Shown here: positions 1 through 64,000 of the stretch, in pieces | Position numbering within the stretch: the first letter of the stretch is position 1 | Layout of the letters: each line of letters opens with the position of its first letter | Source: Oscillospiraceae bacterium | GTDB taxonomy: Bacteria > Bacillota > Clostridia > Oscillospirales > Acutalibacteraceae | DNA length: 64,000 nt | Reading direction: 5' to 3' | Assembly (NCBI GenBank): GCA_031262985.1 | Contig: JAISGQ010000030.1 | Location: forward strand, 1-64,000 | Program-made: the position numbers and the translations under genes | The notes under the pieces: generated by a model | The model's database searches: none | What the model was told of the DNA's origin: nothing | Seen by the model: only the letters and a program-made list of their open reading frames with translations

Positions 1-158
1 ATTGCTTCGGCGGCTAAACCTTGCCAGATTATGGTCGAGGCTTTTTACTGTCTTGCGAGGCAGAGGACGCCGCTTTGCTGGCGCAAGGCAAGGACGATAA
101 CGATGCAAGGCGGTAAAAATACCGACCAGAAATGGCAAGGTTTAGTTGTCGGAGCAAT
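1..158. repeat. Large imperfect palindromic repeat, copy 1
   Basis: The first 25 bases (attgcttcggcggctaaacc...) return as a near-perfect inverted copy at 134-158, and pairing continues inward for most of the segment, so the whole stretch can fold into one long hairpin. Positions 66-124 align, in inverted orientation, with 9398-9456, which shows it belongs to a dispersed family. A single arm also occurs at 11539-11563. It lies just upstream of the RND gene, and the window starts at its edge, so it may extend further left. No ORF in it looks real. Confidence 0.75.
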
Positions 159-187
159 ACTTAAATTGAGAAGGAGATGTTACTCAT

Positions 188-3100
188 ATGCTGCAAAAAT
201 ACAGCGTCAAGCGTCCGCTGACCGTAGTAGTCGCGGTGCTTGCTATAATTATTCTCGGTGTGGTTTCGTTTATGAACTCCACCACCGACCTGCTCCCTAA
301 GATGGAGCTTCCCTACGTGGTGGTGTACACCACATACCCCGGCGCAAGCCCCGAAAAGGTGGAGACGTCGGTCACAAAGCCGCTGGAGCAGGCACTCGCC
401 ACTACAAGCGGAATTAAGAACATAAACAGCGTTTCGAGCGAAAACGTGAGCGTTGTCATCATGGAGTTCAATCAGGACACCGGCATGGACGGCGTAATGA
501 TTGAAATCAGCAGCAGTATCGACATGGTCAAGCCCTACTTTGACGAGTTGGTTGGCGTTCCTACAATAATGAAAATCAACCCCGATATGCTCCCCGTAGT
601 TGTCGCAAGCGTAGATATGGACGGCATGGACGCGGCACAGCTCTCGGCATACGTCAAGGAGAAGGTAGTGCCCGCCATTGAGCGGCTCGACGGAGTTGCC
701 TCCGTCACAGCGAGTGGTTTGGTGGAAAAACAGCTCAGTATCACTCTGAGCGAGCAGAAGATTGACGCGCTCAACGCGAAAATCAGAACGGCTCTCGACA
801 ACTCCTTCGCGGAGGGTGAGGAGCAGCTTGCCGACGCGGAGAAGAAGCTGAAAAACGCCATAGGCATGATTAACGCCAAGGGCGCAGAGGCACGCGGACA
901 GATTACAGACGGACTTGCTAAGATAAACGCCGCGATTAAGCAGTTTGAAGCGATGATTGCCGCCGCTCCTCCTGCCGATGAAATTGCCGCTCAGAAAGAA
1001 CTTCTCACACAGAATATTGCGTTGTTAAAGCAATCTTTGGCAACGGAGGAGGGCAATCTTGCCGCTCTCTCGTCGGAAGATGCAAGCTATGCTTCCATTA
1101 AGGCACGAGTTGATGCACTCAAAGCTACTATTGCGGAGCTTGAGGCTACTCTCGCGCAGTTGACCGCGCTTGAATCAGCTCCCGCACAGCTTGCCGCCCT
1201 CAAGGAGCAGAAGGCACAGCTCGAAGCCGCTGAAGGACAGCTCAACAGCCAGCTTAATCAAGCCTCGGGACAGCTCGGCTCCGCGCAGAAGCAGATTAAG
1301 GACGGCAAGGAGCAGCTCGCCGAACAGAAGGAAGCGGCAATCGAAAACTCCGCAGTGGACAAGTTCATCACCGCCGACATGATTAAAGGACTGCTCGCGG
1401 CTGAGAACTTCTCCATGCCGGCAGGATATATAAGCGTAGACAACGACGACAAAATCGTCAAGGTAGGCGACACCTTCGTCTCCTCCGAGGAGATGGCGGC
1501 TCTCGTCCTCACCAACATCGACCTCGAGGGAGTGGGGGAGATAACGCTCTCAGATGTCGCGGACATTGCGTTTATCGACAACTCCGATGAGGTTTACGCG
1601 AAAATCAACGGAAACAACGGTATAATCCTGAGCGTCCAGAAGCAGAGCACCTCCTCCACGGTTGACGTGTCGGAGAGCGTAGCAGAGGCGTTTGCGGAAC
1701 TCGAGAAGGAGCATGAGGGGATGCACATCACCTCGCTCAACGACCAAGGGACATACATTAATATAGTGGTCGATTCCGTTGTTCAAAATCTCCTCTACGG
1801 AGGAATACTCGCAGTACTCATACTGTTCTTGTTCCTCCTCAACATCAAGCCCACAGCGGTAGTCGCCGTGAGTATTCCGGTAAGCCTGCTGTTCGCCCTT
1901 GTCCTCATGTATTTCAGCGGAGTGACAATGAACATCATCTCCCTTGCTGGTCTCGCGCTGGGAGTAGGTATGCTGGTTGACAACAGTATCGTTGTAATCG
2001 AAAATATCTATCGCATGAGAAGCCTCGGAAAAAGTGCGAAGGAGGCGGCGATAGAGGGTGCGTCACAGGTGGCGGGAGCAATTGCCTCCTCCACGCTGAC
2101 GACAATCTGCGTATTCCTCCCGATTGTGTTCACACAGGGAATCTCGCGCCAGCTCTTCACCGATATGGGACTGACTATAGCCTACTCGCTCATAGCAAGC
2201 CTTATCGTTGCGCTGACTGTAGTTCCCTCCTTCTCGGTGGTTACACTGAAGAATTTCAAAGAGCCGAAGATGAATCTGTTCGGCAAATTTGCTAAGGTCT
2301 ACGGCAAGACACTCTCCTTCACGCTCAAATTCAAGCCCTTAGTCCTCCTTTTGGCGGTAGGACTGCTTGTGTTCGCAGGATTTAAGGCGTACAGCATGGG
2401 TACTGCCTTCATGCCGGACAGCGACGCTCTCCAGCTCACCGCCTCAATCACCACTCCTAAGGAGTACACGACCGAGCAGACGCGCGAGGTGAGTGATGAG
2501 TTTATCGAGATAGTAAGCGAAATTGACGGCATTGCCACTGTCGGCGCGAACGAGGGCGGCGGAGCTATGGCGGCAATGGTCGGCATGAGCGGCGCAGGCG
2601 GAGGAGGCGGAAACTCTGTCTCCTACTACCTGATTCTCGACGAGGAGCGAACCATCTCAAGCGACGAGATTATCGCTCAGATATTCGACAGAACCAAGAA
2701 CCTCGACTGCGAGGTTACGGCTAACGGATCGGGTATGGACGAGATGTCCGCACTCACAGGAAGCGGAATATCGGTTAAAATATCGGGACAGGACTTGGAT
2801 ACTCTCACCGCTGTGTCGAGGGACATTGCAGGCATTATGCAGAAGGTTGAGGGTACTACCGAAATCGACGACGGAACGGGTGAAAGCTCCGCAGAGCTTC
2901 GCGTTATCGTAGACAAGAATAAGGCTATACTCAAAAACCTCACAGTCGCGCAGGTTTACGCAAAGCTTGCAGAGCGGCTCTCCTCCAACAACAACGCCAC
3001 CACCGTCACAATCGACTCGGAGGAGTACCCCGTTGTCGTAATCGACGGCACAAAGGACGCGGTTACGGAGGAAAATATAGGCGATTTCGTAGTCGGCACA

Positions 3101-4117
3101 GTGACCGATAAGGACGGCGAAACGCAGGACGTAAAGCTCTCCGACGTTGCCGACATTACCGACGGCGAAAGCCTCAAATCAATCCTGAGAGACAATCAGG
3201 TGCGGTATATCACCGTCTCCTGCGCTCTCCAGACCGGCTACAACGTAGGACTTGTCGGGCGTGAGCTTAACGAGCAGATAAACTCCTACCAGCCGCCTAA
3301 GGGCGTTACCCTCGAGATTGAGGGCGAAAACACCATGATTAACGAGGCTCTCGGCGACCTCGGGCTTATGATGCTCTTCGCCATCGCGCTTATCTACCTC
3401 ATCATGGTCGCGCAGTTCCAGTCGCTCCTCTCTCCGTTTATCATCATGTTCACCATTCCCCTCGCCTTCACGGGCGGTCTTATCGCGCTGATTATCTGCG
3501 GAATGGAACTTAGCGTAATCTCCCTTCTCGGATTCCTCGTACTATCGGGAGTTGTGGTAAATAACGGAATAGTGTTTGTCGATTACACCAATCAGCTGCG
3601 CGAATCGGGCATGACTATGCGCGAGGCACTGATTGAATCGGGGAAAACCCGTATGCGCCCCATTCTCATGACCGCGCTTACCACTATACTCGGTCTGTCT
3701 ACCCTCGCAATGGGCTTTGGCATGGGAGCTGACCTCATTCAGCCGATGGCGGTTGTCACTATAGGAGGACTTATTTACTCCACGCTTATGACTATGTATG
3801 TCGTTCCCGTACTCTACGAGATATTCAATAAGAACGACAAGCTCAACAGGAAGGCGAAGAAGCTGCTCAAAGCCGCAAAGCTCGAGGCACTTGCGGCGGC
3901 TCAAGCGGGGGATTCCTCTCTCGCGCTGGCGGCGGGAGAACCTGCCGCTGTCACTGCCCTCCCGCTCTCGCTGATAGGCGAAGGAGCTGAAATTATTCTC
4001 ACTCCCGCACAGAATGAGACAGAAGGCTCAACTCCTGCGGCGGATGACGTAGCTCCTGCGGCTGATGAAGCCCCTGCCGTGGAGGATGAAACACCGTCCG
4101 GCGGCGATACGAACTAA
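188..4117 (+). CDS. RND-family efflux transporter with coiled-coil insertion
   Basis: A 1309-residue AcrB/SwrC-type (ACR_tran) proton-driven exporter of the cytoplasmic membrane. A membrane anchor lies at about residues 11-31, transmembrane bundles at about 535-700 and 1055-1215, and the conserved RND segment GVGMLVDNSIVVIEN at about 590. Two features are unusual. Residues about 190-400 of the first extracytoplasmic loop form an Ala/Glu/Gln/Leu-rich coiled coil that classical AcrB lacks. The last ~90 residues are an acidic Ala/Pro-rich tail after the final membrane helix. The start follows AAGGAGATG with good spacing. A HlyD-type partner, if present, would be left of the window. Substrate unknown; drug, lipid or peptide export are all possible. 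Confidence 0.9.
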   Translation: MLQKYSVKRPLTVVVAVLAIIILGVVSFMNSTTDLLPKMELPYVVVYTTYPGASPEKVETSVTKPLEQALATTSGIKNINSVSSENVSVVIMEFNQDTGMDGVMIEISSSIDMVKPYFDELVGVPTIMKINPDMLPVVVASVDMDGMDAAQLSAYVKEKVVPAIERLDGVASVTASGLVEKQLSITLSEQKIDALNAKIRTALDNSFAEGEEQLADAEKKLKNAIGMINAKGAEARGQITDGLAKINAAIKQFEAMIAAAPPADEIAAQKELLTQNIALLKQSLATEEGNLAALSSEDASYASIKARVDALKATIAELEATLAQLTALESAPAQLAALKEQKAQLEAAEGQLNSQLNQASGQLGSAQKQIKDGKEQLAEQKEAAIENSAVDKFITADMIKGLLAAENFSMPAGYISVDNDDKIVKVGDTFVSSEEMAALVLTNIDLEGVGEITLSDVADIAFIDNSDEVYAKINGNNGIILSVQKQSTSSTVDVSESVAEAFAELEKEHEGMHITSLNDQGTYINIVVDSVVQNLLYGGILAVLILFLFLLNIKPTAVVAVSIPVSLLFALVLMYFSGVTMNIISLAGLALGVGMLVDNSIVVIENIYRMRSLGKSAKEAAIEGASQVAGAIASSTLTTICVFLPIVFTQGISRQLFTDMGLTIAYSLIASLIVALTVVPSFSVVTLKNFKEPKMNLFGKFAKVYGKTLSFTLKFKPLVLLLAVGLLVFAGFKAYSMGTAFMPDSDALQLTASITTPKEYTTEQTREVSDEFIEIVSEIDGIATVGANEGGGAMAAMVGMSGAGGGGGNSVSYYLILDEERTISSDEIIAQIFDRTKNLDCEVTANGSGMDEMSALTGSGISVKISGQDLDTLTAVSRDIAGIMQKVEGTTEIDDGTGESSAELRVIVDKNKAILKNLTVAQVYAKLAERLSSNNNATTVTIDSEEYPVVVIDGTKDAVTEENIGDFVVGTVTDKDGETQDVKLSDVADITDGESLKSILRDNQVRYITVSCALQTGYNVGLVGRELNEQINSYQPPKGVTLEIEGENTMINEALGDLGLMMLFAIALIYLIMVAQFQSLLSPFIIMFTIPLAFTGGLIALIICGMELSVISLLGFLVLSGVVVNNGIVFVDYTNQLRESGMTMREALIESGKTRMRPILMTALTTILGLSTLAMGFGMGADLIQPMAVVTIGGLIYSTLMTMYVVPVLYEIFNKNDKLNRKAKKLLKAAKLEALAAAQAGDSSLALAAGEPAAVTALPLSLIGEGAEIILTPAQNETEGSTPAADDVAPAADEAPAVEDETPSGGDTN

Positions 4118-4130
4118 CGCAAACGGCTTT

Positions 4131-4161
4131 CCTCCTCCCACCCAAAGTGTCGGGGAGGAGG
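4131..4161. other. GC-rich hairpin after the RND gene
   Basis: The arms cctcctccc and gggaggagg pair perfectly 14 bases after the RND stop codon. There is no T-run after the right arm, so this is either an mRNA 3' stabiliser or a weak terminator backing up the stronger one at 4241-4277. Confidence 0.5.
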
Positions 4162-4240
4162 AAAATCTGCCTTACACGAGAAAAAATTCTGCTTTTTTCT
4201 GATATTTTAGAAAATTTTCGTAAATTTTTCAAGAAAATAA

Positions 4241-4277
4241 ACCAAATGCAAAACATTTGTTTGCATTTGGTTTTTTT
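4241..4277 (+). terminator. Intrinsic terminator between RND gene and lexA
   Basis: The arms accaaatgcaaa and tttgcatttggt form a 12-bp stem with a short loop, followed by seven T residues: a standard Rho-independent terminator for transcripts from the left. Its right arm also supplies the apparent -35 box of the lexA promoter. Confidence 0.8.
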
Positions 4278-4289
4278 ATGTGTTATAAT
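4261..4289 (+). promoter_or_regulatory. Probable lexA promoter
   Basis: TTGCAT (4261-4266), a 17-base spacer and a perfect TATAAT (4284-4289) stand about 40 bases upstream of the lexA ATG. No GAAC-N4-GTTC Firmicutes SOS box is visible around it. LexA autoregulation, usual for the family, therefore either uses another operator or is absent. Confidence 0.6.
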
Positions 4290-4329
4290 ACCAACGTACA
4301 TATAGTATACGAAAGGGGCTGTTTTAATA

Positions 4330-4929
4330 ATGGAACGTCTTACCGATGCACAAGCAAAAATACTGGATTACCTCCGCACTTGCTCTGAGGAAGGTCTGCC
4401 TCCCACAATAAGGGAGATTTGCAGTGCTACGGGCATGAGATCTACCTCGTCGGTTCACCATCACCTCAATGTGCTTGAGGAGGAGGGCTTCATCACACGA
4501 AGCAAGGGACTTAACCGCGCTATTCATATTGTGGGGGATAAAGCTCCCGTGACACACGTCCCCCTCCTTGGCAAGGTTACGGCAGGTATGCCTATCTACG
4601 CCTATGAGGAGGTAGTGGCGACTATTCCCTTCCCCGCTGACAAGCACAGGAGCAACGAGCTGTTCGCCCTCAGGGTAATAGGCGACAGCATGGTGGAGGC
4701 AGGCATTCTGGCGGACGACATACTCATTGCCGAGCGAACTCCCACTGCGGGAAACGGTGAGATTGTCATCGCGCTCATTGGAGAAGAGGCTACGGTGAAG
4801 TATTTCTTCAAGGAGTCCGACCATGTTCGCCTGCAACCGGACAATCCCATGTACGACCCGATTATCGTCGGCTTTGACGAGGTTTCAATCCTCGGCAGAG
4901 TGGTCTCCTGTATGAGATTTTATAATTAG
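4330..4929 (+). CDS. lexA: LexA SOS repressor
   Basis: A 199-residue LexA of usual length. The winged helix-turn-helix lies at residues 1-65 (PPTIREICSATGMRSTSSVHHHL is the recognition region, given here only as position 24-46). The self-cleavage bond is Ala85-Gly86 within KVTAGMP. The S24 catalytic dyad is Ser120 (GDSMVEAG) and Lys157 (TVKYF), matching E. coli Ser119/Lys156. It represses DNA-damage genes and cleaves itself when stimulated by RecA-ssDNA. It is a single-gene unit with its own promoter, downstream of a terminator. All residues needed for activity are present. Confidence 0.97.
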   Translation: MERLTDAQAKILDYLRTCSEEGLPPTIREICSATGMRSTSSVHHHLNVLEEEGFITRSKGLNRAIHIVGDKAPVTHVPLLGKVTAGMPIYAYEEVVATIPFPADKHRSNELFALRVIGDSMVEAGILADDILIAERTPTAGNGEIVIALIGEEATVKYFFKESDHVRLQPDNPMYDPIIVGFDEVSILGRVVSCMRFYN

Positions 4930-4939
4930 GGTTTAATAC

Positions 4940-5045
4940 TATAGTTAATTAACTTAGAAAACAACATGAAAACACGGGCGAAAAGCTTTGATTTGTACGC
5001 TTTTCGCTTGTGGAGGTTTGATTGTTTGTGGGTTAGTTCAGCATA
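4940..5045 (+). repeat. 106-bp MITE-like element, copy 1
   Basis: It begins TATAGTTAATTAACTT and ends in a diverged inverted version of the same sequence (...TTAGTTCAGCATA). The internal arms cgggcgaaaa and cttttcgc can pair. Copies of exactly the same length lie at 15944-16049 (inverted) and 52387-52492. It sits between lexA and the next gene and encodes nothing. Confidence 0.85.
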
Positions 5046-5083
5046 CCTAATTCCATTTCCTCGAAAGGACATTAACGCTTTAT

Positions 5084-7000
5084 ATGAAATTTTTAAACAG
5101 ACGACTTTTAGGCATTGAGGTCTTTCTCGCGGCGCAGTCTCCTGTTTTCTCGCGGCAGAACGACCTCACCTCAGAACAGCTTACAGAGCGGCTGGACAGC
5201 CAGTTCTACTCGGTCAAGTTGCAGCTTGCGAGGGATATTTCGGATGTGGTCACGGAGCTTCAAAGCGATAAATATGACGTTTCCGACTTAATCCCCGAAA
5301 AGGTGAAGGCACTCGCCGATATGGATTTTTCCGTCAACGCCGAAACTTACAAGCCGTTTTTCGACTGGATGATAGGCGTGTGGAGGGATAACGACTTCTC
5401 CCGCTCGTCGTGGCTGAGCGAAATTCAGCACACCGCGCGGTATATGCCGAAAAACGCGGAGGATTTTCTCGTCACCTTCGCGACGAAAAATATCGGGCGT
5501 GTTATCCTCGACGTAAAGGACGGCGTGCTTTATATGTCGGTCAACGAACGCAAATGGGGCAAGTGTTCCTTTTCCTTCCCCGATTTTTCCGCGGAGGAGA
5601 ACACCACGTTCCCCGCTCTCGGATTTGTGACCATGATGGAGGCTGAGCGTTTGGAGGATGGACGGTATCAGTTTGAGATACTAATCGATACTGAGTTCTC
5701 CTCCCTCGCCGAACCCGACAGACTGCTCAGACCCGATAAGTGGAAGACTGTTCGCATAACCTCCGGTGAGCCTGAGTTTTTCCTCACTCCGGTAAATTAT
5801 ATGAAGCAGCTTCGCCTAAAGGGGCTGTCCACGCTCGAGATTGTCCTTCGCTCCTCTGATATATTGGTGGAGAAGCTCTCCATTCTCGGAGAAAGCAACC
5901 TCTCGGCGGCTGAGAAAAACGCGCTCAACATGGCTTTTTTGCTCTCCGGCACAAGTCAGATGCTCGAGGCGGCAGGCAAAAAAGGCGGAGTAGTCGATGC
6001 GGAGTACCTCTCTAAGCTGTTCGACAACCGATACGCGTTCGGCTCTGTTATCCGAATTTTCAGGGATGAGGACGCACAGCCTGAGGTAAAGCTGCTTGAG
6101 GAGGCACTGGAAAAGTGCGAATGTGAGCAGTACGCCGACGCGCTGAAAAAAACTATGGAGTTTGCAAAAAGCTTCGCGGAGGGTGTAAAAAGCGGACGGT
6201 TGTGGAAGCTTGTCTCCAAATTAGAGCAAATTTTCAGCGATATAGTCGAGCAGGCACAGCCCTCTGAGGCACTGAAGGACGCACTCTTCTACTCCGCCGT
6301 GAATGAGCTTTCGGCTCACACCGACAAAGTAGCGGGTCAGTTCGGATTTGAGGGCACTTTCCCGCACTACAGCCGTATTCGCGGCAACAAGGCGGAGTAT
6401 ATATTCTTCCTCCATCTCAATTTGGAGGCTAAATCGGACTTGGGCAAGCTCCCCTTCTGCTTTACTGCCGAGGCGGCTCAGCTAAAGCTCACTCGTGAGC
6501 AGAGGAGCAGCCGCACTGTTTTCGGACTTCCGCTGAGCGAGGTCTCCGCCGCCGATGTGGCTAATCTCAATTCGAGTGCGGCAAAGAGCGGCAACCTCTC
6601 CTTCGCCCTCGGCGAGGCGGCGAGGATTACCGTGTTCGCTCAAATGACCGACATGACTACGGAATTTTCCGACGAGGAGAAAATCCTCAGTGCAGTAAAG
6701 TCTGCCGACAGCTCCATGAAGGGGAAGGCTCTCTCCTACGCGCAGAGGTCGCTCCGAAAGAAGATGAAGCTTCATTCACGGAGCTTTATTCCGACACTCC
6801 TCCATGTTTTCCCGCGCAGTATTTTCGTGTGCCTCGCCTCGTTTATACTCTACATAACGGGAAACACGCTGGGCTGGAGGTATTTTGATTTGGATATGTC
6901 GGCGGCGATTATCCCCATTATGCTCTCGGGAGCAGTAGCCGCCGTGATATACTCCGCTCTGAGCTGTGCGGTGAAATCAAAGAAGCTGTGGAGATTTTAG
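5084..7000 (+). CDS. Unknown protein with C-terminal membrane hairpin
   Basis: A 638-residue protein that I do not recognise. The first ~570 residues look soluble, mixed alpha/beta, charged, with no repeats and no signal peptide. Two hydrophobic helices follow at about 577-597 and 603-625, and then a basic tail, so it is probably a tail-anchored cytoplasmic membrane protein. The ATG follows GAAAGGA at rather long spacing (about 15 bases). It is transcribed alone, between a MITE-like element and two hairpins. Codon use resembles the neighbouring core genes, so recent transfer is not indicated. Confidence 0.75.
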   Translation: MKFLNRRLLGIEVFLAAQSPVFSRQNDLTSEQLTERLDSQFYSVKLQLARDISDVVTELQSDKYDVSDLIPEKVKALADMDFSVNAETYKPFFDWMIGVWRDNDFSRSSWLSEIQHTARYMPKNAEDFLVTFATKNIGRVILDVKDGVLYMSVNERKWGKCSFSFPDFSAEENTTFPALGFVTMMEAERLEDGRYQFEILIDTEFSSLAEPDRLLRPDKWKTVRITSGEPEFFLTPVNYMKQLRLKGLSTLEIVLRSSDILVEKLSILGESNLSAAEKNALNMAFLLSGTSQMLEAAGKKGGVVDAEYLSKLFDNRYAFGSVIRIFRDEDAQPEVKLLEEALEKCECEQYADALKKTMEFAKSFAEGVKSGRLWKLVSKLEQIFSDIVEQAQPSEALKDALFYSAVNELSAHTDKVAGQFGFEGTFPHYSRIRGNKAEYIFFLHLNLEAKSDLGKLPFCFTAEAAQLKLTREQRSSRTVFGLPLSEVSAADVANLNSSAAKSGNLSFALGEAARITVFAQMTDMTTEFSDEEKILSAVKSADSSMKGKALSYAQRSLRKKMKLHSRSFIPTLLHVFPRSIFVCLASFILYITGNTLGWRYFDLDMSAAIIPIMLSGAVAAVIYSALSCAVKSKKLWRF

Positions 7001-7026
7001 GCGAAAAGTACGGTTGTGGTGGCGCG

Positions 7027-7066
7027 GCGGAGCGAACACTAACGCTAAAGCGTGAGGTTTGCTCCG
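7027..7066. other. Hairpin after the 638-aa gene
   Basis: The arms cggagc and gctccg enclose a second stem (acgct/agcgt), giving a branched hairpin 27 bases after the stop codon. No T-run follows, so termination probably occurs at the next hairpin (7105-7149). Confidence 0.4.
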
Positions 7067-7104
7067 CACTTCGCACGATATAGGTATTATATGTTTGTTT
7101 TTCG

Positions 7105-7149
7105 AAAAGGGGTTGTTGCACAGGTTTTATTGTGCCTCAATCCCTTTTT
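7105..7149 (+). terminator. Probable intrinsic terminator
   Basis: AAAAGGG...TTGCACA pairs with TGTGC...CCCTTTTT around the loop ggttttat, with the T-run at the 3' edge. It separates the 638-aa gene from the PadR operon. Confidence 0.6.
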
Positions 7150-7181
7150 GAAAATTTATTTTATTTTTTTGAAAATACCCC

Positions 7182-7215
7182 TTGACAACTTATACTATGT
7201 GATGTATAGTATAAG
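7182..7215 (+). promoter_or_regulatory. PadR operon promoter with overlapping operator
   Basis: TTGACA (7182-7187), 17 bases and TATAGT (7205-7210) form a strong sigma-A promoter. A perfect 9-bp inverted repeat, CTTATACTA (7189-7197) and TAGTATAAG (7207-7215) with a 9-base spacer, fills the spacer and covers the -10 box. A dimeric repressor bound there would block RNA polymerase. The first gene encodes a PadR protein, so autorepression is the natural reading. Confidence 0.8.
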
Positions 7216-7232
7216 GCGAAAGGGGGCTTTTT

Positions 7233-7547
7233 ATGGATGCACAATTAAGACGAGGCATACTTGACATTTGCGTTTTAGCGGCACTTCGCGGCGGAGATTC
7301 CTACGGCTACAAAATAATTAAGGATATTTCCCCCTATGTGGATATTTCGGAATCCACGCTGTACCCTATTCTCAAACGGCTTGAAACGTCGCAGTACGTT
7401 TCGGTATACTCCGTAGAACACAACAGCAGACTTAGGAAGTACTACAAAATTACTCAGGCAGGTCAGGAAAGAATATCTGAATTTCTCGGCGAATGGCAGG
7501 AAATAATGGGTATTTACGAATTTATTAAAGGAGGCAATGCTCAATGA
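7233..7547 (+). CDS. PadR-family transcriptional regulator
   Basis: A 104-residue short PadR (PadR-s1/VanR-like) repressor: the winged HTH spans residues 1-75 (LRRGILDICVLAAL..., then the wing ESTLYPILKRLE), and a short dimerising helix follows. The family typically represses its own operon until an envelope-active compound or stress is sensed. It overlaps the DUF1700 gene by 4 bases (ATGA) and has a 27-bp palindromic operator just upstream. PadR, DUF1700 and DUF4097 in this order is a recurring Firmicutes arrangement. Confidence 0.93.
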   Translation: MDAQLRRGILDICVLAALRGGDSYGYKIIKDISPYVDISESTLYPILKRLETSQYVSVYSVEHNSRLRKYYKITQAGQERISEFLGEWQEIMGIYEFIKGGNAQ

Positions 7548-8128
7548 CAAAAAGTGAATTTCTTTTAAAGCTGCAATCGTCAATCAAGGATATTCCCGAC
7601 TACGAGAAGGCATTGGCGTACTACAGCGAGATGCTTGACGACCGCATGGAGGACGGCATGAGCGAGGAGGAGGCTGTAACCAGTCTCGGCTCGATAGAGG
7701 CGATACGCGGAAAGCTTATCGATGAAACCGCCCTGCAGACGATAATCAGATCGAGGAGCTCGGTTCCTCTCACAGCTACCGCAATCGTGCTGATTATTCT
7801 CGGTTTTCCGCTGTGGTTTCCTCTGGTTTTAACAGCACTTATTCTTCTGTTCACCTTGTTTATCACCGTCATGCTTCTTATAATGACCGCGTTTCTGATT
7901 CTCTTCTCCTTTGCTCTGAGCGGAGTGGTCATGGTGATAACCTCACCCTTCATGATTGCTGCAAATCCGCTCGCCGCCCTGTTCTCCTTCGGCGCGGGAC
8001 TTGCCAGCGTGGGAATAGCGATGCTCCTGCTCTACCCCGCTATCTACTTCGCGAAGGGTCTGTGGAGCTTAGTTAAGCTTGCCGGACGCGCAATTAAATC
8101 AATATTCGTAAAAAGGAGGGTTTCATAA
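7544..8128 (+). CDS. DUF1700-family membrane protein
   Basis: 194 residues. The N-terminal ~65 residues are the soluble DUF1700 helical domain (FLLKLQSSI..., YYSEMLDDRMEDGMSEEEAV), which resembles the cytoplasmic end of PadR-linked sensor or anti-sigma-like proteins. Four hydrophobic segments follow between about residues 70 and 175 and then a basic tail. It starts after AAAGGAGG and overlaps padR by 4 bases, so it is translationally coupled. Its biochemical role is not established; pairing with a DUF4097 protein suggests an envelope-sensing complex. Confidence 0.88.
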   Translation: MTKSEFLLKLQSSIKDIPDYEKALAYYSEMLDDRMEDGMSEEEAVTSLGSIEAIRGKLIDETALQTIIRSRSSVPLTATAIVLIILGFPLWFPLVLTALILLFTLFITVMLLIMTAFLILFSFALSGVVMVITSPFMIAANPLAALFSFGAGLASVGIAMLLLYPAIYFAKGLWSLVKLAGRAIKSIFVKRRVS

Positions 8129-8130
8129 TC

Positions 8131-9195
8131 ATGAAAGCTAAACATCTATTTTTAGTCATAGCGGCTTCTCTTGTAGGGCTGGGACTTGTTATCTGCGGCA
8201 TAACCGTTCTCGTAGTAGGCGGGGATTTTTCCAAGCTCAACACGGGCGATGAGTTTACAAAGATGACCTATTCGATAAGCGCGAGTGATATTACCTCCAT
8301 CGTACTCAAGGATCAAAACCGAAATGTAAAGCTCGTTCCTTCCGAAAAGGATACGATTGACATTACCTACTACGACAACGAGAAGGAATACTACAGCTTT
8401 AAAAGGAACACAGAAGAGCTTGATATTGAGTTCGACACCAATAAAACAGTAAATAACAGCTTTTTGGGCATCGGTCTTAATTTCGAGGTGTTTTCAGATA
8501 GAACCGTTGTCATAAGTATCCCAAAGGAACACTATCCGCAGGTTAATATAACCACGAGCAACGGAAAGATTACGGCGGAGAATTTAGGCTTCACGGCAGA
8601 TACCGCGTTTTCAACTGTAAATGGAAAAGTGGAGATAACCGACTGCGTCTTTATCGGGTCACTCAGCGTTCAGTCGAAAAACGGAAGAATTAATCTGAAG
8701 GATGTTTTGTCGCACAAAACTATTGATGTCTCCACAACCAACGCGCGGATAAACCTTGAGGGCGTAAACGCGTATGAACAGCTCAAATTGGAGACGACAA
8801 ACGCACCTGTGGAGATGATTTCGTGCGAGTCTGAAGACATAAGTGTCACAACCACCAACAACAGCATTGATGTAATCAACTCGTCGTGCACAGGTCTCGG
8901 CGTCTGCCGTTTGACTACAAGCAACGGCAGCATCACCTTTGACAGATTCAATGGAAGTCTCGTTTGCAGGACTACTAACGGTAAGATTATCGGTACTCTG
9001 ACAGGACTGTCTGAGGATTACGACATACTCAGCTCCACAACCAACGCGAGCAACAACCTTCCCAACGTACAGAGCGGAATTAAGTCCGACGGCGTAGTAA
9101 CACCCAGCCTTGATGTAAAGACAACCAACGGGGCTATATGGGTAGACTTCCTCTCGGACGGCGGGAGTATCCTGCCGAAGATTATGGCGGAGTAA
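8131..9195 (+). CDS. DUF4097-family beta-helix surface protein
   Basis: 354 residues. One N-terminal membrane helix (about 6-30) is followed by an extracytoplasmic domain made of repeated short strands rich in TTN and TSNG motifs (ITTSNGKITAENLG, VSTTNARINLEG, VTTTNNSIDVINS). This is the DUF4097/adhesin-like right-handed beta-helix. It is the last gene of the PadR operon, 2 bases after DUF1700, with AAAGGAGGG as ribosome site. The family is associated with envelope stress operons; ligand or partner unknown. Confidence 0.88.
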   Translation: MKAKHLFLVIAASLVGLGLVICGITVLVVGGDFSKLNTGDEFTKMTYSISASDITSIVLKDQNRNVKLVPSEKDTIDITYYDNEKEYYSFKRNTEELDIEFDTNKTVNNSFLGIGLNFEVFSDRTVVISIPKEHYPQVNITTSNGKITAENLGFTADTAFSTVNGKVEITDCVFIGSLSVQSKNGRINLKDVLSHKTIDVSTTNARINLEGVNAYEQLKLETTNAPVEMISCESEDISVTTTNNSIDVINSSCTGLGVCRLTTSNGSITFDRFNGSLVCRTTNGKIIGTLTGLSEDYDILSSTTNASNNLPNVQSGIKSDGVVTPSLDVKTTNGAIWVDFLSDGGSILPKIMAE

Positions 9196-9233
9196 CGCGC
9201 AACGCGCAGCGCAAAACTAAAGAAACTGCAAAT

Positions 9234-9267
9234 GGAACTGCGGCACAGTGAAACGTGCCGCAGTTCC
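9234..9267 (+). terminator. Hairpin terminator of the PadR operon
   Basis: A 13-bp perfect stem (ggaactgcggcac / gtgccgcagttcc) with an 8-base loop lies 38 bases after the DUF4097 stop. The T-rich tract is interrupted (tcggtttgcg), so termination may be partial. Confidence 0.6.
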
Positions 9268-9282
9268 TCGGTTTGCGCGTTT

Positions 9283-9563
9283 ATTTATCATTCATCATTC
9301 ATCACTCATCATTTTTCATTGAAATTTCTGCGTCCGAAAGCTGAAGAATCACCGCTTTAACTTATACCACTCCGCATTTAAAACCATTGTATCTTTGCGG
9401 TATTTTTTCCGCCTGACTTCGTTGTCCTTCTTGACTTGCGCCGGCAAGCCTGCGTCGTTCGCCTTGTCATACGAAAAAAATCCTCGCAAATCTATCAACG
9501 CTTTTAAACGCGGAGCAGTATTAAATGAAAAATGATGAATGATTCGCTTCGCTAATGATAAAT
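9283..9563. repeat. Large imperfect palindromic repeat, copy 2
   Basis: The outer arms are 9283-9320 (atttatcattcatcattc...) and their inverse 9524-9563. The inner arms (ctccgcatttaaaa / ttttaaacgcggag, tttgcggtatttttt / ttttttcctcgcaaa-like) continue the palindrome toward a centre near 9430. Positions 9398-9456 are an inverted match to 66-124 of copy 1 at roughly three quarters identity. This fills the 9196-9573 gap; no gene is seen in it. Confidence 0.75.
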
Positions 9564-9573
9564 TATAAATATA

Positions 9574-10050
9574 CTACATCGCTATGTACAGCAACGCAAT
9601 CGCCAGCGTCATATCTCCGCCCTCCATGTAAATAAGCGCGGCGAGCATGAGCAGCAGCATCCTGTCGTTGCCGCCGCCGAAAATCGCGGAGAGGGGATTG
9701 TTCCCCAAATTTCTCAGCAAGCTCATCTGCCCGTGGCGTCCGTGGTGTCCCCCCTGCTCATGGTGTCCGTGAGGAGGAGCAAACGGCGGTGGAGGTGGCG
9801 GCGGAGGTGGAGGAGGGAGCAACGCGGGATGTTCTCTCCCGCTGTGAGCTCCGAACGGTTCGCCGCGTTCGGCGTCGCGGCGTGCTTCCTGCTCGCGGCG
9901 TATCCGCTCTCTCTCGGCGCGTTCCTGCCGCTCCTGCTCCTCCGCCGTGCGACTGCCCGGGTGCGCCCTTCTGGCTGCCTCCGCTCGCCGCTGCATTTCG
10001 AGTACGCGCCGCTCGGCGTCACGCTGCATTTGGATGAAATTTTCATTTGC
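9574..10050 (-). CDS. Unknown Arg/Glu- and Pro-rich small protein
   Basis: About 158 residues. The N-terminal half is a long charged helix (AERRVLEMQRRAEAARRA..., many RREQE units). It is followed by a run of eleven prolines, a His/Gly-rich linker, and a C-terminal hydrophobic segment (MLLLMLAALIYM..., about 130-155). I place the start at the GTG eight bases after AAAGGTGG rather than the GTG inside that site. It is last of three co-directional small genes with the next two. No family recognised; a membrane-tethered or coat-like scaffold is only a guess. Confidence 0.6.
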   Translation of the reverse strand, partial: ANENFIQMQRDAERRVLEMQRRAEAARRAHPGSRTAEEQERQERAERERIRREQEARRDAERGEPFGAHSGREHPALLPPPPPPPPPPPFAPPHGHHEQGGHHGRHGQMSLLRNLGNNPLSAIFGGGNDRMLLLMLAALIYMEGGDMTLAIALLYIAM

Positions 10051-10083
10051 CACAGTAGCGTCCACCTTTCGTATATTGTGCCA

Positions 10084-10563
10084 TCATTCTCCCCCAAACC
10101 CGAAGCTCTCGCTCAGCAGTGGGAGCAGCTTGAGCAGTCTGAGTATCTTCGCCGCTTGGTCGATTTTTCTCCTCTTCTCCTCGCTCATGAGCGGTCGGAG
10201 TGCTAACAGGAGGCGCGTGTTGTCGTCCTCCTCGCCGAGCATACCGATAAGCGGCGCAAACTTAGCTATCATGCCTATCATATCAAAATCGGGGGAGGAG
10301 TTGCCTGACTGCCCGCCGCTGTGAGCGTCGTTGCCTCCCCCAAATGAGGAGAAGAGAGATGCGAGCATATCCGCGTTTATTCCGTCCTGCGGGCTGTCGC
10401 TCCCGACCTCGTGGGGAGGGGGAGGAGGGGGAGGAGGAGGCGGAGCGTCTGCGGAACTGTCGCCTGTATCCCCCAAACCCAGCTGTGCCGCCACCTCCAT
10501 CACCTTCTCCATCGCGGAGGGGTCGCTGAGGATATTCCCCAACAAATCGGATAAATTGTCCAT
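10084..10563 (-). CDS. Unknown Gly/Pro-rich helical protein
   Basis: 159 residues. A short N-terminal helix (MDNLSDLLGNILSDPSAMEKVMEVAAQLG) is followed by ten consecutive prolines, a Ser/Gly linker and a C-terminal helical part (IAKFAPLIGMLG..., RRKIDQAAKILRLLKLLPLL). A good AAGGTGAG ribosome site precedes the ATG. The pattern of amphipathic helix, polyproline and hydrophobic helix is shared with its downstream neighbour, which suggests a joint structural role. Not recognised as a named family. Confidence 0.65.
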   Translation of the reverse strand: MDNLSDLLGNILSDPSAMEKVMEVAAQLGLGDTGDSSADAPPPPPPPPPPHEVGSDSPQDGINADMLASLFSSFGGGNDAHSGGQSGNSSPDFDMIGMIAKFAPLIGMLGEEDDNTRLLLALRPLMSEEKRRKIDQAAKILRLLKLLPLLSESFGFGGE

Positions 10564-10607
10564 GCTCTCACCTTGCTTTCAGATAATTTCAGCGTTGCCG
10601 CTCTCTC

Positions 10608-10844
10608 CTACTTCTTCTTGAAGTACTTGTTGATAAGCTCCTGCCCTTGCTTGGAGGCGATAATCTTGTTTGTTTTCCCATCATCAGCAAGCACGTCGCT
10701 CACCTTGTTTATATCCTGCGGAGTTAGCCTGTCGAGCATTTTGATAAGCTCGGGATTTGCGGAAATCGCCTCCTGCATCTCCTGCGGATTTTTGCCGAGT
10801 TTTTTCGCAAGCGCGAATAACGCGTCGTTGAGCTGTTTATTCAT
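10608..10844 (-). CDS. Small helical protein of unknown function
   Basis: 78 residues, all-helical and charged (MNKQLNDALFALAKKLGKNP..., ending in a KKK tail), with a clear ORF and normal codon use. It is first gene of a three-gene minus-strand unit (10844 to 9574) and is divergent from the phosphoesterase at 10966. The next gene resembles its helical pattern. No catalytic motif is visible. Confidence 0.6.
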   Translation of the reverse strand: MNKQLNDALFALAKKLGKNPQEMQEAISANPELIKMLDRLTPQDINKVSDVLADDGKTNKIIASKQGQELINKYFKKK

Positions 10845-10965
10845 TGTATTACGACCATCCTCTCATGTGGCACATACTATTATCAGCAATTATTACCTTT
10901 AATTTATTGCAATTAATTGTATGCCGTGTATAATTATAATATGATGAAATATGGGAGAATGTGCC

Positions 10966-11442
10966 ATGCGTGCGATTGTTGTTTCTGACACCCACGGAAA
11001 TTTCCGAAATCTTCTGAAGGTCTTCGAACGTCACAGCGACAGCGAGCTTTTTGTTTTCCTCGGAGACGGGGAGTCCGACTACAGGCGGCTTATTTCGCGC
11101 AATCCGACTATGCGCTATGTACTCGTTCGCGGAAACTGTGATTTCGGCACAGAAGCAAATCTAACGGAGATAATAGATTTCGGGGAAAAGAGAATCCTCT
11201 GCACCCACGGTCACGCCTTCTCCGTCAAGCGCGGTTTGGGTGGGCTTATCGCCTCCTCCAAGGAGCAAAACGCGGATGTGTGCCTGTTCGGACACACTCA
11301 TGTACCATGTTCATTTTATGACGACGGACTGTATGTGATGAACCCCGGTTCGCTTTCTAACGGAGTTGACGGCGGCTGCTCCTACGGAATTTTGGATATT
11401 ACGGAAGCGGGAGTAGCCGCCTTTACGGTAAAATTAACATAA
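10966..11442 (+). CDS. YfcE/MJ0936-type metallophosphoesterase
   Basis: A 158-residue calcineurin-like phosphodiesterase with the full metal-binding set: SDTHGN near the N-terminus (DxH), LGDGESD (GDxxxD), VRGNCD (GNxD), CTHGH and FGHTH. The family hydrolyses phosphodiesters using two divalent metals in the cytoplasm; physiological substrate uncertain. I choose the second ATG (10966), seven bases after GGGAGA, over the ATG at 10951. Promoter-like TATAAT sequence lies in the divergent region at 10926-10940. Confidence 0.92.
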   Translation: MRAIVVSDTHGNFRNLLKVFERHSDSELFVFLGDGESDYRRLISRNPTMRYVLVRGNCDFGTEANLTEIIDFGEKRILCTHGHAFSVKRGLGGLIASSKEQNADVCLFGHTHVPCSFYDDGLYVMNPGSLSNGVDGGCSYGILDITEAGVAAFTVKLT

Positions 11443-11530
11443 CGCGCCGATATTGTTTGGTAATAAAATGTTTACATTTCCCAATCGGCGTGTTACAATG
11501 AGTTTGCGGCATTTTCGGTTTACTGTATTT

Positions 11531-11563
11531 ATTGCTCCGGCAAGGTTTAGCCGCCGAAGCAAT
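11531..11563. repeat. Solitary arm of the large palindromic repeat
   Basis: Positions 11539-11563 are an exact inverse of bases 1-25, and ATTGCT/AGCAAT at the ends let the segment form its own short hairpin. The rest of the element is missing, so it is either a decay product or a recombination footprint between the phosphoesterase and the next gene. Confidence 0.65.
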
Positions 11564-11641
11564 AATACTGTGAGCAAATAAATTTCACGATAATTTAACT
11601 ATGAGTTTGAATGATAACGATTTGGTGTGGGGGCATATTAG

Positions 11642-12466
11642 ATGAAAGTGCAATGCAGAAAAATTAATATTGAACGAAAAAAAGTGCCGGTTACGCTTAT
11701 CAGAAGAATCTCCGTGCCTGCCATACCTTCTGTGAATACGGTCGGCGGCAATTCGGATTTTGATGAGCTTGTTTCCGATATGTACGATTTCGAGGAGTTT
11801 GACGGCTACCGTTTTGATGGTGAGCAGGATTCTTCATCAGAACCGTCCTTCGGCTTTGATGATTTGCTCTCTGAGGAATTTTCTGAGGAGGACTTCTCAG
11901 TGCCGGAGTTCTCGGAGGGCCTCACCGGCGAACTCTCTGAGGAGGAGCTTACAGAGGAGCTTACAGAGTTGCTCTCAGAGCAGCTTGAGCAGCTTTCTGA
12001 GGAGGAAATTTCCCTCCTCGATGAGATTTTCAATATAGAACTCCCGCTTCCGAATGACGACGAGGAGGCATACTCCTCCCTCGATTCAGAGGAGGCAGAC
12101 GGCGGCTTCTCAGACGGCGAGGACGAGTATCCTATGGCGGAAGACTACCCCTATGAGGAAAATATGAGCGAGGAGGACGAGATTCTCTCCATATTTCATA
12201 TAGCCGAGGAGACGCCCGCGTCCTATCCCTACCCCATTGAGGGGACGAATTACGACGATGCGACAGAGCCGGACAGGAACACATTCTACCGATTGGTGGA
12301 GTGCGACACCTCCGCCGACCCGCTCATTGCCACACGGTTCTTTGACAGGGATAACGGAGGCGGACGGTACGAGGTTTCGAGTGCCACGGCGGGCGGACGG
12401 GAAGTGCTTGTCTACAACGAGGACGGAAAAATCCGCCGTGTCTGCGGAGTAATAAAGAAAAATTAG
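11642..12466 (+). CDS. Very acidic low-complexity protein
   Basis: 274 residues. The basic N-terminus (residues 1-25) contrasts with an extremely acidic middle (about 40-200) built from irregular SEE/LSEE/ELTEELTE units. The C-terminal ~60 residues (TFYRLVECDTSADPLIATRFF..., REVLVYNEDGKIRRV) look like a small folded beta domain. It starts at an ATG after GGGGGC. No family recognised. The composition resembles spore-coat or surface acidic proteins, but nothing ties it to one. Confidence 0.65.
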   Translation: MKVQCRKINIERKKVPVTLIRRISVPAIPSVNTVGGNSDFDELVSDMYDFEEFDGYRFDGEQDSSSEPSFGFDDLLSEEFSEEDFSVPEFSEGLTGELSEEELTEELTELLSEQLEQLSEEEISLLDEIFNIELPLPNDDEEAYSSLDSEEADGGFSDGEDEYPMAEDYPYEENMSEEDEILSIFHIAEETPASYPYPIEGTNYDDATEPDRNTFYRLVECDTSADPLIATRFFDRDNGGGRYEVSSATAGGREVLVYNEDGKIRRVCGVIKKN

Positions 12467-12480
12467 AGTGAAAATAAACA

Positions 12481-12532
12481 GTGAACAGTACAACAAGCGG
12501 CGTTGGAATCCGCACTTGTACTGTTCACTTTT
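12481..12532 (+). terminator. Intrinsic terminator
   Basis: gtgaacagtacaa pairs with ttgtactgttcac (13 bp), the stem extending with agcgg/ccgca, and it is followed by ttttat. It lies 14 bases after the acidic-protein stop codon. Confidence 0.75.
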
Positions 12533-12623
12533 ATACGAGGAGGTGAAAACCGCTGTAATTCACCCTTCTCTCCTCTTTTGCATAATATGCCGTAGAATCC
12601 ATATATGCAAAGGAGTTTTTATT

Positions 12624-13085
12624 ATGGCATGGCAGCAAAATGTCAAAAATTTTATAGGTCGTCCCGTGGGAATTTCTCTCCGCGACGGCACAGGGCAGTC
12701 GGGTATACTCTGCTCGGTTCGGAATAATGCGCTTTTCGTTATGCAGTATATGTACGGCACGCAGTTCGCGGTAAAGGAGTATCCATACAGCAGCATCCGC
12801 GACGTAAACACCTACCCCGCGTGTTCGGTTCTGCCGACACCTACGCCCCCCGCACCGCCGAGACCGCCCGCACCGCCGAAACCTCCAACTCCGCCGAATC
12901 CTCCGGCACCGCCTACTCCGCCGAGACCGTCCAATCCACCGAGACCTCCGGCACCTCCCACTCCGCCAACACCACCGAGACCTCCTGCACCGCCAGCCCC
13001 TCCGAATCCTCCCGCACCGCCGAACCCGCCGGTGATAAGACCGCGTCCCTTGCGTTCGCGCAGGAGAAATATTTTCGGATTTTAG
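12624..13085 (+). CDS. Proline-repeat protein with small N-terminal domain
   Basis: 153 residues from the ATG at 12624, which has AAGGAG at proper spacing; the longer reading from 12468 runs through the terminator. Residues 1-65 form a compact beta-rich domain (FIGRPVGISLRDGTGQSGILCSVRNN, given here as positions 10-35) that resembles LSm/coat-type barrels. Residues ~70-135 are an almost pure PPA/PPT/PPN/PPR repeat, ending in a basic tail (RPRPLRSRRRNIFGF). Spore-coat or surface proteins have this style; function not assignable. Confidence 0.7.
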   Translation: MAWQQNVKNFIGRPVGISLRDGTGQSGILCSVRNNALFVMQYMYGTQFAVKEYPYSSIRDVNTYPACSVLPTPTPPAPPRPPAPPKPPTPPNPPAPPTPPRPSNPPRPPAPPTPPTPPRPPAPPAPPNPPAPPNPPVIRPRPLRSRRRNIFGF

Positions 13086-13251
13086 CAGAATTAAGGTGTA
13101 GGCGTAATTATGGTACAATATGTAGTGTGAGGGGTAATAGTTTTCGATTTCAGCGAAAACTATCTTTAATTAAGCATTACGTGTTCTGTCCGATTTCATA
13201 ACGTCGGTAAGTGAAAAATCTCAAGGCATCGGCAATGCTATTGCGAGCCGA

Positions 13252-13409
13252 GTTAATATTTTGATGAACGGTTACTTTTGATAAATTAAGAGAGCTCCCC
13301 CGCCTTCGGTGGGGAGTTCTTTTTCGTTGTACAGCAGTGCCGTATTTTTAAATTTTTTTGCTATACTTACCATGCGTCTTGAAAACAGCAGAAAAAAATG
13401 GTACACTGT
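13252..13409 (+). repeat. Terminator-promoter module, copy 1
   Basis: About 158 bp nearly identical to 13909-14067. It starts with a diverged copy of the last nine codons of the trmO-like gene, then a terminator (13291-13324, agagctcccc / ggggagttct plus T-run), then a promoter, TTGAAA (13379-13384), 17 bases, TACACT (13402-13407). This promoter reads into the trmO-like gene. The rest of the 13086-13476 gap has only a small hairpin (agttttcg / cgaaaact, near 13140). Confidence 0.85.
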
Positions 13410-13476
13410 TTTTAATAGGTGGTGTCACCCCCCCCTTAATAATCGCATTTTTCGATGTGCAAAGAGGAGTGATTTT

Positions 13477-13938
13477 TTGGATAATACGTCTATCATACTG
13501 CGTCCTATAGGGCGGGTCTGTTCGCCGGTCAGCAAAGGAGTTGATTGCGGTTGGGGAGAGGTACGCTCAGAAATCATCATCGACGACGCCTATGCCGACG
13601 GACTTTCAGGATTGAAGCAATTTAGCCACATTTGGGTTTTGTTTTATATGCACAAAGCCGATTTTGACAAAAGCCGGCACTTGCTGCGCCGTCCTCAGGA
13701 ACGCTCGGATATGCCTTTGACGGGAATTTTTGCACAACGAGCAAAACACCGACCTAACCCAATAGGGATTACGGCGGCAGAGGTAGTTGATGTTTGCGAA
13801 TCACGGATATTAGTCAAGGGCTTGGACGCTATCGACGGGTCATTGGTGTTGGATATAAAACCATACTATCCCCAATACGACAAAAAGGAAGCGGCTGTTC
13901 CGAATTGGGTTGACGTTTTGATGGATGGTTACTTTTGA
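13477..13938 (+). CDS. trmO: TrmO/TsaA-like tRNA methyltransferase family protein
   Basis: 153 residues. The fold and motifs match the TsaA/TrmO (UPF0066) family, which N6-methylates t6A37 of certain tRNAs using S-adenosylmethionine. It shows RPIGRVCSPV at the N-terminus, then FSHIWVLFYMH, then the family signature HRPNPIGITAAEV, and LDIKPYYPQYD near the end. The TTG at 13477 follows GAGGAG at 7 bases; the longer frame from 13309 begins inside the promoter. It is flanked by two copies of the same terminator-promoter module. Some family members are of uncertain activity, so the substrate is inferred. Confidence 0.85.
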   Translation: MDNTSIILRPIGRVCSPVSKGVDCGWGEVRSEIIIDDAYADGLSGLKQFSHIWVLFYMHKADFDKSRHLLRRPQERSDMPLTGIFAQRAKHRPNPIGITAAEVVDVCESRILVKGLDAIDGSLVLDIKPYYPQYDKKEAAVPNWVDVLMDGYF

Positions 13939-14067
13939 TAAATTAAAGAGAACTCCCCGCTGTTTCGGTGGGGAGTTCTTTTGCGCGTGCGGCAGTGTCG
14001 TATTTTTAAATTTTTTTGCTATACTTACCATGCGTCTTGAAAACAGCAGAAAAAAATGGTACACTGT
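13909..14067 (+). repeat. Terminator-promoter module, copy 2
   Basis: Second copy of the 13252-13409 module. It overlaps the 3' end of the trmO-like gene, then supplies its terminator (13949-13980, aactccccgc / gtggggagtt, T-run) and a duplicate promoter: TTGAAA (14037-14042), 17 bases, TACACT (14060-14065). This second promoter drives the zinc-ribbon operon that begins at 14160. Confidence 0.85.
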
Positions 14068-14159
14068 TTTCACAAAATAGCCGCATTTTTCGAGGAGTAG
14101 ACATACCTCCCCGAAATAAAACTATACTACACCATTAAAACAAAAGGAGGAATCACACA

Positions 14160-14648
14160 ATGGCAAACGATTTATTAGGAGGATTAGGCGGATTAGGCGG
14201 TCTCTTAGGCGGTATCGCGAAGAGCATAGTCCCGAAGGACACACCCGAGGGCAAGCTTCTCGGAGCACAAACCGAGCTTGCCGACCTGCAAAAGCAGGAG
14301 AGCGAGCTTCTGCTTGAAATCGGCAAGCAGGCATACGCGCAGAACCCCGCCGCGTGGTCACAGCACTCAAGACTCCAGCTCATTCAGCAGAACATAGCTA
14401 CGGCGCAGGCGACATTAGACGAGGCGAGCGCGGCGCAAAAGAAGGCGGAGGAGGCGAAAGCAGCCGAGGACGCGAAGGGACGCTGCCCCTCCTGCGGACA
14501 CAAGAACGACGAAGGAATCAAGTTCTGCCAAGAGTGCGGGACACCGCTGGCGGCGGCAGGTCCTAAGCACTGCACCTCCTGCGGCATGGAGTTAGCCCAC
14601 GGCACGCGCTTCTGCGGCGGCTGCGGCGCAAGGCAGGAGGATGTGTAG
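14160..14648 (+). CDS. Zinc-ribbon protein with Gly/Leu-rich N-terminus
   Basis: 162 residues. Residues 1-30 are an LGGLGG repeat, 35-105 a long charged helix (probable coiled coil), and 108-160 two CxxC...CxxC zinc ribbons (CPSCGHKN...CQECG and CTSCGME...CGGCG). Such ribbons usually mediate protein contacts rather than catalysis. The start is placed after AGGAGG. It is first of three zinc-ribbon genes in a row, driven by promoter 14037-14065. Function unknown. Confidence 0.75.
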   Translation: MANDLLGGLGGLGGLLGGIAKSIVPKDTPEGKLLGAQTELADLQKQESELLLEIGKQAYAQNPAAWSQHSRLQLIQQNIATAQATLDEASAAQKKAEEAKAAEDAKGRCPSCGHKNDEGIKFCQECGTPLAAAGPKHCTSCGMELAHGTRFCGGCGARQEDV

Positions 14649-14651
14649 CGT

Positions 14652-14987
14652 ATGGCTACCTACAAACAGCCCTGCATCCACTGTGGCGAAATGATTGAGC
14701 GGGACAGCCGCCTGTGTCCCAAATGTGCAAGCCGCAGTCCGTTCGGGTATCACTGCCCGAACTGCTTACGGGAAATCGAGCGGGGAAACGCGGTCTGCGC
14801 CGGATGCGGCAGACCGCTGACCGCTGTGTGTCCCTTCTGTGGAGGAGAAACCTTTGCGGGCAGTGAGAAATGCGATGTCTGCGGCAAATCGCTTATGATA
14901 CTCTGCGAAAATAAGCGGTGCGGTCAGACGCAGTTTTTCGAGAACACGAGGTGTACCGTCTGCGGCAAAAAAATCAAGCATAAATAA
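14652..14987 (+). CDS. Zinc-ribbon protein with four CxxC pairs or more
   Basis: 111 residues, almost entirely zinc ribbon: CIHCGE...CPKC, CPNC...CAGC, CPFCGGE...CDVC and C...CTVC. This suggests at least three double-CxxC units. It starts three bases after the previous stop and ends 86 bases before the next zinc-ribbon gene. It contains no domain other than the ribbons. A scaffold or sensor role in a shared complex is plausible but inferred only from the neighbours. Confidence 0.7.
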   Translation: MATYKQPCIHCGEMIERDSRLCPKCASRSPFGYHCPNCLREIERGNAVCAGCGRPLTAVCPFCGGETFAGSEKCDVCGKSLMILCENKRCGQTQFFENTRCTVCGKKIKHK

Positions 14988-15073
14988 GAATACATAGCAA
15001 GGCGAATCTAAGGCAACACCGCACAAATGGCGGCGGGTATTACCCTAAAACATCAGAGAAGGAGCAGTTTAGT

Positions 15074-15838
15074 ATGCTACAAGCGTTCACACGAAACTAT
15101 GAGGACAATTCCACCGACGCGGGACACCAGTTTACGTTCTACTGCGACATATGCAACGACGGTTACAAGAGCAGCTTTATTGAGTCGTCTACATACAAAA
15201 AGAGGAAGGGAAGCCGTCTGCTCGGGCAGGCGGCAAGTCTCGCGGGAAGCTTGCTCGGAGGGAAATTGCAGGACTTCGGCTACACCATAGAGCGAGGGAG
15301 CAATATTTTGTCCGAGCGTCATCAGGGTATGTCTCCCGAGTGGCAGAAGGAGCATGAGCAGGCGTTTGAGCGGGCGCAGAACGAGGCAAGACAGCATTTC
15401 CACCGCTGTCCGAACGACAACGCCTATGTGTGCGACCACTGCTGGAACGAGGACGCAGGCTTGTGTACCCGCTGTGCCCCGAGGCAGGAGGTCTACGTGG
15501 CGCAGGCTCACGCTCAGGCGATGAGGCGCAACATCGACGAGGCGGGAGAAGCCGCCACAGTGTGGAGCGGCACGATTGAGGCGAAAACCACTATCTGCCC
15601 CTCCTGCGGAAAGCCTGCCGGTTCGGGGAAATTCTGCAACAACTGCGGCGCGAGCATGGAGTTGCAGGAGTGTTCCAAGTGCGGCGCGAAGAACTCGCGG
15701 AATGTCCGTTTCTGCAACAACTGCGGAAATAATCTGCAAGCGGCGGTTGCTCCTCCAAGCGGGAAATGCCCCGACTGCGGGATGGATAACCCACCCGGCA
15801 CGAAGTTCTGCGGCGGCTGCGGAAAGAAGCTGGCGTAG
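15074..15838 (+). CDS. Multi-zinc-ribbon protein
   Basis: 254 residues. An N-terminal CDIC site and a helical Ala/Gly-rich part precede a CPNDNAYVCDHCWNEDAGLCTRC cluster (about 113-136). Three ribbons lie at the C-terminus (CPSCGKPAGSGKFCNNCG, CSKCGAKNSRNVRFCNNCG, CPDCGMDNPPGTKFCGGCG; each 18-19 residues). The last resembles the C-terminal ribbon of the first protein in the operon. ATG after AAGGAG. Third gene of the zinc-ribbon operon, followed by a strong terminator. Confidence 0.75.
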   Translation: MLQAFTRNYEDNSTDAGHQFTFYCDICNDGYKSSFIESSTYKKRKGSRLLGQAASLAGSLLGGKLQDFGYTIERGSNILSERHQGMSPEWQKEHEQAFERAQNEARQHFHRCPNDNAYVCDHCWNEDAGLCTRCAPRQEVYVAQAHAQAMRRNIDEAGEAATVWSGTIEAKTTICPSCGKPAGSGKFCNNCGASMELQECSKCGAKNSRNVRFCNNCGNNLQAAVAPPSGKCPDCGMDNPPGTKFCGGCGKKLA

Positions 15839-15896
15839 GGCGGCATAGTGCGGTGCGGTGCGAAGTGCGGTGAGGCGCGGAGTGAAACAAATTGCG

Positions 15897-15929
15897 GAGA
15901 ACTCCCTTTTGCGGGGAGTTCTCTTTTTT
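15897..15929 (+). terminator. Intrinsic terminator of the zinc-ribbon operon
   Basis: gagaactccc and gggagttctc pair across a short loop, with six T residues after. The stem is the same sequence used at 13291, 13949 and 27625. Confidence 0.85.
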
Positions 15930-15943
15930 GCGTGGAGGACAAT

Positions 15944-16049
15944 TATACTAAATTAACTTGAAAACAATCAAGCCTCCACGGGCGAAAACCGCACAAATCA
16001 AAGCTTTTCGCCCGCGTTTTCTTGTTGTTTTCTAAGTTAATTAACTATA
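15944..16049 (-). repeat. 106-bp MITE-like element, copy 2 (inverted)
   Basis: The best preserved copy. Its termini TATACTAAATTAACTT and AAGTTAATTAACTATA are inverted repeats that continue into GAAAACAA/TTGTTTTC, about 24 bp in all. The internal hairpin arms are cgggcgaaaa and tttttcgcccg. Same length as the copies at 4940 and 52387. The rest of the 15839-16209 gap shows no gene. Confidence 0.88.
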
Positions 16050-16209
16050 GCTAAAAACAACCGAAAAATACTGCCGAATGGGGTTGAAAAAGGAATAAAA
16101 ATTTGGTATAAATAAGATAGACAGATAGCACAATGCCAGAGTCTCGTGACAATAAGTATCGTAATTTTATAAATTATACTTTCTATTAAATTTTACAGGA
16201 GGGGAAATT

Positions 16210-17496
16210 ATGCCTACAGCCACGGATAGGAAAATCAGAGTGCATACCCGAGACGGGAGTAACGACGGCACGGGAAAGCCGTATGTTTTCCTCAGCCACA
16301 GGAAAAAGGACAACCGCTTCATCAACTGGATTGAAGGAGACATTCTTCGCGCCTTCGACTGCGGAGTTTGGTGCGACCGCGAGAGCCTAGGTCCGGAAGA
16401 GTGGGATAAGGAAATCGAACGCGCAGTAAGAGCGGCTAATCTGATGGTGCTTATTGTCACAAAGAACACGTTTGAGGACGGCTGTTATGTGGTTGACTAC
16501 GAGATACCCCTTGCACAGGGAGTGAAGGATATACACGGAAATGTAGTGCCGGAGGGGCAGCGACATCCTACTCCGATTCTGCCGATTATTGCCGAGCCAA
16601 TAGACGCCAAGACAGAGCAGAAAATGAACAAAATTCTCAATAACGCGAATGCTTTGAGGGCTGACAGCGAGCGGTATCAGGAGGATTTAAAGCGTTGGCT
16701 TGAGGATATTCTCATAACAAAAACCGATGAGGAGAATATCAAAATTGCAGTAAATAAGTCTAAAGCGGGAGACAAGCTCTCTATTGAGGAGAGCTATTAT
16801 CTGGGGCTTGGCTATCTAACAGGACTTGAGGGAGTTGTAGAAAAGGACGAAAAAAAGGGCGCGAGCAGAATAATGGGCGCAGCATATTCGGAATTTTCTG
16901 TTGCACAGCTTAAATTAGGCAGTATGTTCTACTATGGAGATGGGTTGGAGCAGAATTCCGAAAAATCAGCAGAATGGTGGACACAATCGGCTGAATCGGG
17001 AAATCACGATGCAATGTATAATTTAGGTGTGTTGTATAACAACGGTGAAGGTGTCAAGCAAGATTACCAAAAAGCAGTAGAGTGGTGCACAAAAGCGGCT
17101 GAATTAGGAAATCCCAAAGCAATGAATAATCTGGGCATATTATATGAATACGGTGATGTTGTCGAGCAGGATTATGAAAAAGCAATAGAGTGGTACATAA
17201 AATCGGCTGAATTGGGACATTCCAAAGCAATGTATAATTTGGGTGTACTATATGAAAACGGTGAAGGTGTCGAACAAGATTACCAAAAAGCAATAGAATG
17301 GTATACCAAAGCGGTCGAATTGGTACATTCGCTTGCAATGGTTGGTTTGGGATCGTTATATAAACACGGTAAAGGTTTCACGCAGGACTATCAAAAAGCA
17401 ATAGAGTGGTACACAAAAGCAGATAAAGCAGGGTATCCGTTTGCACAAGAACATATTGAAATAATTCAAAAACTAATCAATTCCTCCAATCCCTAA
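16210..17496 (+). CDS. TIR-domain protein with Sel1 repeats
   Basis: 428 residues. Residues ~23-125 are a TIR domain: YVFLSHRKKD, then the aspartate-rich VWCDRESLGPEEW, then VDYEIPLA with Glu98 at the place of the catalytic glutamate of NADase TIRs. Residues ~190-415 are five Sel1-like (TPR) repeats of 36 residues (DAMYNLGVLYNNGEGV and relatives). TIR proteins of bacteria often degrade or cyclise NAD in antiphage defence or act as scaffolds; Sel1 arrays bind partners. Start after AGGAGGGG. The repeat half is clearly more AT-rich than the TIR half. It is followed 105 bases later by an HPt gene. Confidence 0.88.
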   Translation: MPTATDRKIRVHTRDGSNDGTGKPYVFLSHRKKDNRFINWIEGDILRAFDCGVWCDRESLGPEEWDKEIERAVRAANLMVLIVTKNTFEDGCYVVDYEIPLAQGVKDIHGNVVPEGQRHPTPILPIIAEPIDAKTEQKMNKILNNANALRADSERYQEDLKRWLEDILITKTDEENIKIAVNKSKAGDKLSIEESYYLGLGYLTGLEGVVEKDEKKGASRIMGAAYSEFSVAQLKLGSMFYYGDGLEQNSEKSAEWWTQSAESGNHDAMYNLGVLYNNGEGVKQDYQKAVEWCTKAAELGNPKAMNNLGILYEYGDVVEQDYEKAIEWYIKSAELGHSKAMYNLGVLYENGEGVEQDYQKAIEWYTKAVELVHSLAMVGLGSLYKHGKGFTQDYQKAIEWYTKADKAGYPFAQEHIEIIQKLINSSNP

Positions 17497-17601
17497 ACCC
17501 CAAATTTCATCTAAAAAATTCAAATCTGTATTGCGCTTACCAATAAAATGTGGTAGTATTTTATTGGTAGGCGCATCACTTGATAAGGGAGGATTACTAC
17601 A

Positions 17602-17946
17602 TTGTTCAATGACATAAATGAGTACATTTCCGCCGCAGAAGGGCTTGACAGGGTTAGGGGCAACAACAACCTCTACAAGAAGCTTCTCGGTATGTTCCTC
17701 GGCGGCAAAGAGTTTGAGAAATTTCAGGCGGCTGTCGCGGCAGGAGATATGGACTCCGCGACATCTGAGATACACACTCTCAAGGGAGTAGCGGGCAATC
17801 TGGCTCTCAAGAAGCTGTTCGAGGAAAGCGTTGTCGTCCTCGCCGAGCTTCGTTCGGGAGTAGTAAACAACGCCTCCATCAGCCAAATTGCCGTCACCTA
17901 CGAAAAAACCTGCAACGCTGTCAAGGCGTATATTGAAATGCCGTAG
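17602..17946 (+). CDS. Orphan HPt (histidine phosphotransfer) protein
   Basis: 114 residues. A four-helix HPt domain with the phosphorylatable His58 in IHTLKGVAGNL, the family signature. It carries phosphate between response regulators and hybrid kinases, but no kinase or regulator gene lies nearby. Start is a TTG after GGGAGG. A bidirectional terminator follows at 18017. It could serve a distant phosphorelay or, by neighbourhood only, the TIR-Sel1 protein. Confidence 0.85.
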   Translation: MFNDINEYISAAEGLDRVRGNNNLYKKLLGMFLGGKEFEKFQAAVAAGDMDSATSEIHTLKGVAGNLALKKLFEESVVVLAELRSGVVNNASISQIAVTYEKTCNAVKAYIEMP

Positions 17947-18016
17947 CAGGAGAAGCAGGAGCAGTACTATATACCGAAACTCCTCAGGAGGAGTAGGACA
18001 ACCATACACAACAGCA

Positions 18017-18052
18017 GAGGGGGAGCAAGATTTTAGTCTTGCTCCCCCTCTT
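18017..18052. terminator. Bidirectional intrinsic terminator
   Basis: A perfect 14-bp stem (gagggggagcaaga / tcttgctccccctc) with loop ttttag stands between the convergent HPt and MATE genes. T/A tracts occur on both sides. Confidence 0.85.
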
Positions 18053-18066
18053 AAATTTTCCCGTAT

Positions 18067-19488
18067 CTATACTGCCGCCGCCTGTGTCTCCTCCTCCTTG
18101 TCGGGCGCAGGAGGAGAGCCAAGCACGAAGCTTTTTCCTCTCCACTTTCCCGAACGGAAGCGGAATATGAAAATCACGGCGCGTATAATTTCGTCCATCG
18201 CCATAGCTATCCAAACTCCCGCAAGTCCCCAGCCGAGGACGATTGCGAACACATACGAAAGCCCTACGGCTACAATCCACATTGAAACAATTCCCACTGC
18301 GATGGGGTACTTCGTATCGCCCGTAGCCTGCAAGCCGCGAACAAGCACCACGTTTCCGCACCTGCCGAGGTCTACAAACATCTCGATAAACATAATCTGT
18401 TTTCCGAGGGCTATAGTTTCGGGATTATCGGTGAACAGTCCGAGTAGCGGCTCACAGAAGATGTAGAAAAGCACCGAGGTAATCATAGTAATCACGGCTG
18501 AAACAGCGAGTGTTCGGAATATCTTTTTCTGCGCCACATCCTCGTCTCCCGCGCCGATATGCCGCCCTACCACGACCTGCGCGGCGATAGATATGGCGTT
18601 CGCGAAGGAGGAGGGAAACCACGAGAGACTGCTCACATAAATTTTCGCGTTGAGGAGATATGTGCCGAACGTGAGCGTCATGACGTTGACTATAGAGAGA
18701 ATGACCATCTGCGACAGGTCGTAGGAGATAGACTCCCCGCCTGAGGGAACGCCGATTACGAGCATCTTCCCAAGCTCCTTGAAGGGGAAGGGCTTGAGCG
18801 ACCGAATGCTGAAACGCACCTCGCTCTTCTTGTAGAACACCACGAACATGAGCACTACTCCCACGAAGCGGCTGATGTTCGTGGAAACCGCCGCGCCGTT
18901 AGCTCCAAGCTCGGGAAGCCCCGCTCTGCCGAATATCAAGAAGTAGTTGCCGACTATGTTGACTACGTTCATCACCATGGAGATGTACATGGTGTACTTC
19001 ATCAGGTTCTCCGTCTTAAAGACTGCGGAGAGAGCCATGAACGCTCCCTGCAAGACGAGGAACATACCGACATACGCGAGGTACTCATACGCCGCGTCAA
19101 GCAGTGTTGGGTCAATCTGCATGAGGGAGAGCATCTGCCTGCCGAAAGCGACGATGGCGACGCTGATTATAATGCTGATTACCAGATTAACCGCAAGCCC
19201 GAGTGTGTAGACGGTTTGCAGCTTTTTCCTTTGTCCCGCTCCGATATACTGCGAGGCGAGTACGGTTATAGCCGTGCTGATAAGCCCGAATGTCATGGTC
19301 AGTATGGAGAGAATCTGTCCGGAGTTGCCAATCGCGCTGACTGCGTCCTCCGAATATGCGCTCACCATCCACTGGTCTACATTGTACACCATGATGTTGA
19401 GCAGAAGCTCGACAAATATCGGCCATGTAAGACGGAACATGGACATAGGCTGGTCGTTTCTTAATGTGTTTTTGTTTGAAGATTTCAT
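18067..19488 (-). CDS. MATE-family multidrug/Na+ efflux protein
   Basis: About 473 residues with twelve predicted membrane helices in two MatE halves; motifs include FRLTWPIFVELLLNIMVYNVDQWM at the first helix (residues ~15-38) and the matching GVPSGGESISYDLSQMV in the second half. It exports cationic compounds or metabolites using a Na+ or H+ gradient. I choose the ATG at 19488, eight bases after GGAAGGG; the longer frame to 19566 would cross the promoter. An operator overlaps its -10 box; the cognate regulator is not adjacent. Confidence 0.92.
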   Translation of the reverse strand: MKSSNKNTLRNDQPMSMFRLTWPIFVELLLNIMVYNVDQWMVSAYSEDAVSAIGNSGQILSILTMTFGLISTAITVLASQYIGAGQRKKLQTVYTLGLAVNLVISIIISVAIVAFGRQMLSLMQIDPTLLDAAYEYLAYVGMFLVLQGAFMALSAVFKTENLMKYTMYISMVMNVVNIVGNYFLIFGRAGLPELGANGAAVSTNISRFVGVVLMFVVFYKKSEVRFSIRSLKPFPFKELGKMLVIGVPSGGESISYDLSQMVILSIVNVMTLTFGTYLLNAKIYVSSLSWFPSSFANAISIAAQVVVGRHIGAGDEDVAQKKIFRTLAVSAVITMITSVLFYIFCEPLLGLFTDNPETIALGKQIMFIEMFVDLGRCGNVVLVRGLQATGDTKYPIAVGIVSMWIVAVGLSYVFAIVLGWGLAGVWIAMAMDEIIRAVIFIFRFRSGKWRGKSFVLGSPPAPDKEEETQAAAV

Positions 19489-19548
19489 GTTGTACGCCCT
19501 TCCGGCTCTTGCGGCAGTAGTATAATAGGGGGTATGTATAAGAAAAAA

Positions 19549-19596
19549 TATAATAGGTAGTATCACCTATTATATTCATCCTCAAATTATTGTCAA
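19549..19596 (-). promoter_or_regulatory. MATE gene promoter with palindromic operator
   Basis: On the minus strand TTGACA (19591-19596), 16 bases and TATAAT (19569-19574) form a promoter. A perfect inverted repeat TATAATAGGT (19549-19558) / ACCTATTATA (19565-19574) with 6-base spacer includes the -10 box. A third half-site (tataataggg) lies at 19521-19530. This is the layout expected for a MarR or TetR-type repressor. Confidence 0.75.
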
Positions 19597-19797
19597 CATG
19601 GGAGGGAGAAAAACATCTCCTCTTTTTCGTTATGTAGGGGACATTAAAAAACAAAGATTCAAAACGTGGAGAAAAAGCTATTATCCCGCACGAATTTGAC
19701 TTTCTCCACAGCGGATTTATATTGGACACATTTACTTGAAAATTGGGTGGTTTTTGCAGTATAATAGTCCTATCAACAATCTTGAAAGGTATGGCTT

Positions 19798-20373
19798 ATG
19801 AACTTTGAACTTGTGCCTGTCCAAAAGGACGAAAAGCAGATACTTGCCAATCTGCTTGAGAAATACGACTATGAGTTCTCGCAATACGATTTGCGAGACG
19901 TGAATAAGCTCGGACTGTATGGGTATGACTATTTGGACTGCTATTGGACTGAGCCGAACCGTTGGGCGTTCTTTATAAAGGTTGACGGTACGCTTGCCGG
20001 ATTTGCAATGGTGAACGACTATCCGGAGTTGGCGGAACTTCCCGCCGATTACCATATGTCTGAGTTCTTTGTGTTGTATAAGTATCGTCGGCTTGGAGTC
20101 GGCAAACTCACAGCGTTTAAACTATTCGATATGTTCAGCGGAACGTGGGCTTTGCGGCGGCATCCGCACAATATACCCTCTGTCTGCTTCTGGGACAAAA
20201 TTGTTTCGGAGTACACTAAAGGCAATTACACGTTATATGAAAGCTATAAAGACGCAGATTATGAAGACGGTACTTTAGGTGACGCATTTTATTTCAGCAC
20301 GATAAGCGATACTCGCCAAAATCAATCGAGTCCCCCGACCGGATTGACAAAGGACAAAGTCGATGGATTTTAG
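19798..20373 (+). CDS. GNAT-family N-acetyltransferase
   Basis: 191 residues. The GNAT core lies at residues ~50-110: FIKVDGTLAGFAMV, then YHMSEFFVLYKYRRLGVGKLTAF, containing the R-x-x-G-x-G acetyl-CoA loop. The C-terminal 30 residues fall outside the fold. It uses acetyl-CoA to acylate an amine of an unidentified substrate. A promoter TTGAAA (19736) - 18 bases - TATAAT (19760) lies just upstream. Monocistronic and convergent with the ABC permease. Confidence 0.85.
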   Translation: MNFELVPVQKDEKQILANLLEKYDYEFSQYDLRDVNKLGLYGYDYLDCYWTEPNRWAFFIKVDGTLAGFAMVNDYPELAELPADYHMSEFFVLYKYRRLGVGKLTAFKLFDMFSGTWALRRHPHNIPSVCFWDKIVSEYTKGNYTLYESYKDADYEDGTLGDAFYFSTISDTRQNQSSPPTGLTKDKVDGF

Positions 20374-20416
20374 TATAAACACCCTGCAAACCTGCGTGGA
20401 GGCAAAATCCCGCCCC

Positions 20417-21085
20417 CTAAAACTCCCTCTTTTGGTAGAATCTCACAGACAGCGCGTATGAGCAGGCGACACAACAGGCAAGAACCAGCACCGCAATCAC
20501 GATTATTGCTCCTCTACTGAGATGTACTCCACCGAAAAACTCCCGCACCTCGAACATCCACGGCTTATCCCAAAATCTTGCTATAAGAGGAATCCCCATC
20601 GACGTGATAAACAGAGGAATCAGGGTTATCACTCTTGTCTTGGAGTAAGGATATTTGAAGTAGAAGGGCATTTGAGTACTCGCCAAAAGCATTAAAATTC
20701 CTAAAAACACAAATGTTACTCCGATATTTTCCTCTATATTTATCTTTTGTGTGGAGATGAAACTCACGGCGACCGATGCGAGCAACGAGAACACAGTTCC
20801 TCCGAGGAGCATGATGAAGGCAAAAATATATCTGCCTGATACCAGCTCTTTCTTGGATATTCCGAGCGTTCGGTACAATGCGTCCATGTTGATTTTCTCT
20901 CCGATTGCAAACGGGTACGATATATAAAAATACGAAAAAAACATACCCAAAAAGAGCGTCATAGTAGGGTTTGCAGTGAAACCTACAAGTGACATAACCG
21001 CAACAAAAAGCAAGATGGTTTTCGCCAACAAATATGATTTTACTGTTCTGAAATCGAGCATGGATATTTTGAGTAATTTACTCAT
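20417..21085 (-). CDS. ABC-2 type transporter permease
   Basis: About 222 residues with six hydrophobic segments; an ABC-2-type permease of the YtrC/ABC2_membrane_5 kind (ends in VLACCVACSYALSVRFYQKREF region). It pairs with the ATPase gene just upstream, overlapping it by 8 bases if the ATG at 21085 is used. Exports peptides, lipids or antibiotics in related GntR-controlled operons of Firmicutes. Substrate unknown. Confidence 0.85.
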   Translation of the reverse strand: MSKLLKISMLDFRTVKSYLLAKTILLFVAVMSLVGFTANPTMTLFLGMFFSYFYISYPFAIGEKINMDALYRTLGISKKELVSGRYIFAFIMLLGGTVFSLLASVAVSFISTQKINIEENIGVTFVFLGILMLLASTQMPFYFKYPYSKTRVITLIPLFITSMGIPLIARFWDKPWMFEVREFFGGVHLSRGAIIVIAVLVLACCVACSYALSVRFYQKREF

Positions 21086-21914
21086 TGTTCGCAACCCCGC
21101 TTTCTCTGTTTATAAATATGATAATTTCGTCAATACTGACGGGTTCTATTGAAAACCCGCTGAATTTAGCCATATCTGCGGAGTTTATCATAGCCTCAAA
21201 CCCCGTTCCGTGCTTCCTGCGTCCGATTGTGTGGGGAGTTAAATTTTCGTCTATCGTCTGCCCCGCGATTCTGCGATACTTCTCAACGAACCTGTCTTTC
21301 GTGCCGCTGTAGATGATTTCGCCGTTTACTATAAATACAATAAAGTCGGCAATCTTCTCTAAATCCGCCGTTATATGCGTCGAGAAGAGGACGGATTTTT
21401 CGCCGTCGGAGATGAACTCCTGCAAAATATCGCACACTTCCTCACGCGCTACGGGGTCAAGTCCGCTGGTAGGTTCGTCTAAAATAAGCAGCTTTGCGTT
21501 GTGCGATAGGGCGGCGGCGAGCTGTAGCTTAACCTTCATGCCGCGCGACAGATCCTTGACCTTCTTCTTTTTGTCGAGATTGAATTTCTCGACGTACTTG
21601 TTGTATTCGGAAACATTCCATCCTATATAAAATGGAGCGAGCGCGGCACCAGTCTCCGCCACCGTCCACTCGTCGGGGTAGAACGGAGTGTCCATAACAA
21701 CGCCTATGTCGCAAATATTATTTCCGCATAAATTCACGGCGGAATCCTCCACGTTAATTATTCCCAAGATAGATTTCAGGGTAGTAGTTTTTCCTGCGCC
21801 GTTAGGACCGATAAACCCCGAAATGTACCCTTTCGGCACGTCAAAGCTGATCGATTTAAGCTCAAAAGCAGGGTATTTTTTGCAGAGATTTTTCACCTCT
21901 AAAGTATTGTTCAC
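21078..21914 (-). CDS. ABC transporter ATP-binding protein (YtrB-like)
   Basis: 278 residues. Walker A GPNGAGKTT at about 36-44, signature LSRGMKVKLQLA, Walker B LLILDEPTSGLDP, then an H-loop (STHITADLEKIAD). The last 60 residues are a regulatory tail. It energises the permease of the next gene. It overlaps the GntR gene upstream by 4 bases, so the operon is regulator-ATPase-permease, as in the ytrAB-type cell-wall-stress operons. Confidence 0.93.
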   Translation of the reverse strand: MNNTLEVKNLCKKYPAFELKSISFDVPKGYISGFIGPNGAGKTTTLKSILGIINVEDSAVNLCGNNICDIGVVMDTPFYPDEWTVAETGAALAPFYIGWNVSEYNKYVEKFNLDKKKKVKDLSRGMKVKLQLAAALSHNAKLLILDEPTSGLDPVAREEVCDILQEFISDGEKSVLFSTHITADLEKIADFIVFIVNGEIIYSGTKDRFVEKYRRIAGQTIDENLTPHTIGRRKHGTGFEAMINSADMAKFSGFSIEPVSIDEIIIFINRESGVANNE

Positions 21915-22291
21915 AATTTTTCCTCCTTCAGCAGTAGTGTGAGTGTCTCGAATATTTCCTCCCGAGTAATGCCGCCCTGCTTCGCCGCGTCAATAGCGGA
22001 GCACAGCCCTTCCTCCACCTTCGAGAGGGCGTTTTCCCGCGCCAGTTCCTTGTTTCGGGGCAGGACATAGCAGCCCTTCCCCTGCACGCTTGCCACCAAG
22101 CCCTCCGCCTCGAGGTCGGAGTACGCCCGCGCGGTGGTTATGACGCTGATTTTCAGGTCCTTCGCCAAACCACGAACAGAGGGGAGCATATCGTCCTGCG
22201 CCAGCTCGCCTGAAAATATCGCGTCCTTTATCTGCTCCTTTATCTGCTCGTAGAGCGGTTCGCCCGAGCGGTTGGAAAGTATTATCTTCAA
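21911..22291 (-). CDS. GntR-family repressor, YtrA subfamily
   Basis: About 127 residues: winged HTH (PLYEQIKEQIKDAI..., SVRGLAKDLKISVITTARAY) plus the short YtrA dimerisation helices, with no metabolite domain. The start is the TTG at 22291, seven bases after GGAGG. The longer reading to 22384 would include the promoter and operator and cannot be translated from that promoter. Likely represses its own operon with the downstream ABC transporter until cell-wall antibiotics are sensed. Confidence 0.9.
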   Translation of the reverse strand: MKIILSNRSGEPLYEQIKEQIKDAIFSGELAQDDMLPSVRGLAKDLKISVITTARAYSDLEAEGLVASVQGKGCYVLPRNKELARENALSKVEEGLCSAIDAAKQGGITREEIFETLTLLLKEEKL

Positions 22292-22308
22292 GTAACCGCC
22301 TCCTTTCG

Positions 22309-22362
22309 CATAGTGTCTATAGCCACTATGTACAGTATATACGATATGTGCACCTTTGTCAA
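22309..22362 (-). promoter_or_regulatory. GntR-ABC operon promoter and operator
   Basis: Minus strand: TTGACA (22357-22362), 17 bases, TATACT (22334-22339). Downstream of the -10 box lies a perfect 7-bp inverted repeat, CATAGTG (22309-22315) and CACTATG (22324-22330), 8 bases apart. This resembles the AGTGT-type dyads used by YtrA proteins and fixes the gene start downstream at 22291. Confidence 0.8.
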
Positions 22363-22385
22363 GAGGAGTTTTAAAAATGTGCAAT

Positions 22386-22420
22386 GCAGTTAATTAACGC
22401 AGGAAACGACAAGAAAACAC
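22386..22420 (+). repeat. Fragment of the MITE-like element
   Basis: gcagttaattaacgcaggaaac... matches the first ~35 bases of the 106-bp element with several substitutions; the rest is gone. It sits between the GntR promoter and the next terminator. Confidence 0.55.
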
Positions 22421-22440
22421 TCCAATTTCAAACAAAACTA

Positions 22441-22472
22441 AGGAGGAGGGAATTATCCCTCCTCCTTTTTTT
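22441..22472 (+). terminator. Intrinsic terminator (plus-strand T-run)
   Basis: aggaggaggga and tccctcctcct form an 11-bp stem with a 4-base loop, followed by seven T on the plus strand. Its stem also lies just past the DUF3298-type gene end on the minus strand, so it may act in both directions. Confidence 0.65.
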
Positions 22473-22492
22473 AGCTTATAGATTATATCAAC

Positions 22493-23305
22493 TTAATACC
22501 GCCATTCGGCGCGAAATTCTTCTCCTGTCTTGCCGTTCCACTTTACGATTATATTGGAGGAAAACCCTCTGAAAATCAGATGTATGTTTTTGCCGTCATA
22601 ATAATACTCATAATTTAAGCTGACTGTTTCGCCGGAGTAGTTAAGCTTGAAATTATCAATATCGCCGAGGGAAAACCAATCCTCTATCTCCGACGGCGGT
22701 ATCCACAGATAATAGGGGTCTGCGTCGTACAGATTTTCCGTCAGCAGGTAGGATAAGCAGGAGTTCATAAACTCTCGAGAGCCGACGTCAACTATCTCGT
22801 TGAAGGGTATCAGCGTTCCCGTTTTCAAATCGAAGGTACTGCACAAATACGTTGTATCCATCGTACCTCCCGCCGACCAGAACACCTCATGCTTTATGCT
22901 GATAATGTTATTTTCGGCATAAGTCACCTGTGCTGTAACGGAAAATTCGAGAGGATATTCTGAAAGAACATCGTCGCCGTGAATCTCCCTTGTCGCTTCT
23001 ACGCGTTCAAGGAAAAAGGCAAGACTTCCGCCCCGCGCCATCCTACCCGACGTGGAGGAGGAGAGCCAGTCGTTATAGTCCTTCTCTAATATTCCGTTTA
23101 TTTTTGAAACAGATTCTGAGTTCCCTCTGAGGGTAACTCTGTCATAGTAAATATTCGCGATGGTTTTTCCGTTATCCCCTGTAATCGTCCTCTGTTCTCT
23201 TGATATGTCGTATTTTATGTCTCCGAAAAAGATAAAAAACACCACAAATAAAAGTGCCGCGAGTGCTATTACAGCAGAGGAGATGACAGCAATCCTTTTC
23301 TTCAT
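22493..23305 (-). CDS. Membrane-anchored DUF3298/DUF4163-type protein
   Basis: 270 residues. One N-terminal membrane helix (about 5-28) is followed by an extracytoplasmic domain resembling the RsiV/PdaC type DUF4163-DUF3298 pair (VSKINGILEKDYNDWL..., IKHEVFWSAGGTMDTTYLCSTFDLKTG). Such domains bind cell-wall material or lysozyme. Family-level call only, from the arrangement and motif style. ATG after GAAAGGAT. A 39-codon ORF lies immediately upstream. Confidence 0.7.
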   Translation of the reverse strand: MKKRIAVISSAVIALAALLFVVFFIFFGDIKYDISREQRTITGDNGKTIANIYYDRVTLRGNSESVSKINGILEKDYNDWLSSSTSGRMARGGSLAFFLERVEATREIHGDDVLSEYPLEFSVTAQVTYAENNIISIKHEVFWSAGGTMDTTYLCSTFDLKTGTLIPFNEIVDVGSREFMNSCLSYLLTENLYDADPYYLWIPPSEIEDWFSLGDIDNFKLNYSGETVSLNYEYYYDGKNIHLIFRGFSSNIIVKWNGKTGEEFRAEWRY

Positions 23306-23313
23306 ATTGAAAC

Positions 23314-23433
23314 TTATCCTTTCGATTTTTTGCTATTCATATATTGTTGCGGGAGATACAGAACTTCATTTCTGCCTGCTGTATTTGCGGGAGGGCAGTT
23401 TAAGTCCTCGTAATATGTCCGCTCGTAGTTCAT
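23314..23433 (-). CDS. Possible 39-residue small protein
   Basis: ATG at 23433 follows GGGAGG and the reading frame ends 8 bases before the next gene, whose ribosome site lies in its last codons. The sequence MNYERTYYEDLNCPPANTAG... ends in KKSKG. No family. It could be a real small gene or only a leader coupled to translation of the DUF3298-type gene. Confidence 0.4.
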   Translation of the reverse strand: MNYERTYYEDLNCPPANTAGRNEVLYLPQQYMNSKKSKG

Positions 23434-23630
23434 ACTCGCGCCTCCCGTTTGTGTTGGGGTGTAGTGTGAAATAAGTGTAACATAATGGAGGGTAAAAGTA
23501 AACACACCTCCCTTGCAAAAAACGTGCAGGGGAGGCGCGTAGTTTGAGATAACTATGGCAGTTTCGCTTGACGTTGGTGATTATATTGGTGAGGGGGGCT
23601 GCCAACAAAGGCAGTTCCCCTCCTCCCACG

Positions 23631-25277
23631 CTACATCTCCTTGCTGTCGCGTATCTCCTTGCGCTTGATTTTGCCGCTGATTGTCTTCGGGAGGTCGGTT
23701 ACAAACTCCACAATCCTCGGGTACTTGTAGGGGGCAGTCTGCTTCTTGACATAGTCCTGAAGCTCCTTTTTCAGCTCCTCACTCGCGGAGTAGCCGTTCG
23801 CGAGGACGATAGTCGCCATTACTACCTGCCCTCTGATTGGGTCGGGAACGCCTGTAACGGCGCACTCGACTACAGCGGGATGCTCCATAAGCACGCTCTC
23901 AATCTCGAACGGACCTATGCGGTAGCCGGAGGACTTGATGATGTCGTCGTTTCTTCCCACATACCAGAAGTAGCCGTCCTCATCTACCCACGCTATGTCG
24001 CCTGTGTGGTAGAGTCCGTTCTCGCACACCTGCTCGGTGAGGAGGTCGTTTTGGTAGTAGCCCGAGAACATTCCCACAGGCTTCTTGCCGTCTGTAATGC
24101 GAACACATATCTCGCCCGTAGCACCCTTGGTGGCGAGGTTTCCCTCAGAATCCACAACTACCACGTCGTAGGCGGGAGACGCCTTGCCCATAGAGCCGGG
24201 CTTCGGGTCTGTACCCTTTTGGTTAAATACGGTCAGAGTAGTCTCCGTCTGACCGAAGCCCTCCATGAGCTTGAGCCCCGTGTGCTTCTTGAACTGCTCG
24301 AACACCTCGGGATTGAGAGCCTCGCCCGCGATACAGGCGTACTCAAGGCTCGAGAGGTCGTAGGAGGAGAGGTCCTCCTGAATAAACAGGCGGAACATGG
24401 TGGGAGGAGCGCAGAAGGTGGTTATCTTGTATTTCGCGAAAAGAGTGAGAAGCTGAGCGGGCGCGAAGCGGTCGAAGTCACAGCAGAATATCGGCGCCTC
24501 CATGAACCACTGCCCGTAGAGCTTACCCCACATAAATTTCATCCAGCCGGAGTCGGAGAGTGTGAGGTGCAGTCCGTTCGGGTTGACGTTGTGCCAGTAT
24601 TTCGCGGTGGGTATGTGTGCCATGGGGTAGGTGTGGGAGTGTACGACCATCTTCGGCATTCCTGTCGTTCCGCTCGTGAAGTAGAGGAGGATTGGGTCCT
24701 CCGCGAGAGTATCTCTGCGCTCGAACGTCGTTTTCGCCGTCTTTAAGAGGTTATCGAAATTGAGCCAGCCCTCACGCTCGCCCTTTACGGTCATCTTCAT
24801 TGTGACAGTGGGACACTTGGGCATTGCCTCCTCCACACGCGAGGGGAGGTCGCCGTCGGTGGTGCAGATTACTCCCATTATCCCCGCCGCGTTACAGCGG
24901 TACTCTATGTCGTGAGCCATGAGGAGGTTAGTTGCCGGTATGCCGATTGCGCCTATTTTGTGGAGTGCGAGGCATATAAACCAGAACTGGTAGTGTCTTT
25001 TGAGTATTATCAGCACACGGTCGCCGCGCTTAACTCCCGCGTCGGTGAGGATATTCGCCGCAATATCCGAATATTTCTTCATGTCGCCGAAGGAGAAATC
25101 CCTCTCGTCGCCCTTGTCGTTGCACCAGAGCATAGCCCTCTTGTTTGGTTCTTCCGTGCCGATTACGTCAACTACGTCGTAGGCGAAATTGAAGTTTTCG
25201 GGATAGACCGCCTCGAATTTCTCAAGCAGTCCGTTATACATTGTCTCTTTGCAGTATTTCTGATGTAAGTTTAACAT
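23631..25277 (-). CDS. Acyl-CoA synthetase (AMP-forming), probably branched/medium chain
   Basis: 548 residues, ANL superfamily, AcsM/MbcS-like. P-loop YFTSGTTGMPKM; A5-like GFGQTETT; hinge YVGRNDDIIKSSGYRIGPFE; C-terminal catalytic lysine in TISGKIKRKEIR. It activates a carboxylic acid to the adenylate and then the CoA thioester in the cytoplasm. It is 4 bases downstream of a cupin-HTH regulator and the pair is behind a T-box with an Ile-type specifier. That context favours 2-methylbutyrate or a related branched acid as substrate, feeding isoleucine synthesis by reductive carboxylation. This substrate is inference. Confidence 0.9.
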   Translation of the reverse strand: MLNLHQKYCKETMYNGLLEKFEAVYPENFNFAYDVVDVIGTEEPNKRAMLWCNDKGDERDFSFGDMKKYSDIAANILTDAGVKRGDRVLIILKRHYQFWFICLALHKIGAIGIPATNLLMAHDIEYRCNAAGIMGVICTTDGDLPSRVEEAMPKCPTVTMKMTVKGEREGWLNFDNLLKTAKTTFERRDTLAEDPILLYFTSGTTGMPKMVVHSHTYPMAHIPTAKYWHNVNPNGLHLTLSDSGWMKFMWGKLYGQWFMEAPIFCCDFDRFAPAQLLTLFAKYKITTFCAPPTMFRLFIQEDLSSYDLSSLEYACIAGEALNPEVFEQFKKHTGLKLMEGFGQTETTLTVFNQKGTDPKPGSMGKASPAYDVVVVDSEGNLATKGATGEICVRITDGKKPVGMFSGYYQNDLLTEQVCENGLYHTGDIAWVDEDGYFWYVGRNDDIIKSSGYRIGPFEIESVLMEHPAVVECAVTGVPDPIRGQVVMATIVLANGYSASEELKKELQDYVKKQTAPYKYPRIVEFVTDLPKTISGKIKRKEIRDSKEM

Positions 25278-25281
25278 AAAA

Positions 25282-25860
25282 TTAACCCTCCGCTTTATCT
25301 TTCATAACCACAGCCATAAACACACATTCCTTGCCGCCTGTGGCAATCATTCCGTGTGCTCTTCCCGAATCGTAGTAAACGGCGTCTCCCTCGTTCAAAA
25401 CCTCGGTGTGTGTTTCAAACTGCACCTTTAGAGAACCGCTGAGTACGTAGTCAAACTCCTGCCCCTCGTGGGTGGACAGTTCGATTTCCTTCGTCTGCGC
25501 CTCCTCGCTGTAGGGGGCGGTTACGACAAACGGCTCGGAGATTTTATCTCTGAAACGATACGCAAGATGATTGTACTTGAAGCCCGCGCGGCGTTTTATG
25601 TCTAAGCCCTCGCCCGAACGTACTATCGAGTAGAAGGAGAGCTTGGGGTTTTCTCCCGTCAGCAGCTCCACAATGTCAACTCCGAACTTTTCGGCGCATT
25701 TGTAGAGGAATGTGAAGCCGAAATCGACCTCTCCGTTCTCCGCCTTCGTGTAATCCTCGGAGGACACACCTGCGGCTGCCGCCATCTCATCTGCGGAAAA
25801 ATCCATAATTTCTCTCAGAGCGCGGATTCGCTGTGCGACCTCGATTAACTTTGTCTCCAT
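25282..25860 (-). CDS. XRE-HTH regulator with C-terminal cupin
   Basis: 192 residues from the ATG at 25860, which follows AAAAGGAG; upstream codons of the longer frame lie inside the T-box leader. An XRE helix-turn-helix occupies residues ~8-65 (SADEMAAAAGVSSEDYTKAE) and a cupin_2 beta-barrel ~110-190 (EFDYVLSGSLKVQF..., LNEGDAVYYDSGRAHGM). This regulator type is commonly paired with acyl-CoA ligases and probably senses a small ligand. First gene of the T-box operon. Confidence 0.9.
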   Translation of the reverse strand: METKLIEVAQRIRALREIMDFSADEMAAAAGVSSEDYTKAENGEVDFGFTFLYKCAEKFGVDIVELLTGENPKLSFYSIVRSGEGLDIKRRAGFKYNHLAYRFRDKISEPFVVTAPYSEEAQTKEIELSTHEGQEFDYVLSGSLKVQFETHTEVLNEGDAVYYDSGRAHGMIATGGKECVFMAVVMKDKAEG

Positions 25861-25899
25861 TTGTAAAATCTCCTTTTCAATTTGAATTTTTGCGACAAA

Positions 25900-26160
25900 A
25901 AAGCCCGCCCCGTAATAACGGGACGAGCATAACTCGCGATACCACCCATTTTGCCGTCTATAAAAAGACGACCACCTCAAAAGACTCCAACAAGCCTTTG
26001 GCACTTAACGCAGCCAACACGGGACAACCTTACTCGCAAAATGCTTTAGGGCGCCTGCTCAGGAGTGATTAGCCTTCTGCACGAAATAACGTCAGCATTC
26101 CACCAACTGCCGACTCTCTGTGGATATTTTACTGTGCAGTGCCGTCTCCATCAACGCATT
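25900..26160 (-). promoter_or_regulatory. T-box riboswitch, specifier probably AUC (Ile)
   Basis: Read on the minus strand. Stem I carries AGAGAG (about 26113-26118) and GGTGGAA. The specifier region TAATCACTCC has AUC at 26067-26069 followed by the usual A. The T-box antiterminator sequence TGGGTGGTATCGCGAG is at 25933-25948. A terminator follows (25903-25927, gctcgtccc... / ggggcgggc, then TTTTTT). Uncharged tRNA-Ile would stabilise antitermination and switch on the cupin-HTH and acyl-CoA synthetase genes. The T-box itself is certain by motif; the specifier register is likely. Confidence 0.9.
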
Positions 26161-26393
26161 TGAATTTATGTCTTGGATTTTAACAGAGTGAATTTGAATT
26201 GTCAAGGGTTTTTTGAAATATTTTTTATTGCCCAATTTATTGCGCGAAATATTAAGCGCATAATGTTTCGTTAATTATAGTGTTAATCTTGACAATTTTA
26301 CTTGCAAATTTATACTTATTGTGCTATTATTCACATATGGTTAATAAAAATGTATTACAATACATCAAAACTACAGCTTGAAAGGTGATTACT

Positions 26394-27605
26394 ATGAGTT
26401 TTTGTTCCCAATGCGGCACTAAATGTGAAGATAACGCGAAGTTTTGCAGTAAATGCGGCAATAAGTTGTCCTCGGGAGATATAAGCGCAAGGACTGCCGA
26501 GCCGAAATCGGTGAATCAGGCAGGTGCTACCATGCAGAAGGTGCTTGACACAGTGGCAAATTTTTTCAAAAGCGTCATCCAAAAGGTGATGAGCTTTAAC
26601 AAACAGCAAAAAATTATAGCTATCTCCGCCTCAGCAGTTGTCGTGGTGGGAGTAACACTCGCCGTAGTATTTTCTGCAATCGGAGACAGCGACATTCGCA
26701 CTGTTACACCAGATTTGGGAACTGCGCCGGACGGGAAGACGCAGAGCGTCTCCTCCGAGGAGGTTGACCCGTCGGCAAAGCTTCTCGCAAGCCTTACTAA
26801 AAGCGACAAATATCCCGCGTATCCGGGAGTGGTTGTAAAAGAAAGCAATTTCGAGGTATACCTTGCTCCCGATATAATTTACTCGACAACAGGGGATGAA
26901 AACGGACTTCCCGATTTAAATATAATGATGTACGCAGAGGGCAAAATTACTTCATTTGATACGTTAGAAGATTACGATATTGCACATTTAGAAACCGATA
27001 AAGGCACAATAAGTCTCATGAAAGACAAGGTTATAGCAGCTGACCAAACGTTGAGCAAACAAGACGAATGGACTATAATGGAGGTCGGAGATACCTACGG
27101 AATTTTCTTCTTGTACGTGGGATATGCGGAACAATTTGGCACTCCGATCGGAGTGTTCACCAATATTGAAGTAGCAGAAGGAGTAACCGAGGAGGATATA
27201 GCCAAATTAGCTGATGAGAAAACAGCTATCCGCTCAAAGGCGGCGGCGGATAAGCTGATTACCGTATATTCCGTATCTGTAAGCAAGCCTAATTCCGCCG
27301 GAGGAGTTAACGCAACTGTTTCATGGAAAAACAATTCCAACAAAGAAATAAAATATATTACTTTCGGTATAAATGCTATGAACGCGGTAGGAGACCGTGC
27401 TTATTGTGAAATCAGGGATTACTCCTACTTCGAAATGGAACTTACAGGTCCTTTTAAGAAGGGCAAAAAGAACAAAAACACAGAGAAAAACGCGTGGTAT
27501 AACGAAGATATTGTTAAAGGCGAATTGGAAACCGTAAAAATTACATACATGGACGGCACATCAGAGTTGATTAGAGGCAGTGATTTTAATTGCAAGTGGT
27601 ACTGA
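26394..27605 (+). CDS. Zinc-ribbon membrane protein with C-terminal sensor-like domain
   Basis: About 403 residues from the second ATG (26394, after AAAGGTG). An N-terminal zinc ribbon (CSQCGTKCEDNAKFCSKCG) is followed by a linker, one membrane helix at about 75-98 (KIIAISASAVVVVGVTLAVV), and a ~300-residue outer domain with a late Ig-like part (NATVSWKNNSNKEIKYITFGI). This architecture recurs in clostridia with unknown role. It ends at a terminator of the same sequence as those in the 13-16 kb region. Confidence 0.8.
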   Translation: MSFCSQCGTKCEDNAKFCSKCGNKLSSGDISARTAEPKSVNQAGATMQKVLDTVANFFKSVIQKVMSFNKQQKIIAISASAVVVVGVTLAVVFSAIGDSDIRTVTPDLGTAPDGKTQSVSSEEVDPSAKLLASLTKSDKYPAYPGVVVKESNFEVYLAPDIIYSTTGDENGLPDLNIMMYAEGKITSFDTLEDYDIAHLETDKGTISLMKDKVIAADQTLSKQDEWTIMEVGDTYGIFFLYVGYAEQFGTPIGVFTNIEVAEGVTEEDIAKLADEKTAIRSKAAADKLITVYSVSVSKPNSAGGVNATVSWKNNSNKEIKYITFGINAMNAVGDRAYCEIRDYSYFEMELTGPFKKGKKNKNTEKNAWYNEDIVKGELETVKITYMDGTSELIRGSDFNCKWY

Positions 27606-27624
27606 TTAAATTGTGATAAATTAA

Positions 27625-27660
27625 AGAGAACTCCCCGCTGTTTCGGCGGGGAGTTCTCTT
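27625..27660 (+). terminator. Intrinsic terminator, repeated sequence
   Basis: agagaactccccgc and gcggggagttctct form a 14-bp stem. The preceding gataaattaaa is also shared with the module at 13936-13946. Convergent with pyrI, 80 bases away. Confidence 0.85.
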
Positions 27661-27739
27661 GCGTAATAGGTGGGTATAATATACTGATGCTGATTCTCCA
27701 AACGGATACTGTACACTATTTGCGAATCAGCCTGAATTT

Positions 27740-28162
27740 TTACTTCTTCCCCGCGTACACCGCCTCGCAGTACACACAGCGGTAGTTCACGCCGTCGTCG
27801 CAAATCTCGAACACCTGCTCAATCTCCTGCTCGGTCATGGTGATACAGCGCGGATTGTTGCATGAGACAAGATTGACAAGCCGCCGAGGAGCAACCACCC
27901 GCTCCTTGCGCTCAAGCCGCTCGTCCTTAATGACGTTGACGGTGATATTCGGGTCAATGTAGCCGATGACATTGAGGTCGATACATATATCGGCGTCAAT
28001 CTTGATTATGTCCTTACGACCCATTTTCTCACTGCGTACATTCTTTATTATGGCTATGCAGCAGTCAAGCTCATCCAGCCCGAGAGCGTGGTACAGCTCC
28101 ATACTCCTGCCCGCCTTTATGTGGTCGAGTACTATTCCCTGCTTAATGCTGTCTACCTTCAT
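27740..28162 (-). CDS. pyrI: Aspartate carbamoyltransferase regulatory chain
   Basis: 140 residues, usual for PyrI. N-terminal allosteric domain (GIVLDHIKAGRSMELYHAL) and C-terminal zinc domain with CNNPRC and CVYC. It binds CTP/ATP and tunes PyrB activity. It starts directly after the pyrB stop with GGAGG in the pyrB 3' end, so the two are translated together, giving the holoenzyme stoichiometry. Last gene of the pyr cluster. Confidence 0.97.
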   Translation of the reverse strand: MKVDSIKQGIVLDHIKAGRSMELYHALGLDELDCCIAIIKNVRSEKMGRKDIIKIDADICIDLNVIGYIDPNITVNVIKDERLERKERVVAPRRLVNLVSCNNPRCITMTEQEIEQVFEICDDGVNYRCVYCEAVYAGKK

Positions 28163-29077
28163 CTACTGCACCTCCAGAAGAGTTTTAATAAGTGCCATTC
28201 TTACATACTTCCCGTTGCTTACCTGCCTAAAGTAGCAGGCACGCTTGTCGTCGTCGACCTTGACGGAAATCTCATTCACTCTCGGGAGGGGATGCATGAT
28301 TATTGCGTCCTCCTTCATGAGACCTACCTTCTCCATGTCAAGAATGAAGCTGTCCTTGAGCCTGAGGTAGTCCTCCTCGTTGAAGAAGCGTTCGCGCTGA
28401 ACTCTCGTCATGTATATCGCGTCGAGGGAGGGCAACTCCTCCTCCATGCTGCCCGACTCCCTCCAGCTCACATTTTGGTGCTTTGCAAGCTCGCTCTTGA
28501 CATAGGCGGGGAGTGAAAGCTCCTCGGGGGAGATGAAAATCAGCTTGATATCCTCATAATTGCACATCGCACTGACAAGGGAGTGTACGGTCCTCCCGAA
28601 CTTTAAGTCGCCGCACAGTCCTATGGTAAGCCCGCTGAGCTTACCCAGCTCCCTCTTTAGCGTGAGTAGGTCGGTAAGCGTCTGTGTAGGATGGTTGTGT
28701 CCTCCGTCGCCGGCGTTGATGATAGGCACACAAGACCGCTGGGAGGCAAGCAGTGGCGCGCCCTCCTTTGGGTGGCGCATAGCTATAATATCGGCGTAGC
28801 AGGACACTGTCTTCACGGTGTCGCTCACGCTCTCGCCCTTAGAGGCGGAGCTGGACTGCGCCTCCGAAAAGCCCAGTACGCTCCCGCCAAGCTCGAGCAT
28901 CGCTGCCTCAAAGCTCAGGCGCGTGCGGGTGCTCGGCTCGAAGAAGAGCGTGGCAAGCTTCTTCCTCCTGCACACCTCGCTGTAGTCGTCGGGGTGTTCT
29001 ATGATATTTTCCGCAAGGAGGAGAATATCGTCTATCTCCTCTGTTGTGAAGTCCTTAATGTCGATTAGATGTTTCAA
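28163..29077 (-). CDS. pyrB: Aspartate carbamoyltransferase catalytic chain
   Basis: 304 residues. Carbamoyl-phosphate loop [12 protein letters not shown] at about 45-56, HPTQTLTDL, and [10 protein letters not shown] near the end. It condenses carbamoyl phosphate and aspartate to N-carbamoylaspartate, the committed step of UMP synthesis. Start is TTG at 29077, eleven bases after GGAGG. The 113-base gap to pyrE shows no promoter I would defend, only short direct repeats (cggtagttctcagtgg type). Confidence 0.97.
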
Positions 29078-29190
29078 TTAAGCGTAAACCTCCTGTGTAG
29101 TATCAGTTAGTTCTCGGTAGTTCTCAGTGGTTATCGGTTAGGTGACTGTTGACACAAGTTAAAATGCTAATGCTTAGGCGTCAATCCCTA

Positions 29191-29817
29191 TTACATCCAG
29201 CTTTCGTCTGACGGATTGTCGCGGAACTTGAGCAGTCTCTGCACGTCCTCAGGCTGGATGTAGCCCTCCTGTGCGGCGACCTCAACAAGCGCATCGAGAT
29301 TGGAGAGGCTGATGTTCCTGACATTCGCCGCAGCCAGCCGCTCTACTCCCTTCTTCATGCCGTAGGTGAATATGCTGACGATTCCCAGCACCTCCGCTCC
29401 TGCCTCGCGCAGTGCCTCCACTACCTCGATTACACTGCCGCCTGTGGAGATGAGGTCCTCGACGACTACGACCTTCTGCCCCTCTACCGATTTGCCCTCA
29501 ATCTGATTGCCTCTGCCGTGGGATTTAGCTCCCGAACGCACATAGCCCATAGGCATATCGAGAAGGTAGGCGGAGATAGCGGCGTGGGCTATGCCCGCCG
29601 TGCTTGTCCCCATGAGCATTTCGCATGAGGGGAAATTCGCGCGTACTGTTTCGGCTATCCCTTCCTCCACGCGGCGGCGAACCTCGGGGTAGGATAATGT
29701 CAGCCTGTTGTCGCAGTAGATGGGGCTTTTGATGCCGCTCGCCCATGTGAACGGCTCGTTCGGGCGGAGGAACACCGCCTTAATCGAAAGCAGGTCCTTA
29801 GCTGTTGTCTTTTCCAT
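29191..29817 (-). CDS. pyrE: Orotate phosphoribosyltransferase
   Basis: 208 residues. The PRPP-binding motif [14 protein letters not shown] lies at about 113-126 and [15 protein letters not shown] is the flexible loop. It transfers ribose-5-phosphate from PRPP to orotate, giving OMP for PyrF, its upstream neighbour. ATG after AGGAG. Confidence 0.97.
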
Positions 29818-29848
29818 TTCAATCTCTCCTAAAAATATGTTTCTTTAC

Positions 29849-29883
29849 TGAAGCTGTAGTGTATTTTATACACTACAGCTTCA
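29849..29883. other. Perfect 16-bp hairpin between pyrF and pyrE
   Basis: tgaagctgtagtgtat and atacactacagcttca pair perfectly around a ttt loop, overlapping nothing and ending just before the pyrF stop codon. No clean T-run follows on the minus strand. It may act as an mRNA processing or stability element between the two genes. Confidence 0.6.
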
Positions 29884-29887
29884 ATTA

Positions 29888-30586
29888 CTATCCGATAAAT
29901 TCAGCGACGCAACGCCTGTAGATCGCCACAGGGTCGCTTGCACCCGTAATCGGTCTGCCGACAACGATGTAGTCAGAGCCTATCTCTTTCGCCATAGCGG
30001 GAGTAGTAACCCGCGACTGGTCGTCCATACTGCCGTCTGCGAACCTGATTCCGGGAGTGACGGCGGCGAACTCCTTGCCGCAAGCCGCCTTCACAATACC
30101 CGCCTCGAGGGGGGAGCAAACGACGCCGTCCAGCCCCGCTGTTTTCGCATTCTTCGCGTACTGCGCCACTACGTCCTCGATTTTCTCGTCTATGAGCAGT
30201 TCGCTTCGCATACGCGCCTCGCTTGTAGACGTAAGCTGTGTCACGGCAATGAGGATAGGTCGGCTCTTGTCCTGCCTCGTCAAGCCCTCGATAGCCGCCT
30301 TCATCATGTCGATTGTACCTGCCGCATGGACGTTGCACATATCCACATCCATACCCGCTATCACAGCCATTGCTTTTTTCACCTGCATGGGTATGTCGTG
30401 GAGCTTGAGGTCGAGGAAAACCTTGTGTCCCCTCTCCTTGATTGCCCTTACGATAGAAGGACCTTCCGCGTAGTAAAGCTCCATGCCTACCTTGACGAAG
30501 GGCTTCTCCTCCTCGAATTTGCCGAGAAAGTCAAACACCTCGCCTGCCGATGCGAAATCCAAAGCAATAATTACGTCTTTTCCCAT
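29888..30586 (-). CDS. pyrF: Orotidine-5'-phosphate decarboxylase
   Basis: 232 residues, of the short (bacterial type 1) class. Catalytic K-D-K-D array in HKVFLDLKLHDIP, C-terminal phosphate loop VTPGIRFADG and DYIVVGRPITGASDP. It makes UMP from OMP. ATG after AAGGAG. It is separated from the LRR gene upstream by ~200 bases with two hairpins and may have its own promoter there, though none is clear. Confidence 0.97.
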   Translation of the reverse strand: MGKDVIIALDFASAGEVFDFLGKFEEEKPFVKVGMELYYAEGPSIVRAIKERGHKVFLDLKLHDIPMQVKKAMAVIAGMDVDMCNVHAAGTIDMMKAAIEGLTRQDKSRPILIAVTQLTSTSEARMRSELLIDEKIEDVVAQYAKNAKTAGLDGVVCSPLEAGIVKAACGKEFAAVTPGIRFADGSMDDQSRVTTPAMAKEIGSDYIVVGRPITGASDPVAIYRRCVAEFIG

Positions 30587-30633
30587 TTGTTATTCTCCTT
30601 CTTAATATTCATCCGTAGTATGGTTCTATAGCA

Positions 30634-30677
30634 GTCACCATGGGAGGGATGGATTCTGATTTTTTTCCATCCCTTTT
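30634..30677 (+). terminator. Terminator-like hairpin upstream of pyrF
   Basis: agggatgga and tccatccct flank ttctgatttttt, followed by TTTT on the plus strand. No plus-strand gene is upstream, so its role is unclear; on the minus strand it is a stem in the pyrF leader. Confidence 0.4.
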
Positions 30678-30697
30678 TCGTTCCTCCACTTTTTTGT

Positions 30698-30732
30698 GAC
30701 ATTACCCCGCACGTTGAGGGCGGGGTAATGTC
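30698..30732. other. Strong hairpin between LRR gene and pyrF
   Basis: gacattaccccgc and gcggggtaatgtc form a perfect 13-bp stem with a 9-base loop. It is likely to affect readthrough or processing between the LRR genes and pyrF on the minus strand, but has no T-run on that strand. Confidence 0.55.
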
Positions 30733-30788
30733 GAGGCACCAATCATGTTATAAACATAAAATTAAAATTTTGGGATACTGCAACAATA

Positions 30789-32522
30789 TTAGGTGTACCA
30801 AGTAATCGCGATTCTCGGTTTCGCGTTCTTGAGCTTTTGTGCGTTGTCCATCTTCATTGCATTGAATCCGAGGTGCAATTCCTTGAGGCTCTTGCAGTCC
30901 TTGAGCGGCATACAGTCCTTAACAGATGTGTAGAAGAGATTAAGTGTCTGCAATTTGTCGCATTTTGCAAGCGGCTTAATGGTTGTTATGCCGACCTTGA
31001 ATATATACAAGGTTTTAAGCTTTGCATACTTCTGAAGCGGAGTGAGGTCGATATTAGCATCGATGTTTACAATTGAGAGACCCGTTAAATTTGGAATATT
31101 CGCAAAAGCATTGAGGTCAACATTACTGCCGTTAATTGTTACTTCAGTAAGCTTTGTCAAGCTGTTCAGTGGGGAGAAATCCGTGATTTTGCTTTGATAT
31201 ATAAACTCGATATATTCAAGTTTTTCCAGATATTTAATCATTCCTATATCTGTTATGCTGTCCGCTTCATCAGAATCTCCGATATAGGCAGATGTTGCAG
31301 TCAAAGCAAGTCTTGAATTTCCTATAGTAACGTGCGAAAATTGAACATCGCAAGCGGGGTAGAGTGTGTTTATTGCTTCCAAATCCGCCTGTGATACTCC
31401 GAACGAACCGAAATTAAACGACTTAACATTCGTAAAGTAGGGGAGAGCAGCCTGAATGGATTCGGAGGATACGCCGCTTATTCTTGTAAGTTGTACATCT
31501 TCAGCGTCGGAGTTTACGTACACATCCTCGCCCACGGGAACTGACCAAATAATTTCTACTCCTTCGCCGACCGACAGAGCAAGGGAGTCGTACTCGTCGA
31601 AACCAATCGCGTCGAACGAGATGTCATCCTGTATCGTAAGGTCAATCTTTTTAAGAGCGTAGAACTTGCCGACCTCAGATGCGAATGTGAAGAAATTGCC
31701 CTCGCCTATGTCGGCGGAGGTGATAGTCTCCATGTTCGAGAGGAGGGTCTTGTTCCCTATGTTAACATCATAGATGATGTCGCAGCCGGGAACTGCGCTC
31801 ATTATTTTTCCCAGCTCTGTCTCTGTCAAATTGATACCGCTGATGTTGAGTGTCTCGAGGTTGTCCATTCTCGCGAGCATGATAGTGTTCGGAATCTCTC
31901 CTCCGGAGAGGTCAAGCTCGGTTGTCTTCGTGCTGATAAACTCGCCGCCGAGGTAGGTTATAGGCACTAAGAACCACGCGCCGACCAGCAGTGCTATCAG
32001 TCCTGCGACTACAGACAGAGAGATGATGAGTGCCTTTTTGCTCTTCTTGCCCTTAGGCGGATTGCCGTTAGGCAGAACCACGCCCTGCACAGGAATCTGC
32101 TGTACCATGGGAGGCTGTGCGTAGTTTACAGGCTGCATATAGTTTACAGGGGGCTGAGCGTAGCCTGCGGGGGGCTGTGCATATCCTGCCGGAGGCATAT
32201 AGTTTGCCTGCGGCGGCATTACGGGCTGAGTGTACACGTTGTAGGCGGGCTGTACCTCAGGCGCGGCAGGTATCGGATACGCGGGAACTGCCTCTACGGG
32301 AGCTGCCTCTACGGGAGCGGCAATCTCTACTGGGGCTACTGCTTCTACAGACGCTGCAACCTCTGCGGGAGCTGCCTCTGCGGGAATTGTCTCCACAGAA
32401 GCGGCAACCTCTGCGGCTACTGTCTCTACGGGAGCGGCAACCTCTGCGGTTACTGTCTCTGCGGTCTCTGTAGGCGCAGATTCAGTTGTTGCGGCGGTTA
32501 CATCGAACATTTTCTCTTCCAT
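30789..32522 (-). CDS. Leucine-rich-repeat membrane protein 1 (in pyr cluster)
   Basis: 577 residues. The N-terminal ~100 residues are an Ala/Val/Glu/Pro repeat (variants of AAPVETVAAEVAASVE), then Pro/Tyr-rich YAQPP repeats to ~155. A KGKKSKKALI stop-transfer precedes one membrane helix at about 165-187. About 380 residues of leucine-rich repeats follow, outside the membrane (LETLNISGI, LTEVTINGS, LKTLYIFKV, LKELHLGFNAM). The outer domain is clearly paralogous to the next gene. Nothing in it suggests pyrimidine chemistry; it may bind a surface ligand. Confidence 0.8.
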   Translation of the reverse strand: MEEKMFDVTAATTESAPTETAETVTAEVAAPVETVAAEVAASVETIPAEAAPAEVAASVEAVAPVEIAAPVEAAPVEAVPAYPIPAAPEVQPAYNVYTQPVMPPQANYMPPAGYAQPPAGYAQPPVNYMQPVNYAQPPMVQQIPVQGVVLPNGNPPKGKKSKKALIISLSVVAGLIALLVGAWFLVPITYLGGEFISTKTTELDLSGGEIPNTIMLARMDNLETLNISGINLTETELGKIMSAVPGCDIIYDVNIGNKTLLSNMETITSADIGEGNFFTFASEVGKFYALKKIDLTIQDDISFDAIGFDEYDSLALSVGEGVEIIWSVPVGEDVYVNSDAEDVQLTRISGVSSESIQAALPYFTNVKSFNFGSFGVSQADLEAINTLYPACDVQFSHVTIGNSRLALTATSAYIGDSDEADSITDIGMIKYLEKLEYIEFIYQSKITDFSPLNSLTKLTEVTINGSNVDLNAFANIPNLTGLSIVNIDANIDLTPLQKYAKLKTLYIFKVGITTIKPLAKCDKLQTLNLFYTSVKDCMPLKDCKSLKELHLGFNAMKMDNAQKLKNAKPRIAITWYT

Positions 32523-32696
32523 TTTTCATTCCTCCATTATTTTTTTGTAAATCAATAATAGCTGAAAATACGATGTTCTCTTTGCGAGCCGTTCTCAGCT
32601 ATTTTTACCGAAATTAAAGCGCGGAGTTTGTCCTCTGCGGGCGGTTTGAACTCTGTGGGGGCTGTCCTCCGCGGACAGTGCATAGGCGGATATCGC

Positions 32697-34196
32697 CTAA
32701 TAGTAGTAAATCACCTTAGCTCTTGTCCTCGCCTGCAGACGCGCCACATCTACTACATCAGCGTTGTTGTAGCCGAGATGAATCTCCTTAATCCCCTTGC
32801 ACTGCGCGAGGGGGTCTATATCCCGCACCTTCGTGTTGAAGATGTAGAGCGTCCTCAATTTGCCGCACTTTTGGAGAGGCGCAACGTCGGTTATTTCCGC
32901 TTCATTTATGTAGAGATACTCCAGCTTGCCGCATTTTGCGAGCGGTTCGAGGGAGAATTTCGACGGAATTTTGAGGAGGTATAGCTTCTTCATACCCTTT
33001 AAATATGAGAGCGAATCCAAATTTATAAGGGAGTTTTCGAGCGTTACGCTCTCGATTTTCGGGAGCGAATTAAACGCCTCGAAGTCGGCTATCTTATTCT
33101 GATTGCGTATGGTCAAGCTTTGCAACGCCGTCATGTATTTTAGCATGGAGATGTCGGTTATGCCGTCTGTCTCCTCGTTCTGACCTATCTCAGCGGATTT
33201 CATTGTCACGTCAAAAACGGTGTTTCCTATGACCGCGTGCCGAACGGTAAATTCGCAGTCGGGCAGGTTGCTCTCCATAAACCGAACTGCGGAGAAATCG
33301 ACCGCGAACCACGCGAAATCCAAGGCACGGAGCTTCTTGAGATACGACAGCGCGGAGAAAAGCGAATCGGAGGAGAGCGACTTGCCGTAATCCTTCAAAT
33401 TGAGCGATTCGGTATCGCTGTCTATAAAGCTGTCGCCTAAAGGAACGCTCCACAGGAGGCTTGTCTTCTCGCCGATATTTTCGATGATGCGGTCGTACAC
33501 CGCCGGCTCCGCGTTTGCTTCCCTTATGTCGAGCGATTTGAGCTTAGTAAAATAACTCAGATTTTCCGCTAAGGAGGAGAGGTTTTCTGCTCCTATATCC
33601 TCGAGCGTGAGGCTCTCGGCGTTGCTGGAGAGGAGCTTATCTCCCACTCGCACGTCGTATATTACCTCGCAGTCGGGCAGGGTGCTTTTGATGGAGGACA
33701 GCTCCTCGTCTCCTATAGCCATCCCCCTCAAATCGAGTGTCTCGAGCTTGCTCATCCTCGAGAGCATGACGAGGGAGGGAACTTCTCCCGATAGGCGGAG
33801 CGTGGTCTCCTTCGTGCTGACAAGCTCCCCTCCCAGATAGGTGTAGGGCAAAAACAGCCACGCGCCAAGTGCCGCCGCCGCAAGCGCGGTAGCCGCAATT
33901 ATGCTTAGAACCGCCGTCTTGAAGTAGGAGAAAAATCCGCTCCCGCTCACTGCCGCGTCCTCTGCCGTGTTCTCTGCCGCACTCCCTGCCGAATCGGATT
34001 CATCCGCGCAGTCGGGAAGGAGGTTTGCCCCCTTCTCGCTTTGAGTGTCAGCGGGGCTTATCTCCTCCGCGCGGTTCTGTGTGCCGTCCTCCGCGCCGAA
34101 GGACAATCTGCCCTTTGCTTTGAGCGCAGAGGGAGGAGTCTTTCGCGCTGTACGCGTATCGTCTGTTTTCTCAATAAACTGCTCTTTTTCTTTCAT
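32697..34196 (-). CDS. Leucine-rich-repeat membrane protein 2 (in pyr cluster)
   Basis: 499 residues. Acidic/Ser-rich cytoplasmic N-terminus (1-85), one membrane helix at about 90-115 ending in FLPYTYLGGE, then leucine-rich repeats to the C-terminus (LETLDLRGM, LKSLDIREA, LQSLTIRNQ, LRTLYIF, IKEIHLGYNNADV). LGGE(F/L)(I/V)STKETT at the domain start is shared with protein 1, so the two are tandem duplicates with different N-termini. Located between pyrD and pyrF on the same strand. Function unknown. Confidence 0.8.
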   Translation of the reverse strand: MKEKEQFIEKTDDTRTARKTPPSALKAKGRLSFGAEDGTQNRAEEISPADTQSEKGANLLPDCADESDSAGSAAENTAEDAAVSGSGFFSYFKTAVLSIIAATALAAAALGAWLFLPYTYLGGELVSTKETTLRLSGEVPSLVMLSRMSKLETLDLRGMAIGDEELSSIKSTLPDCEVIYDVRVGDKLLSSNAESLTLEDIGAENLSSLAENLSYFTKLKSLDIREANAEPAVYDRIIENIGEKTSLLWSVPLGDSFIDSDTESLNLKDYGKSLSSDSLFSALSYLKKLRALDFAWFAVDFSAVRFMESNLPDCEFTVRHAVIGNTVFDVTMKSAEIGQNEETDGITDISMLKYMTALQSLTIRNQNKIADFEAFNSLPKIESVTLENSLINLDSLSYLKGMKKLYLLKIPSKFSLEPLAKCGKLEYLYINEAEITDVAPLQKCGKLRTLYIFNTKVRDIDPLAQCKGIKEIHLGYNNADVVDVARLQARTRAKVIYYY

Positions 34197-34290
34197 TGCG
34201 TTTCACCTTTTTTCGCCAGTGTAGGGAGTGCTGTGCAGTAGCAATCCTGCCGTACTGCCTACGTCTAATTCCGTACTGCTTACTGCCTAC

Positions 34291-34327
34291 TGCCGTATTG
34301 CCGTATTGCCGTATTGCCGTATTGCCG
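34291..34327. repeat. 8-bp tandem repeat (TGCCGTAT x 4.7)
   Basis: Four perfect copies of TGCCGTAT plus TGCCG abut the pyrD stop codon, with degenerate relatives back to 34250. It occupies the pyrD-LRR2 gap and could vary in copy number by slippage. Confidence 0.85.
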
Positions 34328-35245
34328 CTAACTGTGCGCCTTTCCGACTATGTCGGCAAGGCTGTCTATACCCAGCTTCTCCATAAGGGGAGGGAGCTGT
34401 TCGATTATCCTCTTGCAGGCATACGGGTCGCGGAGATTAGCCGCGCCTACCTGCACGGCAGCCGCCCCTGCCATCATCATCTCGATTACGTCCTCCGCAC
34501 TGCTTACTCCTCCCATGCCCATAATGGGGATGCTGACCGCCTCATACACCTGATATACCATGCGAAGCGCGACAGGGAATATCGCAGGACCTGAGAAGCC
34601 GCCCATTTTGTTGGCTATGACGGGCTTTCCCGTCTTTATGTCTATCCTCATGCCGAGGAGCGTGTTTATCATGCTTATGCCGTCCGCTCCCGCCTCCTCG
34701 CACGCCTTTGCGATACTCGCTATATCGGTGACGTTCGGGCTGAGCTTGATGTAGACGGGCCTGGTCGTAACCCTCTTTACCGCCTGTGTGATTTCAGCCG
34801 CCGCCTCTGCCGATGTGCCGAAGGCTATCCCGCCTCCGTGGACATTGGGACAGCTGACGTTTACCTCGATTATCCCCACCTCGGGGCATTTGTCCGCTCT
34901 CTCACAGCAGTATACATACTCCTCCTTCGAGAAGCCGCCGATATTGGCAATCAGCGGGCGGGAGAATAATTTAGCTGCGTTTGGGAACTCGGTCTCCGCT
35001 ACCTCCTCGATGCCGGGGTTTTGCAGTCCTACGGAGTTTATCATGCCGGAGGTACACTCCGCTATTCTCGGAGTGGGATTGCCGAAACGCGCCTCCCGCG
35101 TAGTACCCTTTACCGAAATAGAACCGAGTATGTTAAGGTCGTAAAACTCCGAAAACTCCCTCCCGAAACCGAAGGTGCCGCTCGCGGGAATTATCGGATT
35201 GGGCATTTCTATGCCGCTGAGATTTACACTCATATTAACGCTCAT
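34328..35245 (-). CDS. pyrD: Dihydroorotate dehydrogenase, class 1B catalytic subunit
   Basis: 305 residues. FMN-binding PyrDB features: IPASGTFGFG near the start, NVSCPNVHGGG with the catalytic cysteine, VKLSPNV-type KLSPNVTDI, and IGMGGVSSAEDVIEMMMAGA at the end. It oxidises dihydroorotate to orotate and passes electrons through PyrK to NAD+. Start after GGAGGCGG, 12 bases downstream of pyrK. Confidence 0.96.
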   Translation of the reverse strand: MSVNMSVNLSGIEMPNPIIPASGTFGFGREFSEFYDLNILGSISVKGTTREARFGNPTPRIAECTSGMINSVGLQNPGIEEVAETEFPNAAKLFSRPLIANIGGFSKEEYVYCCERADKCPEVGIIEVNVSCPNVHGGGIAFGTSAEAAAEITQAVKRVTTRPVYIKLSPNVTDIASIAKACEEAGADGISMINTLLGMRIDIKTGKPVIANKMGGFSGPAIFPVALRMVYQVYEAVSIPIMGMGGVSSAEDVIEMMMAGAAAVQVGAANLRDPYACKRIIEQLPPLMEKLGIDSLADIVGKAHS

Positions 35246-35257
35246 ACTTCCCGCCTC

Positions 35258-35998
35258 CTACCAAATTATCTCGTCTCTTTCGAGAATCGGACCGTCCTTG
35301 CATATGCGTTTGTACTTGTACTTCGTCTTGCAGGAGCAGCCCATACACGCGCCGAAGCCGCAAGCCATACGCTCCTCAAAGCTGTACTGCCCGTCCGTGC
35401 TCACCGCGTTATACACTGCGCGGAGCATGAGCGGCGCGCCGCAGGAGTATGTGTAGTCGAAATCGAATCTATCGAGAAAGTCGATGACTAAGCCCTTTTC
35501 TCCCGCACTGCCGTCCGCCGTGCAGAGTATCACTCTGTCCGCGCCGACGAGGGCTTTGAACTCCTCGACATAGAACGCGTCCGCCGCGCTGTTAAAGCCC
35601 AGTATTACCGACGGGTGCTTGCCCTTTTCTACAAGTTCCTTTGTCAGGGCGTACATGGGAGGAACGCCTACTCCTCCTCCTATCACAAGCGGAGAGCCGC
35701 CGCCCTTGCCGGTGTCGTAGCCGTTTCCCAAGCTGAGCAGAAGGTCGAGTTTTTCCCCCTCCTTCATCTCAGACATATGCTCCGTGCCGCCGCCTATGGT
35801 CTTGTAGATGAGGGTGAGACTGCCCTTTTTGTAGTCGCATATTGATATGGGGCGGCGAAGGTAGAAGCCATCCAGCTGTACATTGACAAACTGCCCGGGA
35901 GCGGAGATACCCTCGGTGTTTCCGCTCAGCTTAATCTCGAACACGTTGTTCGCTATCTTGACATTTGAATCTATCGTAAAAATTTCGCAAGTAGGCAT
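35258..35998 (-). CDS. pyrK: Dihydroorotate dehydrogenase electron transfer subunit
   Basis: About 246 residues from the ATG at 35998. FAD domain (RRPISICDYKKG), NAD domain (VIGGGVGVPPMYAL), and a [2Fe-2S] cluster in CGFGACMGCSCK plus a later cysteine (ICKDGP). It joins PyrD in the class 1B heterotetramer. The longer frame to 36106 reads through a degenerate copy of the pyrC 3' end and is not a real extension. Confidence 0.96.
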   Translation of the reverse strand: MPTCEIFTIDSNVKIANNVFEIKLSGNTEGISAPGQFVNVQLDGFYLRRPISICDYKKGSLTLIYKTIGGGTEHMSEMKEGEKLDLLLSLGNGYDTGKGGGSPLVIGGGVGVPPMYALTKELVEKGKHPSVILGFNSAADAFYVEEFKALVGADRVILCTADGSAGEKGLVIDFLDRFDFDYTYSCGAPLMLRAVYNAVSTDGQYSFEERMACGFGACMGCSCKTKYKYKRICKDGPILERDEIIW

Positions 35999-36034
35999 TA
36001 ACGCAAATCCTCTTTTCTGTAAATCCTGTATTGG

Positions 36035-36064
36035 CTGTAGGTGAACTTCCTGCCGCACCTCTGT
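36035..36064 (-). pseudogene. Degenerate duplicate of the pyrC 3' end
   Basis: About 30 bases (minus strand gtgcggcaggaagttcacct...) repeat the last codons of pyrC at 36076-36105 (gtgcggcgggaaggtcgtct...). It is a short tandem duplication in the pyrC-pyrK gap, with no coding role of its own. Confidence 0.6.
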
Positions 36065-36075
36065 AACCCTATGCC

Positions 36076-37338
36076 CTATCGGCTGTAGACGACCTTCCCG
36101 CCGCACACCGTCATGGTGTTCACTCCCCGCACCCGCTTCCCCTCAAAGGGAGTAGCCCTGCCCTTAGACAGGAAGGAGGAGGAATCAATCGTATACTCCG
36201 TATTTAAATCCACCACCGCGAAGTCGGCTTGCTTGCCCTCCTCTATACCGAACTCGCGGGAGAGGAGCTTTCGCGGATTGATACTCATAAGCTCGGTCAG
36301 CCGCTCGAGTGTGATTACTCCCGTTTCTACAAGCTCCGTGTAGAGGACGGGGAACGCGGTCTCAAGCCCCGTAATCCCCATGTTGCTAAGTTCTAACCCC
36401 CTGCTCTTCTCCTCGAAGGAGTGGGGAGCGTGGTCGGTTGCTATTACGTCTATCGTGCCGTCGAGAAGTCCCTCGATAAGGGCGGCTTTGTCCTCTCTGC
36501 TTCTGAGCGGAGGGTTCATCTTAAACCTGCCGTCCTCCTGCAAGTCCTCGTCGCACAGCGTCAGGTAGTGCGGCGCGGTCTCGCACGAAACGGGAAGCCC
36601 CTCCCGCTTTGCCTTGCGGATAAGCTCTACGCTCTCCTTTGCCGATATGTGGCAGGCGTGGTATCTGCAATTAGTCTGCCGCACAAGCTCAATGTCGCGC
36701 AGGAGCTGTCCCCACTCGCTCTCGCTGCAAATTCCCCTGTGTCCGTGGGACTTCGCGTATGCGCCGTCGTGGATATATCCTCCGCGCAGAAGCTCCTCGT
36801 CCTCGCAGTGAGCGGAGATGAGCTTTCCCAGACGCGCTGCCTCCTCCTGCGCCTTTCGCATGACAGCACTGCCTTGTACTCCCTTGCCGTCGTCGGAGAA
36901 GCCCGCAACGAACGGGGCGAGCGAATCGAAGTCCACAAGCTCCTTCCCCTTCTGCCCTATGGTGATAGAGGCGAAGGGGAGAACCTCCACCGCCGCGTCA
37001 CGGCTGATTATATCGAGCTGCTCGCGAAGGTGGGGGAGGGTGTCGGGTACGGGGCTGAGGTTCGGCATGGAGCAGAGCAGGGAGTAGCCCGCCTTTGCCG
37101 CCGCCTCTGTCCCCGACTTGATTGTTTCTTTATACGAAAAACCCGGTTCCCGCAAATGTACGTGTACATCAGCGAAAGCCGGAAGGAGATATAAGCCGTC
37201 AATATTAAACACGGAATCAAATCCGTCGTCACAAATGTTAAAGCAAACCGATGTTATAATTCCGTCACACACGGAAACATCAGCCTTTTTAAACCCGAAG
37301 GGAGTATATACATTGCCGTTTTTAAGTAGCATTTTCAT
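36076..37338 (-). CDS. pyrC: Dihydroorotase
   Basis: About 420 residues, the long bacterial type 1 class. Metal ligands in DVHVHLREPG (HxH) and ATDHAPHS; the FSDDGKGVQ and SAHCEDEELL segments of the amidohydrolase barrel are present. It cyclises carbamoylaspartate to dihydroorotate. I choose the ATG at 37338 over 37371 because it has GGGGAAACGGT before it. First gene of the pyrC-K-D unit behind promoter 37393-37421. Together the cluster lacks only carbamoyl phosphate synthetase. Confidence 0.95.
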   Translation of the reverse strand: MKMLLKNGNVYTPFGFKKADVSVCDGIITSVCFNICDDGFDSVFNIDGLYLLPAFADVHVHLREPGFSYKETIKSGTEAAAKAGYSLLCSMPNLSPVPDTLPHLREQLDIISRDAAVEVLPFASITIGQKGKELVDFDSLAPFVAGFSDDGKGVQGSAVMRKAQEEAARLGKLISAHCEDEELLRGGYIHDGAYAKSHGHRGICSESEWGQLLRDIELVRQTNCRYHACHISAKESVELIRKAKREGLPVSCETAPHYLTLCDEDLQEDGRFKMNPPLRSREDKAALIEGLLDGTIDVIATDHAPHSFEEKSRGLELSNMGITGLETAFPVLYTELVETGVITLERLTELMSINPRKLLSREFGIEEGKQADFAVVDLNTEYTIDSSSFLSKGRATPFEGKRVRGVNTMTVCGGKVVYSR

Positions 37339-37392
37339 ACCGTTTCCCCGCACCCTCTGAGCCGTTTGCAATCGGTTTCTTTTTACAGACTT

Positions 37393-37421
37393 ATTTTAGC
37401 ATAGACGACAAAATTCGTCAA
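37393..37421 (-). promoter_or_regulatory. pyr cluster promoter
   Basis: Minus strand TTGACG (37416-37421), 17 bases, TAAAAT (37393-37398), about 55 bases upstream of the pyrC start. The short leader has no room for a PyrR attenuator and none is seen. Confidence 0.65.
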
Positions 37422-37589
37422 CTGCCAACTGAAAAATAGGCTAATAATTTGCTATTTTCAATCATCTCCATCCGAAAGCGAATAACTGTTAACTCAAAAA
37501 GCTCCTCTTGATATTGTATCTATATTGTGATAAACTTATCCCAATACAAAAGAGGACAATATATTGTATGCGAAAGGATGGTCACATCA

Positions 37590-38204
37590 ATGCAGAACAA
37601 CCAAGAGAACATTACTCCGAACAACTCCACGAAAAACTTCAAGAGGGTTCACAAAAACGCCATAAAGCAATGGGTAACCACGAGGATAATATTCCTCATA
37701 GTAATGGCTGCCGCTCTGCTTCTGTTCATGTTCATCATGTCGTCAGACGCATCGGTAACGAGCGAAACACTCACAATTTTGTGGATAGTTTCCGCCTCGC
37801 TTTGCTTCCTCCAGATAGTAAACATCGTCGTCTACCCCATCTTAGAGTACCTCCAGTGGTCGTACCTCATAGAGGGCGACAGAATCGAGATAAAGAAGGG
37901 TATCATTTTCAAGGATCATATGCTCATCCCCATTTCGAGGATTCAGCACGTCGCCTTTGGGCAGGGACCTCTCCAGCGCGTATTCGGCATCGCTAATGTT
38001 GACATATACACAGCGGGCGGAGAGTTTACTATAGTCAATGTCGCGAAAACCGATGCTGAGGAAATCTGCGATAAGCTCCAGAGCTACGTTACGCGCAACT
38101 CCGAGCTCAAGGCGGCGGCGGACGAGGTTCTGCTGGCGAAATTGCGTTCCGATACCGATACTCCGAAGAATGTCGAGGTGTCGGTGACTGAGGCTGATTT
38201 GTAG
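37590..38204 (+). CDS. PH-domain (bPH2/YdbS-like) membrane protein
   Basis: About 204 residues. Two N-terminal membrane helices (about 28-55 and 60-85) are followed by a bacterial PH2 domain (WSYLIEGDRIEIKKGIIFKDHMLIPISRIQHV, positions ~90-121). It starts at the ATG 37590 after GAAAGGA. It is paired with the following, larger PH-domain gene, as ydbS-ydbT of Bacillus, an operon linked to resistance against bacteriocins or amylocyclicin. The role here is inferred from that pairing. Confidence 0.85.
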   Translation: MQNNQENITPNNSTKNFKRVHKNAIKQWVTTRIIFLIVMAAALLLFMFIMSSDASVTSETLTILWIVSASLCFLQIVNIVVYPILEYLQWSYLIEGDRIEIKKGIIFKDHMLIPISRIQHVAFGQGPLQRVFGIANVDIYTAGGEFTIVNVAKTDAEEICDKLQSYVTRNSELKAAADEVLLAKLRSDTDTPKNVEVSVTEADL

Positions 38205-38330
38205 GATAGCAGCTTCCGGCGGCGGTTGGCGCAGTTTTGCTGCAACTCCGCGCTATTACGTCTCCTACTACCTGCGCTTGCTACTCCTGTCTCTATTCCT
38301 ACCCACATAATGCGAAAGGATGTGCTTACA

Positions 38331-39893
38331 GTGGAAAAACGACACCCGCACTTTACTGATATATTTTCAAAAATGACCTCCTTCTTTGGCTTTTTACTCA
38401 TAATCGCACTCGATTCCCTGAGCAGTGTCGCGGAGGCAGTGTCCTCCGTCTCTCCGGGAGAAACAGCAACGGTAACGCTTATCGTTGCAGGCGCGATACT
38501 GTTCCTCCTGCTCATCGCTTTCTTCTTTGCCTATTTAGGCTGGAGAAACACATGGATAAGCATAAAGGACGACACTCTCTATTATGAAAAGGGAGTAATC
38601 TTCAAGAAAAAGACCTCCATCCCCTTCTCGAAAATCAACACGATTGACACGGGGAGGAATATATTCAACAGGATTTTCGGCACCTCCAAGCTGAAATTCG
38701 ACACAGGCGCGATGATTGGTCAGGCAAAGACCGGCGCGGAGATGAACCTGATTTTCTCCGTTGCGGAAACTGAGCAAATCAAGCGTTTCATCCTCACGAG
38801 AAACGCCGCCGATGCCGACGCCGCTGAGGAGACGAACAGCTCCATGCCCAAGTCGCAGAGAGCGGGCGGCACTGTGGAGGACAAGGGAGAACCTGCGTGG
38901 TTCGTCCGCGCCTCCTTCCGCGACTTCCTCCTCTACGGGCTGACAAGCTCGGGAGTGTTCAAGCTCTTTATCCTATTGATTGCGGGAGCGGTGTTCGCGG
39001 GGGAGCTTCTCCCCGGCATACTTGACTCGGCTGTAGGCTATGCCGGTTCGTGGATTGAAATTGTCAACGACTTCGTAGTTCGTTATAATATTTTTGTGGT
39101 AATTCTTCTCTTTGTCGCCTTGCTGGCGGTGTTTTTTGTGATAAACAGCATCTACGGCGTACTGGTTGCGGCAATCAGATTCTACAACTTCCGAGTGGCG
39201 AGAGACGGCAGAAATATCGTTATAAAGTACGGGATAATTTCCTTAAAGAGCTACACACTGCCCGTTGCTACCATTCACGCGGTGAAAATCAAGCAGAACC
39301 TCATACAGCAGATTTTCAGGCAGTGCAGTATCGAGGTAGTGTCCATGGGCTACGGTGATGAGAACAAGGAGTTAAAGCTCCTGTTTCCAATTGTCAGCAA
39401 GAGCTATGTCGCGGGCATGATAGCACAGCTCCTGCCGGAGTATGTGGTGCAGTGCGACTATGTGAAAACTACGAAGAGCGGAATACTCCACCATATAGTA
39501 TTCCCCATAATCAGATGGGCTGTTGTGCTGGGAGTTATATACGCTATGCTTTCCGCCATATTTGAGACAATGCACCTGACAGCGGCGGTTATGATACTCA
39601 TTATGGTGCTGGTAGCCGTCAACGCGGTCCTCCGCTACAGGCACACCGCCTTAGGCTACAGCGGAAAGGCTATAGCAGTGAGGGAGGGCGGCATGAACTA
39701 CACGGAAACGCTCATCAGAGTGGACTCCATGCAGTCAATCATCGAGAAGAACGGTCCGATTCAGCGAGCGGTGGGTGTCTCCTCTTATGTTGTGAGGTGT
39801 CACGCTCCGTTCACCCAGTCGCTGGCGTTAGCCAAATCACTCCCAAAGGGAGAGATGGGCAACGCGGCGAAGTGTATTGATATAGTGATATAG
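38331..39893 (+). CDS. PH-domain (YdbT-like) membrane protein
   Basis: About 520 residues. The GTG at 38331 sits after GCGAAAGGATG, the same leader arrangement as the gene before; the longer frame from 38226 is rejected. Three bPH2 domains (for example YYEKGVIFKKKTSIPFSKINTID, VIKYGIISLKSYTLPVATIHAV, MNYTETLIRVDSMQSI) alternate with six membrane helices. YdbT-type proteins work with YdbS at the membrane. Monocistronic pair, no regulator nearby. Confidence 0.85.
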   Translation: MEKRHPHFTDIFSKMTSFFGFLLIIALDSLSSVAEAVSSVSPGETATVTLIVAGAILFLLLIAFFFAYLGWRNTWISIKDDTLYYEKGVIFKKKTSIPFSKINTIDTGRNIFNRIFGTSKLKFDTGAMIGQAKTGAEMNLIFSVAETEQIKRFILTRNAADADAAEETNSSMPKSQRAGGTVEDKGEPAWFVRASFRDFLLYGLTSSGVFKLFILLIAGAVFAGELLPGILDSAVGYAGSWIEIVNDFVVRYNIFVVILLFVALLAVFFVINSIYGVLVAAIRFYNFRVARDGRNIVIKYGIISLKSYTLPVATIHAVKIKQNLIQQIFRQCSIEVVSMGYGDENKELKLLFPIVSKSYVAGMIAQLLPEYVVQCDYVKTTKSGILHHIVFPIIRWAVVLGVIYAMLSAIFETMHLTAAVMILIMVLVAVNAVLRYRHTALGYSGKAIAVREGGMNYTETLIRVDSMQSIIEKNGPIQRAVGVSSYVVRCHAPFTQSLALAKSLPKGEMGNAAKCIDIVI

Positions 39894-40007
39894 GCGGTGT
39901 TGGCGCAAGTGTACAACGCCCCGTGACTGCACAATCTCCGCCTCCCCAAACACACGTGTGCTTGGGGAGGCGCAATCTGCTGTAAATTTGTTTAGGAGGG
40001 ATTAGGC

Positions 40008-40649
40008 ATGAAAGCGTATCTGAAAACCAACGCAGTCCTTATTGTCTGGGAGCTTCTGTTTGTCGCGTCCTGTTTTCTGCTCCCCGAAAAATACACTGTT
40101 TACACTAATTTGATGTTTTACATTGGGATTTTGCTCTACTTCATAATCGTTGGGAGGTTTTCCTGCGACTTCTTCAAAAAGTGGGGGGAGAATCTCTCCT
40201 CCGGCAAGAAATTTTGGGGAAACGTACTTCTCACCATATTGTTTTTGGTGATTGCCTACGCATCTACCATGCTGCTTGAGGGAGTGTTCCCTATGCTTGA
40301 TACAGGCACTATCAACCTCAAATCCAACGGCTGGGCGGGAGTGGCAATCTTCGTGGTGTCCACAATCGCACTGCCTCCCATTGCGGAGGAGCTGTTTTTC
40401 AGAGAGGGTATGATTAAGTTCGGGAACGCCAAGGTCTTAGTGGCGACTACTCTGCTCAGTATGTTTTTGTATTCGCTGGAACACTCCTTAACTCCGTGGG
40501 GGATTTTGCTGACTATGATATGGGCTGTGCCGTTCAGCGTTTTCTACATTAAGACAAAAAATATTTATGTGACGATGACTGCACATCTGATAACCAATCT
40601 TGTGTTTAACGGAATCGACACTGCGATGATGATTGCCTCCATGCTGTAG
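40008..40649 (+). CDS. CPBP-family intramembrane metalloprotease
   Basis: 213 residues, six to seven helices. The CPBP/Abi motifs are present: EELFFREGM (EExxxR), SLEHSLTPWG (histidine motif 2) and TAHLITNLVFN (motif 3). Relatives cleave membrane peptides or give bacteriocin self-immunity. AGGAGGG ribosome site. Nearby PH-domain proteins are compatible with a bacteriocin-immunity neighbourhood, but nothing proves it. Confidence 0.88.
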   Translation: MKAYLKTNAVLIVWELLFVASCFLLPEKYTVYTNLMFYIGILLYFIIVGRFSCDFFKKWGENLSSGKKFWGNVLLTILFLVIAYASTMLLEGVFPMLDTGTINLKSNGWAGVAIFVVSTIALPPIAEELFFREGMIKFGNAKVLVATTLLSMFLYSLEHSLTPWGILLTMIWAVPFSVFYIKTKNIYVTMTAHLITNLVFNGIDTAMMIASML

Positions 40650-40713
40650 CAGAGGAAGGTTGCGTTCGTCCTCCGAGTTGCAATTTCATTCTGTAGTATT
40701 TTGAGGTTTCTAT

Positions 40714-40755
40714 CCTCCGCGTTATAAACTTTCTATAGATGTTATAACGCGGAGG
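40714..40755. terminator. Long hairpin upstream of the tRNA genes
   Basis: cctccgcgttataa and ttataacgcggagg form a perfect 14-bp stem with a 14-base loop, 65 bases after the protease stop codon. No T-run. The remainder of the 40650-40922 gap holds the tRNA promoter. Confidence 0.55.
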
Positions 40756-40817
40756 AGGTCAAGAGGGAAGCCGAAAAATCGGCGAACGAAAAATCACGAA
40801 AAATCAGAAAATTTATA

Positions 40818-40846
40818 TTGACAAGTATAACAAAATGTTGTATAGT
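40818..40846 (+). promoter_or_regulatory. tRNA operon promoter
   Basis: TTGACA (40818-40823), 17 bases, TATAGT (40841-40846), about 76 bases upstream of the first tRNA. Confidence 0.75.
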
Positions 40847-40922
40847 TATTTAGCGTTCAGGGGAAGCAAAGCTTTTCTCCTCCTTTCAGGGCGGCGATGA
40901 ACGCGGCAAGCGGTTTATGCTC

Positions 40923-40998
40923 GCTGGTGTAGCTCAGTTGGTAGAGCAGCTGATTTGTAATCAGCAGGTCGGGGGTTCAAGTCCGTCCACCAGCTCCA
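40923..40998 (+). tRNA. tRNA-Thr (anticodon TGT)
   Basis: A 76-base cloverleaf: acceptor GCTGGTG/CACCAGC, anticodon stem-loop CTGATTTGTAATCAG with TGT, T-arm with GTTCAAGTC, and an encoded CCA end. Confidence 0.97.
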
Positions 40999-41003
40999 AA
41001 TAT

Positions 41004-41088
41004 GGGAGAGTTCCCGAGCGGCCAAAGGGAACAGACTGTAAATCTGTCGTCAACGACTTCAGTGGTTCGAATCCACTCTCTCCCACCA
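41004..41088 (+). tRNA. tRNA-Tyr (anticodon GTA)
   Basis: An 85-base type II tRNA: acceptor GGGAGAG/CTCTCCC, anticodon loop CTGTAAA (GTA), long variable arm (gtcaacgac), encoded CCA. It begins 5 bases after tRNA-Thr. Its 3' 59 bases are the attachment sequence of the islands to the right. Confidence 0.97.
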
Positions 41089-41090
41089 AA
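41030..41090 (+). repeat. att core copy 1, within tRNA-Tyr
   Basis: 61 bases (aacagactgtaaatctg... to ...cccaccaaa) identical to 52206-52266 and 58811-58871. The intact tRNA lies here, so this is the left attachment end (attL) of the tandem islands. Confidence 0.95.
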
Positions 41091-41093
41091 GGT

Positions 41094-41140
41094 TAGTAGT
41101 GTTATGTAAAACTTCAAAAAGGGCTTACATAGCACTATTA
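41094..41140. other. Imperfect hairpin at island A left edge
   Basis: tagtagtgttatgtaa pairs with ttacatagcactatta (two G-U pairs) directly after the tRNA-Tyr CCA. Similar position to the hairpins right of the other two att copies, but the sequence is unrelated. The following 41141-41744 stretch has no gene I can support beyond the weak ORF at 41157. Confidence 0.5.
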
Positions 41141-41156
41141 GCTCAGATCGCCTGTC

Positions 41157-41453
41157 ATGCCAAAGTCCTTTCCTGTCGCAGTATCCGTAGACCTGTTGCT
41201 CGACGTTTTCTTTAAAAGCGTTTCGCTCGGCGATGAAATGGTGCTTCATCGTGTCTTGGCAAAATCGGCAGTTAAGTATAACCTTTGCAGGCATTCGATT
41301 TTCAAGGTGCAGTACCATACCGTTAAATCAGGTACAGTTAAGGCTTCAAGAGGAAACCTGCTCGAAGAAAGATTCATCAAGCAGGCTCGCACAAGAAGAA
41401 TGTATTTAAACGTACTGTTTGAGAGTACGAAAATACCTCATAAGTCTGGCTAG
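41157..41453 (+). CDS. Doubtful 98-residue ORF
   Basis: Open frame without clear ribosome site, Leu/Val/Lys-rich, no recognised domain. It may be the decayed end of an element gene. Reported only because the 650-base region contains nothing better. Confidence 0.2.
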   Translation: MPKSFPVAVSVDLLLDVFFKSVSLGDEMVLHRVLAKSAVKYNLCRHSIFKVQYHTVKSGTVKASRGNLLEERFIKQARTRRMYLNVLFESTKIPHKSG

Positions 41454-41583
41454 ATGTGTGTTATCTGCTGGGTGTACGCCTGTCCGATTGTTGTCGCAAT
41501 TGGGCGGGCTATGAGTGTTTTTAAAGGTTTCTGTAAAATGCTACCATATTTTGGTTGCCATGTCAAGCATTGATTTTGTAAAG

Positions 41584-41652
41584 GTGTAGACAAACGCGCG
41601 TCTAAAGAAAGTTGTGAATAGAAAAGCCGACTTCACGGTGCTGATGAAGATG
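41584..41652 (+). repeat. Direct repeat flanking the cargo operon, left copy
   Basis: About 69 bases (gtgtagacaaacgcgcg... ending cggtgctgatgaagatg), roughly 80% identical to 47292-47359. The two copies bracket the six cargo genes exactly, suggesting that the cargo entered by, or could leave through, recombination at these repeats. Confidence 0.75.
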
Positions 41653-41744
41653 TTTCTTGTGTGTAGCAGATTATACATTTCGCTTGTGTTTTTTGTCGAA
41701 TTATGTTAAACTTTAAGGGCAGTTTAATTTTGCGAGGTTAAGAA

Positions 41745-41972
41745 ATGGTCGCCAGCTACAAAAAGCTGTGGAAGTTGCTTATAGATAAGAACATGAACAA
41801 GCGGGAATTGGCTCAAAAAGCTCATATCAGTTCCGCTTCAATAGCAAAGCTCGGACGTGGAGACAATGTCCAGACTGACTTGCTCGTAAAAATCTGCGAC
41901 ACCCTAAATTGCGATGTTTGCGACATTATGCAGATGACGCGAGAGGATGAAACTACTCTATATGAAAGCTAA
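41745..41972 (+). CDS. XRE/Cro-type regulator of the cargo operon
   Basis: 75 residues, a single-domain XRE of the short YozG-like type (LWKLLIDKNMNKRELAQKAH, recognition helix SSASIAKLGRG). Common as first gene of mobile-element cargo. It overlaps the next frame, so it probably regulates the operon it begins. Confidence 0.85.
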   Translation: MVASYKKLWKLLIDKNMNKRELAQKAHISSASIAKLGRGDNVQTDLLVKICDTLNCDVCDIMQMTREDETTLYES

Positions 41973-42642
41973 AAAATCTAACAACAAAAAAGAATTAGTA
42001 AAAATCGCTACCGATACTGGAATAAGTGCGGGGTCGTCAATCATTGGCTCAATCATAGGGCTTGCGGTTGGAGGTGTCCCAGGTTCAATCATCGGCTCGG
42101 TTGTTTCTCCTGCTATTTCTGCTGGTGCGAAAATCATCAGAGGCTATTTTGATAGAAGAAAACAGCGAGTAGAAAACATAACAGATACAGCAACTTTGCT
42201 GGCTGGGTTGTCTCAAGACAAAATTGTTTCCGACTTAGAAACAAATGCTTATAAAGTCGATGAGATGGTCAAACTGTTAAAGACAGCAACGGAAAGCGAC
42301 AAAAGCCTTGATGGGATTTTTAGTGCCCTGCTCGCTAATTTATTTTTGTCAAAAGATGCAAACGAGCAGGACAGAATTGACATTTTTGTAGATGCGTTAC
42401 ATGGTTTGCATGATATCCATCTCAAAGTCTTGCTTTGCATCGATAAAGCAAGCGGTGTTTTAGGGGCAAGTCAAATTTCAGAATCGGTCGGTATTCCCGA
42501 AATTGAACTGAGAAGCACTGTCAGAATGCTTGAGCTAAAGGGAATGATTCGTGATTGCGAAAAAATTCCTATAGAGTGGTCTTTGCGCGAGCTGGGAAAA
42601 GCGGTTGTAGAGTTCTCAAAAAAGGGAGGTTCAAAAATATGA
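41962..42642 (+). CDS. Glycine-zipper protein of unknown function
   Basis: About 226 residues. A glycine-zipper stretch at about 20-60 (GSSIIGSIIGLAVGGVPG, SIIGSVVSPAISAGAKII) suggests membrane insertion. The remaining ~160 residues are helical and end in a possible winged helix (ILGVLGASQISESVGIPEIEL region). The start overlaps the XRE gene; 41947 is an alternative. It overlaps the PLP-enzyme gene by 4 bases. May be an immunity or transport-related membrane component; unproven. Confidence 0.65.
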   Translation: MKAKKSNNKKELVKIATDTGISAGSSIIGSIIGLAVGGVPGSIIGSVVSPAISAGAKIIRGYFDRRKQRVENITDTATLLAGLSQDKIVSDLETNAYKVDEMVKLLKTATESDKSLDGIFSALLANLFLSKDANEQDRIDIFVDALHGLHDIHLKVLLCIDKASGVLGASQISESVGIPEIELRSTVRMLELKGMIRDCEKIPIEWSLRELGKAVVEFSKKGGSKI

Positions 42643-43775
42643 AAACTTATCTAAATAATGCAGGGGCATCTATAGTTTCGGATGCAACATTTAATGCGGT
42701 TGTTTCTCATATGCAACTCGAAAGGGGAGTTGGAGCTTATGTTGCAGCTCAGAAACGAAAAAATGAATTAGCAGCATTTTATTCATCGGTTGCAACGCTT
42801 ATTAACGCAACTGAACCATCAGAAATTGCGTTTGTTGATAGTGCAAGCCGCGGATGGAATCTGGCTATATATGGATTGCGACTCTCATCAAACGATACAG
42901 TCATTACATTATCAACTGAATATGGAACAAATCTGCTCACCTTAGTGGATTACACAAAAAAGATTGGAGCAAAGTTGGAAATAATCCAGTGCAATAGAGA
43001 TGGCTCTTTTCAGTTGTCGGACTTGGAAAGCAAGCTCATGAAAGGAGCAAGCGTGATAGCGATAAGTCACTCCGTAGCACAAGGTTCTATTATAAATCCT
43101 GTTTATGAAATAGGGCAACTTGCAAAAAAGTATAATGCAGTTTACATAGTGGATGGTTGTCAATCTGTCGGTCAAATGCCGATTGATGTTCAAGCAATGC
43201 AATGTGATGCGTTTATGGTTTCAGGGAGAAAATGGCTTCGAGCTCCACGAGGCACAGGGTTTCTATATGTTAGGACGGGTGCACCGATAAATGCGACTCA
43301 GATTGATTTGGCTTCTGCGGATTTAACCTTTGGCGACAACGGCGAGATTACTGGCGTTAGGATAGTTAATGGTTCTAAGCATTTTGAGCTATGGGAAAGA
43401 AACATTGCGAGCGTATTGGGGTTTGCTGTCGCTATAGACGAGCTTTTGGCAGGCAATCAAAACGACATATATAACTCTATTTACAAAAAAGCAAGCAGTT
43501 TAAGACAAGCAGTTCTTGATAACCACAAACTACATTTAGTTGGGAGTTCTGTTGCGAAGACAGGAATTGTTGGTTTCTATGCTGTAGATAGGAATTGTGA
43601 GGAACATATAAAGCGTGTTTTTAGCGATAATGATATAGTCATATCAACAATATCTGATTGGGATTGCCCGTTGGTTTTCCCGAAAGATGCTTCTTGCATT
43701 TTCCGTCTATCTCCTCATTACTATACTGAGGATAAAGATATTTCGTATGTAGCCAAACTTATAGCTACACTATAA
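42639..43775 (+). CDS. Class V aminotransferase-fold PLP enzyme
   Basis: 378 residues from the ATG at 42639 (after AAAGGGAGG, ATGA overlap with the gene before). Fold-type I PLP enzyme of the SufS/isopenicillin-N-epimerase kind: ISHSVAQGSIINP, the PLP-contact VDGCQSVGQMPID (Asp172, Gln175), and the Schiff-base Lys198 in SGRKWLRAPRGTGFLYV; ends with RLSPHYY. The cysteine-loop of true cysteine desulfurases is not seen, so amino-acid epimerase, lyase or desulfhydrase-like chemistry is more likely. It probably supplies or tailors an amino-acid substrate for the cargo pathway. Confidence 0.9.
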   Translation: MKTYLNNAGASIVSDATFNAVVSHMQLERGVGAYVAAQKRKNELAAFYSSVATLINATEPSEIAFVDSASRGWNLAIYGLRLSSNDTVITLSTEYGTNLLTLVDYTKKIGAKLEIIQCNRDGSFQLSDLESKLMKGASVIAISHSVAQGSIINPVYEIGQLAKKYNAVYIVDGCQSVGQMPIDVQAMQCDAFMVSGRKWLRAPRGTGFLYVRTGAPINATQIDLASADLTFGDNGEITGVRIVNGSKHFELWERNIASVLGFAVAIDELLAGNQNDIYNSIYKKASSLRQAVLDNHKLHLVGSSVAKTGIVGFYAVDRNCEEHIKRVFSDNDIVISTISDWDCPLVFPKDASCIFRLSPHYYTEDKDISYVAKLIATL

Positions 43776-43782
43776 TTGCAAA

Positions 43783-44919
43783 ATGAACGATTCGTTTGAT
43801 AAAGAAATAGAGCTGACACCAGATGTCACAGAAAATCAGAGAAGTCATACGGCATTAATGGCTCTTGATGTATCCTCGTTTTACAAGAAGAACAGTGCAA
43901 ACACTGATAATTTATTAGTATCGGTGGCTGGTTGGATTGAAGGTAAACTTAACCTTCTCAAGTTTGACAAATATTTCGTAATTTTACGTGATATGACGGG
44001 TTCTATTAAAGTGCAATTGACTGCCGCCGAGAGGACGTCGTTCCAGCCGCTTCTCATAAAAGGCACTGCTATTACTGTGACAGGCAAAGTATGCGTAGAG
44101 CAGGATAACAATGCTACAAGTCAGTACATCATCAAAGATGTTGTTAAAATTGAGAATGCACATGACACACACGATTCTCGTTTACGTGAGAAAGAGTCGT
44201 CTTTGTTGACTAATAAGATTGTTCGCGTTTGTTCAAATTTTTTAGATGAGAATGAATTCTTGCAGTTTGAGTCAAATCTTATTTCTACATATGATTATGA
44301 AAGCTACCATTCATATAAAGATGAGGGACTATCGGCATTGGACGTTGTTTATACTGGATTTGGAGCTCCAGCGAAACTAATTGTATCTCCTGCAAAACAA
44401 GTGAGCAGCTTTATGTTTTCTGCCATGAAACCGAGAGCATATACGGTTGCCACGTCATTTACATCTTCATATAGGTTTCCCTCAACAGGTTCTGAAATGA
44501 AAATAATCGTGGCTAAGGCTACGGATATTAAAGATGCTCTGCAATTCAAAACATTGATGAAAACCCTAACGCTAAAAATCTTTGCAAACTTAGCACCGCA
44601 AAAGACTAAAATTACAATCAGTGATGTTGATGGTGGTGTTTGGGATAATTCATTTGATAAACTCAAGCCCAGAGATGATTTCGCGTGCATCTCATATTTA
44701 GCGAACATCCCAATTTATCAAGCAAAAAACGATTCCACCAGAATCGAACAGATTATTCACTTGCAAGATACTGATGGAAGATTACTTCTGGAAGGTTCAA
44801 GAGAGGTCAATGAAAATTTAACGGTTTCGACACTAACCATATATCCGACCTTATTTTTGTCATCTTTGATGAAGAATCCATTGAGAGTTCTAAGAAATCT
44901 GTGGAGTGATAAAGCATGA
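43783..44919 (+). CDS. Degenerate class IIb aminoacyl-tRNA-synthetase-like protein
   Basis: 378 residues. Residues ~45-122 are an OB-fold anticodon-binding-like domain (VSVAGWIEGKLNLLKFDKYFVILRDMTGSIKVQL region). From ~130 it follows the Asp/Asn/Lys-tRNA-synthetase class IIb pattern: an R..RE.. helix (LREKESSLLTNKIVRVCSNFL), then SPAKQVSSFMF in place of SPQLYKQ. The motif 2 arginine/glutamate (FRxE) is replaced by FTSSYRFP (~226-233), and no motif 3 GxGxGxR is evident. It is shorter than a real synthetase. It may transfer or bind an aminoacyl group rather than charge tRNA. Confidence 0.75.
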   Translation: MNDSFDKEIELTPDVTENQRSHTALMALDVSSFYKKNSANTDNLLVSVAGWIEGKLNLLKFDKYFVILRDMTGSIKVQLTAAERTSFQPLLIKGTAITVTGKVCVEQDNNATSQYIIKDVVKIENAHDTHDSRLREKESSLLTNKIVRVCSNFLDENEFLQFESNLISTYDYESYHSYKDEGLSALDVVYTGFGAPAKLIVSPAKQVSSFMFSAMKPRAYTVATSFTSSYRFPSTGSEMKIIVAKATDIKDALQFKTLMKTLTLKIFANLAPQKTKITISDVDGGVWDNSFDKLKPRDDFACISYLANIPIYQAKNDSTRIEQIIHLQDTDGRLLLEGSREVNENLTVSTLTIYPTLFLSSLMKNPLRVLRNLWSDKA

Positions 44920-46853
44920 CTGATACATTTACTAAATTTAGTTTTTTAGAAAGAGGCGGATTTGGTCATCCAGAGTCTAAAATTGAGTGGTACTGGGGCA
45001 AGATGTCTGGGGCGTATTCTCTTAACAGGAAACGCACAACTCAGTATTCGACGAATTTAGGGATGACCTATTCCCCATTATTATTCGCACCAGAGGCATT
45101 TTCTGTTGATGTTTCTATGCCTAATGATGAATGGCTCGCTGATGGATTAAAGGCATTCGTGCGGGGAGAAATGCCGAATATTTCAGATGGAAACTATATT
45201 GAGCCAAGTATTGATTTGGATGGTAGCAAAATCGTTTTAACAAAGCTAAAGGCTAATGAGATTATTTTTGCGAGCGAGAAACTTTCGGATTATCAGCAAG
45301 ACCTAAATACTTCGACTGAAATCGCAGAGGCTGTGTATAATCTTCTATGCAACAATCAAATTGGCAGTAAGTCAAATAAAAAGAATAATGACAAGCCGGC
45401 TTTTGTGGAAAGAATCAAAGACTCCATTGATAGACAAGAAAGACTTTTGTTTGTCATTCCTGGCTTTCCATTCAAAGACCAGAATAGGTTCAGAGTTCCG
45501 TTTGATGCTGATACGCCAGATTTTGCGGAAGTAGCTTTTCTAAAAAGGCTACATAATTTGGCATCAGCACTTTATCAGATTCATCCATTTGGTTCTGATA
45601 TAGTGGTCTTGACAGACGGTAAGCTCTATGAGGATATCTTTAAGATTGATAAAGATGACGTAGAGAGATATAAGACACGCCTTTTATATTATAGAAACCA
45701 ATTGAATATCCAAGGAGCTGTATCTATTATTTGCTTAAAAGATATGATTGATAGGGCTTGCGAAAACGGAGAGGCGTGGAGTCTTGTCGAGAAAATTGCA
45801 GAACGATTGCAGAAATTGAGATGCGAAGATGACCTACAAGAAACCTTTAATAATCTCAAAAAAGGCATGAAGCGAAACATCAATAATAGAACTTTATCCC
45901 TGTTTGACAATTTGAGCAATCAACAATGTTGGTCGGTTATTATGTCAGATTGTCGCAGTGATGTCTCAAAAGTATTACAATCTATTTGGGATGAATTTGA
46001 TAGAATTGCAGAAGAAGCTGCAATCAAATATGCAGCTGTCAATTTAATGTTACGACACACTGATATAATCATGAAGTTTTTTCCAGGGGCGATAAGGGCA
46101 ACTATCCACGCAAAAACTGGTCAATTCTCATTGGCTGGAGATAGTAGCACGTACTCATGGAACGGAATTGCTTGGAGCGAAAAGTTTCCTCAGAATATTA
46201 CTGATATAAAGGTCGAAAAAATCGTCGACCTTCCCAGTCTATCAAACGGACAACAAATTAAGCAAGTGGTTTTTGAGCACTCAAACTTGCCTTGTTTTTA
46301 TACTTGTGGTTCGCCAACAAAAAATATTGAACTTGCACGAACAGTTCTACCTGAATTATGGTCAATTAATGTGGGTGAAAGTGTTTTGACAGGACACCCT
46401 TTTTCTAAATCGGACTTGGCTTCATATTGTTCTGTTGGTGTTAACGATGAAAACTATAATTGGGATAGAACTGTTAAACCAGAAGATTACTATAAAGATT
46501 TATTTGCATTCAGACAAAAACACTATTCGCAATATGGATTTGGAGTTCAAGGAGTTTGGTTGGGCAATGATTTAGTTGGGCAATGTGGCTTGCAAGTCTT
46601 GCACGAAGATACCGATGAGCTTGAAATAGTAATTTTTCTATCGAAAAACTATGTCAATCGCGGTTTTGGCTCAGGACTTATTGATTATATTATTTCACAG
46701 TGCAAGAGCGTTGGTATAAACTCTGTCTTTGCAGTAATTAGACCCGAAAACCAATCTGCGATTCGTTTATTCACCAAAAAAGGATGGGAAATACTACAGA
46801 CAGCTATGCATTATAATCACAACGCTACGGTTTATAAAAAATTATTGTCTTAA
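44916..46853 (+). CDS. PvcA/DIT1-like isonitrile synthase domain fused to GNAT acetyltransferase
   Basis: 645 residues. Residues ~165-460 match the DIT1/PvcA family, whose PvcA/IsnA members convert an amino acid's amine to an isocyanide: PGFPFKDQN (182-190), FGSDIVVLTDGKLYEDIF (225-242), and AIRATIHAKTG (392-402). Residues ~490-645 are a GNAT with acetyl-CoA loop NRGFGSG (581-587) and IRPENQSAIRLFTKKGW. Residues 1-160 are unassigned. I know of no standard PvcA with a C-terminal GNAT. The ATGA overlaps the previous gene. Substrate and product unknown; catalytic competence not provable here. Confidence 0.8.
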   Translation: MTDTFTKFSFLERGGFGHPESKIEWYWGKMSGAYSLNRKRTTQYSTNLGMTYSPLLFAPEAFSVDVSMPNDEWLADGLKAFVRGEMPNISDGNYIEPSIDLDGSKIVLTKLKANEIIFASEKLSDYQQDLNTSTEIAEAVYNLLCNNQIGSKSNKKNNDKPAFVERIKDSIDRQERLLFVIPGFPFKDQNRFRVPFDADTPDFAEVAFLKRLHNLASALYQIHPFGSDIVVLTDGKLYEDIFKIDKDDVERYKTRLLYYRNQLNIQGAVSIICLKDMIDRACENGEAWSLVEKIAERLQKLRCEDDLQETFNNLKKGMKRNINNRTLSLFDNLSNQQCWSVIMSDCRSDVSKVLQSIWDEFDRIAEEAAIKYAAVNLMLRHTDIIMKFFPGAIRATIHAKTGQFSLAGDSSTYSWNGIAWSEKFPQNITDIKVEKIVDLPSLSNGQQIKQVVFEHSNLPCFYTCGSPTKNIELARTVLPELWSINVGESVLTGHPFSKSDLASYCSVGVNDENYNWDRTVKPEDYYKDLFAFRQKHYSQYGFGVQGVWLGNDLVGQCGLQVLHEDTDELEIVIFLSKNYVNRGFGSGLIDYIISQCKSVGINSVFAVIRPENQSAIRLFTKKGWEILQTAMHYNHNATVYKKLLS

Positions 46854-46866
46854 GAGGGGGGTGAAT

Positions 46867-47286
46867 ATGCCGACTTGTCACATAACAATTTCAGAAAAAG
46901 CACCATCCTATGAAGTCATTCTATCAAAGATTGATGACATTAGGAATATCGTTGCACAAGGCTTGGATTCCAAATCGAGGCTTCTTGATAATACCCATAT
47001 TGCAGTCCGCATATCCTCATGTGTTCGGTCGGCGATGTTAGCAGATATCGAAATCGAGATGTTCTGTCAATTCTTCTGGCGTAGGTTTTTTTCGAGAGAC
47101 AAAAGAGCGCATCGTATTTCAGAAGCCATCCATCAGCTTTTGGGGTGCGAATGTGCAACATGGATTAATTTGTGCCAGGTCGGCTATAACCGTGTCGATA
47201 ATGAAGGGCATTCGCATTATTCTATCAAAGCAGATGACGATGTTGTGCTCGAAAAAAGAAAACAAGCTATGGATAAGGGGGATTAG
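46867..47286 (+). CDS. Tautomerase-superfamily-like small protein
   Basis: 139 residues if it starts at the ATG 46867 (after GAGGGGGGTGAAT). Then Met is followed by Pro, the catalytic N-terminal proline of the MIF/5-carboxymethyl-2-hydroxymuconate isomerase type, with PTCHITISEKAP and a later helix-strand pattern. The GTG at 46861 would remove this feature. Thirteen bases after the PvcA-GNAT gene, so likely the last gene of the operon. Fold assignment is tentative. Confidence 0.6.
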   Translation: MPTCHITISEKAPSYEVILSKIDDIRNIVAQGLDSKSRLLDNTHIAVRISSCVRSAMLADIEIEMFCQFFWRRFFSRDKRAHRISEAIHQLLGCECATWINLCQVGYNRVDNEGHSHYSIKADDDVVLEKRKQAMDKGD

Positions 47287-47291
47287 ATTAG

Positions 47292-47359
47292 GAGTAGACA
47301 AATTCACATCTAAAGGAAGCGTGAATGGAAAAGCCGACTTCACGGCGCTGACGAAGATG
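47292..47359 (+). repeat. Direct repeat flanking the cargo operon, right copy
   Basis: About 68 bases matching 41584-41652; see that entry. It begins 5 bases after the last cargo gene. One frame (VDKFTSKGSVNGKADFTALTKM region) is open here but closed in the left copy, so the repeat is not obviously coding. Confidence 0.75.
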
Positions 47360-47495
47360 AGTAACCACCTAAACTTTAACTTTTCTGTTCGGCACTGTTA
47401 GAAAAGAAAAAATCCCGATTCCTGCTCTTATTTATTTGCTTTCAAGCTAAAAATCCCGCAAAAATCCTATGAATGTTTTCTCTCGTTCTCTCGAA

Positions 47496-48347
47496 TTACG
47501 GAAAGAAAAAAGATTTATAGTTTTCTTTTAATGTTCTACTGTAATTATTACTTATTTTCTTTTTTCTAACAACGTACTTAAGTGGTTCTAGTACTGCTGC
47601 CTGTTTTTTATACCACCCCCAACACCAAAAAAATATAGCAGTATTTCCGGCGAACATATTGCATTTTCGCCTTCGATATGCTACACTGGACACGGTGTTG
47701 ATGTTGAATCGCGAGTTCTTCATCCATGTACTTACCCTGAGAGTCTTGCGCTGCGAACGCAAGGCTCTTTTTTTACGCCTAAAAATACAGGTAATAATAA
47801 AAATAGCTGCGTCTAATATTCTGTAGTTGTTGTGACCAAAGCATTTCACAGCTCTTATAAATCTTCGCACTGTGATGAGTTGCTCGGCAACAAGTGATTT
47901 TACTGCGGATATAACGGTTCCTTTGCTTGTTCCTGTAGCCTCAGCCGCTTGCTGATAGGACGGAAACGCACGTCCGGACTTGTTCTTGCACGATTTGATG
48001 TAGAGGTATGTAGCAAACTGTGCCGGAGTGAGATTGCGCTTGAATACGCTGTAGTCAATCCTGATCCACGCCCCAGGGACAACGGCGAACTGGTATCCGT
48101 TGGCTGCACGATAGTTGGTTAACGCCACTCTGCGTTCTGCTTTGTGCAGTAAGCCAACGGCTTCTAATCTTACTACAGAGGAATATACGCTGTTACGATT
48201 TACGCCAATGAGCTGTGCAACCTTCTCTGCTTTAACAATAGTACGGAGCTTCCTGTTACAGAAGCTCCGTATGCCGGCATATACGAGAATGTCCATAGGC
48301 TTCAGGTCAAAGGTAAAAATCATCTTCGGTATTTTTACGAATTGCAC
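47496..48347 (-). CDS. Rep/DnaD-like double winged-helix protein, C-terminus altered
   Basis: 283 residues. Two winged helices: residues ~15-85 (LVYAGIRSFCNRKLRTIVKAEKVAQLIGVNRNSVYSSV region) and ~105-165 (ATYLYIKSCKNKSGRAFPSYQQAAEATGTSKGTV), as in element replication initiators. Beyond ~185 the sequence becomes basic and aromatic (IFFWCWGWYKKQ) and does not resemble the family, so the 3' end is probably frame-shifted or replaced. Start is GTG after GGGGAGG. A deleted copy of this gene end lies at 59343-59576. Confidence 0.75.
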   Translation of the reverse strand: MQFVKIPKMIFTFDLKPMDILVYAGIRSFCNRKLRTIVKAEKVAQLIGVNRNSVYSSVVRLEAVGLLHKAERRVALTNYRAANGYQFAVVPGAWIRIDYSVFKRNLTPAQFATYLYIKSCKNKSGRAFPSYQQAAEATGTSKGTVISAVKSLVAEQLITVRRFIRAVKCFGHNNYRILDAAIFIITCIFRRKKRALRSQRKTLRVSTWMKNSRFNINTVSSVAYRRRKCNMFAGNTAIFFWCWGWYKKQAAVLEPLKYVVRKKKISNNYSRTLKENYKSFFFP

Positions 48348-48349
48348 GG

Positions 48350-48985
48350 CTAATCCTCCCCTTTTAATTTTATTAATTCAAGCAAATTAATTCGCTGCGG
48401 TTTGCTCAGCATTCTAAAATACATAACCATTTTCTGTTCTTTTTTTGTCAGCTTGGTAATTGATTTATCTAAATCTAATTCTAATTCATCATTAGGATAA
48501 TCCTGCATAAGCAGCATATTACAATCAATGTTATATAATTTTGAAAGTTTGATAACAGTGAACGCATTTGGAATAGAGTCTCCAGTTTCATATAATGCGT
48601 AAGTAGATCGGTCAACTTTAAGCACCTCGGCTACTTGTGTTTGCGATAAACCGCATTTCCGACGATAGAGTTTTATCCGTTCGTTTAACGGTTTATTTGT
48701 TGGCGATGTAAGCTCAATAAATTTTCCTCGGTATAATTGACCATGTGAATCTTTTGCTTTTACTCCATCAGAATCCGAGCAATTATTCATTAGGAGTTCA
48801 TCGCAACTGACGTTATAAAATTTAGATAATCGAAGAAGTAAAATCGCACTTGGAATTCTTTCACACTGTTCATAAAGACGGTAAGATAATTTACCAATTT
48901 CGATTGCTTCAGCCACTTGAGTTTGAGTTAATCTATATTTTTGACGATAATATTTTAAATTTTCGTGTAGCAATATTTTCTTCAC
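48350..48985 (-). CDS. Double XRE-type regulator
   Basis: 211 residues with two XRE helix-turn-helix domains in tandem: ~10-65 (TQTQVAEAIEIGKLSYRLYE) and ~105-160 (SQTQVAEVLKVDRSTYALYE), plus a charged C-terminal helix. It is probably the product of an internal gene duplication. Overlaps the next XRE gene by 4 bases and precedes the rep-like gene by 2 bases, so the three form one operon. Confidence 0.85.
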   Translation of the reverse strand: MKKILLHENLKYYRQKYRLTQTQVAEAIEIGKLSYRLYEQCERIPSAILLLRLSKFYNVSCDELLMNNCSDSDGVKAKDSHGQLYRGKFIELTSPTNKPLNERIKLYRRKCGLSQTQVAEVLKVDRSTYALYETGDSIPNAFTVIKLSKLYNIDCNMLLMQDYPNDELELDLDKSITKLTKKEQKMVMYFRMLSKPQRINLLELIKLKGED

Positions 48986-49299
48986 TTCTCTTCATTTTTA
49001 ATTTTCAGCTGTGATAAAAAATCTGCCTGCTGCTGCTCATTCATTGCTTTAAAATAATCAACACAGCGTTTTTCATTCTGTGTCAATTCAGTTTTTCGAT
49101 ATTGTTCATCACCGAGCAGTGCATTATAATCAATATTAAAAAGCGCTACAAGCTTTTCAATCACTTTAAGGTTAGGTGAATTGATATTATTTCTCTCGTA
49201 CCGATTATATGTGGTACGCTCAATGCCTACTGCATTTGCTACTTCTGATTGAGACAGCCCGAGCAACGTGCGGTAGTATATCAGTCTATTGGACAACAT
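48982..49299 (-). CDS. XRE-type regulator
   Basis: 105 residues, one XRE domain (LLGLSQSEVANAVGIERTTYNRYER) and an acidic helical tail (EKRCVDYFKAMNEQQQADFLSQLKI) similar to that of the neighbour. First gene of the three-gene minus-strand operon of the element. Confidence 0.88.
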   Translation of the reverse strand: MLSNRLIYYRTLLGLSQSEVANAVGIERTTYNRYERNNINSPNLKVIEKLVALFNIDYNALLGDEQYRKTELTQNEKRCVDYFKAMNEQQQADFLSQLKIKNEEK

Positions 49300-49488
49300 T
49301 ATTTTTCACTCCTTCTGCTCATCTTTTTTTCAAAATTGTAATGTGAAAATCGCTTGCGATTTTTTATTTCCGTGTCGCTTCTGATGTGTTAAATTTTTTC
49401 AAAATTCTTGTACTCAGACTTCAAGTTTTGAAAAAACTGATTTTTCTATGGAGCGACATCGGAGAGGGAGCGAGGGATAGCAAGCATT

Positions 49489-49535
49489 GAAAGTGTGTGC
49501 ACACTTTCAAAATTTCACAAATTGTTCACAATTTG
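49489..49535. other. Paired inverted repeats, candidate oriT or replication site
   Basis: Two perfect dyads side by side: gaaagtgtg/cacactttc (49489-49508) and caaattgt/acaatttg (49518-49535). They lie in the gene-free part of the element between the XRE operon and the conjugation fragments. The rest of 49300-49767 has no convincing gene. Confidence 0.5.
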
Positions 49536-49767
49536 CATTTGAAATTTACTTGTTGGTGAAATCTCCCCAAACCCCTCATTTTAGAAAAAATTTTAAACCT
49601 CAGACTGTTTATTTTTTTCTAAGTCCGGCTGAGTTTTTTCTGCATCAATTTTCAAAATTGCACCCTGCGCTTTTCTCAAATTTTGCATTCTTATACTCAG
49701 AATTTTCATTGAATCGGCAAGTCCGGAAATTTTACTATCATGAAAATTTACAAGATTTTTAGCCTTA

Positions 49768-50202
49768 TCAATGTTTACGGTAAACTGCAGGCAGGGAATC
49801 CGAATTGGAGTATGCGGCAGAGGGTGAAGCGAAATCGGAGTAATTATAGGAATCGTTGGCTGATTCTTTCTGCTGTTTTGAAAGACTGAGACTGCTTCTG
49901 CCACTATTTCCGTTAATGATATTATCTGAATAATCGGACGAACTTTTATAATGATTTTCCGAACTTCTGTTAGGTTGAGTTGGTAAATTCCTTTGTAGTG
50001 TGCCTTTAGCCGAAGGCAAGTAGTTAGCAGTTGAACTGTCGCTGTCCGATTTTTCAAATTGATTTTTTATCCGATTTTCAAACGTATCAAGAACAAAATC
50101 TTTTCCGGAAAAGGTGTTTTCCGGTTTTATAACACTGTCATTAGATATGATTATTGTTGCGTTTCCTGCAACCCCTCCAATGACACTTCTTTTTTCGCCC
50201 AA
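49768..50202 (-). CDS. Low-complexity element protein, possibly frameshifted
   Basis: 144 residues, Ser/Asn-rich (SSSDYSDNIINGNSGRSSLSLS) after a short basic start (MGEKRSVIGGVAGNATIIIS). A neighbouring frame (49593 to about 49790) continues with coding-like sequence (FTVNIDKAKNLVNF... NLRKAQGAILKIDAEKTQ) but has no start, suggesting one gene of ~200 residues broken by a frameshift. It follows the VirB4 fragment on the same strand. No family named. Confidence 0.5.
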   Translation of the reverse strand: MGEKRSVIGGVAGNATIIISNDSVIKPENTFSGKDFVLDTFENRIKNQFEKSDSDSSTANYLPSAKGTLQRNLPTQPNRSSENHYKSSSDYSDNIINGNSGRSSLSLSKQQKESANDSYNYSDFASPSAAYSNSDSLPAVYRKH

Positions 50203-50216
50203 TTTTGTTCACCGCC

Positions 50217-50833
50217 TTATGCAAATTTATTATAACTGTTTAAATCCTCGATTTTGGTAGTCATCATTTTGTAAAGCTCAGTCTGGTCGGGGAATTTGTC
50301 AACAAACGGAACAATTGCATTTCCTGCAAACAGCAGACCGTCCCCTGGGTTACTGTTGGTTACATATTTAAGCTGCTTTTCGCTTATATTAAGCAAATGC
50401 GCCAACTCATTACGGTCATTAGTAGCCTGATTGAGCATGAGAATGAAGTCGCTGTTTGACAGCATTCTTCGAGCGTAATCGGACATAAGACAGGTTTCAA
50501 CATTCTGCGTTATGCCTGTAGGAATAGCACCCCACTTTCTTGCTCGTGACCACAGCTCAAAGAAGTAGTTAGCAGAATAATCGTTAGGGAAAAGCAACTG
50601 AATTTCATCAATGTAAAGCCATGTGCGCTTGCCGAGTTTTCTGTTTGCTGTGATTCTGTTCCAAATCTGGTCAAGAACGACCAGCATTCCGAATGTGCGA
50701 AGCTCCTTGCCCAAATCCTTTGTATCAAAGAGCAACAGCCGATTATTGGTATTAACGTTAGTCGCATGGCTGAACACCGAAAGACTGCCCTCTATGTACA
50801 GCTCAAGCGAAAGTGCAATATTCTGTGCCTCCG
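50217..50833 (-). pseudogene. VirB4/TcpF-type conjugation ATPase, C-terminal fragment
   Basis: The frame opens at about 50833 without a start codon (EAQNIALSLELYIEGSLSVF, then RLLLFDTKDLGKELRTFGML, WLYIDEIQLLFPN, WGAIPTGITQNVE). This is the Walker B-containing C-terminal third of a VirB4-like ATPase (usually about 600-800 residues) of ICE type IV secretion. The N-terminal part with Walker A is missing; the junction at about 50822-50835 is to the SpaA-like repeats of the neighbouring ORF. Confidence 0.85.
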
Positions 50834-52062
50834 GCTGCGGCTGTGACTTGAGAATAGTTCGGATTCACAGAGCTTGCGACTTCCTCAATGGTGTATGTAC
50901 CCACATACAAATCCCCGAAATCAGCTTCGCCCTTCGCGTCCGTCTTGACTGTCACATCTATTTTTACGCCCGTTGTAGATGTGCCGGAGAGCTTGAACTC
51001 GACATCCTTGATGTTCTTGCCATCATCGGAAGTCTTTACAACCTTTACCTTCCCTTTTTCATTATTATTGGTAAAAGTTGTCTTGCTCTCCCCTTCGTGT
51101 GTGACGGAGATAGTCTGCGAGGCGGCTATCTTATAGCCCGCCGCCACAGTGGAGCTATCCTCGAACAGCGAGTAAGAACCAACAGGAATATTGCTGAAGG
51201 TTACAACTCCGCTTTTATCGGTAGCGGCAGTCATATTTATTACTGTACCGTTATCAGACGTGCCGGAGAGTGTAAACTTGATTCCCTCTTTATTCCGTCC
51301 GTCCTCAGTAACCTTCGTTACAATCACTTTTCCAAACTGCATAGCATTATGGAATGTCACTGCCTTAGAAGCACTGTCTAGGCAATCCGGAAGAACTAAT
51401 ATTCTATTGCTTGATTCCGTTTTCATGTTTTTTACTATCTCAAGCAGACCTGTTTCTTTGTTTAAAATCGCCTTTCTCTTTATGGCTATCGTTCTTTCAT
51501 GAAAATTTATAGCGTCCCATTGTAAAGCTACAATCTCACTTCGCCTTAATCCTAAAAACGAAGCTAAAAGAATGACTGTAAATAACTCGCTGTTTCTTGT
51601 AGCCTTGAAAAGTGATAAAATTTGTTCTAACGAATAATATTGTGCAATAAATTTGCTCTTTTTTGGTCGTTCAACCATTGTCATTGGATTAACGTTAATT
51701 ATATGATTTTTAAAAGCATCTTGAAAAGCTGTATACAAATTAGCATGATGTTTTAATAATGAATTTGGCGTCATTCCTTTTGATAATTTGTATCTGTAAT
51801 ATTCTTGAATTTCAATATGGGAAATTTCCTGTAAATTGTATTCTCTTTCCGAGAAATATGGGAATATGTGTTTTTCAAATATTTTGTTATACTCATGATA
51901 TGTGTTATTTCCTATATGGTTTTTGCGATTCTCGAGCCAGCTTTGATAGTAATCCACAAATTTCACTTTTGGAATTGGCTCTTTTTCATCTTCTGACATT
52001 AAAAGTTTAATCATTTGCCTTAATTTAGCGTTTTCGCTCCGAAGCACTTCGATTTCGTCCAC
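50803..52062 (-). pseudogene. Tyrosine integrase N-terminus joined to SpaA/Cna-B repeats
   Basis: One ORF of 419 residues with two unrelated parts. Residues 1-228: phage/ICE-type tyrosine recombinase with SAM-like core-binding domain and the start of the catalytic domain (Arg in FLGLRRSEIVALQW at about 173); the HxxR and tyrosine nucleophile are missing. Residues ~230-413: two SpaA/Cna-B-type repeats of a surface adhesin (FGKVIVTKVTEDGRNKEGIKF, GKVKVVKTSDDGK). Its end overlaps the VirB4 fragment. Best explained by deletions that collapsed an ICE, or by an assembly artefact. Confidence 0.85.
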
Positions 52063-52205
52063 TTTTTATATTGACCACCTTTCAAAATTGTTTAAAAATT
52101 ATATAATTTATATTAAGGATAGTCAAATAATGTCGGTTTTTTGTATTAACATTTTCTGACATTATATATTTTTTTGATTATAATTTATTTTTTTATCTGA
52201 TAAAC

Positions 52206-52266
52206 AACAGACTGTAAATCTGTCGTCAACGACTTCAGTGGTTCGAATCCACTCTCTCCCACCAAA
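52206..52266 (+). repeat. att core copy 2 (junction of islands A and B)
   Basis: 61 bases identical to the 3' end of tRNA-Tyr; the 5' half of the tRNA is absent. The nine preceding bases (ctgataaac) are also shared with copy 3, as expected of the element-side arm of one element family. It lies 144 bases from the integrase start. Confidence 0.95.
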
Positions 52267-52304
52267 CAAACGCCTGCATTTTCTTTGGAGAATGCAGGCG
52301 TTTG
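52267..52304 (+). terminator. Intrinsic terminator right of att copy 2
   Basis: caaacgcctgcatt and aatgcaggcgtttg, a 14-bp stem, then ttttg. This may be the original tRNA-operon terminator displaced by island A, or part of island B. Confidence 0.75.
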
Positions 52305-52386
52305 TTTTGCACTTCGCGAAATATCTTTTTGGAAGAATCGATTCCGAAAAACATCACACTCCGATTTTCGCCAGATGGCGGAGTGG

Positions 52387-52492
52387 TATAGTTAATTAAC
52401 TTAGAAAACGCCAAGAAAACACGGGCGAAAAGCTTTGATTTGTGCGATTTTCGCCCGCGGAGACTTGATTGTTTGGGGGTTAATTTAGCATA
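52387..52492 (+). repeat. 106-bp MITE-like element, copy 3
   Basis: Same termini (TATAGTTAATTAACTT ... AATTTAGCATA), same length and same inner hairpin (cgggcgaaaa / ttttcgcccg) as the copies at 4940 and 15944. It sits inside island B just beyond the ABC operon's end. Confidence 0.87.
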
Positions 52493-52508
52493 TATCCCCA
52501 CACGCAAA

Positions 52509-53171
52509 TCATTTTTCTGTCATTACTCCGTCGCGCATTTCAAACTTCACATCAGCCATTTGTGCAACTTCCGAATCATGAGTAACGACAATCACGAGGT
52601 AACCTTCATCATGCGCTAATTTTTTCAGGATTCCCATAACGTTTTCTGTATTTGAAACGTCAAGATTTCCCGTTGGTTCATCGGCTAAAATCGTCCTCGC
52701 ACCCGCCGCAAGACTTCGGGCAATCGCGACACGCTGCTGCTCGCCTCCCGACAGTTTTGAGGGGAATCGTTTCATTTGCTCTTTCGTTATCCCGACGCTT
52801 TCAAGCAGTTCGGCGGCGCGAGGCTTTGCGGCGGCAGGCTTAACTCCGCACAGCTCCATAGGATAGCAGACATTTTCCAAAATCGTCAAGAGCGGAAAAA
52901 GCTGGAACGCTTGAAAAATCATAGCGATGCTTTCACGCCGATAACGGTCAAGGTTAATACTTGCAAGGCTTTCGCCTCCAAATAAAACCTCGCCGTCGGT
53001 AGGTAAATCAAGCCCTGCCATCATAGATAATAACGTGGATTTCCCTGAACCGCTCGGACCTACTACTGCATAAAGTTGCCCTTGCTCAAATACACAGTTC
53101 ACATCTTTAACTGCCGGATTGGTCGCGCTTTTGTATGTGTACGTCACGTTTTGTAGTTCTAAAACTGCCAT
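52509..53171 (-). CDS. ABC transporter ATP-binding protein (MacB/LolD type)
   Basis: 220 residues. Walker A GPSGSGKST at about 38-46, signature LSGGEQQRVAIARSL, Walker B TILADEPTGNLD, H-loop VVVTHDSE. It powers the FtsX-type permease upstream. GGAGTG ribosome site; 6 bases after the permease gene. Such pairs export or sense cell-envelope-active peptides. Confidence 0.95.
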   Translation of the reverse strand: MAVLELQNVTYTYKSATNPAVKDVNCVFEQGQLYAVVGPSGSGKSTLLSMMAGLDLPTDGEVLFGGESLASINLDRYRRESIAMIFQAFQLFPLLTILENVCYPMELCGVKPAAAKPRAAELLESVGITKEQMKRFPSKLSGGEQQRVAIARSLAAGARTILADEPTGNLDVSNTENVMGILKKLAHDEGYLVIVVTHDSEVAQMADVKFEMRDGVMTEK

Positions 53172-53177
53172 GATTTT

Positions 53178-56100
53178 TCACTCCTTCACCTGTAGTAATT
53201 CCAGTGCTTTTTTGTTTGTCGTTATCGCTGCCGCAACGAATGCCGCCAATATGTATACTGCAAGATACAACCCCGCACATATTACGAGAGTACCGCCGCT
53301 TTGCAAAAACAGTCCGGCGTTATAGAGGAGTAGCACACCTGCGGCAACCAAAAGACCTAATATGCACAAAATAATCTGCTCCAGCGTCAGCACCGCAATC
53401 GTCCTCTTTTTAGTTGTACCCAGCACACGCATAATCGCCGCCTCTTTTGACGACTGAATAATCAGAAGAATCACCACAGCCGCCCCGATTAGCACCGCCG
53501 CAGCTACTGCAATCGGGAAGAGTGCAGAAAGTAAATCACGTACCCTGCGAACATTATCAAGCTCCGTTGTATCGGTATAGTAAGACGCTGAACCATTGTC
53601 GGAATTCCAATATCCCATAGTGAAAGCGGCGTAATCCTCAAGAAGAGCGTTAATGTCATCCACCTTATCATTGTCGGAGAGGACTGTTTCAGCGAACGCC
53701 GCCGAGAGTTTCGGCAGTGTCACGTCCGGTTCATTGCCGGAGATAAGCATTTCCGTCGTTTTACCGTAGGGCATATAGATTGTACTCGCTATATCACTGT
53801 TATCAGACTCTGCTATTCCCACAACCTTGTAGCTGTATGTCCAGCCCGCCATAGCGGTCTCGATATCTTTATTTACAAGCTCTTGCAGTTCCTCATCCGT
53901 TTCGTATTGCCCGGTATAAGAAGATGATAATATCTTAGCATAATTCATATCATTTGAAAGAGTTGTACAACTTTTATAAATATCATAATCTAAAAGATTA
54001 ATATTGTCACCGAGACTTATGTTATAGTCAGCGGCAATTTTGCTCCCGATTACGCATACAGCGTTATCGGTGTCGGATAGAATATCAACGTCGAACAAAT
54101 CTCCGTTATATCCGTCTGCGTATTCAATCGGTGGTTTACTTTTATAAGTATCATTAAAGTAACGGTTTATATCGTTAGTTATCTTCAAATCAACTGCGCT
54201 GTTTATGTTGTTAATCACAAAAGGTCTGTCCATGAAAAAGTAGATTTCCCTCACGAGATCGGAACCGGCAAGTTCTAAAATAGAGGTTTGATTGAAGTTG
54301 TTGATACTGCTTTTTACTTCAACCCGCCTGAACATTTCCTCGTAATTCGATTTTGTCATCGTAATTACACCTATTGCGACCGACAGAGCAAATGATAAAA
54401 TGAGCGCGATTATTGTTTTCCACTTCGTTCTCACCATATGTCTTGAAATATAACCGAATATTTGACTAAACGCCGAATAACCGCGTTTTTCAGGCAAAGG
54501 ATTTATTTTAAACGTACACGTTTGCATCGGAATATGATCGACATTCACAATAACTGTCGCCGATTTGGCGGTTTTATTTTTCTGTTTATTTTTAGGTTTC
54601 ACCCTGTTTGAAGAATCCCCTTGCAGGAGCGTAAGCGGTGATGTTATCGCAAGTTTATGTAAGAAAAACGCAATCAAGAGTGAGATAAATATTACTTCGC
54701 AAATCAAAGCAACTATTACAGTCACAACCGGAATTGAAGCATCGGCAATATAACTGCTGCCCAAAACTTCAAAAGTTTTGAGTACAGCTTTCATTTCATT
54801 TTGCGTATAAATAAGTCCGATTACTCCACCAAGCCAAACGCCGATTACGGCTATCAGTCCAAATGGCAACACGAGGGAATTGCGGGATTTTTTAACGGTT
54901 GTTCCGAGTGCGCGCATAATTGCATAGGGTTTTGTATTGCTACTGATATAAAGATATATTGATAATACTAAAGCAAGTGCCGCCGCAAAAATATACAGGC
55001 ACATTGTAATTACGGACGTTTTCGCACTCTCGTTTATACTGTCTTTTATGTTAGCGTAGCCGCCGTCTGAAGCACGTAATTTTATCCCCATTTCTGCCGC
55101 TAAAGTTTCCGCTTGTTCTAAAACTTCTTCAAAATCAGCGGGGTTTTGTACAAATATAGAAAATTCGCCCGGCTTCATTTCGTGGCCGTTTGGAATATCA
55201 ATAGGCAGCTGCGACAGCGGCACAAAAATGGTATTCGGCGAGTAGCCCATATACATATCGGCGTTTCGCGTCTCCATCGCGTCTATGTCTTTGTAAAAGC
55301 CTACTATTTCAAGCTCTGTTTCCTTCGCAATATTAAAGCTGCGCTCAGGAATATACGCGACCGCTCCCATCTGCGCATACTGCTCAAACAATTTGTCGCC
55401 GAGTCCGATATTCAGTTTATCGCCGAGTTTAAGACCGTATGCAGAAGCTAAGTATTCGCTCACAACGCAAGAATCGCTGTCGTCTTCGGTAATCGCTCTG
55501 CCGCTTGTAATTACCATAGAGCGTTCGTTAAAGCGCGGAATTGAAGCCATATTCTCGGTATAAACAATATCAAAAGTATGCAGATCCTGATTTGTTATGT
55601 CAATAAGTGCCTGCACTTTCGACATATTTTCTGTGTCTGTGAGTTCTATAAATGACGGACAATAATCATATGTATCGTAGTCGCCGAGCCTCATCATCGG
55701 GTTGCCTGAAACAAGTTCGGGAAGTCCCAAATTATAGTTCTTGCCGTAAAATTCTTCTAATACGGCTTTACGTTCTTCATATAGAGCTACAGTATCGTCA
55801 ATCGGTAAAATAGTAAATTCACCGCTTTTGAGTTTATCAATTCCCTCAGCAGGTATTTCGCTTTCAGCGTTTGATGTTACAAAATAGCTGACCGATTCAC
55901 TAACATCAGATTCAAAAGCAGCCTTGTCAAAAGTATTGGTCATATAACGACCTATAAAGACATAACGTGTTCCCGGAACAAGTTCTTTTATAAAATCCTC
56001 TCTATACGGATCGTTTGGAAAAAGAAAAAAACTGTTAGGTCTTGAAGTAATTAACAGCGTCATCATACTGTCTTCACCGAAATAGACAATACTGGGATAA

Positions 56101-56741
56101 TAGTAGTTTCCGTCATCTATTGTATCAGGGTCATCAGCAATGACTTGCCCGATAAGGAGCGGTAATTCTTCTCCGTCTTCATATAGACGTCTTCCTGCAA
56201 GACCCTTAATGTCCGTGAAACTAAGCACAAATCCACCGGGATTAATCATCGAACGTTCGGCGTACCCATCATATGTACCCTCTATGATAAATCTTGCCCC
56301 ATAATCATATCCCCAGTCATATTCTGAAGAAACTGCCGGATTCAGCCGTTCTAAATTTTCTATAACACCGCCTGTCATAAATCTGTTTTGAGTGACAGAG
56401 TTAGGCAGCTTTGAAAACGCATCAATTTGCTCACGAGTGAGAAACGGAGGCTCGACAGGCGACACTAATGGCGTTTTATCTACACGCGCAGGGGGTATAT
56501 AGCTTGTAGATTTAGGGAAATTACTGTATTTCTGTTTTAGGCTGTCTAATATGGGAACACCATTATCGAGCGCGATAACGCCGTTATAGCTGCTCTGAAC
56601 CTTCTTCATTTCCCGTGCAGTTACAGAATAATCGGCAATTCGCGCAAACAGCGAAAATGACGCAAGTGCTATCAGAAAAAACGTCATTGTTGTTTTAAGC
56701 GGTGTTCGCAAAAGAGCTTTGAGAGAAAGTGACGGGCGCAT
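53178..56741 (-). CDS. Large FtsX-domain ABC permease
   Basis: 1187 residues. One N-terminal helix (about 15-35), a ~560-residue outer MacB-like core, FtsX-type helices around 600-720, a second outer domain, and three C-terminal helices (VAAAVLIGAAVVILLII region, 1095-1180) with VMRVLGTTKKRTIAVL. Both FtsX blocks carry the MRVLGTT/MRALGTT loop. It works with the ATPase downstream as a mechanotransmitting exporter. Start after AGGAGG. Controlled, by context, by the BlaI-BlaR1 pair upstream. Confidence 0.92.
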   Translation of the reverse strand: MRPSLSLKALLRTPLKTTMTFFLIALASFSLFARIADYSVTAREMKKVQSSYNGVIALDNGVPILDSLKQKYSNFPKSTSYIPPARVDKTPLVSPVEPPFLTREQIDAFSKLPNSVTQNRFMTGGVIENLERLNPAVSSEYDWGYDYGARFIIEGTYDGYAERSMINPGGFVLSFTDIKGLAGRRLYEDGEELPLLIGQVIADDPDTIDDGNYYYPSIVYFGEDSMMTLLITSRPNSFFLFPNDPYREDFIKELVPGTRYVFIGRYMTNTFDKAAFESDVSESVSYFVTSNAESEIPAEGIDKLKSGEFTILPIDDTVALYEERKAVLEEFYGKNYNLGLPELVSGNPMMRLGDYDTYDYCPSFIELTDTENMSKVQALIDITNQDLHTFDIVYTENMASIPRFNERSMVITSGRAITEDDSDSCVVSEYLASAYGLKLGDKLNIGLGDKLFEQYAQMGAVAYIPERSFNIAKETELEIVGFYKDIDAMETRNADMYMGYSPNTIFVPLSQLPIDIPNGHEMKPGEFSIFVQNPADFEEVLEQAETLAAEMGIKLRASDGGYANIKDSINESAKTSVITMCLYIFAAALALVLSIYLYISSNTKPYAIMRALGTTVKKSRNSLVLPFGLIAVIGVWLGGVIGLIYTQNEMKAVLKTFEVLGSSYIADASIPVVTVIVALICEVIFISLLIAFFLHKLAITSPLTLLQGDSSNRVKPKNKQKNKTAKSATVIVNVDHIPMQTCTFKINPLPEKRGYSAFSQIFGYISRHMVRTKWKTIIALILSFALSVAIGVITMTKSNYEEMFRRVEVKSSINNFNQTSILELAGSDLVREIYFFMDRPFVINNINSAVDLKITNDINRYFNDTYKSKPPIEYADGYNGDLFDVDILSDTDNAVCVIGSKIAADYNISLGDNINLLDYDIYKSCTTLSNDMNYAKILSSSYTGQYETDEELQELVNKDIETAMAGWTYSYKVVGIAESDNSDIASTIYMPYGKTTEMLISGNEPDVTLPKLSAAFAETVLSDNDKVDDINALLEDYAAFTMGYWNSDNGSASYYTDTTELDNVRRVRDLLSALFPIAVAAAVLIGAAVVILLIIQSSKEAAIMRVLGTTKKRTIAVLTLEQIILCILGLLVAAGVLLLYNAGLFLQSGGTLVICAGLYLAVYILAAFVAAAITTNKKALELLQVKE

Positions 56742-56804
56742 AAGCCAAGCCTCCTTTTGATTGATTCGATTAATTTTGAACGTATTTGTACTGCTCCGCA
56801 GTTA

Positions 56805-56828
56805 TTAGATGGTGTCGACACCATCTAA
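56805..56828. other. Perfect 24-bp palindrome at the blaR1 3' end
   Basis: TTAGATGGTGTC / GACACCATCTAA, 12-bp arms with no spacer. It contains the last codons and the stop of the BlaR1-like gene and lies 63 bases upstream of the permease start. It may be a protein-binding site or an intergenic processing hairpin. Confidence 0.6.
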
Positions 56829-58115
56829 GCCCTCCGAACGGATTTCTTCATTCACAACTACATTAACAGCGTAATCCTTGTGCGTAAATCTGAGTTCGCC
56901 GAGACGAAGCAGTATGTCGTCGAGAGATGCCCTGCAGATTGTGCCTTCTTCGGAATATGAGTATTGGGGCGGTGAAATATTAGGTAGGTTGGTCGGCGTT
57001 TTATCAGAACTCCCCGTGCCGAGGGGGCGATAGCCGCACCCGCAAGAGCAACCATCATCAGCTATGTCGTCGAGAGATGCTGTGCCGATTGTGTCTTCTT
57101 CGGTATATGAGTATTGCAAGGGTGGAATATGAGGAAACTCAGTCGGCGTCTTATCAGAACTCCCCGCACCGAGGACAATAGCCGCACTCGCGACGACAAC
57201 AAGCATCACAGCGGAGATGAAAACCGCACCTCGCGTCCGCTTCTTGCTTTTCATAATCGCTCCGAGCCTTTCCTTGAGATTGCGTCCGCTTTCGCTCATC
57301 GCGAGGGCGGTGCGGAGCTTGTGGTCGGCGGCGACGTAGATGAGCGTGTCGCCGTAGATCTGCCGACCGTTTGCGTCAAGCTTTGCGATAACCGCTTCGT
57401 CGCAGGAAAACTCGCAGGCGCGGTCAATCTCGCGGCTAACGAGCCACACAATCGGGTTGAACCAATGCACGGCACAGGAGAGGCAGGACAGCCACTTGAC
57501 AATCACGTCCTTTCGCCTAAGGTGAGTAAGCTCGTGGAGTAATATCACATGAATCTGCGCGTCGCTGTACTCGCACTCCGGCAGAATGATTTTCGGGCGG
57601 AACAACCCAACGAGCATAGGCGTTGCCGTTTTTGAACTCCGATATACCGAGATTTTGCAAGGAATGTCAACACGGACGCAGTCCAGACGCATCTTTCGGA
57701 TGAAAAGCGCGTAGGCAAGTAGGCGGTAGAGCAACACCACTCCGACACCTATCGGGTAAATATACGATACAATATCAACCACTCCTGAAATCGGGCTTTG
57801 CTGACTTGTAAGGTCGGTGAGGTTCGGATTTTGCCGCTGAATTTCAGTTGCTCGCTCGTTTTGCTCCGCAGTTGAAATTACATTTCGCTCGACAACGCTG
57901 TGTATTGGCGCAGTCGGGACGTGTTCTCTGTACTGAGGAACAGACACGAACCTCGACACAGGCAGCAGCAACGCTGTGACAACTATCAGCCACAGATAAT
58001 ACTGCGCCGACTTCGGCAGTCGGTTCTTTATCAGCGGTTTAATGGCGAACAGCAACAATGCGATAATGCTTCCCGAAACCGACATCACAATAATTGTGCG
58101 AATGATTTCAGCCAT
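56805..58115 (-). CDS. BlaR1/MecR1-type M56 sensor-protease
   Basis: About 436 residues from the ATG at 58115, which overlaps the BlaI stop by 8 bases. Four helices, zinc motif HELTHLRRKD at about 194 and the second ligand region WFNPIVWLVSREIDRACEFSCDEAV. The outer C-terminal domain is not a penicillin-binding fold. It holds a 50-residue unit repeated twice (GSSDKTPT...SLDDI), then a short YAVNVVVNEE end. It probably senses an extracellular agent and cleaves the BlaI-like repressor. Confidence 0.9.
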   Translation of the reverse strand: MAEIIRTIIVMSVSGSIIALLLFAIKPLIKNRLPKSAQYYLWLIVVTALLLPVSRFVSVPQYREHVPTAPIHSVVERNVISTAEQNERATEIQRQNPNLTDLTSQQSPISGVVDIVSYIYPIGVGVVLLYRLLAYALFIRKMRLDCVRVDIPCKISVYRSSKTATPMLVGLFRPKIILPECEYSDAQIHVILLHELTHLRRKDVIVKWLSCLSCAVHWFNPIVWLVSREIDRACEFSCDEAVIAKLDANGRQIYGDTLIYVAADHKLRTALAMSESGRNLKERLGAIMKSKKRTRGAVFISAVMLVVVASAAIVLGAGSSDKTPTEFPHIPPLQYSYTEEDTIGTASLDDIADDGCSCGCGYRPLGTGSSDKTPTNLPNISPPQYSYSEEGTICRASLDDILLRLGELRFTHKDYAVNVVVNEEIRSEGLDGVDTI

Positions 58116-58497
58116 TGCCGCCGCCCACCACCTTAAAATATTCGCGCAGCTCGGCAACTTCGTCATCAGTCAGCTTACCGCCATGATGGAGTGCGGCGAC
58201 CATCTTCACCGCGCTGCCGTCAAACGCCTTGTCGAGCAGGTTATCGCTCTCGTCAAGCTGAAACTCCTGCTCGGAAACGGTCGGTATGTAATGCGCCACG
58301 TCGCCGCGGCGGTCGTATCCGGGCACTTCCACAATCGTGCCCTTCCTGCGAAGACGCTCCATCACCGTCTGCACTGTAGTCTTCTTCCAGTCGTCGGTTC
58401 GTTCCAATTCGCGTAAATCCGTGAACGTCAGCGCGCGGTTCTCACGCCAAAATATCTTCATTATTTTAAGCTCGCCGTCAGTAATCTTTTGTCTCAT
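58108..58497 (-). CDS. BlaI/MecI-family repressor
   Basis: 129 residues from the second ATG (58497), eight bases after AGGAGG; the first ATG is only three bases from it. Winged HTH with TDGELKIMKIFW and TTVQTVMERLRRKG, then the helical dimer domain. It represses the blaI-blaR1-ABC operon until BlaR1-type cleavage. An operator overlaps the -10 box upstream. Confidence 0.95.
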   Translation of the reverse strand: MRQKITDGELKIMKIFWRENRALTFTDLRELERTDDWKKTTVQTVMERLRRKGTIVEVPGYDRRGDVAHYIPTVSEQEFQLDESDNLLDKAFDGSAVKMVAALHHGGKLTDDEVAELREYFKVVGGGNG

Positions 58498-58525
58498 TGC
58501 ATTGTCCTCCTGCATAAACGTGTTG

Positions 58526-58562
58526 ATGTATACATACTACAGCAGTTATACGCATTTGTCAA
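58526..58562 (-). promoter_or_regulatory. BlaI operon promoter and operator
   Basis: Minus strand TTGACA (58557-58562), 17 bases, TAGTAT (58534-58539). The palindrome ATGTATACAT (58526-58535), with TACA/TGTA cores as in Bla/Mec operators, overlaps the -10 box. Confidence 0.8.
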
Positions 58563-58810
58563 GTGGTTTTTTGAATAATAATTTGGGCAAAGGCGCAAGA
58601 TAGTCTCTCGCTGTGAACTTGCAGCCCACGGCTTCGGCGAGTTTGCGTCCATATTCTGCACTGTTAGAAAAGAAAAAAATCCCGATTCCTGATTCGGGAT
58701 TTCTGCTCTTGTTTTTCAGTTCGGAGACACTTCCCCTGCCGTCATATTGGTAGGAGTAGGTGTGTGCGGCAGTAGTCGTAGCAGGTCGGTGCTGTCATAA
58801 ACTGATAAAC

Positions 58811-58871
58811 AACAGACTGTAAATCTGTCGTCAACGACTTCAGTGGTTCGAATCCACTCTCTCCCACCAAA
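58811..58871 (+). repeat. att core copy 3, right end of island B
   Basis: Third 61-base copy of the tRNA-Tyr 3' end, with the same ctgataaac arm to its left as copy 2. No 5' tRNA half. Confidence 0.95.
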
Positions 58872-58921
58872 ATTTGCCTTTGAAGTTGTGAGCTTGCTCG
58901 CAGTTTTAAAGGCAAATTTTT
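58870..58921 (+). terminator. Terminator right of att copy 3
   Basis: aaatttgccttt pairs with aaaggcaaattt over a 26-base loop that holds a small inner stem, then TTTTT. Likely terminates readthrough from the tRNA-like att copy. Confidence 0.7.
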
Positions 58922-58944
58922 GTCCTTTTCTCTCTTCACTTTTC

Positions 58945-59342
58945 TCTTAAATTCTCGCCCACAGGCGGGATTTTTCATTAGGTCGGGTCAAACTTAACAA
59001 TAATAAAACAACAATGAATTCCTCGACCTCCGGTTCTGTCGGCTCACATGGATTTTTTGTCGGCTTTGATTTCTTTCCGAATTCGACTGACTGAGCAACT
59101 ATCTCATATACAGAATGTTTGCTGCCGTCCTCCGCAGTCCATGAGCGTTGACTTAAGTATCCGCTAACCTCAATGCCGCTGCCTTTCTGAAAGTATTTGC
59201 AGACAAACTCAGCCGAACGTCCCCAGCATACAACCTTTAGGAAGTCTGTAGTGTCTCTTGACCTCGGACGCTGAACACCTACTGTGATATTCGTTACCGA
59301 CTTGTCGTTAGGTGTTTTCTTCAGCTCGACCTCGTTGGCGAG
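58945..59342 (-). pseudogene. ssb: Truncated single-stranded DNA-binding protein (ssb) remnant
   Basis: The minus strand encodes LANEVELKKTPNDKSVTNITV, then DFLKVVCWGRSAEFVCKYF, GSGIEVSGYLSQRSW and SVYEIVAQSVEFGKK: an SSB OB-fold lacking its first ~12 residues and start codon. The break is at 59342, where the rep-region repeat begins. The frame runs on beyond the normal SSB end to a TAA at 58945. Element SSBs of this type belong to ICE replication modules. Confidence 0.85.
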
Positions 59343-59576
59343 TTGGAAAAAGAAAAAATCCGATTCCTGCTCTTATTTATTTGCTCTCGAGCTAAAAATT
59401 CCGCAAAAATCCTATGAATGTTTTCTCTTGTTCTCTCGAATTACGGGAAGAAAAAAGATTTATAGTTTTCTCTTAATACTGTGGCTTCAGCTGCTTGCCG
59501 ATAGGACGGAAAGGCACATCCTGACTTGTTTTCGCACGTTTTAATGCAGAGGTATGTGGCGAACTGTGCCGGAATG
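59343..59576 (+). repeat. Deleted copy of the island A rep region
   Basis: 59347-59480 matches 47401-47530 and 59483-59576 matches 47932-48026, with the ~400 bases between missing. It carries remnants of the rep-like gene's 3' half on the minus strand and has no function of its own. Confidence 0.85.
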
Positions 59577-59585
59577 AACATATAA

Positions 59586-59626
59586 AATCACCGCCGCCAC
59601 TTGTAGAGTGTGACGGCGGGTTTGTT
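59586..59626 (+). terminator. Hairpin with T-run near RHS fragment
   Basis: ccgccgccac pairs with gtg...ggcggg, followed by tttgttt. A second version of the same sequence lies at 60890-60930 (accgccacac... gtgacggcgggtttgttt), so both RHS pieces are bounded by it. Confidence 0.6.
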
Positions 59627-59637
59627 TGGTTTCCTAT

Positions 59638-59739
59638 CTAACTATAAGTGATAGCTTTGCCGTCGTAGCTGGTCAACTTGTCTTTCCAGTTGCTGTCGCC
59701 ATAGAGGTAGGTGTAGGAGTTTGTAGCCGTAAGTCCTAC
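59638..59739 (-). pseudogene. RHS repeat protein fragment
   Basis: About 34 codons (NSYTYLYGDSNWKDKLTSYDGKAITYS) typical of RHS/YD repeats, open without a start and ending at TAG (59638). In an intact RHS gene this segment would precede the core now found at 60905, so the order has been rearranged. Confidence 0.7.
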
Positions 59740-59789
59740 ACTCTCCACGTGTAGGTGTAAAATAATAATCAAAGAAAAATTCTCTCCAC

Positions 59790-59825
59790 ATGAAGTAATC
59801 AAAAAACTCCATGTGGAGAATTAAT
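59790..59825 (-). terminator. Terminator after the small membrane gene
   Basis: tctccacatg and catgtggaga arms; on the minus strand the stem is followed by GAATTTTTCTTT. It ends the transcript of the RHS-associated small gene. Confidence 0.7.
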
Positions 59826-59834
59826 TTAACTGTA

Positions 59835-60119
59835 TTACTTCAATAATTTCAGCTTTTTAAATATATATAATACAAAGCCAATAAATATCGGTATTAAGAC
59901 AAAATCAGTTACAATATGACAATCTATATTCATTTGTAAAATAATCGCAAAAGTTAATAGTATTATGTACGAATCCAATATTATCCTTTGATATATGATG
60001 CAATTATCATATTAATATACCAAAAGTATTTTACTGACAATGCCCTTTTTATTATGGTACAATATTCTAATTAAAATAAAAATAAGCACAATTATAACAT
60101 AAGGTATTAAATATTCCAT
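59835..60119 (-). pseudogene. Small membrane gene with in-frame stop (possible immunity gene)
   Basis: 95 codons start at ATG 60119, 15 bases after the RHS stop. Codons 1-35 (MEYLIPYVIIVLIFILIRIL...) end at TAA (60012-60014), and the same frame continues open for 59 codons (YIILLTFAIILQ, VLIPIFIGFVLYIF, ending KKLKLLK). Two to three membrane helices in all. Its place suggests the immunity partner of the RHS toxin, now broken. Confidence 0.55.
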
Positions 60120-60134
60120 TATACTCCGTCTCCT

Positions 60135-60905
60135 TTAGAAAGATTTAAAAAGCTTAATTTTTATGGTTGTAGTTTTGAATTTGTAATTATTAACTTCATA
60201 TTTGGCGAAACTACCATTCCACTGACTTACGCTATAGAAAGTTCCGTATTTACTGCGTGAAATAGAAATCTTTACACGTTTACCTTTATTTGCGATTTTT
60301 AATATCTTATTGTATACCGATGATTGGTATTTAACAACAACAAAAAAATATATTGAAAGTAGTTTTGACCATAATCCCAGAATTAAAGATGCCAACTCAA
60401 TAGAATCGGATATTTTCAGTTTTTTTGCAAAAGCTTTGGCATGAGCCGGAGAAAGATAAAGAATAGTGTTTTTTTGTTCATATGAGCGAGTTGTCAATAG
60501 TTGCTGAACGATATAAGATTTTTTACCGTCATTATCATATCTATTCACAGGATTATTCTCACAGTACACGAATAGATTTGCTCCTGTAGTATCAGGATTA
60601 ATTTGCCCATCCGCATTGACAAATCTCCCCATCGCCGCGTCATAATACCTACTCTGCAAGTAGTACAACCCAGTCTCAGCGTCATATCTATACCCGCGAT
60701 ATCTGCAGGGATTCTTCACGCCAACGCTCTCCGCAAGGCTTCCCGTAGTAGACACCAGTCCACCCCACGAATCATACAAGTAGCTGACAACCTTCGCGCC
60801 GTTGCCGTCCACCAGTGCCATAACATCGCCCTGTAGGTTGAAGACATAGTAGTACTTCTCCCCGTTAAGCTCCATGCTCACGAGTGAGCCGCCACCGCCA
60901 CACAA
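60135..60905 (-). CDS. RHS C-terminal core with variable toxin-like tail
   Basis: 256 residues, the C-terminal end of an RHS protein. The core lies at about 15-125 (YYYVFNLQGDVMALVD, CRYRGYRYDAETGLYYLQSRYYDAAMGRFVNADG) and ends at NPVNRYDNDG. The ~130-residue tail after that (KKSYIVQQLLTT... KTTTIKIKLFKSF) is basic, unlike the core, and more AT-rich; it is presumably the toxin domain. The upstream 1000+ residues of a full RHS gene are missing, so this is a displaced cassette end or orphan tip. The start is doubtful. Confidence 0.75.
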   Translation of the reverse strand: MCGGGGSLVSMELNGEKYYYVFNLQGDVMALVDGNGAKVVSYLYDSWGGLVSTTGSLAESVGVKNPCRYRGYRYDAETGLYYLQSRYYDAAMGRFVNADGQINPDTTGANLFVYCENNPVNRYDNDGKKSYIVQQLLTTRSYEQKNTILYLSPAHAKAFAKKLKISDSIELASLILGLWSKLLSIYFFVVVKYQSSVYNKILKIANKGKRVKISISRSKYGTFYSVSQWNGSFAKYEVNNYKFKTTTIKIKLFKSF

Positions 60906-61223
60906 ATGAAATGTGACGGCGGGTTTGTTTGACAGAGTGGCTACGTGTTGTTGGTTTTAAGAATCTATCGTCTTATTACGATAATGATTGTAACTCTATT
61001 TTGTAATAAATTGCGGAAACAACTCCTCCAAAATAGGAGTTGATATAGATGATTTTGCCGGTTTTTTAAAATTTTTGGTTAAAAAGCTCTAAAAATCGTT
61101 CAAAAATTCGTTATATTTTATATTGAATATATTAACGAAAAATTATATACTTATTCTGTAGTTTTTTCAGATGAAAAATCTTTTTCAGCGAAAAAGCACA
61201 AAAATATTGAGGAGGTAGTAATT
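60906..61223 (+). other. Intergenic region upstream of the purine permease
   Basis: Holds the hairpin at 60890-60930 and a short one (caactcct/aggagttg, near 61019-61041). AT-rich, with several A/T tracts. No purine riboswitch motif, promoter or gene that I would defend. Confidence 0.4.
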
Positions 61224-62663
61224 TTGTTCAAACTCAAGGAAAAAAAGGCAAAGGTCATCACAGAGATAATCGCCGGTATCACCACATTTGTAACCATGGC
61301 GTACATTATCTTTGTAAATCCGCAGATAGTTTCCGGCGGTGCTGTAGAGGCGGCGTTAAAAGGCGGTATGACTGCAGAAGCCGCAAATGTTCTCGGCGAA
61401 ACCCTAAAATCCTCGCTTTTCGTGGCGACCTGTCTTTCAGCGTTTTTCGGCACACTCCTTATGGGTCTGCTCGCAAATCTTCCGTTTGCACAGGCACCCG
61501 GCATGGGGCTTAACGCATTCTTCGCTTACACGGTAATGCTTACCATGGGCTACAGCTATCCTGAGGCACTTGCAATCGTATTCATCTCCGGTCTGCTGTT
61601 CTTACTCATAACGGCAGTAGGTATGCGCACCTTCATCGCAAAGTCTATCCCTAAGAACATCAAGATTGCTATTTCCGTCGGTATAGGCTTCTTTATCGCC
61701 TTCATCGGCTTAAAGAATGCAGGACTTGTACAGGATCACAGTTCCACACTTGTAACTCTTATCGACTTCAAGACAGTCTTAGCGGGAGAAAATCCGGCAC
61801 TTGCTTTCGGCGCGGTTGTCGCGCTTGTCGGTCTTGTAATTATCACTGTTTTACACCGCTTCAAGGTTCCCGGCGGAATACTTCTCGGCATAGTAGCTAC
61901 CACTGCTGTCTACTACGCGGCGGGTATCCCCCTCGGTCTTGTCGAGTGGGCAGGCGCGTCAATTGACGTTTCAACTGTCGGCTCACAGTTCGGCACATGG
62001 GCAAAAACCTCCCTGTTCCAGAACTTCACAAACGGATTCCAAGGTCTGTTTGACGGAAAATCACTTTTAGGCAGTATTGCTACAGTGTTCATGGTAGTAA
62101 TCTCCTTCTCCTTAGTCGATATGTTCGACACACTCGGCACACTTCTCGGCACAGCTCGCAACGCAAAGATGCTCGACGAGAACGGCGAGCTTCCCGAAAT
62201 GAAGAAGGCAATGTATGCCGATTCAATCGCAACTACAGTCGGAGCTTGCATGGGTACTCCTACAGTCACAACCTACGTTGAGTCGAGTGCCGGCGTTTCA
62301 GTCGGAGGAAAGACAGGTCTTACATCTGTTGTAACAGCTATCCTCTTCCTCGGAGCTCTCTTTGCCGCTCCGTTCATCGGACTTGTTCCTGATGTCGCTA
62401 CTGCTCCTGTGCTTATCTTCGTCGGCGTTCTCATGATCGGCGCGGTTAAGGAGCTTGACTTTGACGACTTCACGGAGATAGTTCCCGCATTCGTCACTAT
62501 CGCGTTCATGCCGTTTACATACTCCATAGCTAACGGTATCGCGTTCGGACTTATCACACACCTCCTCATTAAGCTCCTCACACTCAAGCTCAAGGATATT
62601 TCCATAACGGAGATTATTCTCGTTGCTCTGTTTATCGTGAGATTCTTCTTCATGTCCGCGTAG
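61224..62663 (+). CDS. NCS2-family purine permease (PbuG/AzgA type)
   Basis: 479 residues, about twelve helices. AzgA-like motifs: ITTFVTMAYIIFVNPQIV, APGMGLNAFFAYTV, GIGFFIAFIGLKNAGLV, SLVDMFDTLGTLLGTA and TVTTYVESSAGVSVGGKTGL. It takes up hypoxanthine/guanine or adenine with protons. Start TTG at 61224, eight bases after GAGGAGG. Convergent with ecfT across a terminator. Confidence 0.95.
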   Translation: MFKLKEKKAKVITEIIAGITTFVTMAYIIFVNPQIVSGGAVEAALKGGMTAEAANVLGETLKSSLFVATCLSAFFGTLLMGLLANLPFAQAPGMGLNAFFAYTVMLTMGYSYPEALAIVFISGLLFLLITAVGMRTFIAKSIPKNIKIAISVGIGFFIAFIGLKNAGLVQDHSSTLVTLIDFKTVLAGENPALAFGAVVALVGLVIITVLHRFKVPGGILLGIVATTAVYYAAGIPLGLVEWAGASIDVSTVGSQFGTWAKTSLFQNFTNGFQGLFDGKSLLGSIATVFMVVISFSLVDMFDTLGTLLGTARNAKMLDENGELPEMKKAMYADSIATTVGACMGTPTVTTYVESSAGVSVGGKTGLTSVVTAILFLGALFAAPFIGLVPDVATAPVLIFVGVLMIGAVKELDFDDFTEIVPAFVTIAFMPFTYSIANGIAFGLITHLLIKLLTLKLKDISITEIILVALFIVRFFFMSA

Positions 62664-62712
62664 TATCAGTATATAGGACATAAAGAGCGGAAAACATTAT
62701 AAAATAAGCGAA

Positions 62713-62748
62713 GCCCCCAACCGTCAAAGCAGGCGGTTGGGGGCGTTA
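62713..62748. terminator. Bidirectional terminator
   Basis: gcccccaaccg and cggttgggggc form an 11-bp stem between the convergent permease and ecfT genes. Confidence 0.75.
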
Positions 62749-62770
62749 TCGTTGCGGGTACTCTTCTGCC

Positions 62771-63577
62771 TCACAAGAAGAAATTAGCGCATGGCACAGC
62801 TCCGCAGACAATCAGCGTGAGAAACGCGGCGGCGAAGTCTCTCAGAGAATAGCGCAGGGAGTTCATTCGGGTGCGGTTGTTGTCGCCCGTGTAACAGCGG
62901 CAGTCCATAGCCATCGCCAGCTCATACGCGCGGCGGTAGGAGGAGACAAAAAGCGGAACAAGCACGGGAATGAGTGCCTTGACCTTCTTAATCATGCCGC
63001 CGCTCTCCATGTCCGCACCCCTCGCCTTCTGCGCGTTCATGATTTTCTCCGTCTCCTCAAGAAGTGTAGGCACAAAGCGCAGTGCGATACTCATCATCAT
63101 AGCGAGGTCGTTTACGCGTACCTTGAAAATTTTCAGCGGAGAGAGAAGTGCCTCGATAGCGTCAGTCAGCTTGGTGGGGGAGGTGGTAAAGCTGAGTACA
63201 CTGCTGCACAAAATCATGCAGATGATTCTAAGTGCAATGAGCGCGCTTCGCACTACTCCCTCGCGGTAGATTTCAATTTTCCAAACGGAGAGGAGGAGAG
63301 TGTCCTCACTTCCCTTTACGTAAAACATATTGAGCACAGCGGACAAAATGACGATAAACCATATGGCTTTCAGTCCCTTTAGGTAAATCTTTAGGGGGAT
63401 TTTAGTCATGAGTACCGCAATCAGCGACACTGCCAGCACAAACAGCGCGGAGTAGATGTTCACGGTGAGAAAGATAAACACTATGAAAACTATCAGTCCG
63501 AGCAGCTTGGTTCTGGGGTCAAGCCTGTGCAAAAAAGAGTTGCCGGGGAAAAATTGTCCCAGAGATATGTCCTTCAT
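62771..63577 (-). CDS. ecfT: Energy-coupling factor transporter membrane subunit
   Basis: 268 residues, five or six helices. The coupling motifs of EcfT, the AQKARGADMES and SSYRRAYELAMAMDCRCY regions, are present, along with the N-terminal LDPRTKLLGLI. It joins two ATPases (EcfA1/A2) and substrate-binding S components to import vitamins. Its usual partners ecfA1-ecfA2 are not directly upstream, where an unrelated partial gene ends at 63629. A weak ribosome site precedes the ATG. Confidence 0.93.
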   Translation of the reverse strand: MKDISLGQFFPGNSFLHRLDPRTKLLGLIVFIVFIFLTVNIYSALFVLAVSLIAVLMTKIPLKIYLKGLKAIWFIVILSAVLNMFYVKGSEDTLLLSVWKIEIYREGVVRSALIALRIICMILCSSVLSFTTSPTKLTDAIEALLSPLKIFKVRVNDLAMMMSIALRFVPTLLEETEKIMNAQKARGADMESGGMIKKVKALIPVLVPLFVSSYRRAYELAMAMDCRCYTGDNNRTRMNSLRYSLRDFAAAFLTLIVCGAVPCANFFL

Positions 63578-63628
63578 GTTCTAACCACACATTCCTGTTA
63601 AGATAATAATGAGTATAGCGTGCCGCAC

Positions 63629-64000
63629 TTATCGGGGTTCTTCAAGCCCTCTTTCATTGCAATAAGCAATCATTTCATCATAAGTAAGTGCAATTATTTG
63701 TTTTTCAAATGGACAATCATAAATAGATGTATAGCGATATGTGTCAATCATAACACTATATGAAAAATTAACCTCTTTATGAATTGATTTTCCATTTCTA
63801 TAAAGAGTAAAATCGCCTCCGGATGATGATAGATCATAATATTTTTGAGAATTAAATACTATAAATTCGTTTTTATGAGCTTTAATAAAATCACTGTTAT
63901 CACAAATATAATAAATGCGCTTTTCGCCATGAAGGCGTTCATCATAGTATATAAAAACATATTCATCTTTATCATTCGGATTTACGGCATCTAAAGGATA
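63629..64000 (-). CDS. Partial unknown gene (N-terminus outside window)
   Basis: 124 codons open to the window edge, ending at TAA 63629 (YPLDAVNPNDKDEYVFIYYDE... ALTYDEMIAYCNERGLEEPR). Tyr/Asp-rich, AT-rich, and unlike the flanking core genes. It resembles small RHS-associated immunity-type proteins in style only. Its 3' end is about 50 bases before ecfT on the same strand. Confidence 0.55.
   Translation of the reverse strand, partial: YPLDAVNPNDKDEYVFIYYDERLHGEKRIYYICDNSDFIKAHKNEFIVFNSQKYYDLSSSGGDFTLYRNGKSIHKEVNFSYSVMIDTYRYTSIYDCPFEKQIIALTYDEMIAYCNERGLEEPR

What the first reader, a model, noticed from the sequence alone, without database searches (positions are those of the whole stretch)
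25282..26160. Isoleucine-type T-box controlling an acyl-CoA synthetase
A complete T-box precedes a cupin-HTH gene and an AMP-forming acyl-CoA synthetase, not an aminoacyl-tRNA synthetase or a classical Ile gene. The specifier reads AUC. Known: some anaerobes make isoleucine from 2-methylbutyrate by activation to the CoA thioester and reductive carboxylation. Inference: this ligase provides that precursor when tRNA-Ile is uncharged, giving a substrate hypothesis that the protein alone could not.
Basis: partly seen in the sequence, partly recalled or inferred. Interest (0 to 1): 0.8.

Follow-up and report, generated by a model that had tools for sequence, protein, structure and literature searches.

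The report
Isoleucine-sensing RNA switch controls acyl-CoA synthetase
An RNA switch that senses uncharged isoleucine-tRNA sits in front of an enzyme predicted to activate branched short-chain fatty acids, and across many gut Clostridia the same enzyme family carries either an isoleucine or a valine version of the switch, suggesting how these bacteria turn scavenged 2-methylbutyrate and isobutyrate into amino acids.

Summary
The T-box is real (Rfam RF00230, 98.7 bits, window 26163-25916, minus strand). It precedes an HTH-cupin gene and an AMP-forming acyl-CoA synthetase, and its specifier is AUC (Ile). The same register fits all seven other T-boxes of this genome. The ligase's closest solved relative is Methanosarcina MacsMa (3ETC), whose published preferred substrate is 2-methylbutyrate, the Ile precursor. 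The arrangement is widespread: of 194 non-redundant homologues, 92 carry an Ile (AUC) T-box, 26 a Val (GUA/GUC) T-box, none any other amino acid. Tandem Ile+Val pairs occur at about 20 loci. At one acyl-pocket position Val-labelled enzymes always have Ala and Ile-labelled ones almost always Gly; a sample from other families agrees (Val 15/15, Ile 50/51). Genomes with the Val version mostly lack ilvC (3 of 23 have it, against 82 of 127 others). For the window's own enzyme it is likely but less certain: that pocket position is Met, and the genome still has cimA and ilvB. No enzyme, RNA or growth assay was possible. T-box biology is known; this target class and the Ile/Val pairing were not found in any survey I could read.

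The parts
25916..26163 (-). T-box leader (stem I, stem III, antiterminator), Rfam RF00230
   Evidence: 98.7 bits, gathering score 93, E 1.6e-20
26067..26069 (-). Specifier AUC (Ile), followed by A26066 and the CUCC strand of stem I
   Evidence: Rfam register; register consistent on 7 other T-boxes of this genome
25935..25947 (-). T-box sequence GGGUGGUAUCGCG with the UGGU bulge that pairs with the tRNA acceptor end
25897..25928 (-). Intrinsic terminator hairpin followed by six U, competing with the antiterminator
   Evidence: read from sequence; segment fold -36.6 kcal/mol, z -4.58
25282..25860 (-). HTH-cupin regulator gene (192 aa); fused to the ligase in many relatives
   Evidence: Pfam HTH_19 and Cupin_2; fusions
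23631..25277 (-). AMP-forming acyl-CoA synthetase of the MacsMa type (548 aa), predicted 2-methylbutyryl-CoA synthetase
   Evidence: Pfam AMP-binding; best PDB match 3ETC, 676 bits
24540..24542 (-). Codon of Met246, aligned to MacsMa Gly255 (3ETC chain position 278), the position that separates Ile- from Val-labelled ligases
   Evidence: residue number = 3ETC chain position minus 32

Best explanation
This is a transcription-attenuating, isoleucine-specific T-box riboswitch that turns on an HTH-cupin/acyl-CoA synthetase operon when tRNA-Ile is uncharged. Shown by sequence: the T-box, its AUC specifier, the terminator, the gene order, and the conservation of Ile or Val specifiers in front of homologous ligases. 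Inferred: the ligase converts scavenged 2-methylbutyrate to 2-methylbutyryl-CoA; a 2-oxoacid:ferredoxin oxidoreductase carboxylates it reductively to 3-methyl-2-oxopentanoate; and transamination gives isoleucine. In relatives a paralogous ligase under a valine T-box does the same for isobutyrate to valine, and many of those genomes lack the classical ilvC/ilvD steps. In the window's own organism the route is probably a salvage supplement to a de novo pathway.
For: T-box and AUC register. Closest solved enzyme 3ETC/MacsMa, 676 bits, published preference for 2-methylbutyrate (PMC10455477); pocket Trp259 conserved in all homologues. Among 194 non-redundant homologues: 92 Ile, 26 Val, 0 other amino acids; in other families of the class 51 Ile, 15 Val and one truncated leader not read. 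About 20 tandem Ile+Val loci. Rfam itself gives GUA for Val leaders and AUC for the Ile leaders of the same tandems. Pocket position: Val 26/26 Ala; Ile 87/92 Gly; second sample Val 15/15 Ala, Ile 50/51 Gly. ilvC present in 3 of 23 Val-T-box genomes against 82 of 127 others, p 4.6e-6; by my reading the same three genomes hold ilvD above cut-off. Own genome has two indolepyruvate-type and one other 2-oxoacid:ferredoxin oxidoreductase. Rumen literature: 2-methylbutyrate is an Ile precursor and isobutyrate a Val precursor (PMC7356843).
Against: The window ligase has Met246 instead of Gly at the pocket position; in its subclade of 17 only two members have a clear T-box. The own genome has citramalate synthase and acetolactate synthase, so the de novo route probably exists; ilvC and ilvD were not found, but at 79% completeness one assembly gap could hide both. 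The NCBIfam MbcS cut-off is not met (469.7 against 850). Val labels need only about 3 changes on the ligase tree, of which 2 are firmly forced, so the Gly/Ala match rests on few independent events.
Confidence: 0.74

Rival explanations
1. The ligase makes branched acyl-CoA primers for membrane fatty acids (like S. aureus MbcS) and the T-box induces it when branched-chain amino acids, the usual primer source, run short.
For: MbcS is a related enzyme selective for 2-methylbutyrate and isobutyrate that feeds FabH (PMC10026030); best NCBIfam match is MbcS.
Against: Val-T-box genomes mostly lack ilvC and ilvD, which points to amino-acid supply; splitting Ile and Val control between paralogues is not needed for fatty-acid primers.
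Confidence: 0.12
2. In the window's Met246 subclade the enzyme works on a smaller acid such as propionate; propionyl-CoA is carboxylated to 2-oxobutyrate, which enters the classical isoleucine pathway. The Ile T-box still makes sense.
For: Met is bulkier than Gly or Ala at the pocket position; many Met-type ligases are in genomes with ilvC; the own genome has ilvB.
Against: Met with an Ile T-box also occurs in a separate clade, L050/L054; ilvC and ilvD were not found in the own genome.
Confidence: 0.1
3. The T-box mainly serves the HTH-cupin regulator, and the ligase scavenges acetate or another general acid.
For: The HTH-cupin gene is first in the operon; most members of the window's own subclade have no T-box.
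Against: Regulator and ligase are fused into one protein in many families, with the T-box kept; the Ile/Val split follows a ligase pocket residue.
Confidence: 0.04

Closest known systems
T-box riboswitch (Rfam RF00230)
   Same: Whole architecture, AUC specifier, UGGU bulge and terminator; transcriptional type.
   Different: The target is an acyl-CoA synthetase; T-boxes normally control aminoacyl-tRNA synthetases, classical amino-acid biosynthesis genes and transporters. Wels 2008 (PMC2494555), the main text of a 2013 survey (PMC3766115) and the TBDB paper (PMC7778990) mention no such target.
MacsMa, medium-chain acyl-CoA synthetase of Methanosarcina acetivorans (PDB 3ETC)
   Same: Aligns almost end to end (676 bits); pocket Trp259 and the acyl-adenylate motifs conserved.
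   Different: Gly255 of MacsMa is Met246 in the window enzyme; the archaeal organism lies outside the known T-box range (own knowledge).
MbcS of Staphylococcus aureus
   Same: Same superfamily; published substrates 2-methylbutyrate and isobutyrate (PMC10026030).
   Different: Feeds branched-chain fatty acid synthesis; NCBIfam equivalog cut-off not met here.
Branched-chain amino acid synthesis by reductive carboxylation of 2-methylbutyrate and isobutyrate in rumen anaerobes (classical isotope work cited in PMC7356843)
   Same: Predicted chemistry and typical habitats of many relatives.
   Different: I found no paper that names the activating enzyme or its regulation in Clostridia; here a candidate gene with amino-acid-specific control is identified.

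Membership tests
T-box riboswitch RF00230 | Covariance-model score above the curated gathering score | tested here: met
   98.7 bits against 93
T-box riboswitch RF00230 | Specifier codon in the stem I loop matching one amino acid | tested here: met
   AUC; register consistent on seven other T-boxes of the genome
T-box riboswitch RF00230 | T-box bulge UGGN and a competing terminator | tested here: met
   GGGUGGUAUCGCG and hairpin plus U run
T-box riboswitch RF00230 | Induction by uncharged tRNA-Ile | not testable with these tools
   needs a reporter or in vitro transcription
MacsMa-type medium-chain acyl-CoA synthetase | Closest solved relative is MacsMa, with both domains | tested here: met
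   3ETC 676 bits; next best ACSM2A 406 bits; Pfam domains
MacsMa-type medium-chain acyl-CoA synthetase | Acyl-pocket Trp259 | tested here: met
   aligned residue is Trp in every homologue, the window enzyme included
MacsMa-type medium-chain acyl-CoA synthetase | Gly at position 255, as in MacsMa and 87/92 Ile-labelled ligases | tested here: not met
   Met246 in the window enzyme. This position is not an established family definition; it is a correlate found here
MacsMa-type medium-chain acyl-CoA synthetase | Activity on 2-methylbutyrate | not testable with these tools
   needs an enzyme assay
MbcS equivalog NF047394 | Score above the curated cut-off | tested here: not met
   469.7 against 850
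Reductive-carboxylation route to Ile | 2-oxoacid:ferredoxin oxidoreductase in the genome | tested here: met
   two IOR alpha plus beta pairs and one Vor/Kor-type complex; their substrates are not known
Reductive-carboxylation route to Ile | Branched-chain aminotransferase | tested here: inconclusive
   one class IV aminotransferase (PF01063, 107 bits), subtype not resolved
Reductive-carboxylation route to Ile | Classical route absent | tested here: inconclusive
   ilvC and ilvD not found, but cimA and ilvB present and assembly only 79% complete

The most novel reading that the evidence does not exclude
Across many families of Clostridia, T-box specifiers label paralogous HTH-cupin/acyl-CoA synthetases as isoleucine- or valine-supplying (2-methylbutyrate or isobutyrate). 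The substrate switch is marked by a Gly-to-Ala change in the acyl pocket, and this tRNA-controlled scavenging route replaces ilvC/ilvD in many gut and rumen species. It would supply the missing activating enzyme for the classical branched-chain volatile fatty acid requirement.
Probability: 0.65. Interest if true: 0.85.

Novelty: new variant of a known kind. Interest (0 to 1): 0.74.

Why it matters
Rumen and gut anaerobes have long been known to build isoleucine and valine from 2-methylbutyrate and isobutyrate, but I found no paper naming the activating enzyme in Clostridia. Here the regulatory RNA names the amino acid, the nearest studied enzyme names the acid, and a pocket residue separates the two classes. 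That makes the question directly testable: express one Ile-labelled and one Val-labelled ligase and measure a handful of acids. It would also let branched-acid scavenging be read from genomes, which matters for fibre-digesting communities fed isoacids.

Tried and rejected
(1) Specifier in another frame: rejected, because the Rfam register fits the other T-boxes of this genome and AUC is constant across homologues. (2) My first regex called some Val leaders UGU; this was an off-by-one slip corrected by fixing the distance to GAGC and confirmed by Rfam. (3) Own-genome absence of ilvC and ilvD as strong evidence: withdrawn after cimA and ilvB turned up. (4) Independent-pairs test of specifier against pocket residue: too few independent events for significance. 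(5) Leu- or Phe-labelled ligases (isovalerate, phenylacetate): none found. (7) Literature: no paper on a T-box-controlled acyl-CoA synthetase found; two key surveys (Vitreschak 2008, Gutierrez-Preciado 2009) are not held, so prior mention cannot be excluded.

Full report
OBSERVATION. Rfam's T-box model matches the minus strand at 26163-25916 over its full length (98.7 bits, gathering score 93, E 1.6e-20), the only T-box in the window. Its specifier column reads AUC, followed by A and the CUCC strand of stem I. Because the specifier loop has a 3-nt insertion I checked the register on the other T-boxes of the same genome. The same column reads Tyr before tyrS, Asn before gatA, Thr before thrS, Trp before a trpB-like gene and before trpE, Ala before alaS, and UUC/UCU before pheS. 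Seven of seven are consistent, the last with a one-base ambiguity. This also agrees with the rule used in TBDB, which places the specifier one base before the end of the loop, and with AUC being 99% of Ile specifiers there (PMC7778990). A terminator hairpin and U run follow the T-box, so control is most likely by transcription attenuation.

GENES. The first gene (25860-25282) is an HTH-cupin protein; the second (25277-23631), starting 4 nt after the first stops, is an AMP-forming acyl-CoA synthetase. By sequence the nearest solved structure is 3ETC, the Methanosarcina acetivorans enzyme MacsMa (676 bits; the next best, human ACSM2A, has 406). MacsMa's published preferred substrate is 2-methylbutyrate (PMC10455477). 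The related S. aureus enzyme MbcS is selective for 2-methylbutyrate and isobutyrate (PMC10026030), but the NCBIfam MbcS cut-off is not met.

RELATIVES. I collected homologous ligases from 150 genomes of the same family, 80 named genome contigs and further genomes of the class, with their upstream DNA. Of 194 non-redundant ligases in the first set, 92 have a T-box with AUC, 26 have one with a Val codon (GUA, once GUC), 67 have none and 9 have too little upstream DNA (L140 and L142 assigned by eye). No other amino acid occurs. In the class-wide sample, among ligases less than 95% identical to any in the first set, 51 are Ile and 15 Val, from 18 and 9 family groups; one Ile label (L214) was read by eye and one truncated leader (L236) was left unread. 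About twenty loci hold an Ile-labelled and a Val-labelled ligase side by side. Rfam independently aligns GUA to the specifier of the Val leaders and AUC to the Ile leaders of the same tandems. In many families the HTH-cupin and ligase are one protein, so the two genes belong to one functional unit.

POCKET RESIDUE. The alignment column that best separates Ile- from Val-labelled ligases is 3ETC chain position 278. Using two anchor points in PMC10455477 (YHTGD 431-435; Tyr460/Lys461), the chain numbering is offset by 23, so this is Gly255 of MacsMa. [quoted passage not shown] All 26 Val-labelled enzymes have Ala; Ile-labelled ones have Gly in 87 of 92, Met in 4 and Ala in 1. The class-wide sample gives Val 15/15 Ala and Ile 50/51 Gly. 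One added methyl in the pocket fits a substrate one carbon shorter (isobutyrate against 2-methylbutyrate); this structural reading is inference. Val labels need about three changes on a tree built without this column, two of them firmly forced, so the number of independent events is small, and the class-wide sample may share some of those events.

GENOME CONTEXT. ilvC, needed for both Ile and Val by the classical route, is present in 3 of 23 family genomes with a Val-labelled ligase and in 82 of the other 127 (Fisher p 4.6e-6, which ignores shared ancestry). Restricted to genomes at least 90% complete, my tally is 3 of 20 against 69 of 95. By my reading the same three genomes hold ilvD above its cut-off. 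Genomes with only the Ile-labelled ligase are mixed (14 with, 13 without ilvC). The candidate carboxylating enzyme family (IOR) is common in the family, present in 100 of 150 genomes.

THE WINDOW'S OWN CASE IS WEAKER THAN THE FAMILY'S. Its ligase has Met246 at the pocket position. In its subclade of 17 only this enzyme and L012 have a clear Ile T-box, with L014 a weak T-box match at 56 bits. Met together with an Ile T-box also occurs in a separate clade (L050, L054), so Met is compatible with the Ile label, but the exact acid is not settled. The genome lacks detectable ilvC and ilvD but has citramalate synthase, acetolactate synthase and isopropylmalate synthase. At 79% completeness, and with ilvC and ilvD adjacent in several relatives, one gap could hide both. 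The organism probably has a de novo route, and this operon would then be a salvage supplement. It also has two IOR pairs, one next to a phenylacetate-CoA ligase and one without, and a Vor/Kor-type complex.

MECHANISM. Uncharged tRNA-Ile pairs with AUC and, through its acceptor end, with UGGU; the antiterminator forms and the HTH-cupin/ligase operon is read. The ligase makes 2-methylbutyryl-CoA, a ferredoxin oxidoreductase carboxylates it, and a transaminase yields Ile. The leader anatomy and the comparative pattern are shown; the RNA switching, the reaction steps and the role of the HTH-cupin part are inferred.

NOVELTY. T-box riboswitches, Macs enzymes and the branched-acid route to Ile and Val are each known (PMC7356843 for rumen precursors). 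I found no description of T-box control of acyl-CoA synthetases or of the Ile/Val paralogue pairing in the papers I could read; two older surveys were not available. I class it as a new variant of a known kind.

Noticed in passing
L074, L092, L098, L111, L118, L142, L144, L146, L148, L150, L151, L153, L154, L157, L158, L160, L162, L168, L169, L282: Tandem paralogous HTH-cupin/ligase genes, each with its own T-box, one Ile (AUC) and one Val.
   Followed up: yes
L089, about 3600-3870: A Ruminococcus flavefaciens leader with intact T-box core but the specifier part of stem I missing (deletion or assembly error).
   Followed up: no
L100, L105, L106, L109, L113, L114, L117: Fused HTH-cupin ligases of Ruminococcus-type genomes with an AGAGAG motif upstream but no recognisable T-box core; perhaps decayed or divergent leaders.
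   Followed up: partly
G000:C50:56232-56495 (L003): T-box with Asn specifier AAC before gatA (tRNA amidotransferase), whereas Wels 2008 reported none before such genes.
   Followed up: no
G000:C21 (L308) and G000:C41 (L309): Two indolepyruvate-type oxidoreductases: one beside phenylacetate-CoA ligase genes, one without; the second is a candidate for the branched-chain step.
   Followed up: partly
window 27740-36106, minus strand: Run of pyrimidine genes by my reading of the ORFs (pyrI-like, pyrB, pyrE, pyrF, pyrD, pyrK-like) beside the finding.
   Followed up: no
L001 3137-3261: Sub-threshold TPP riboswitch match (40.1 bits, gathering 54.3), cut by the end of the locus, beyond the tyrS T-box.
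   Followed up: no
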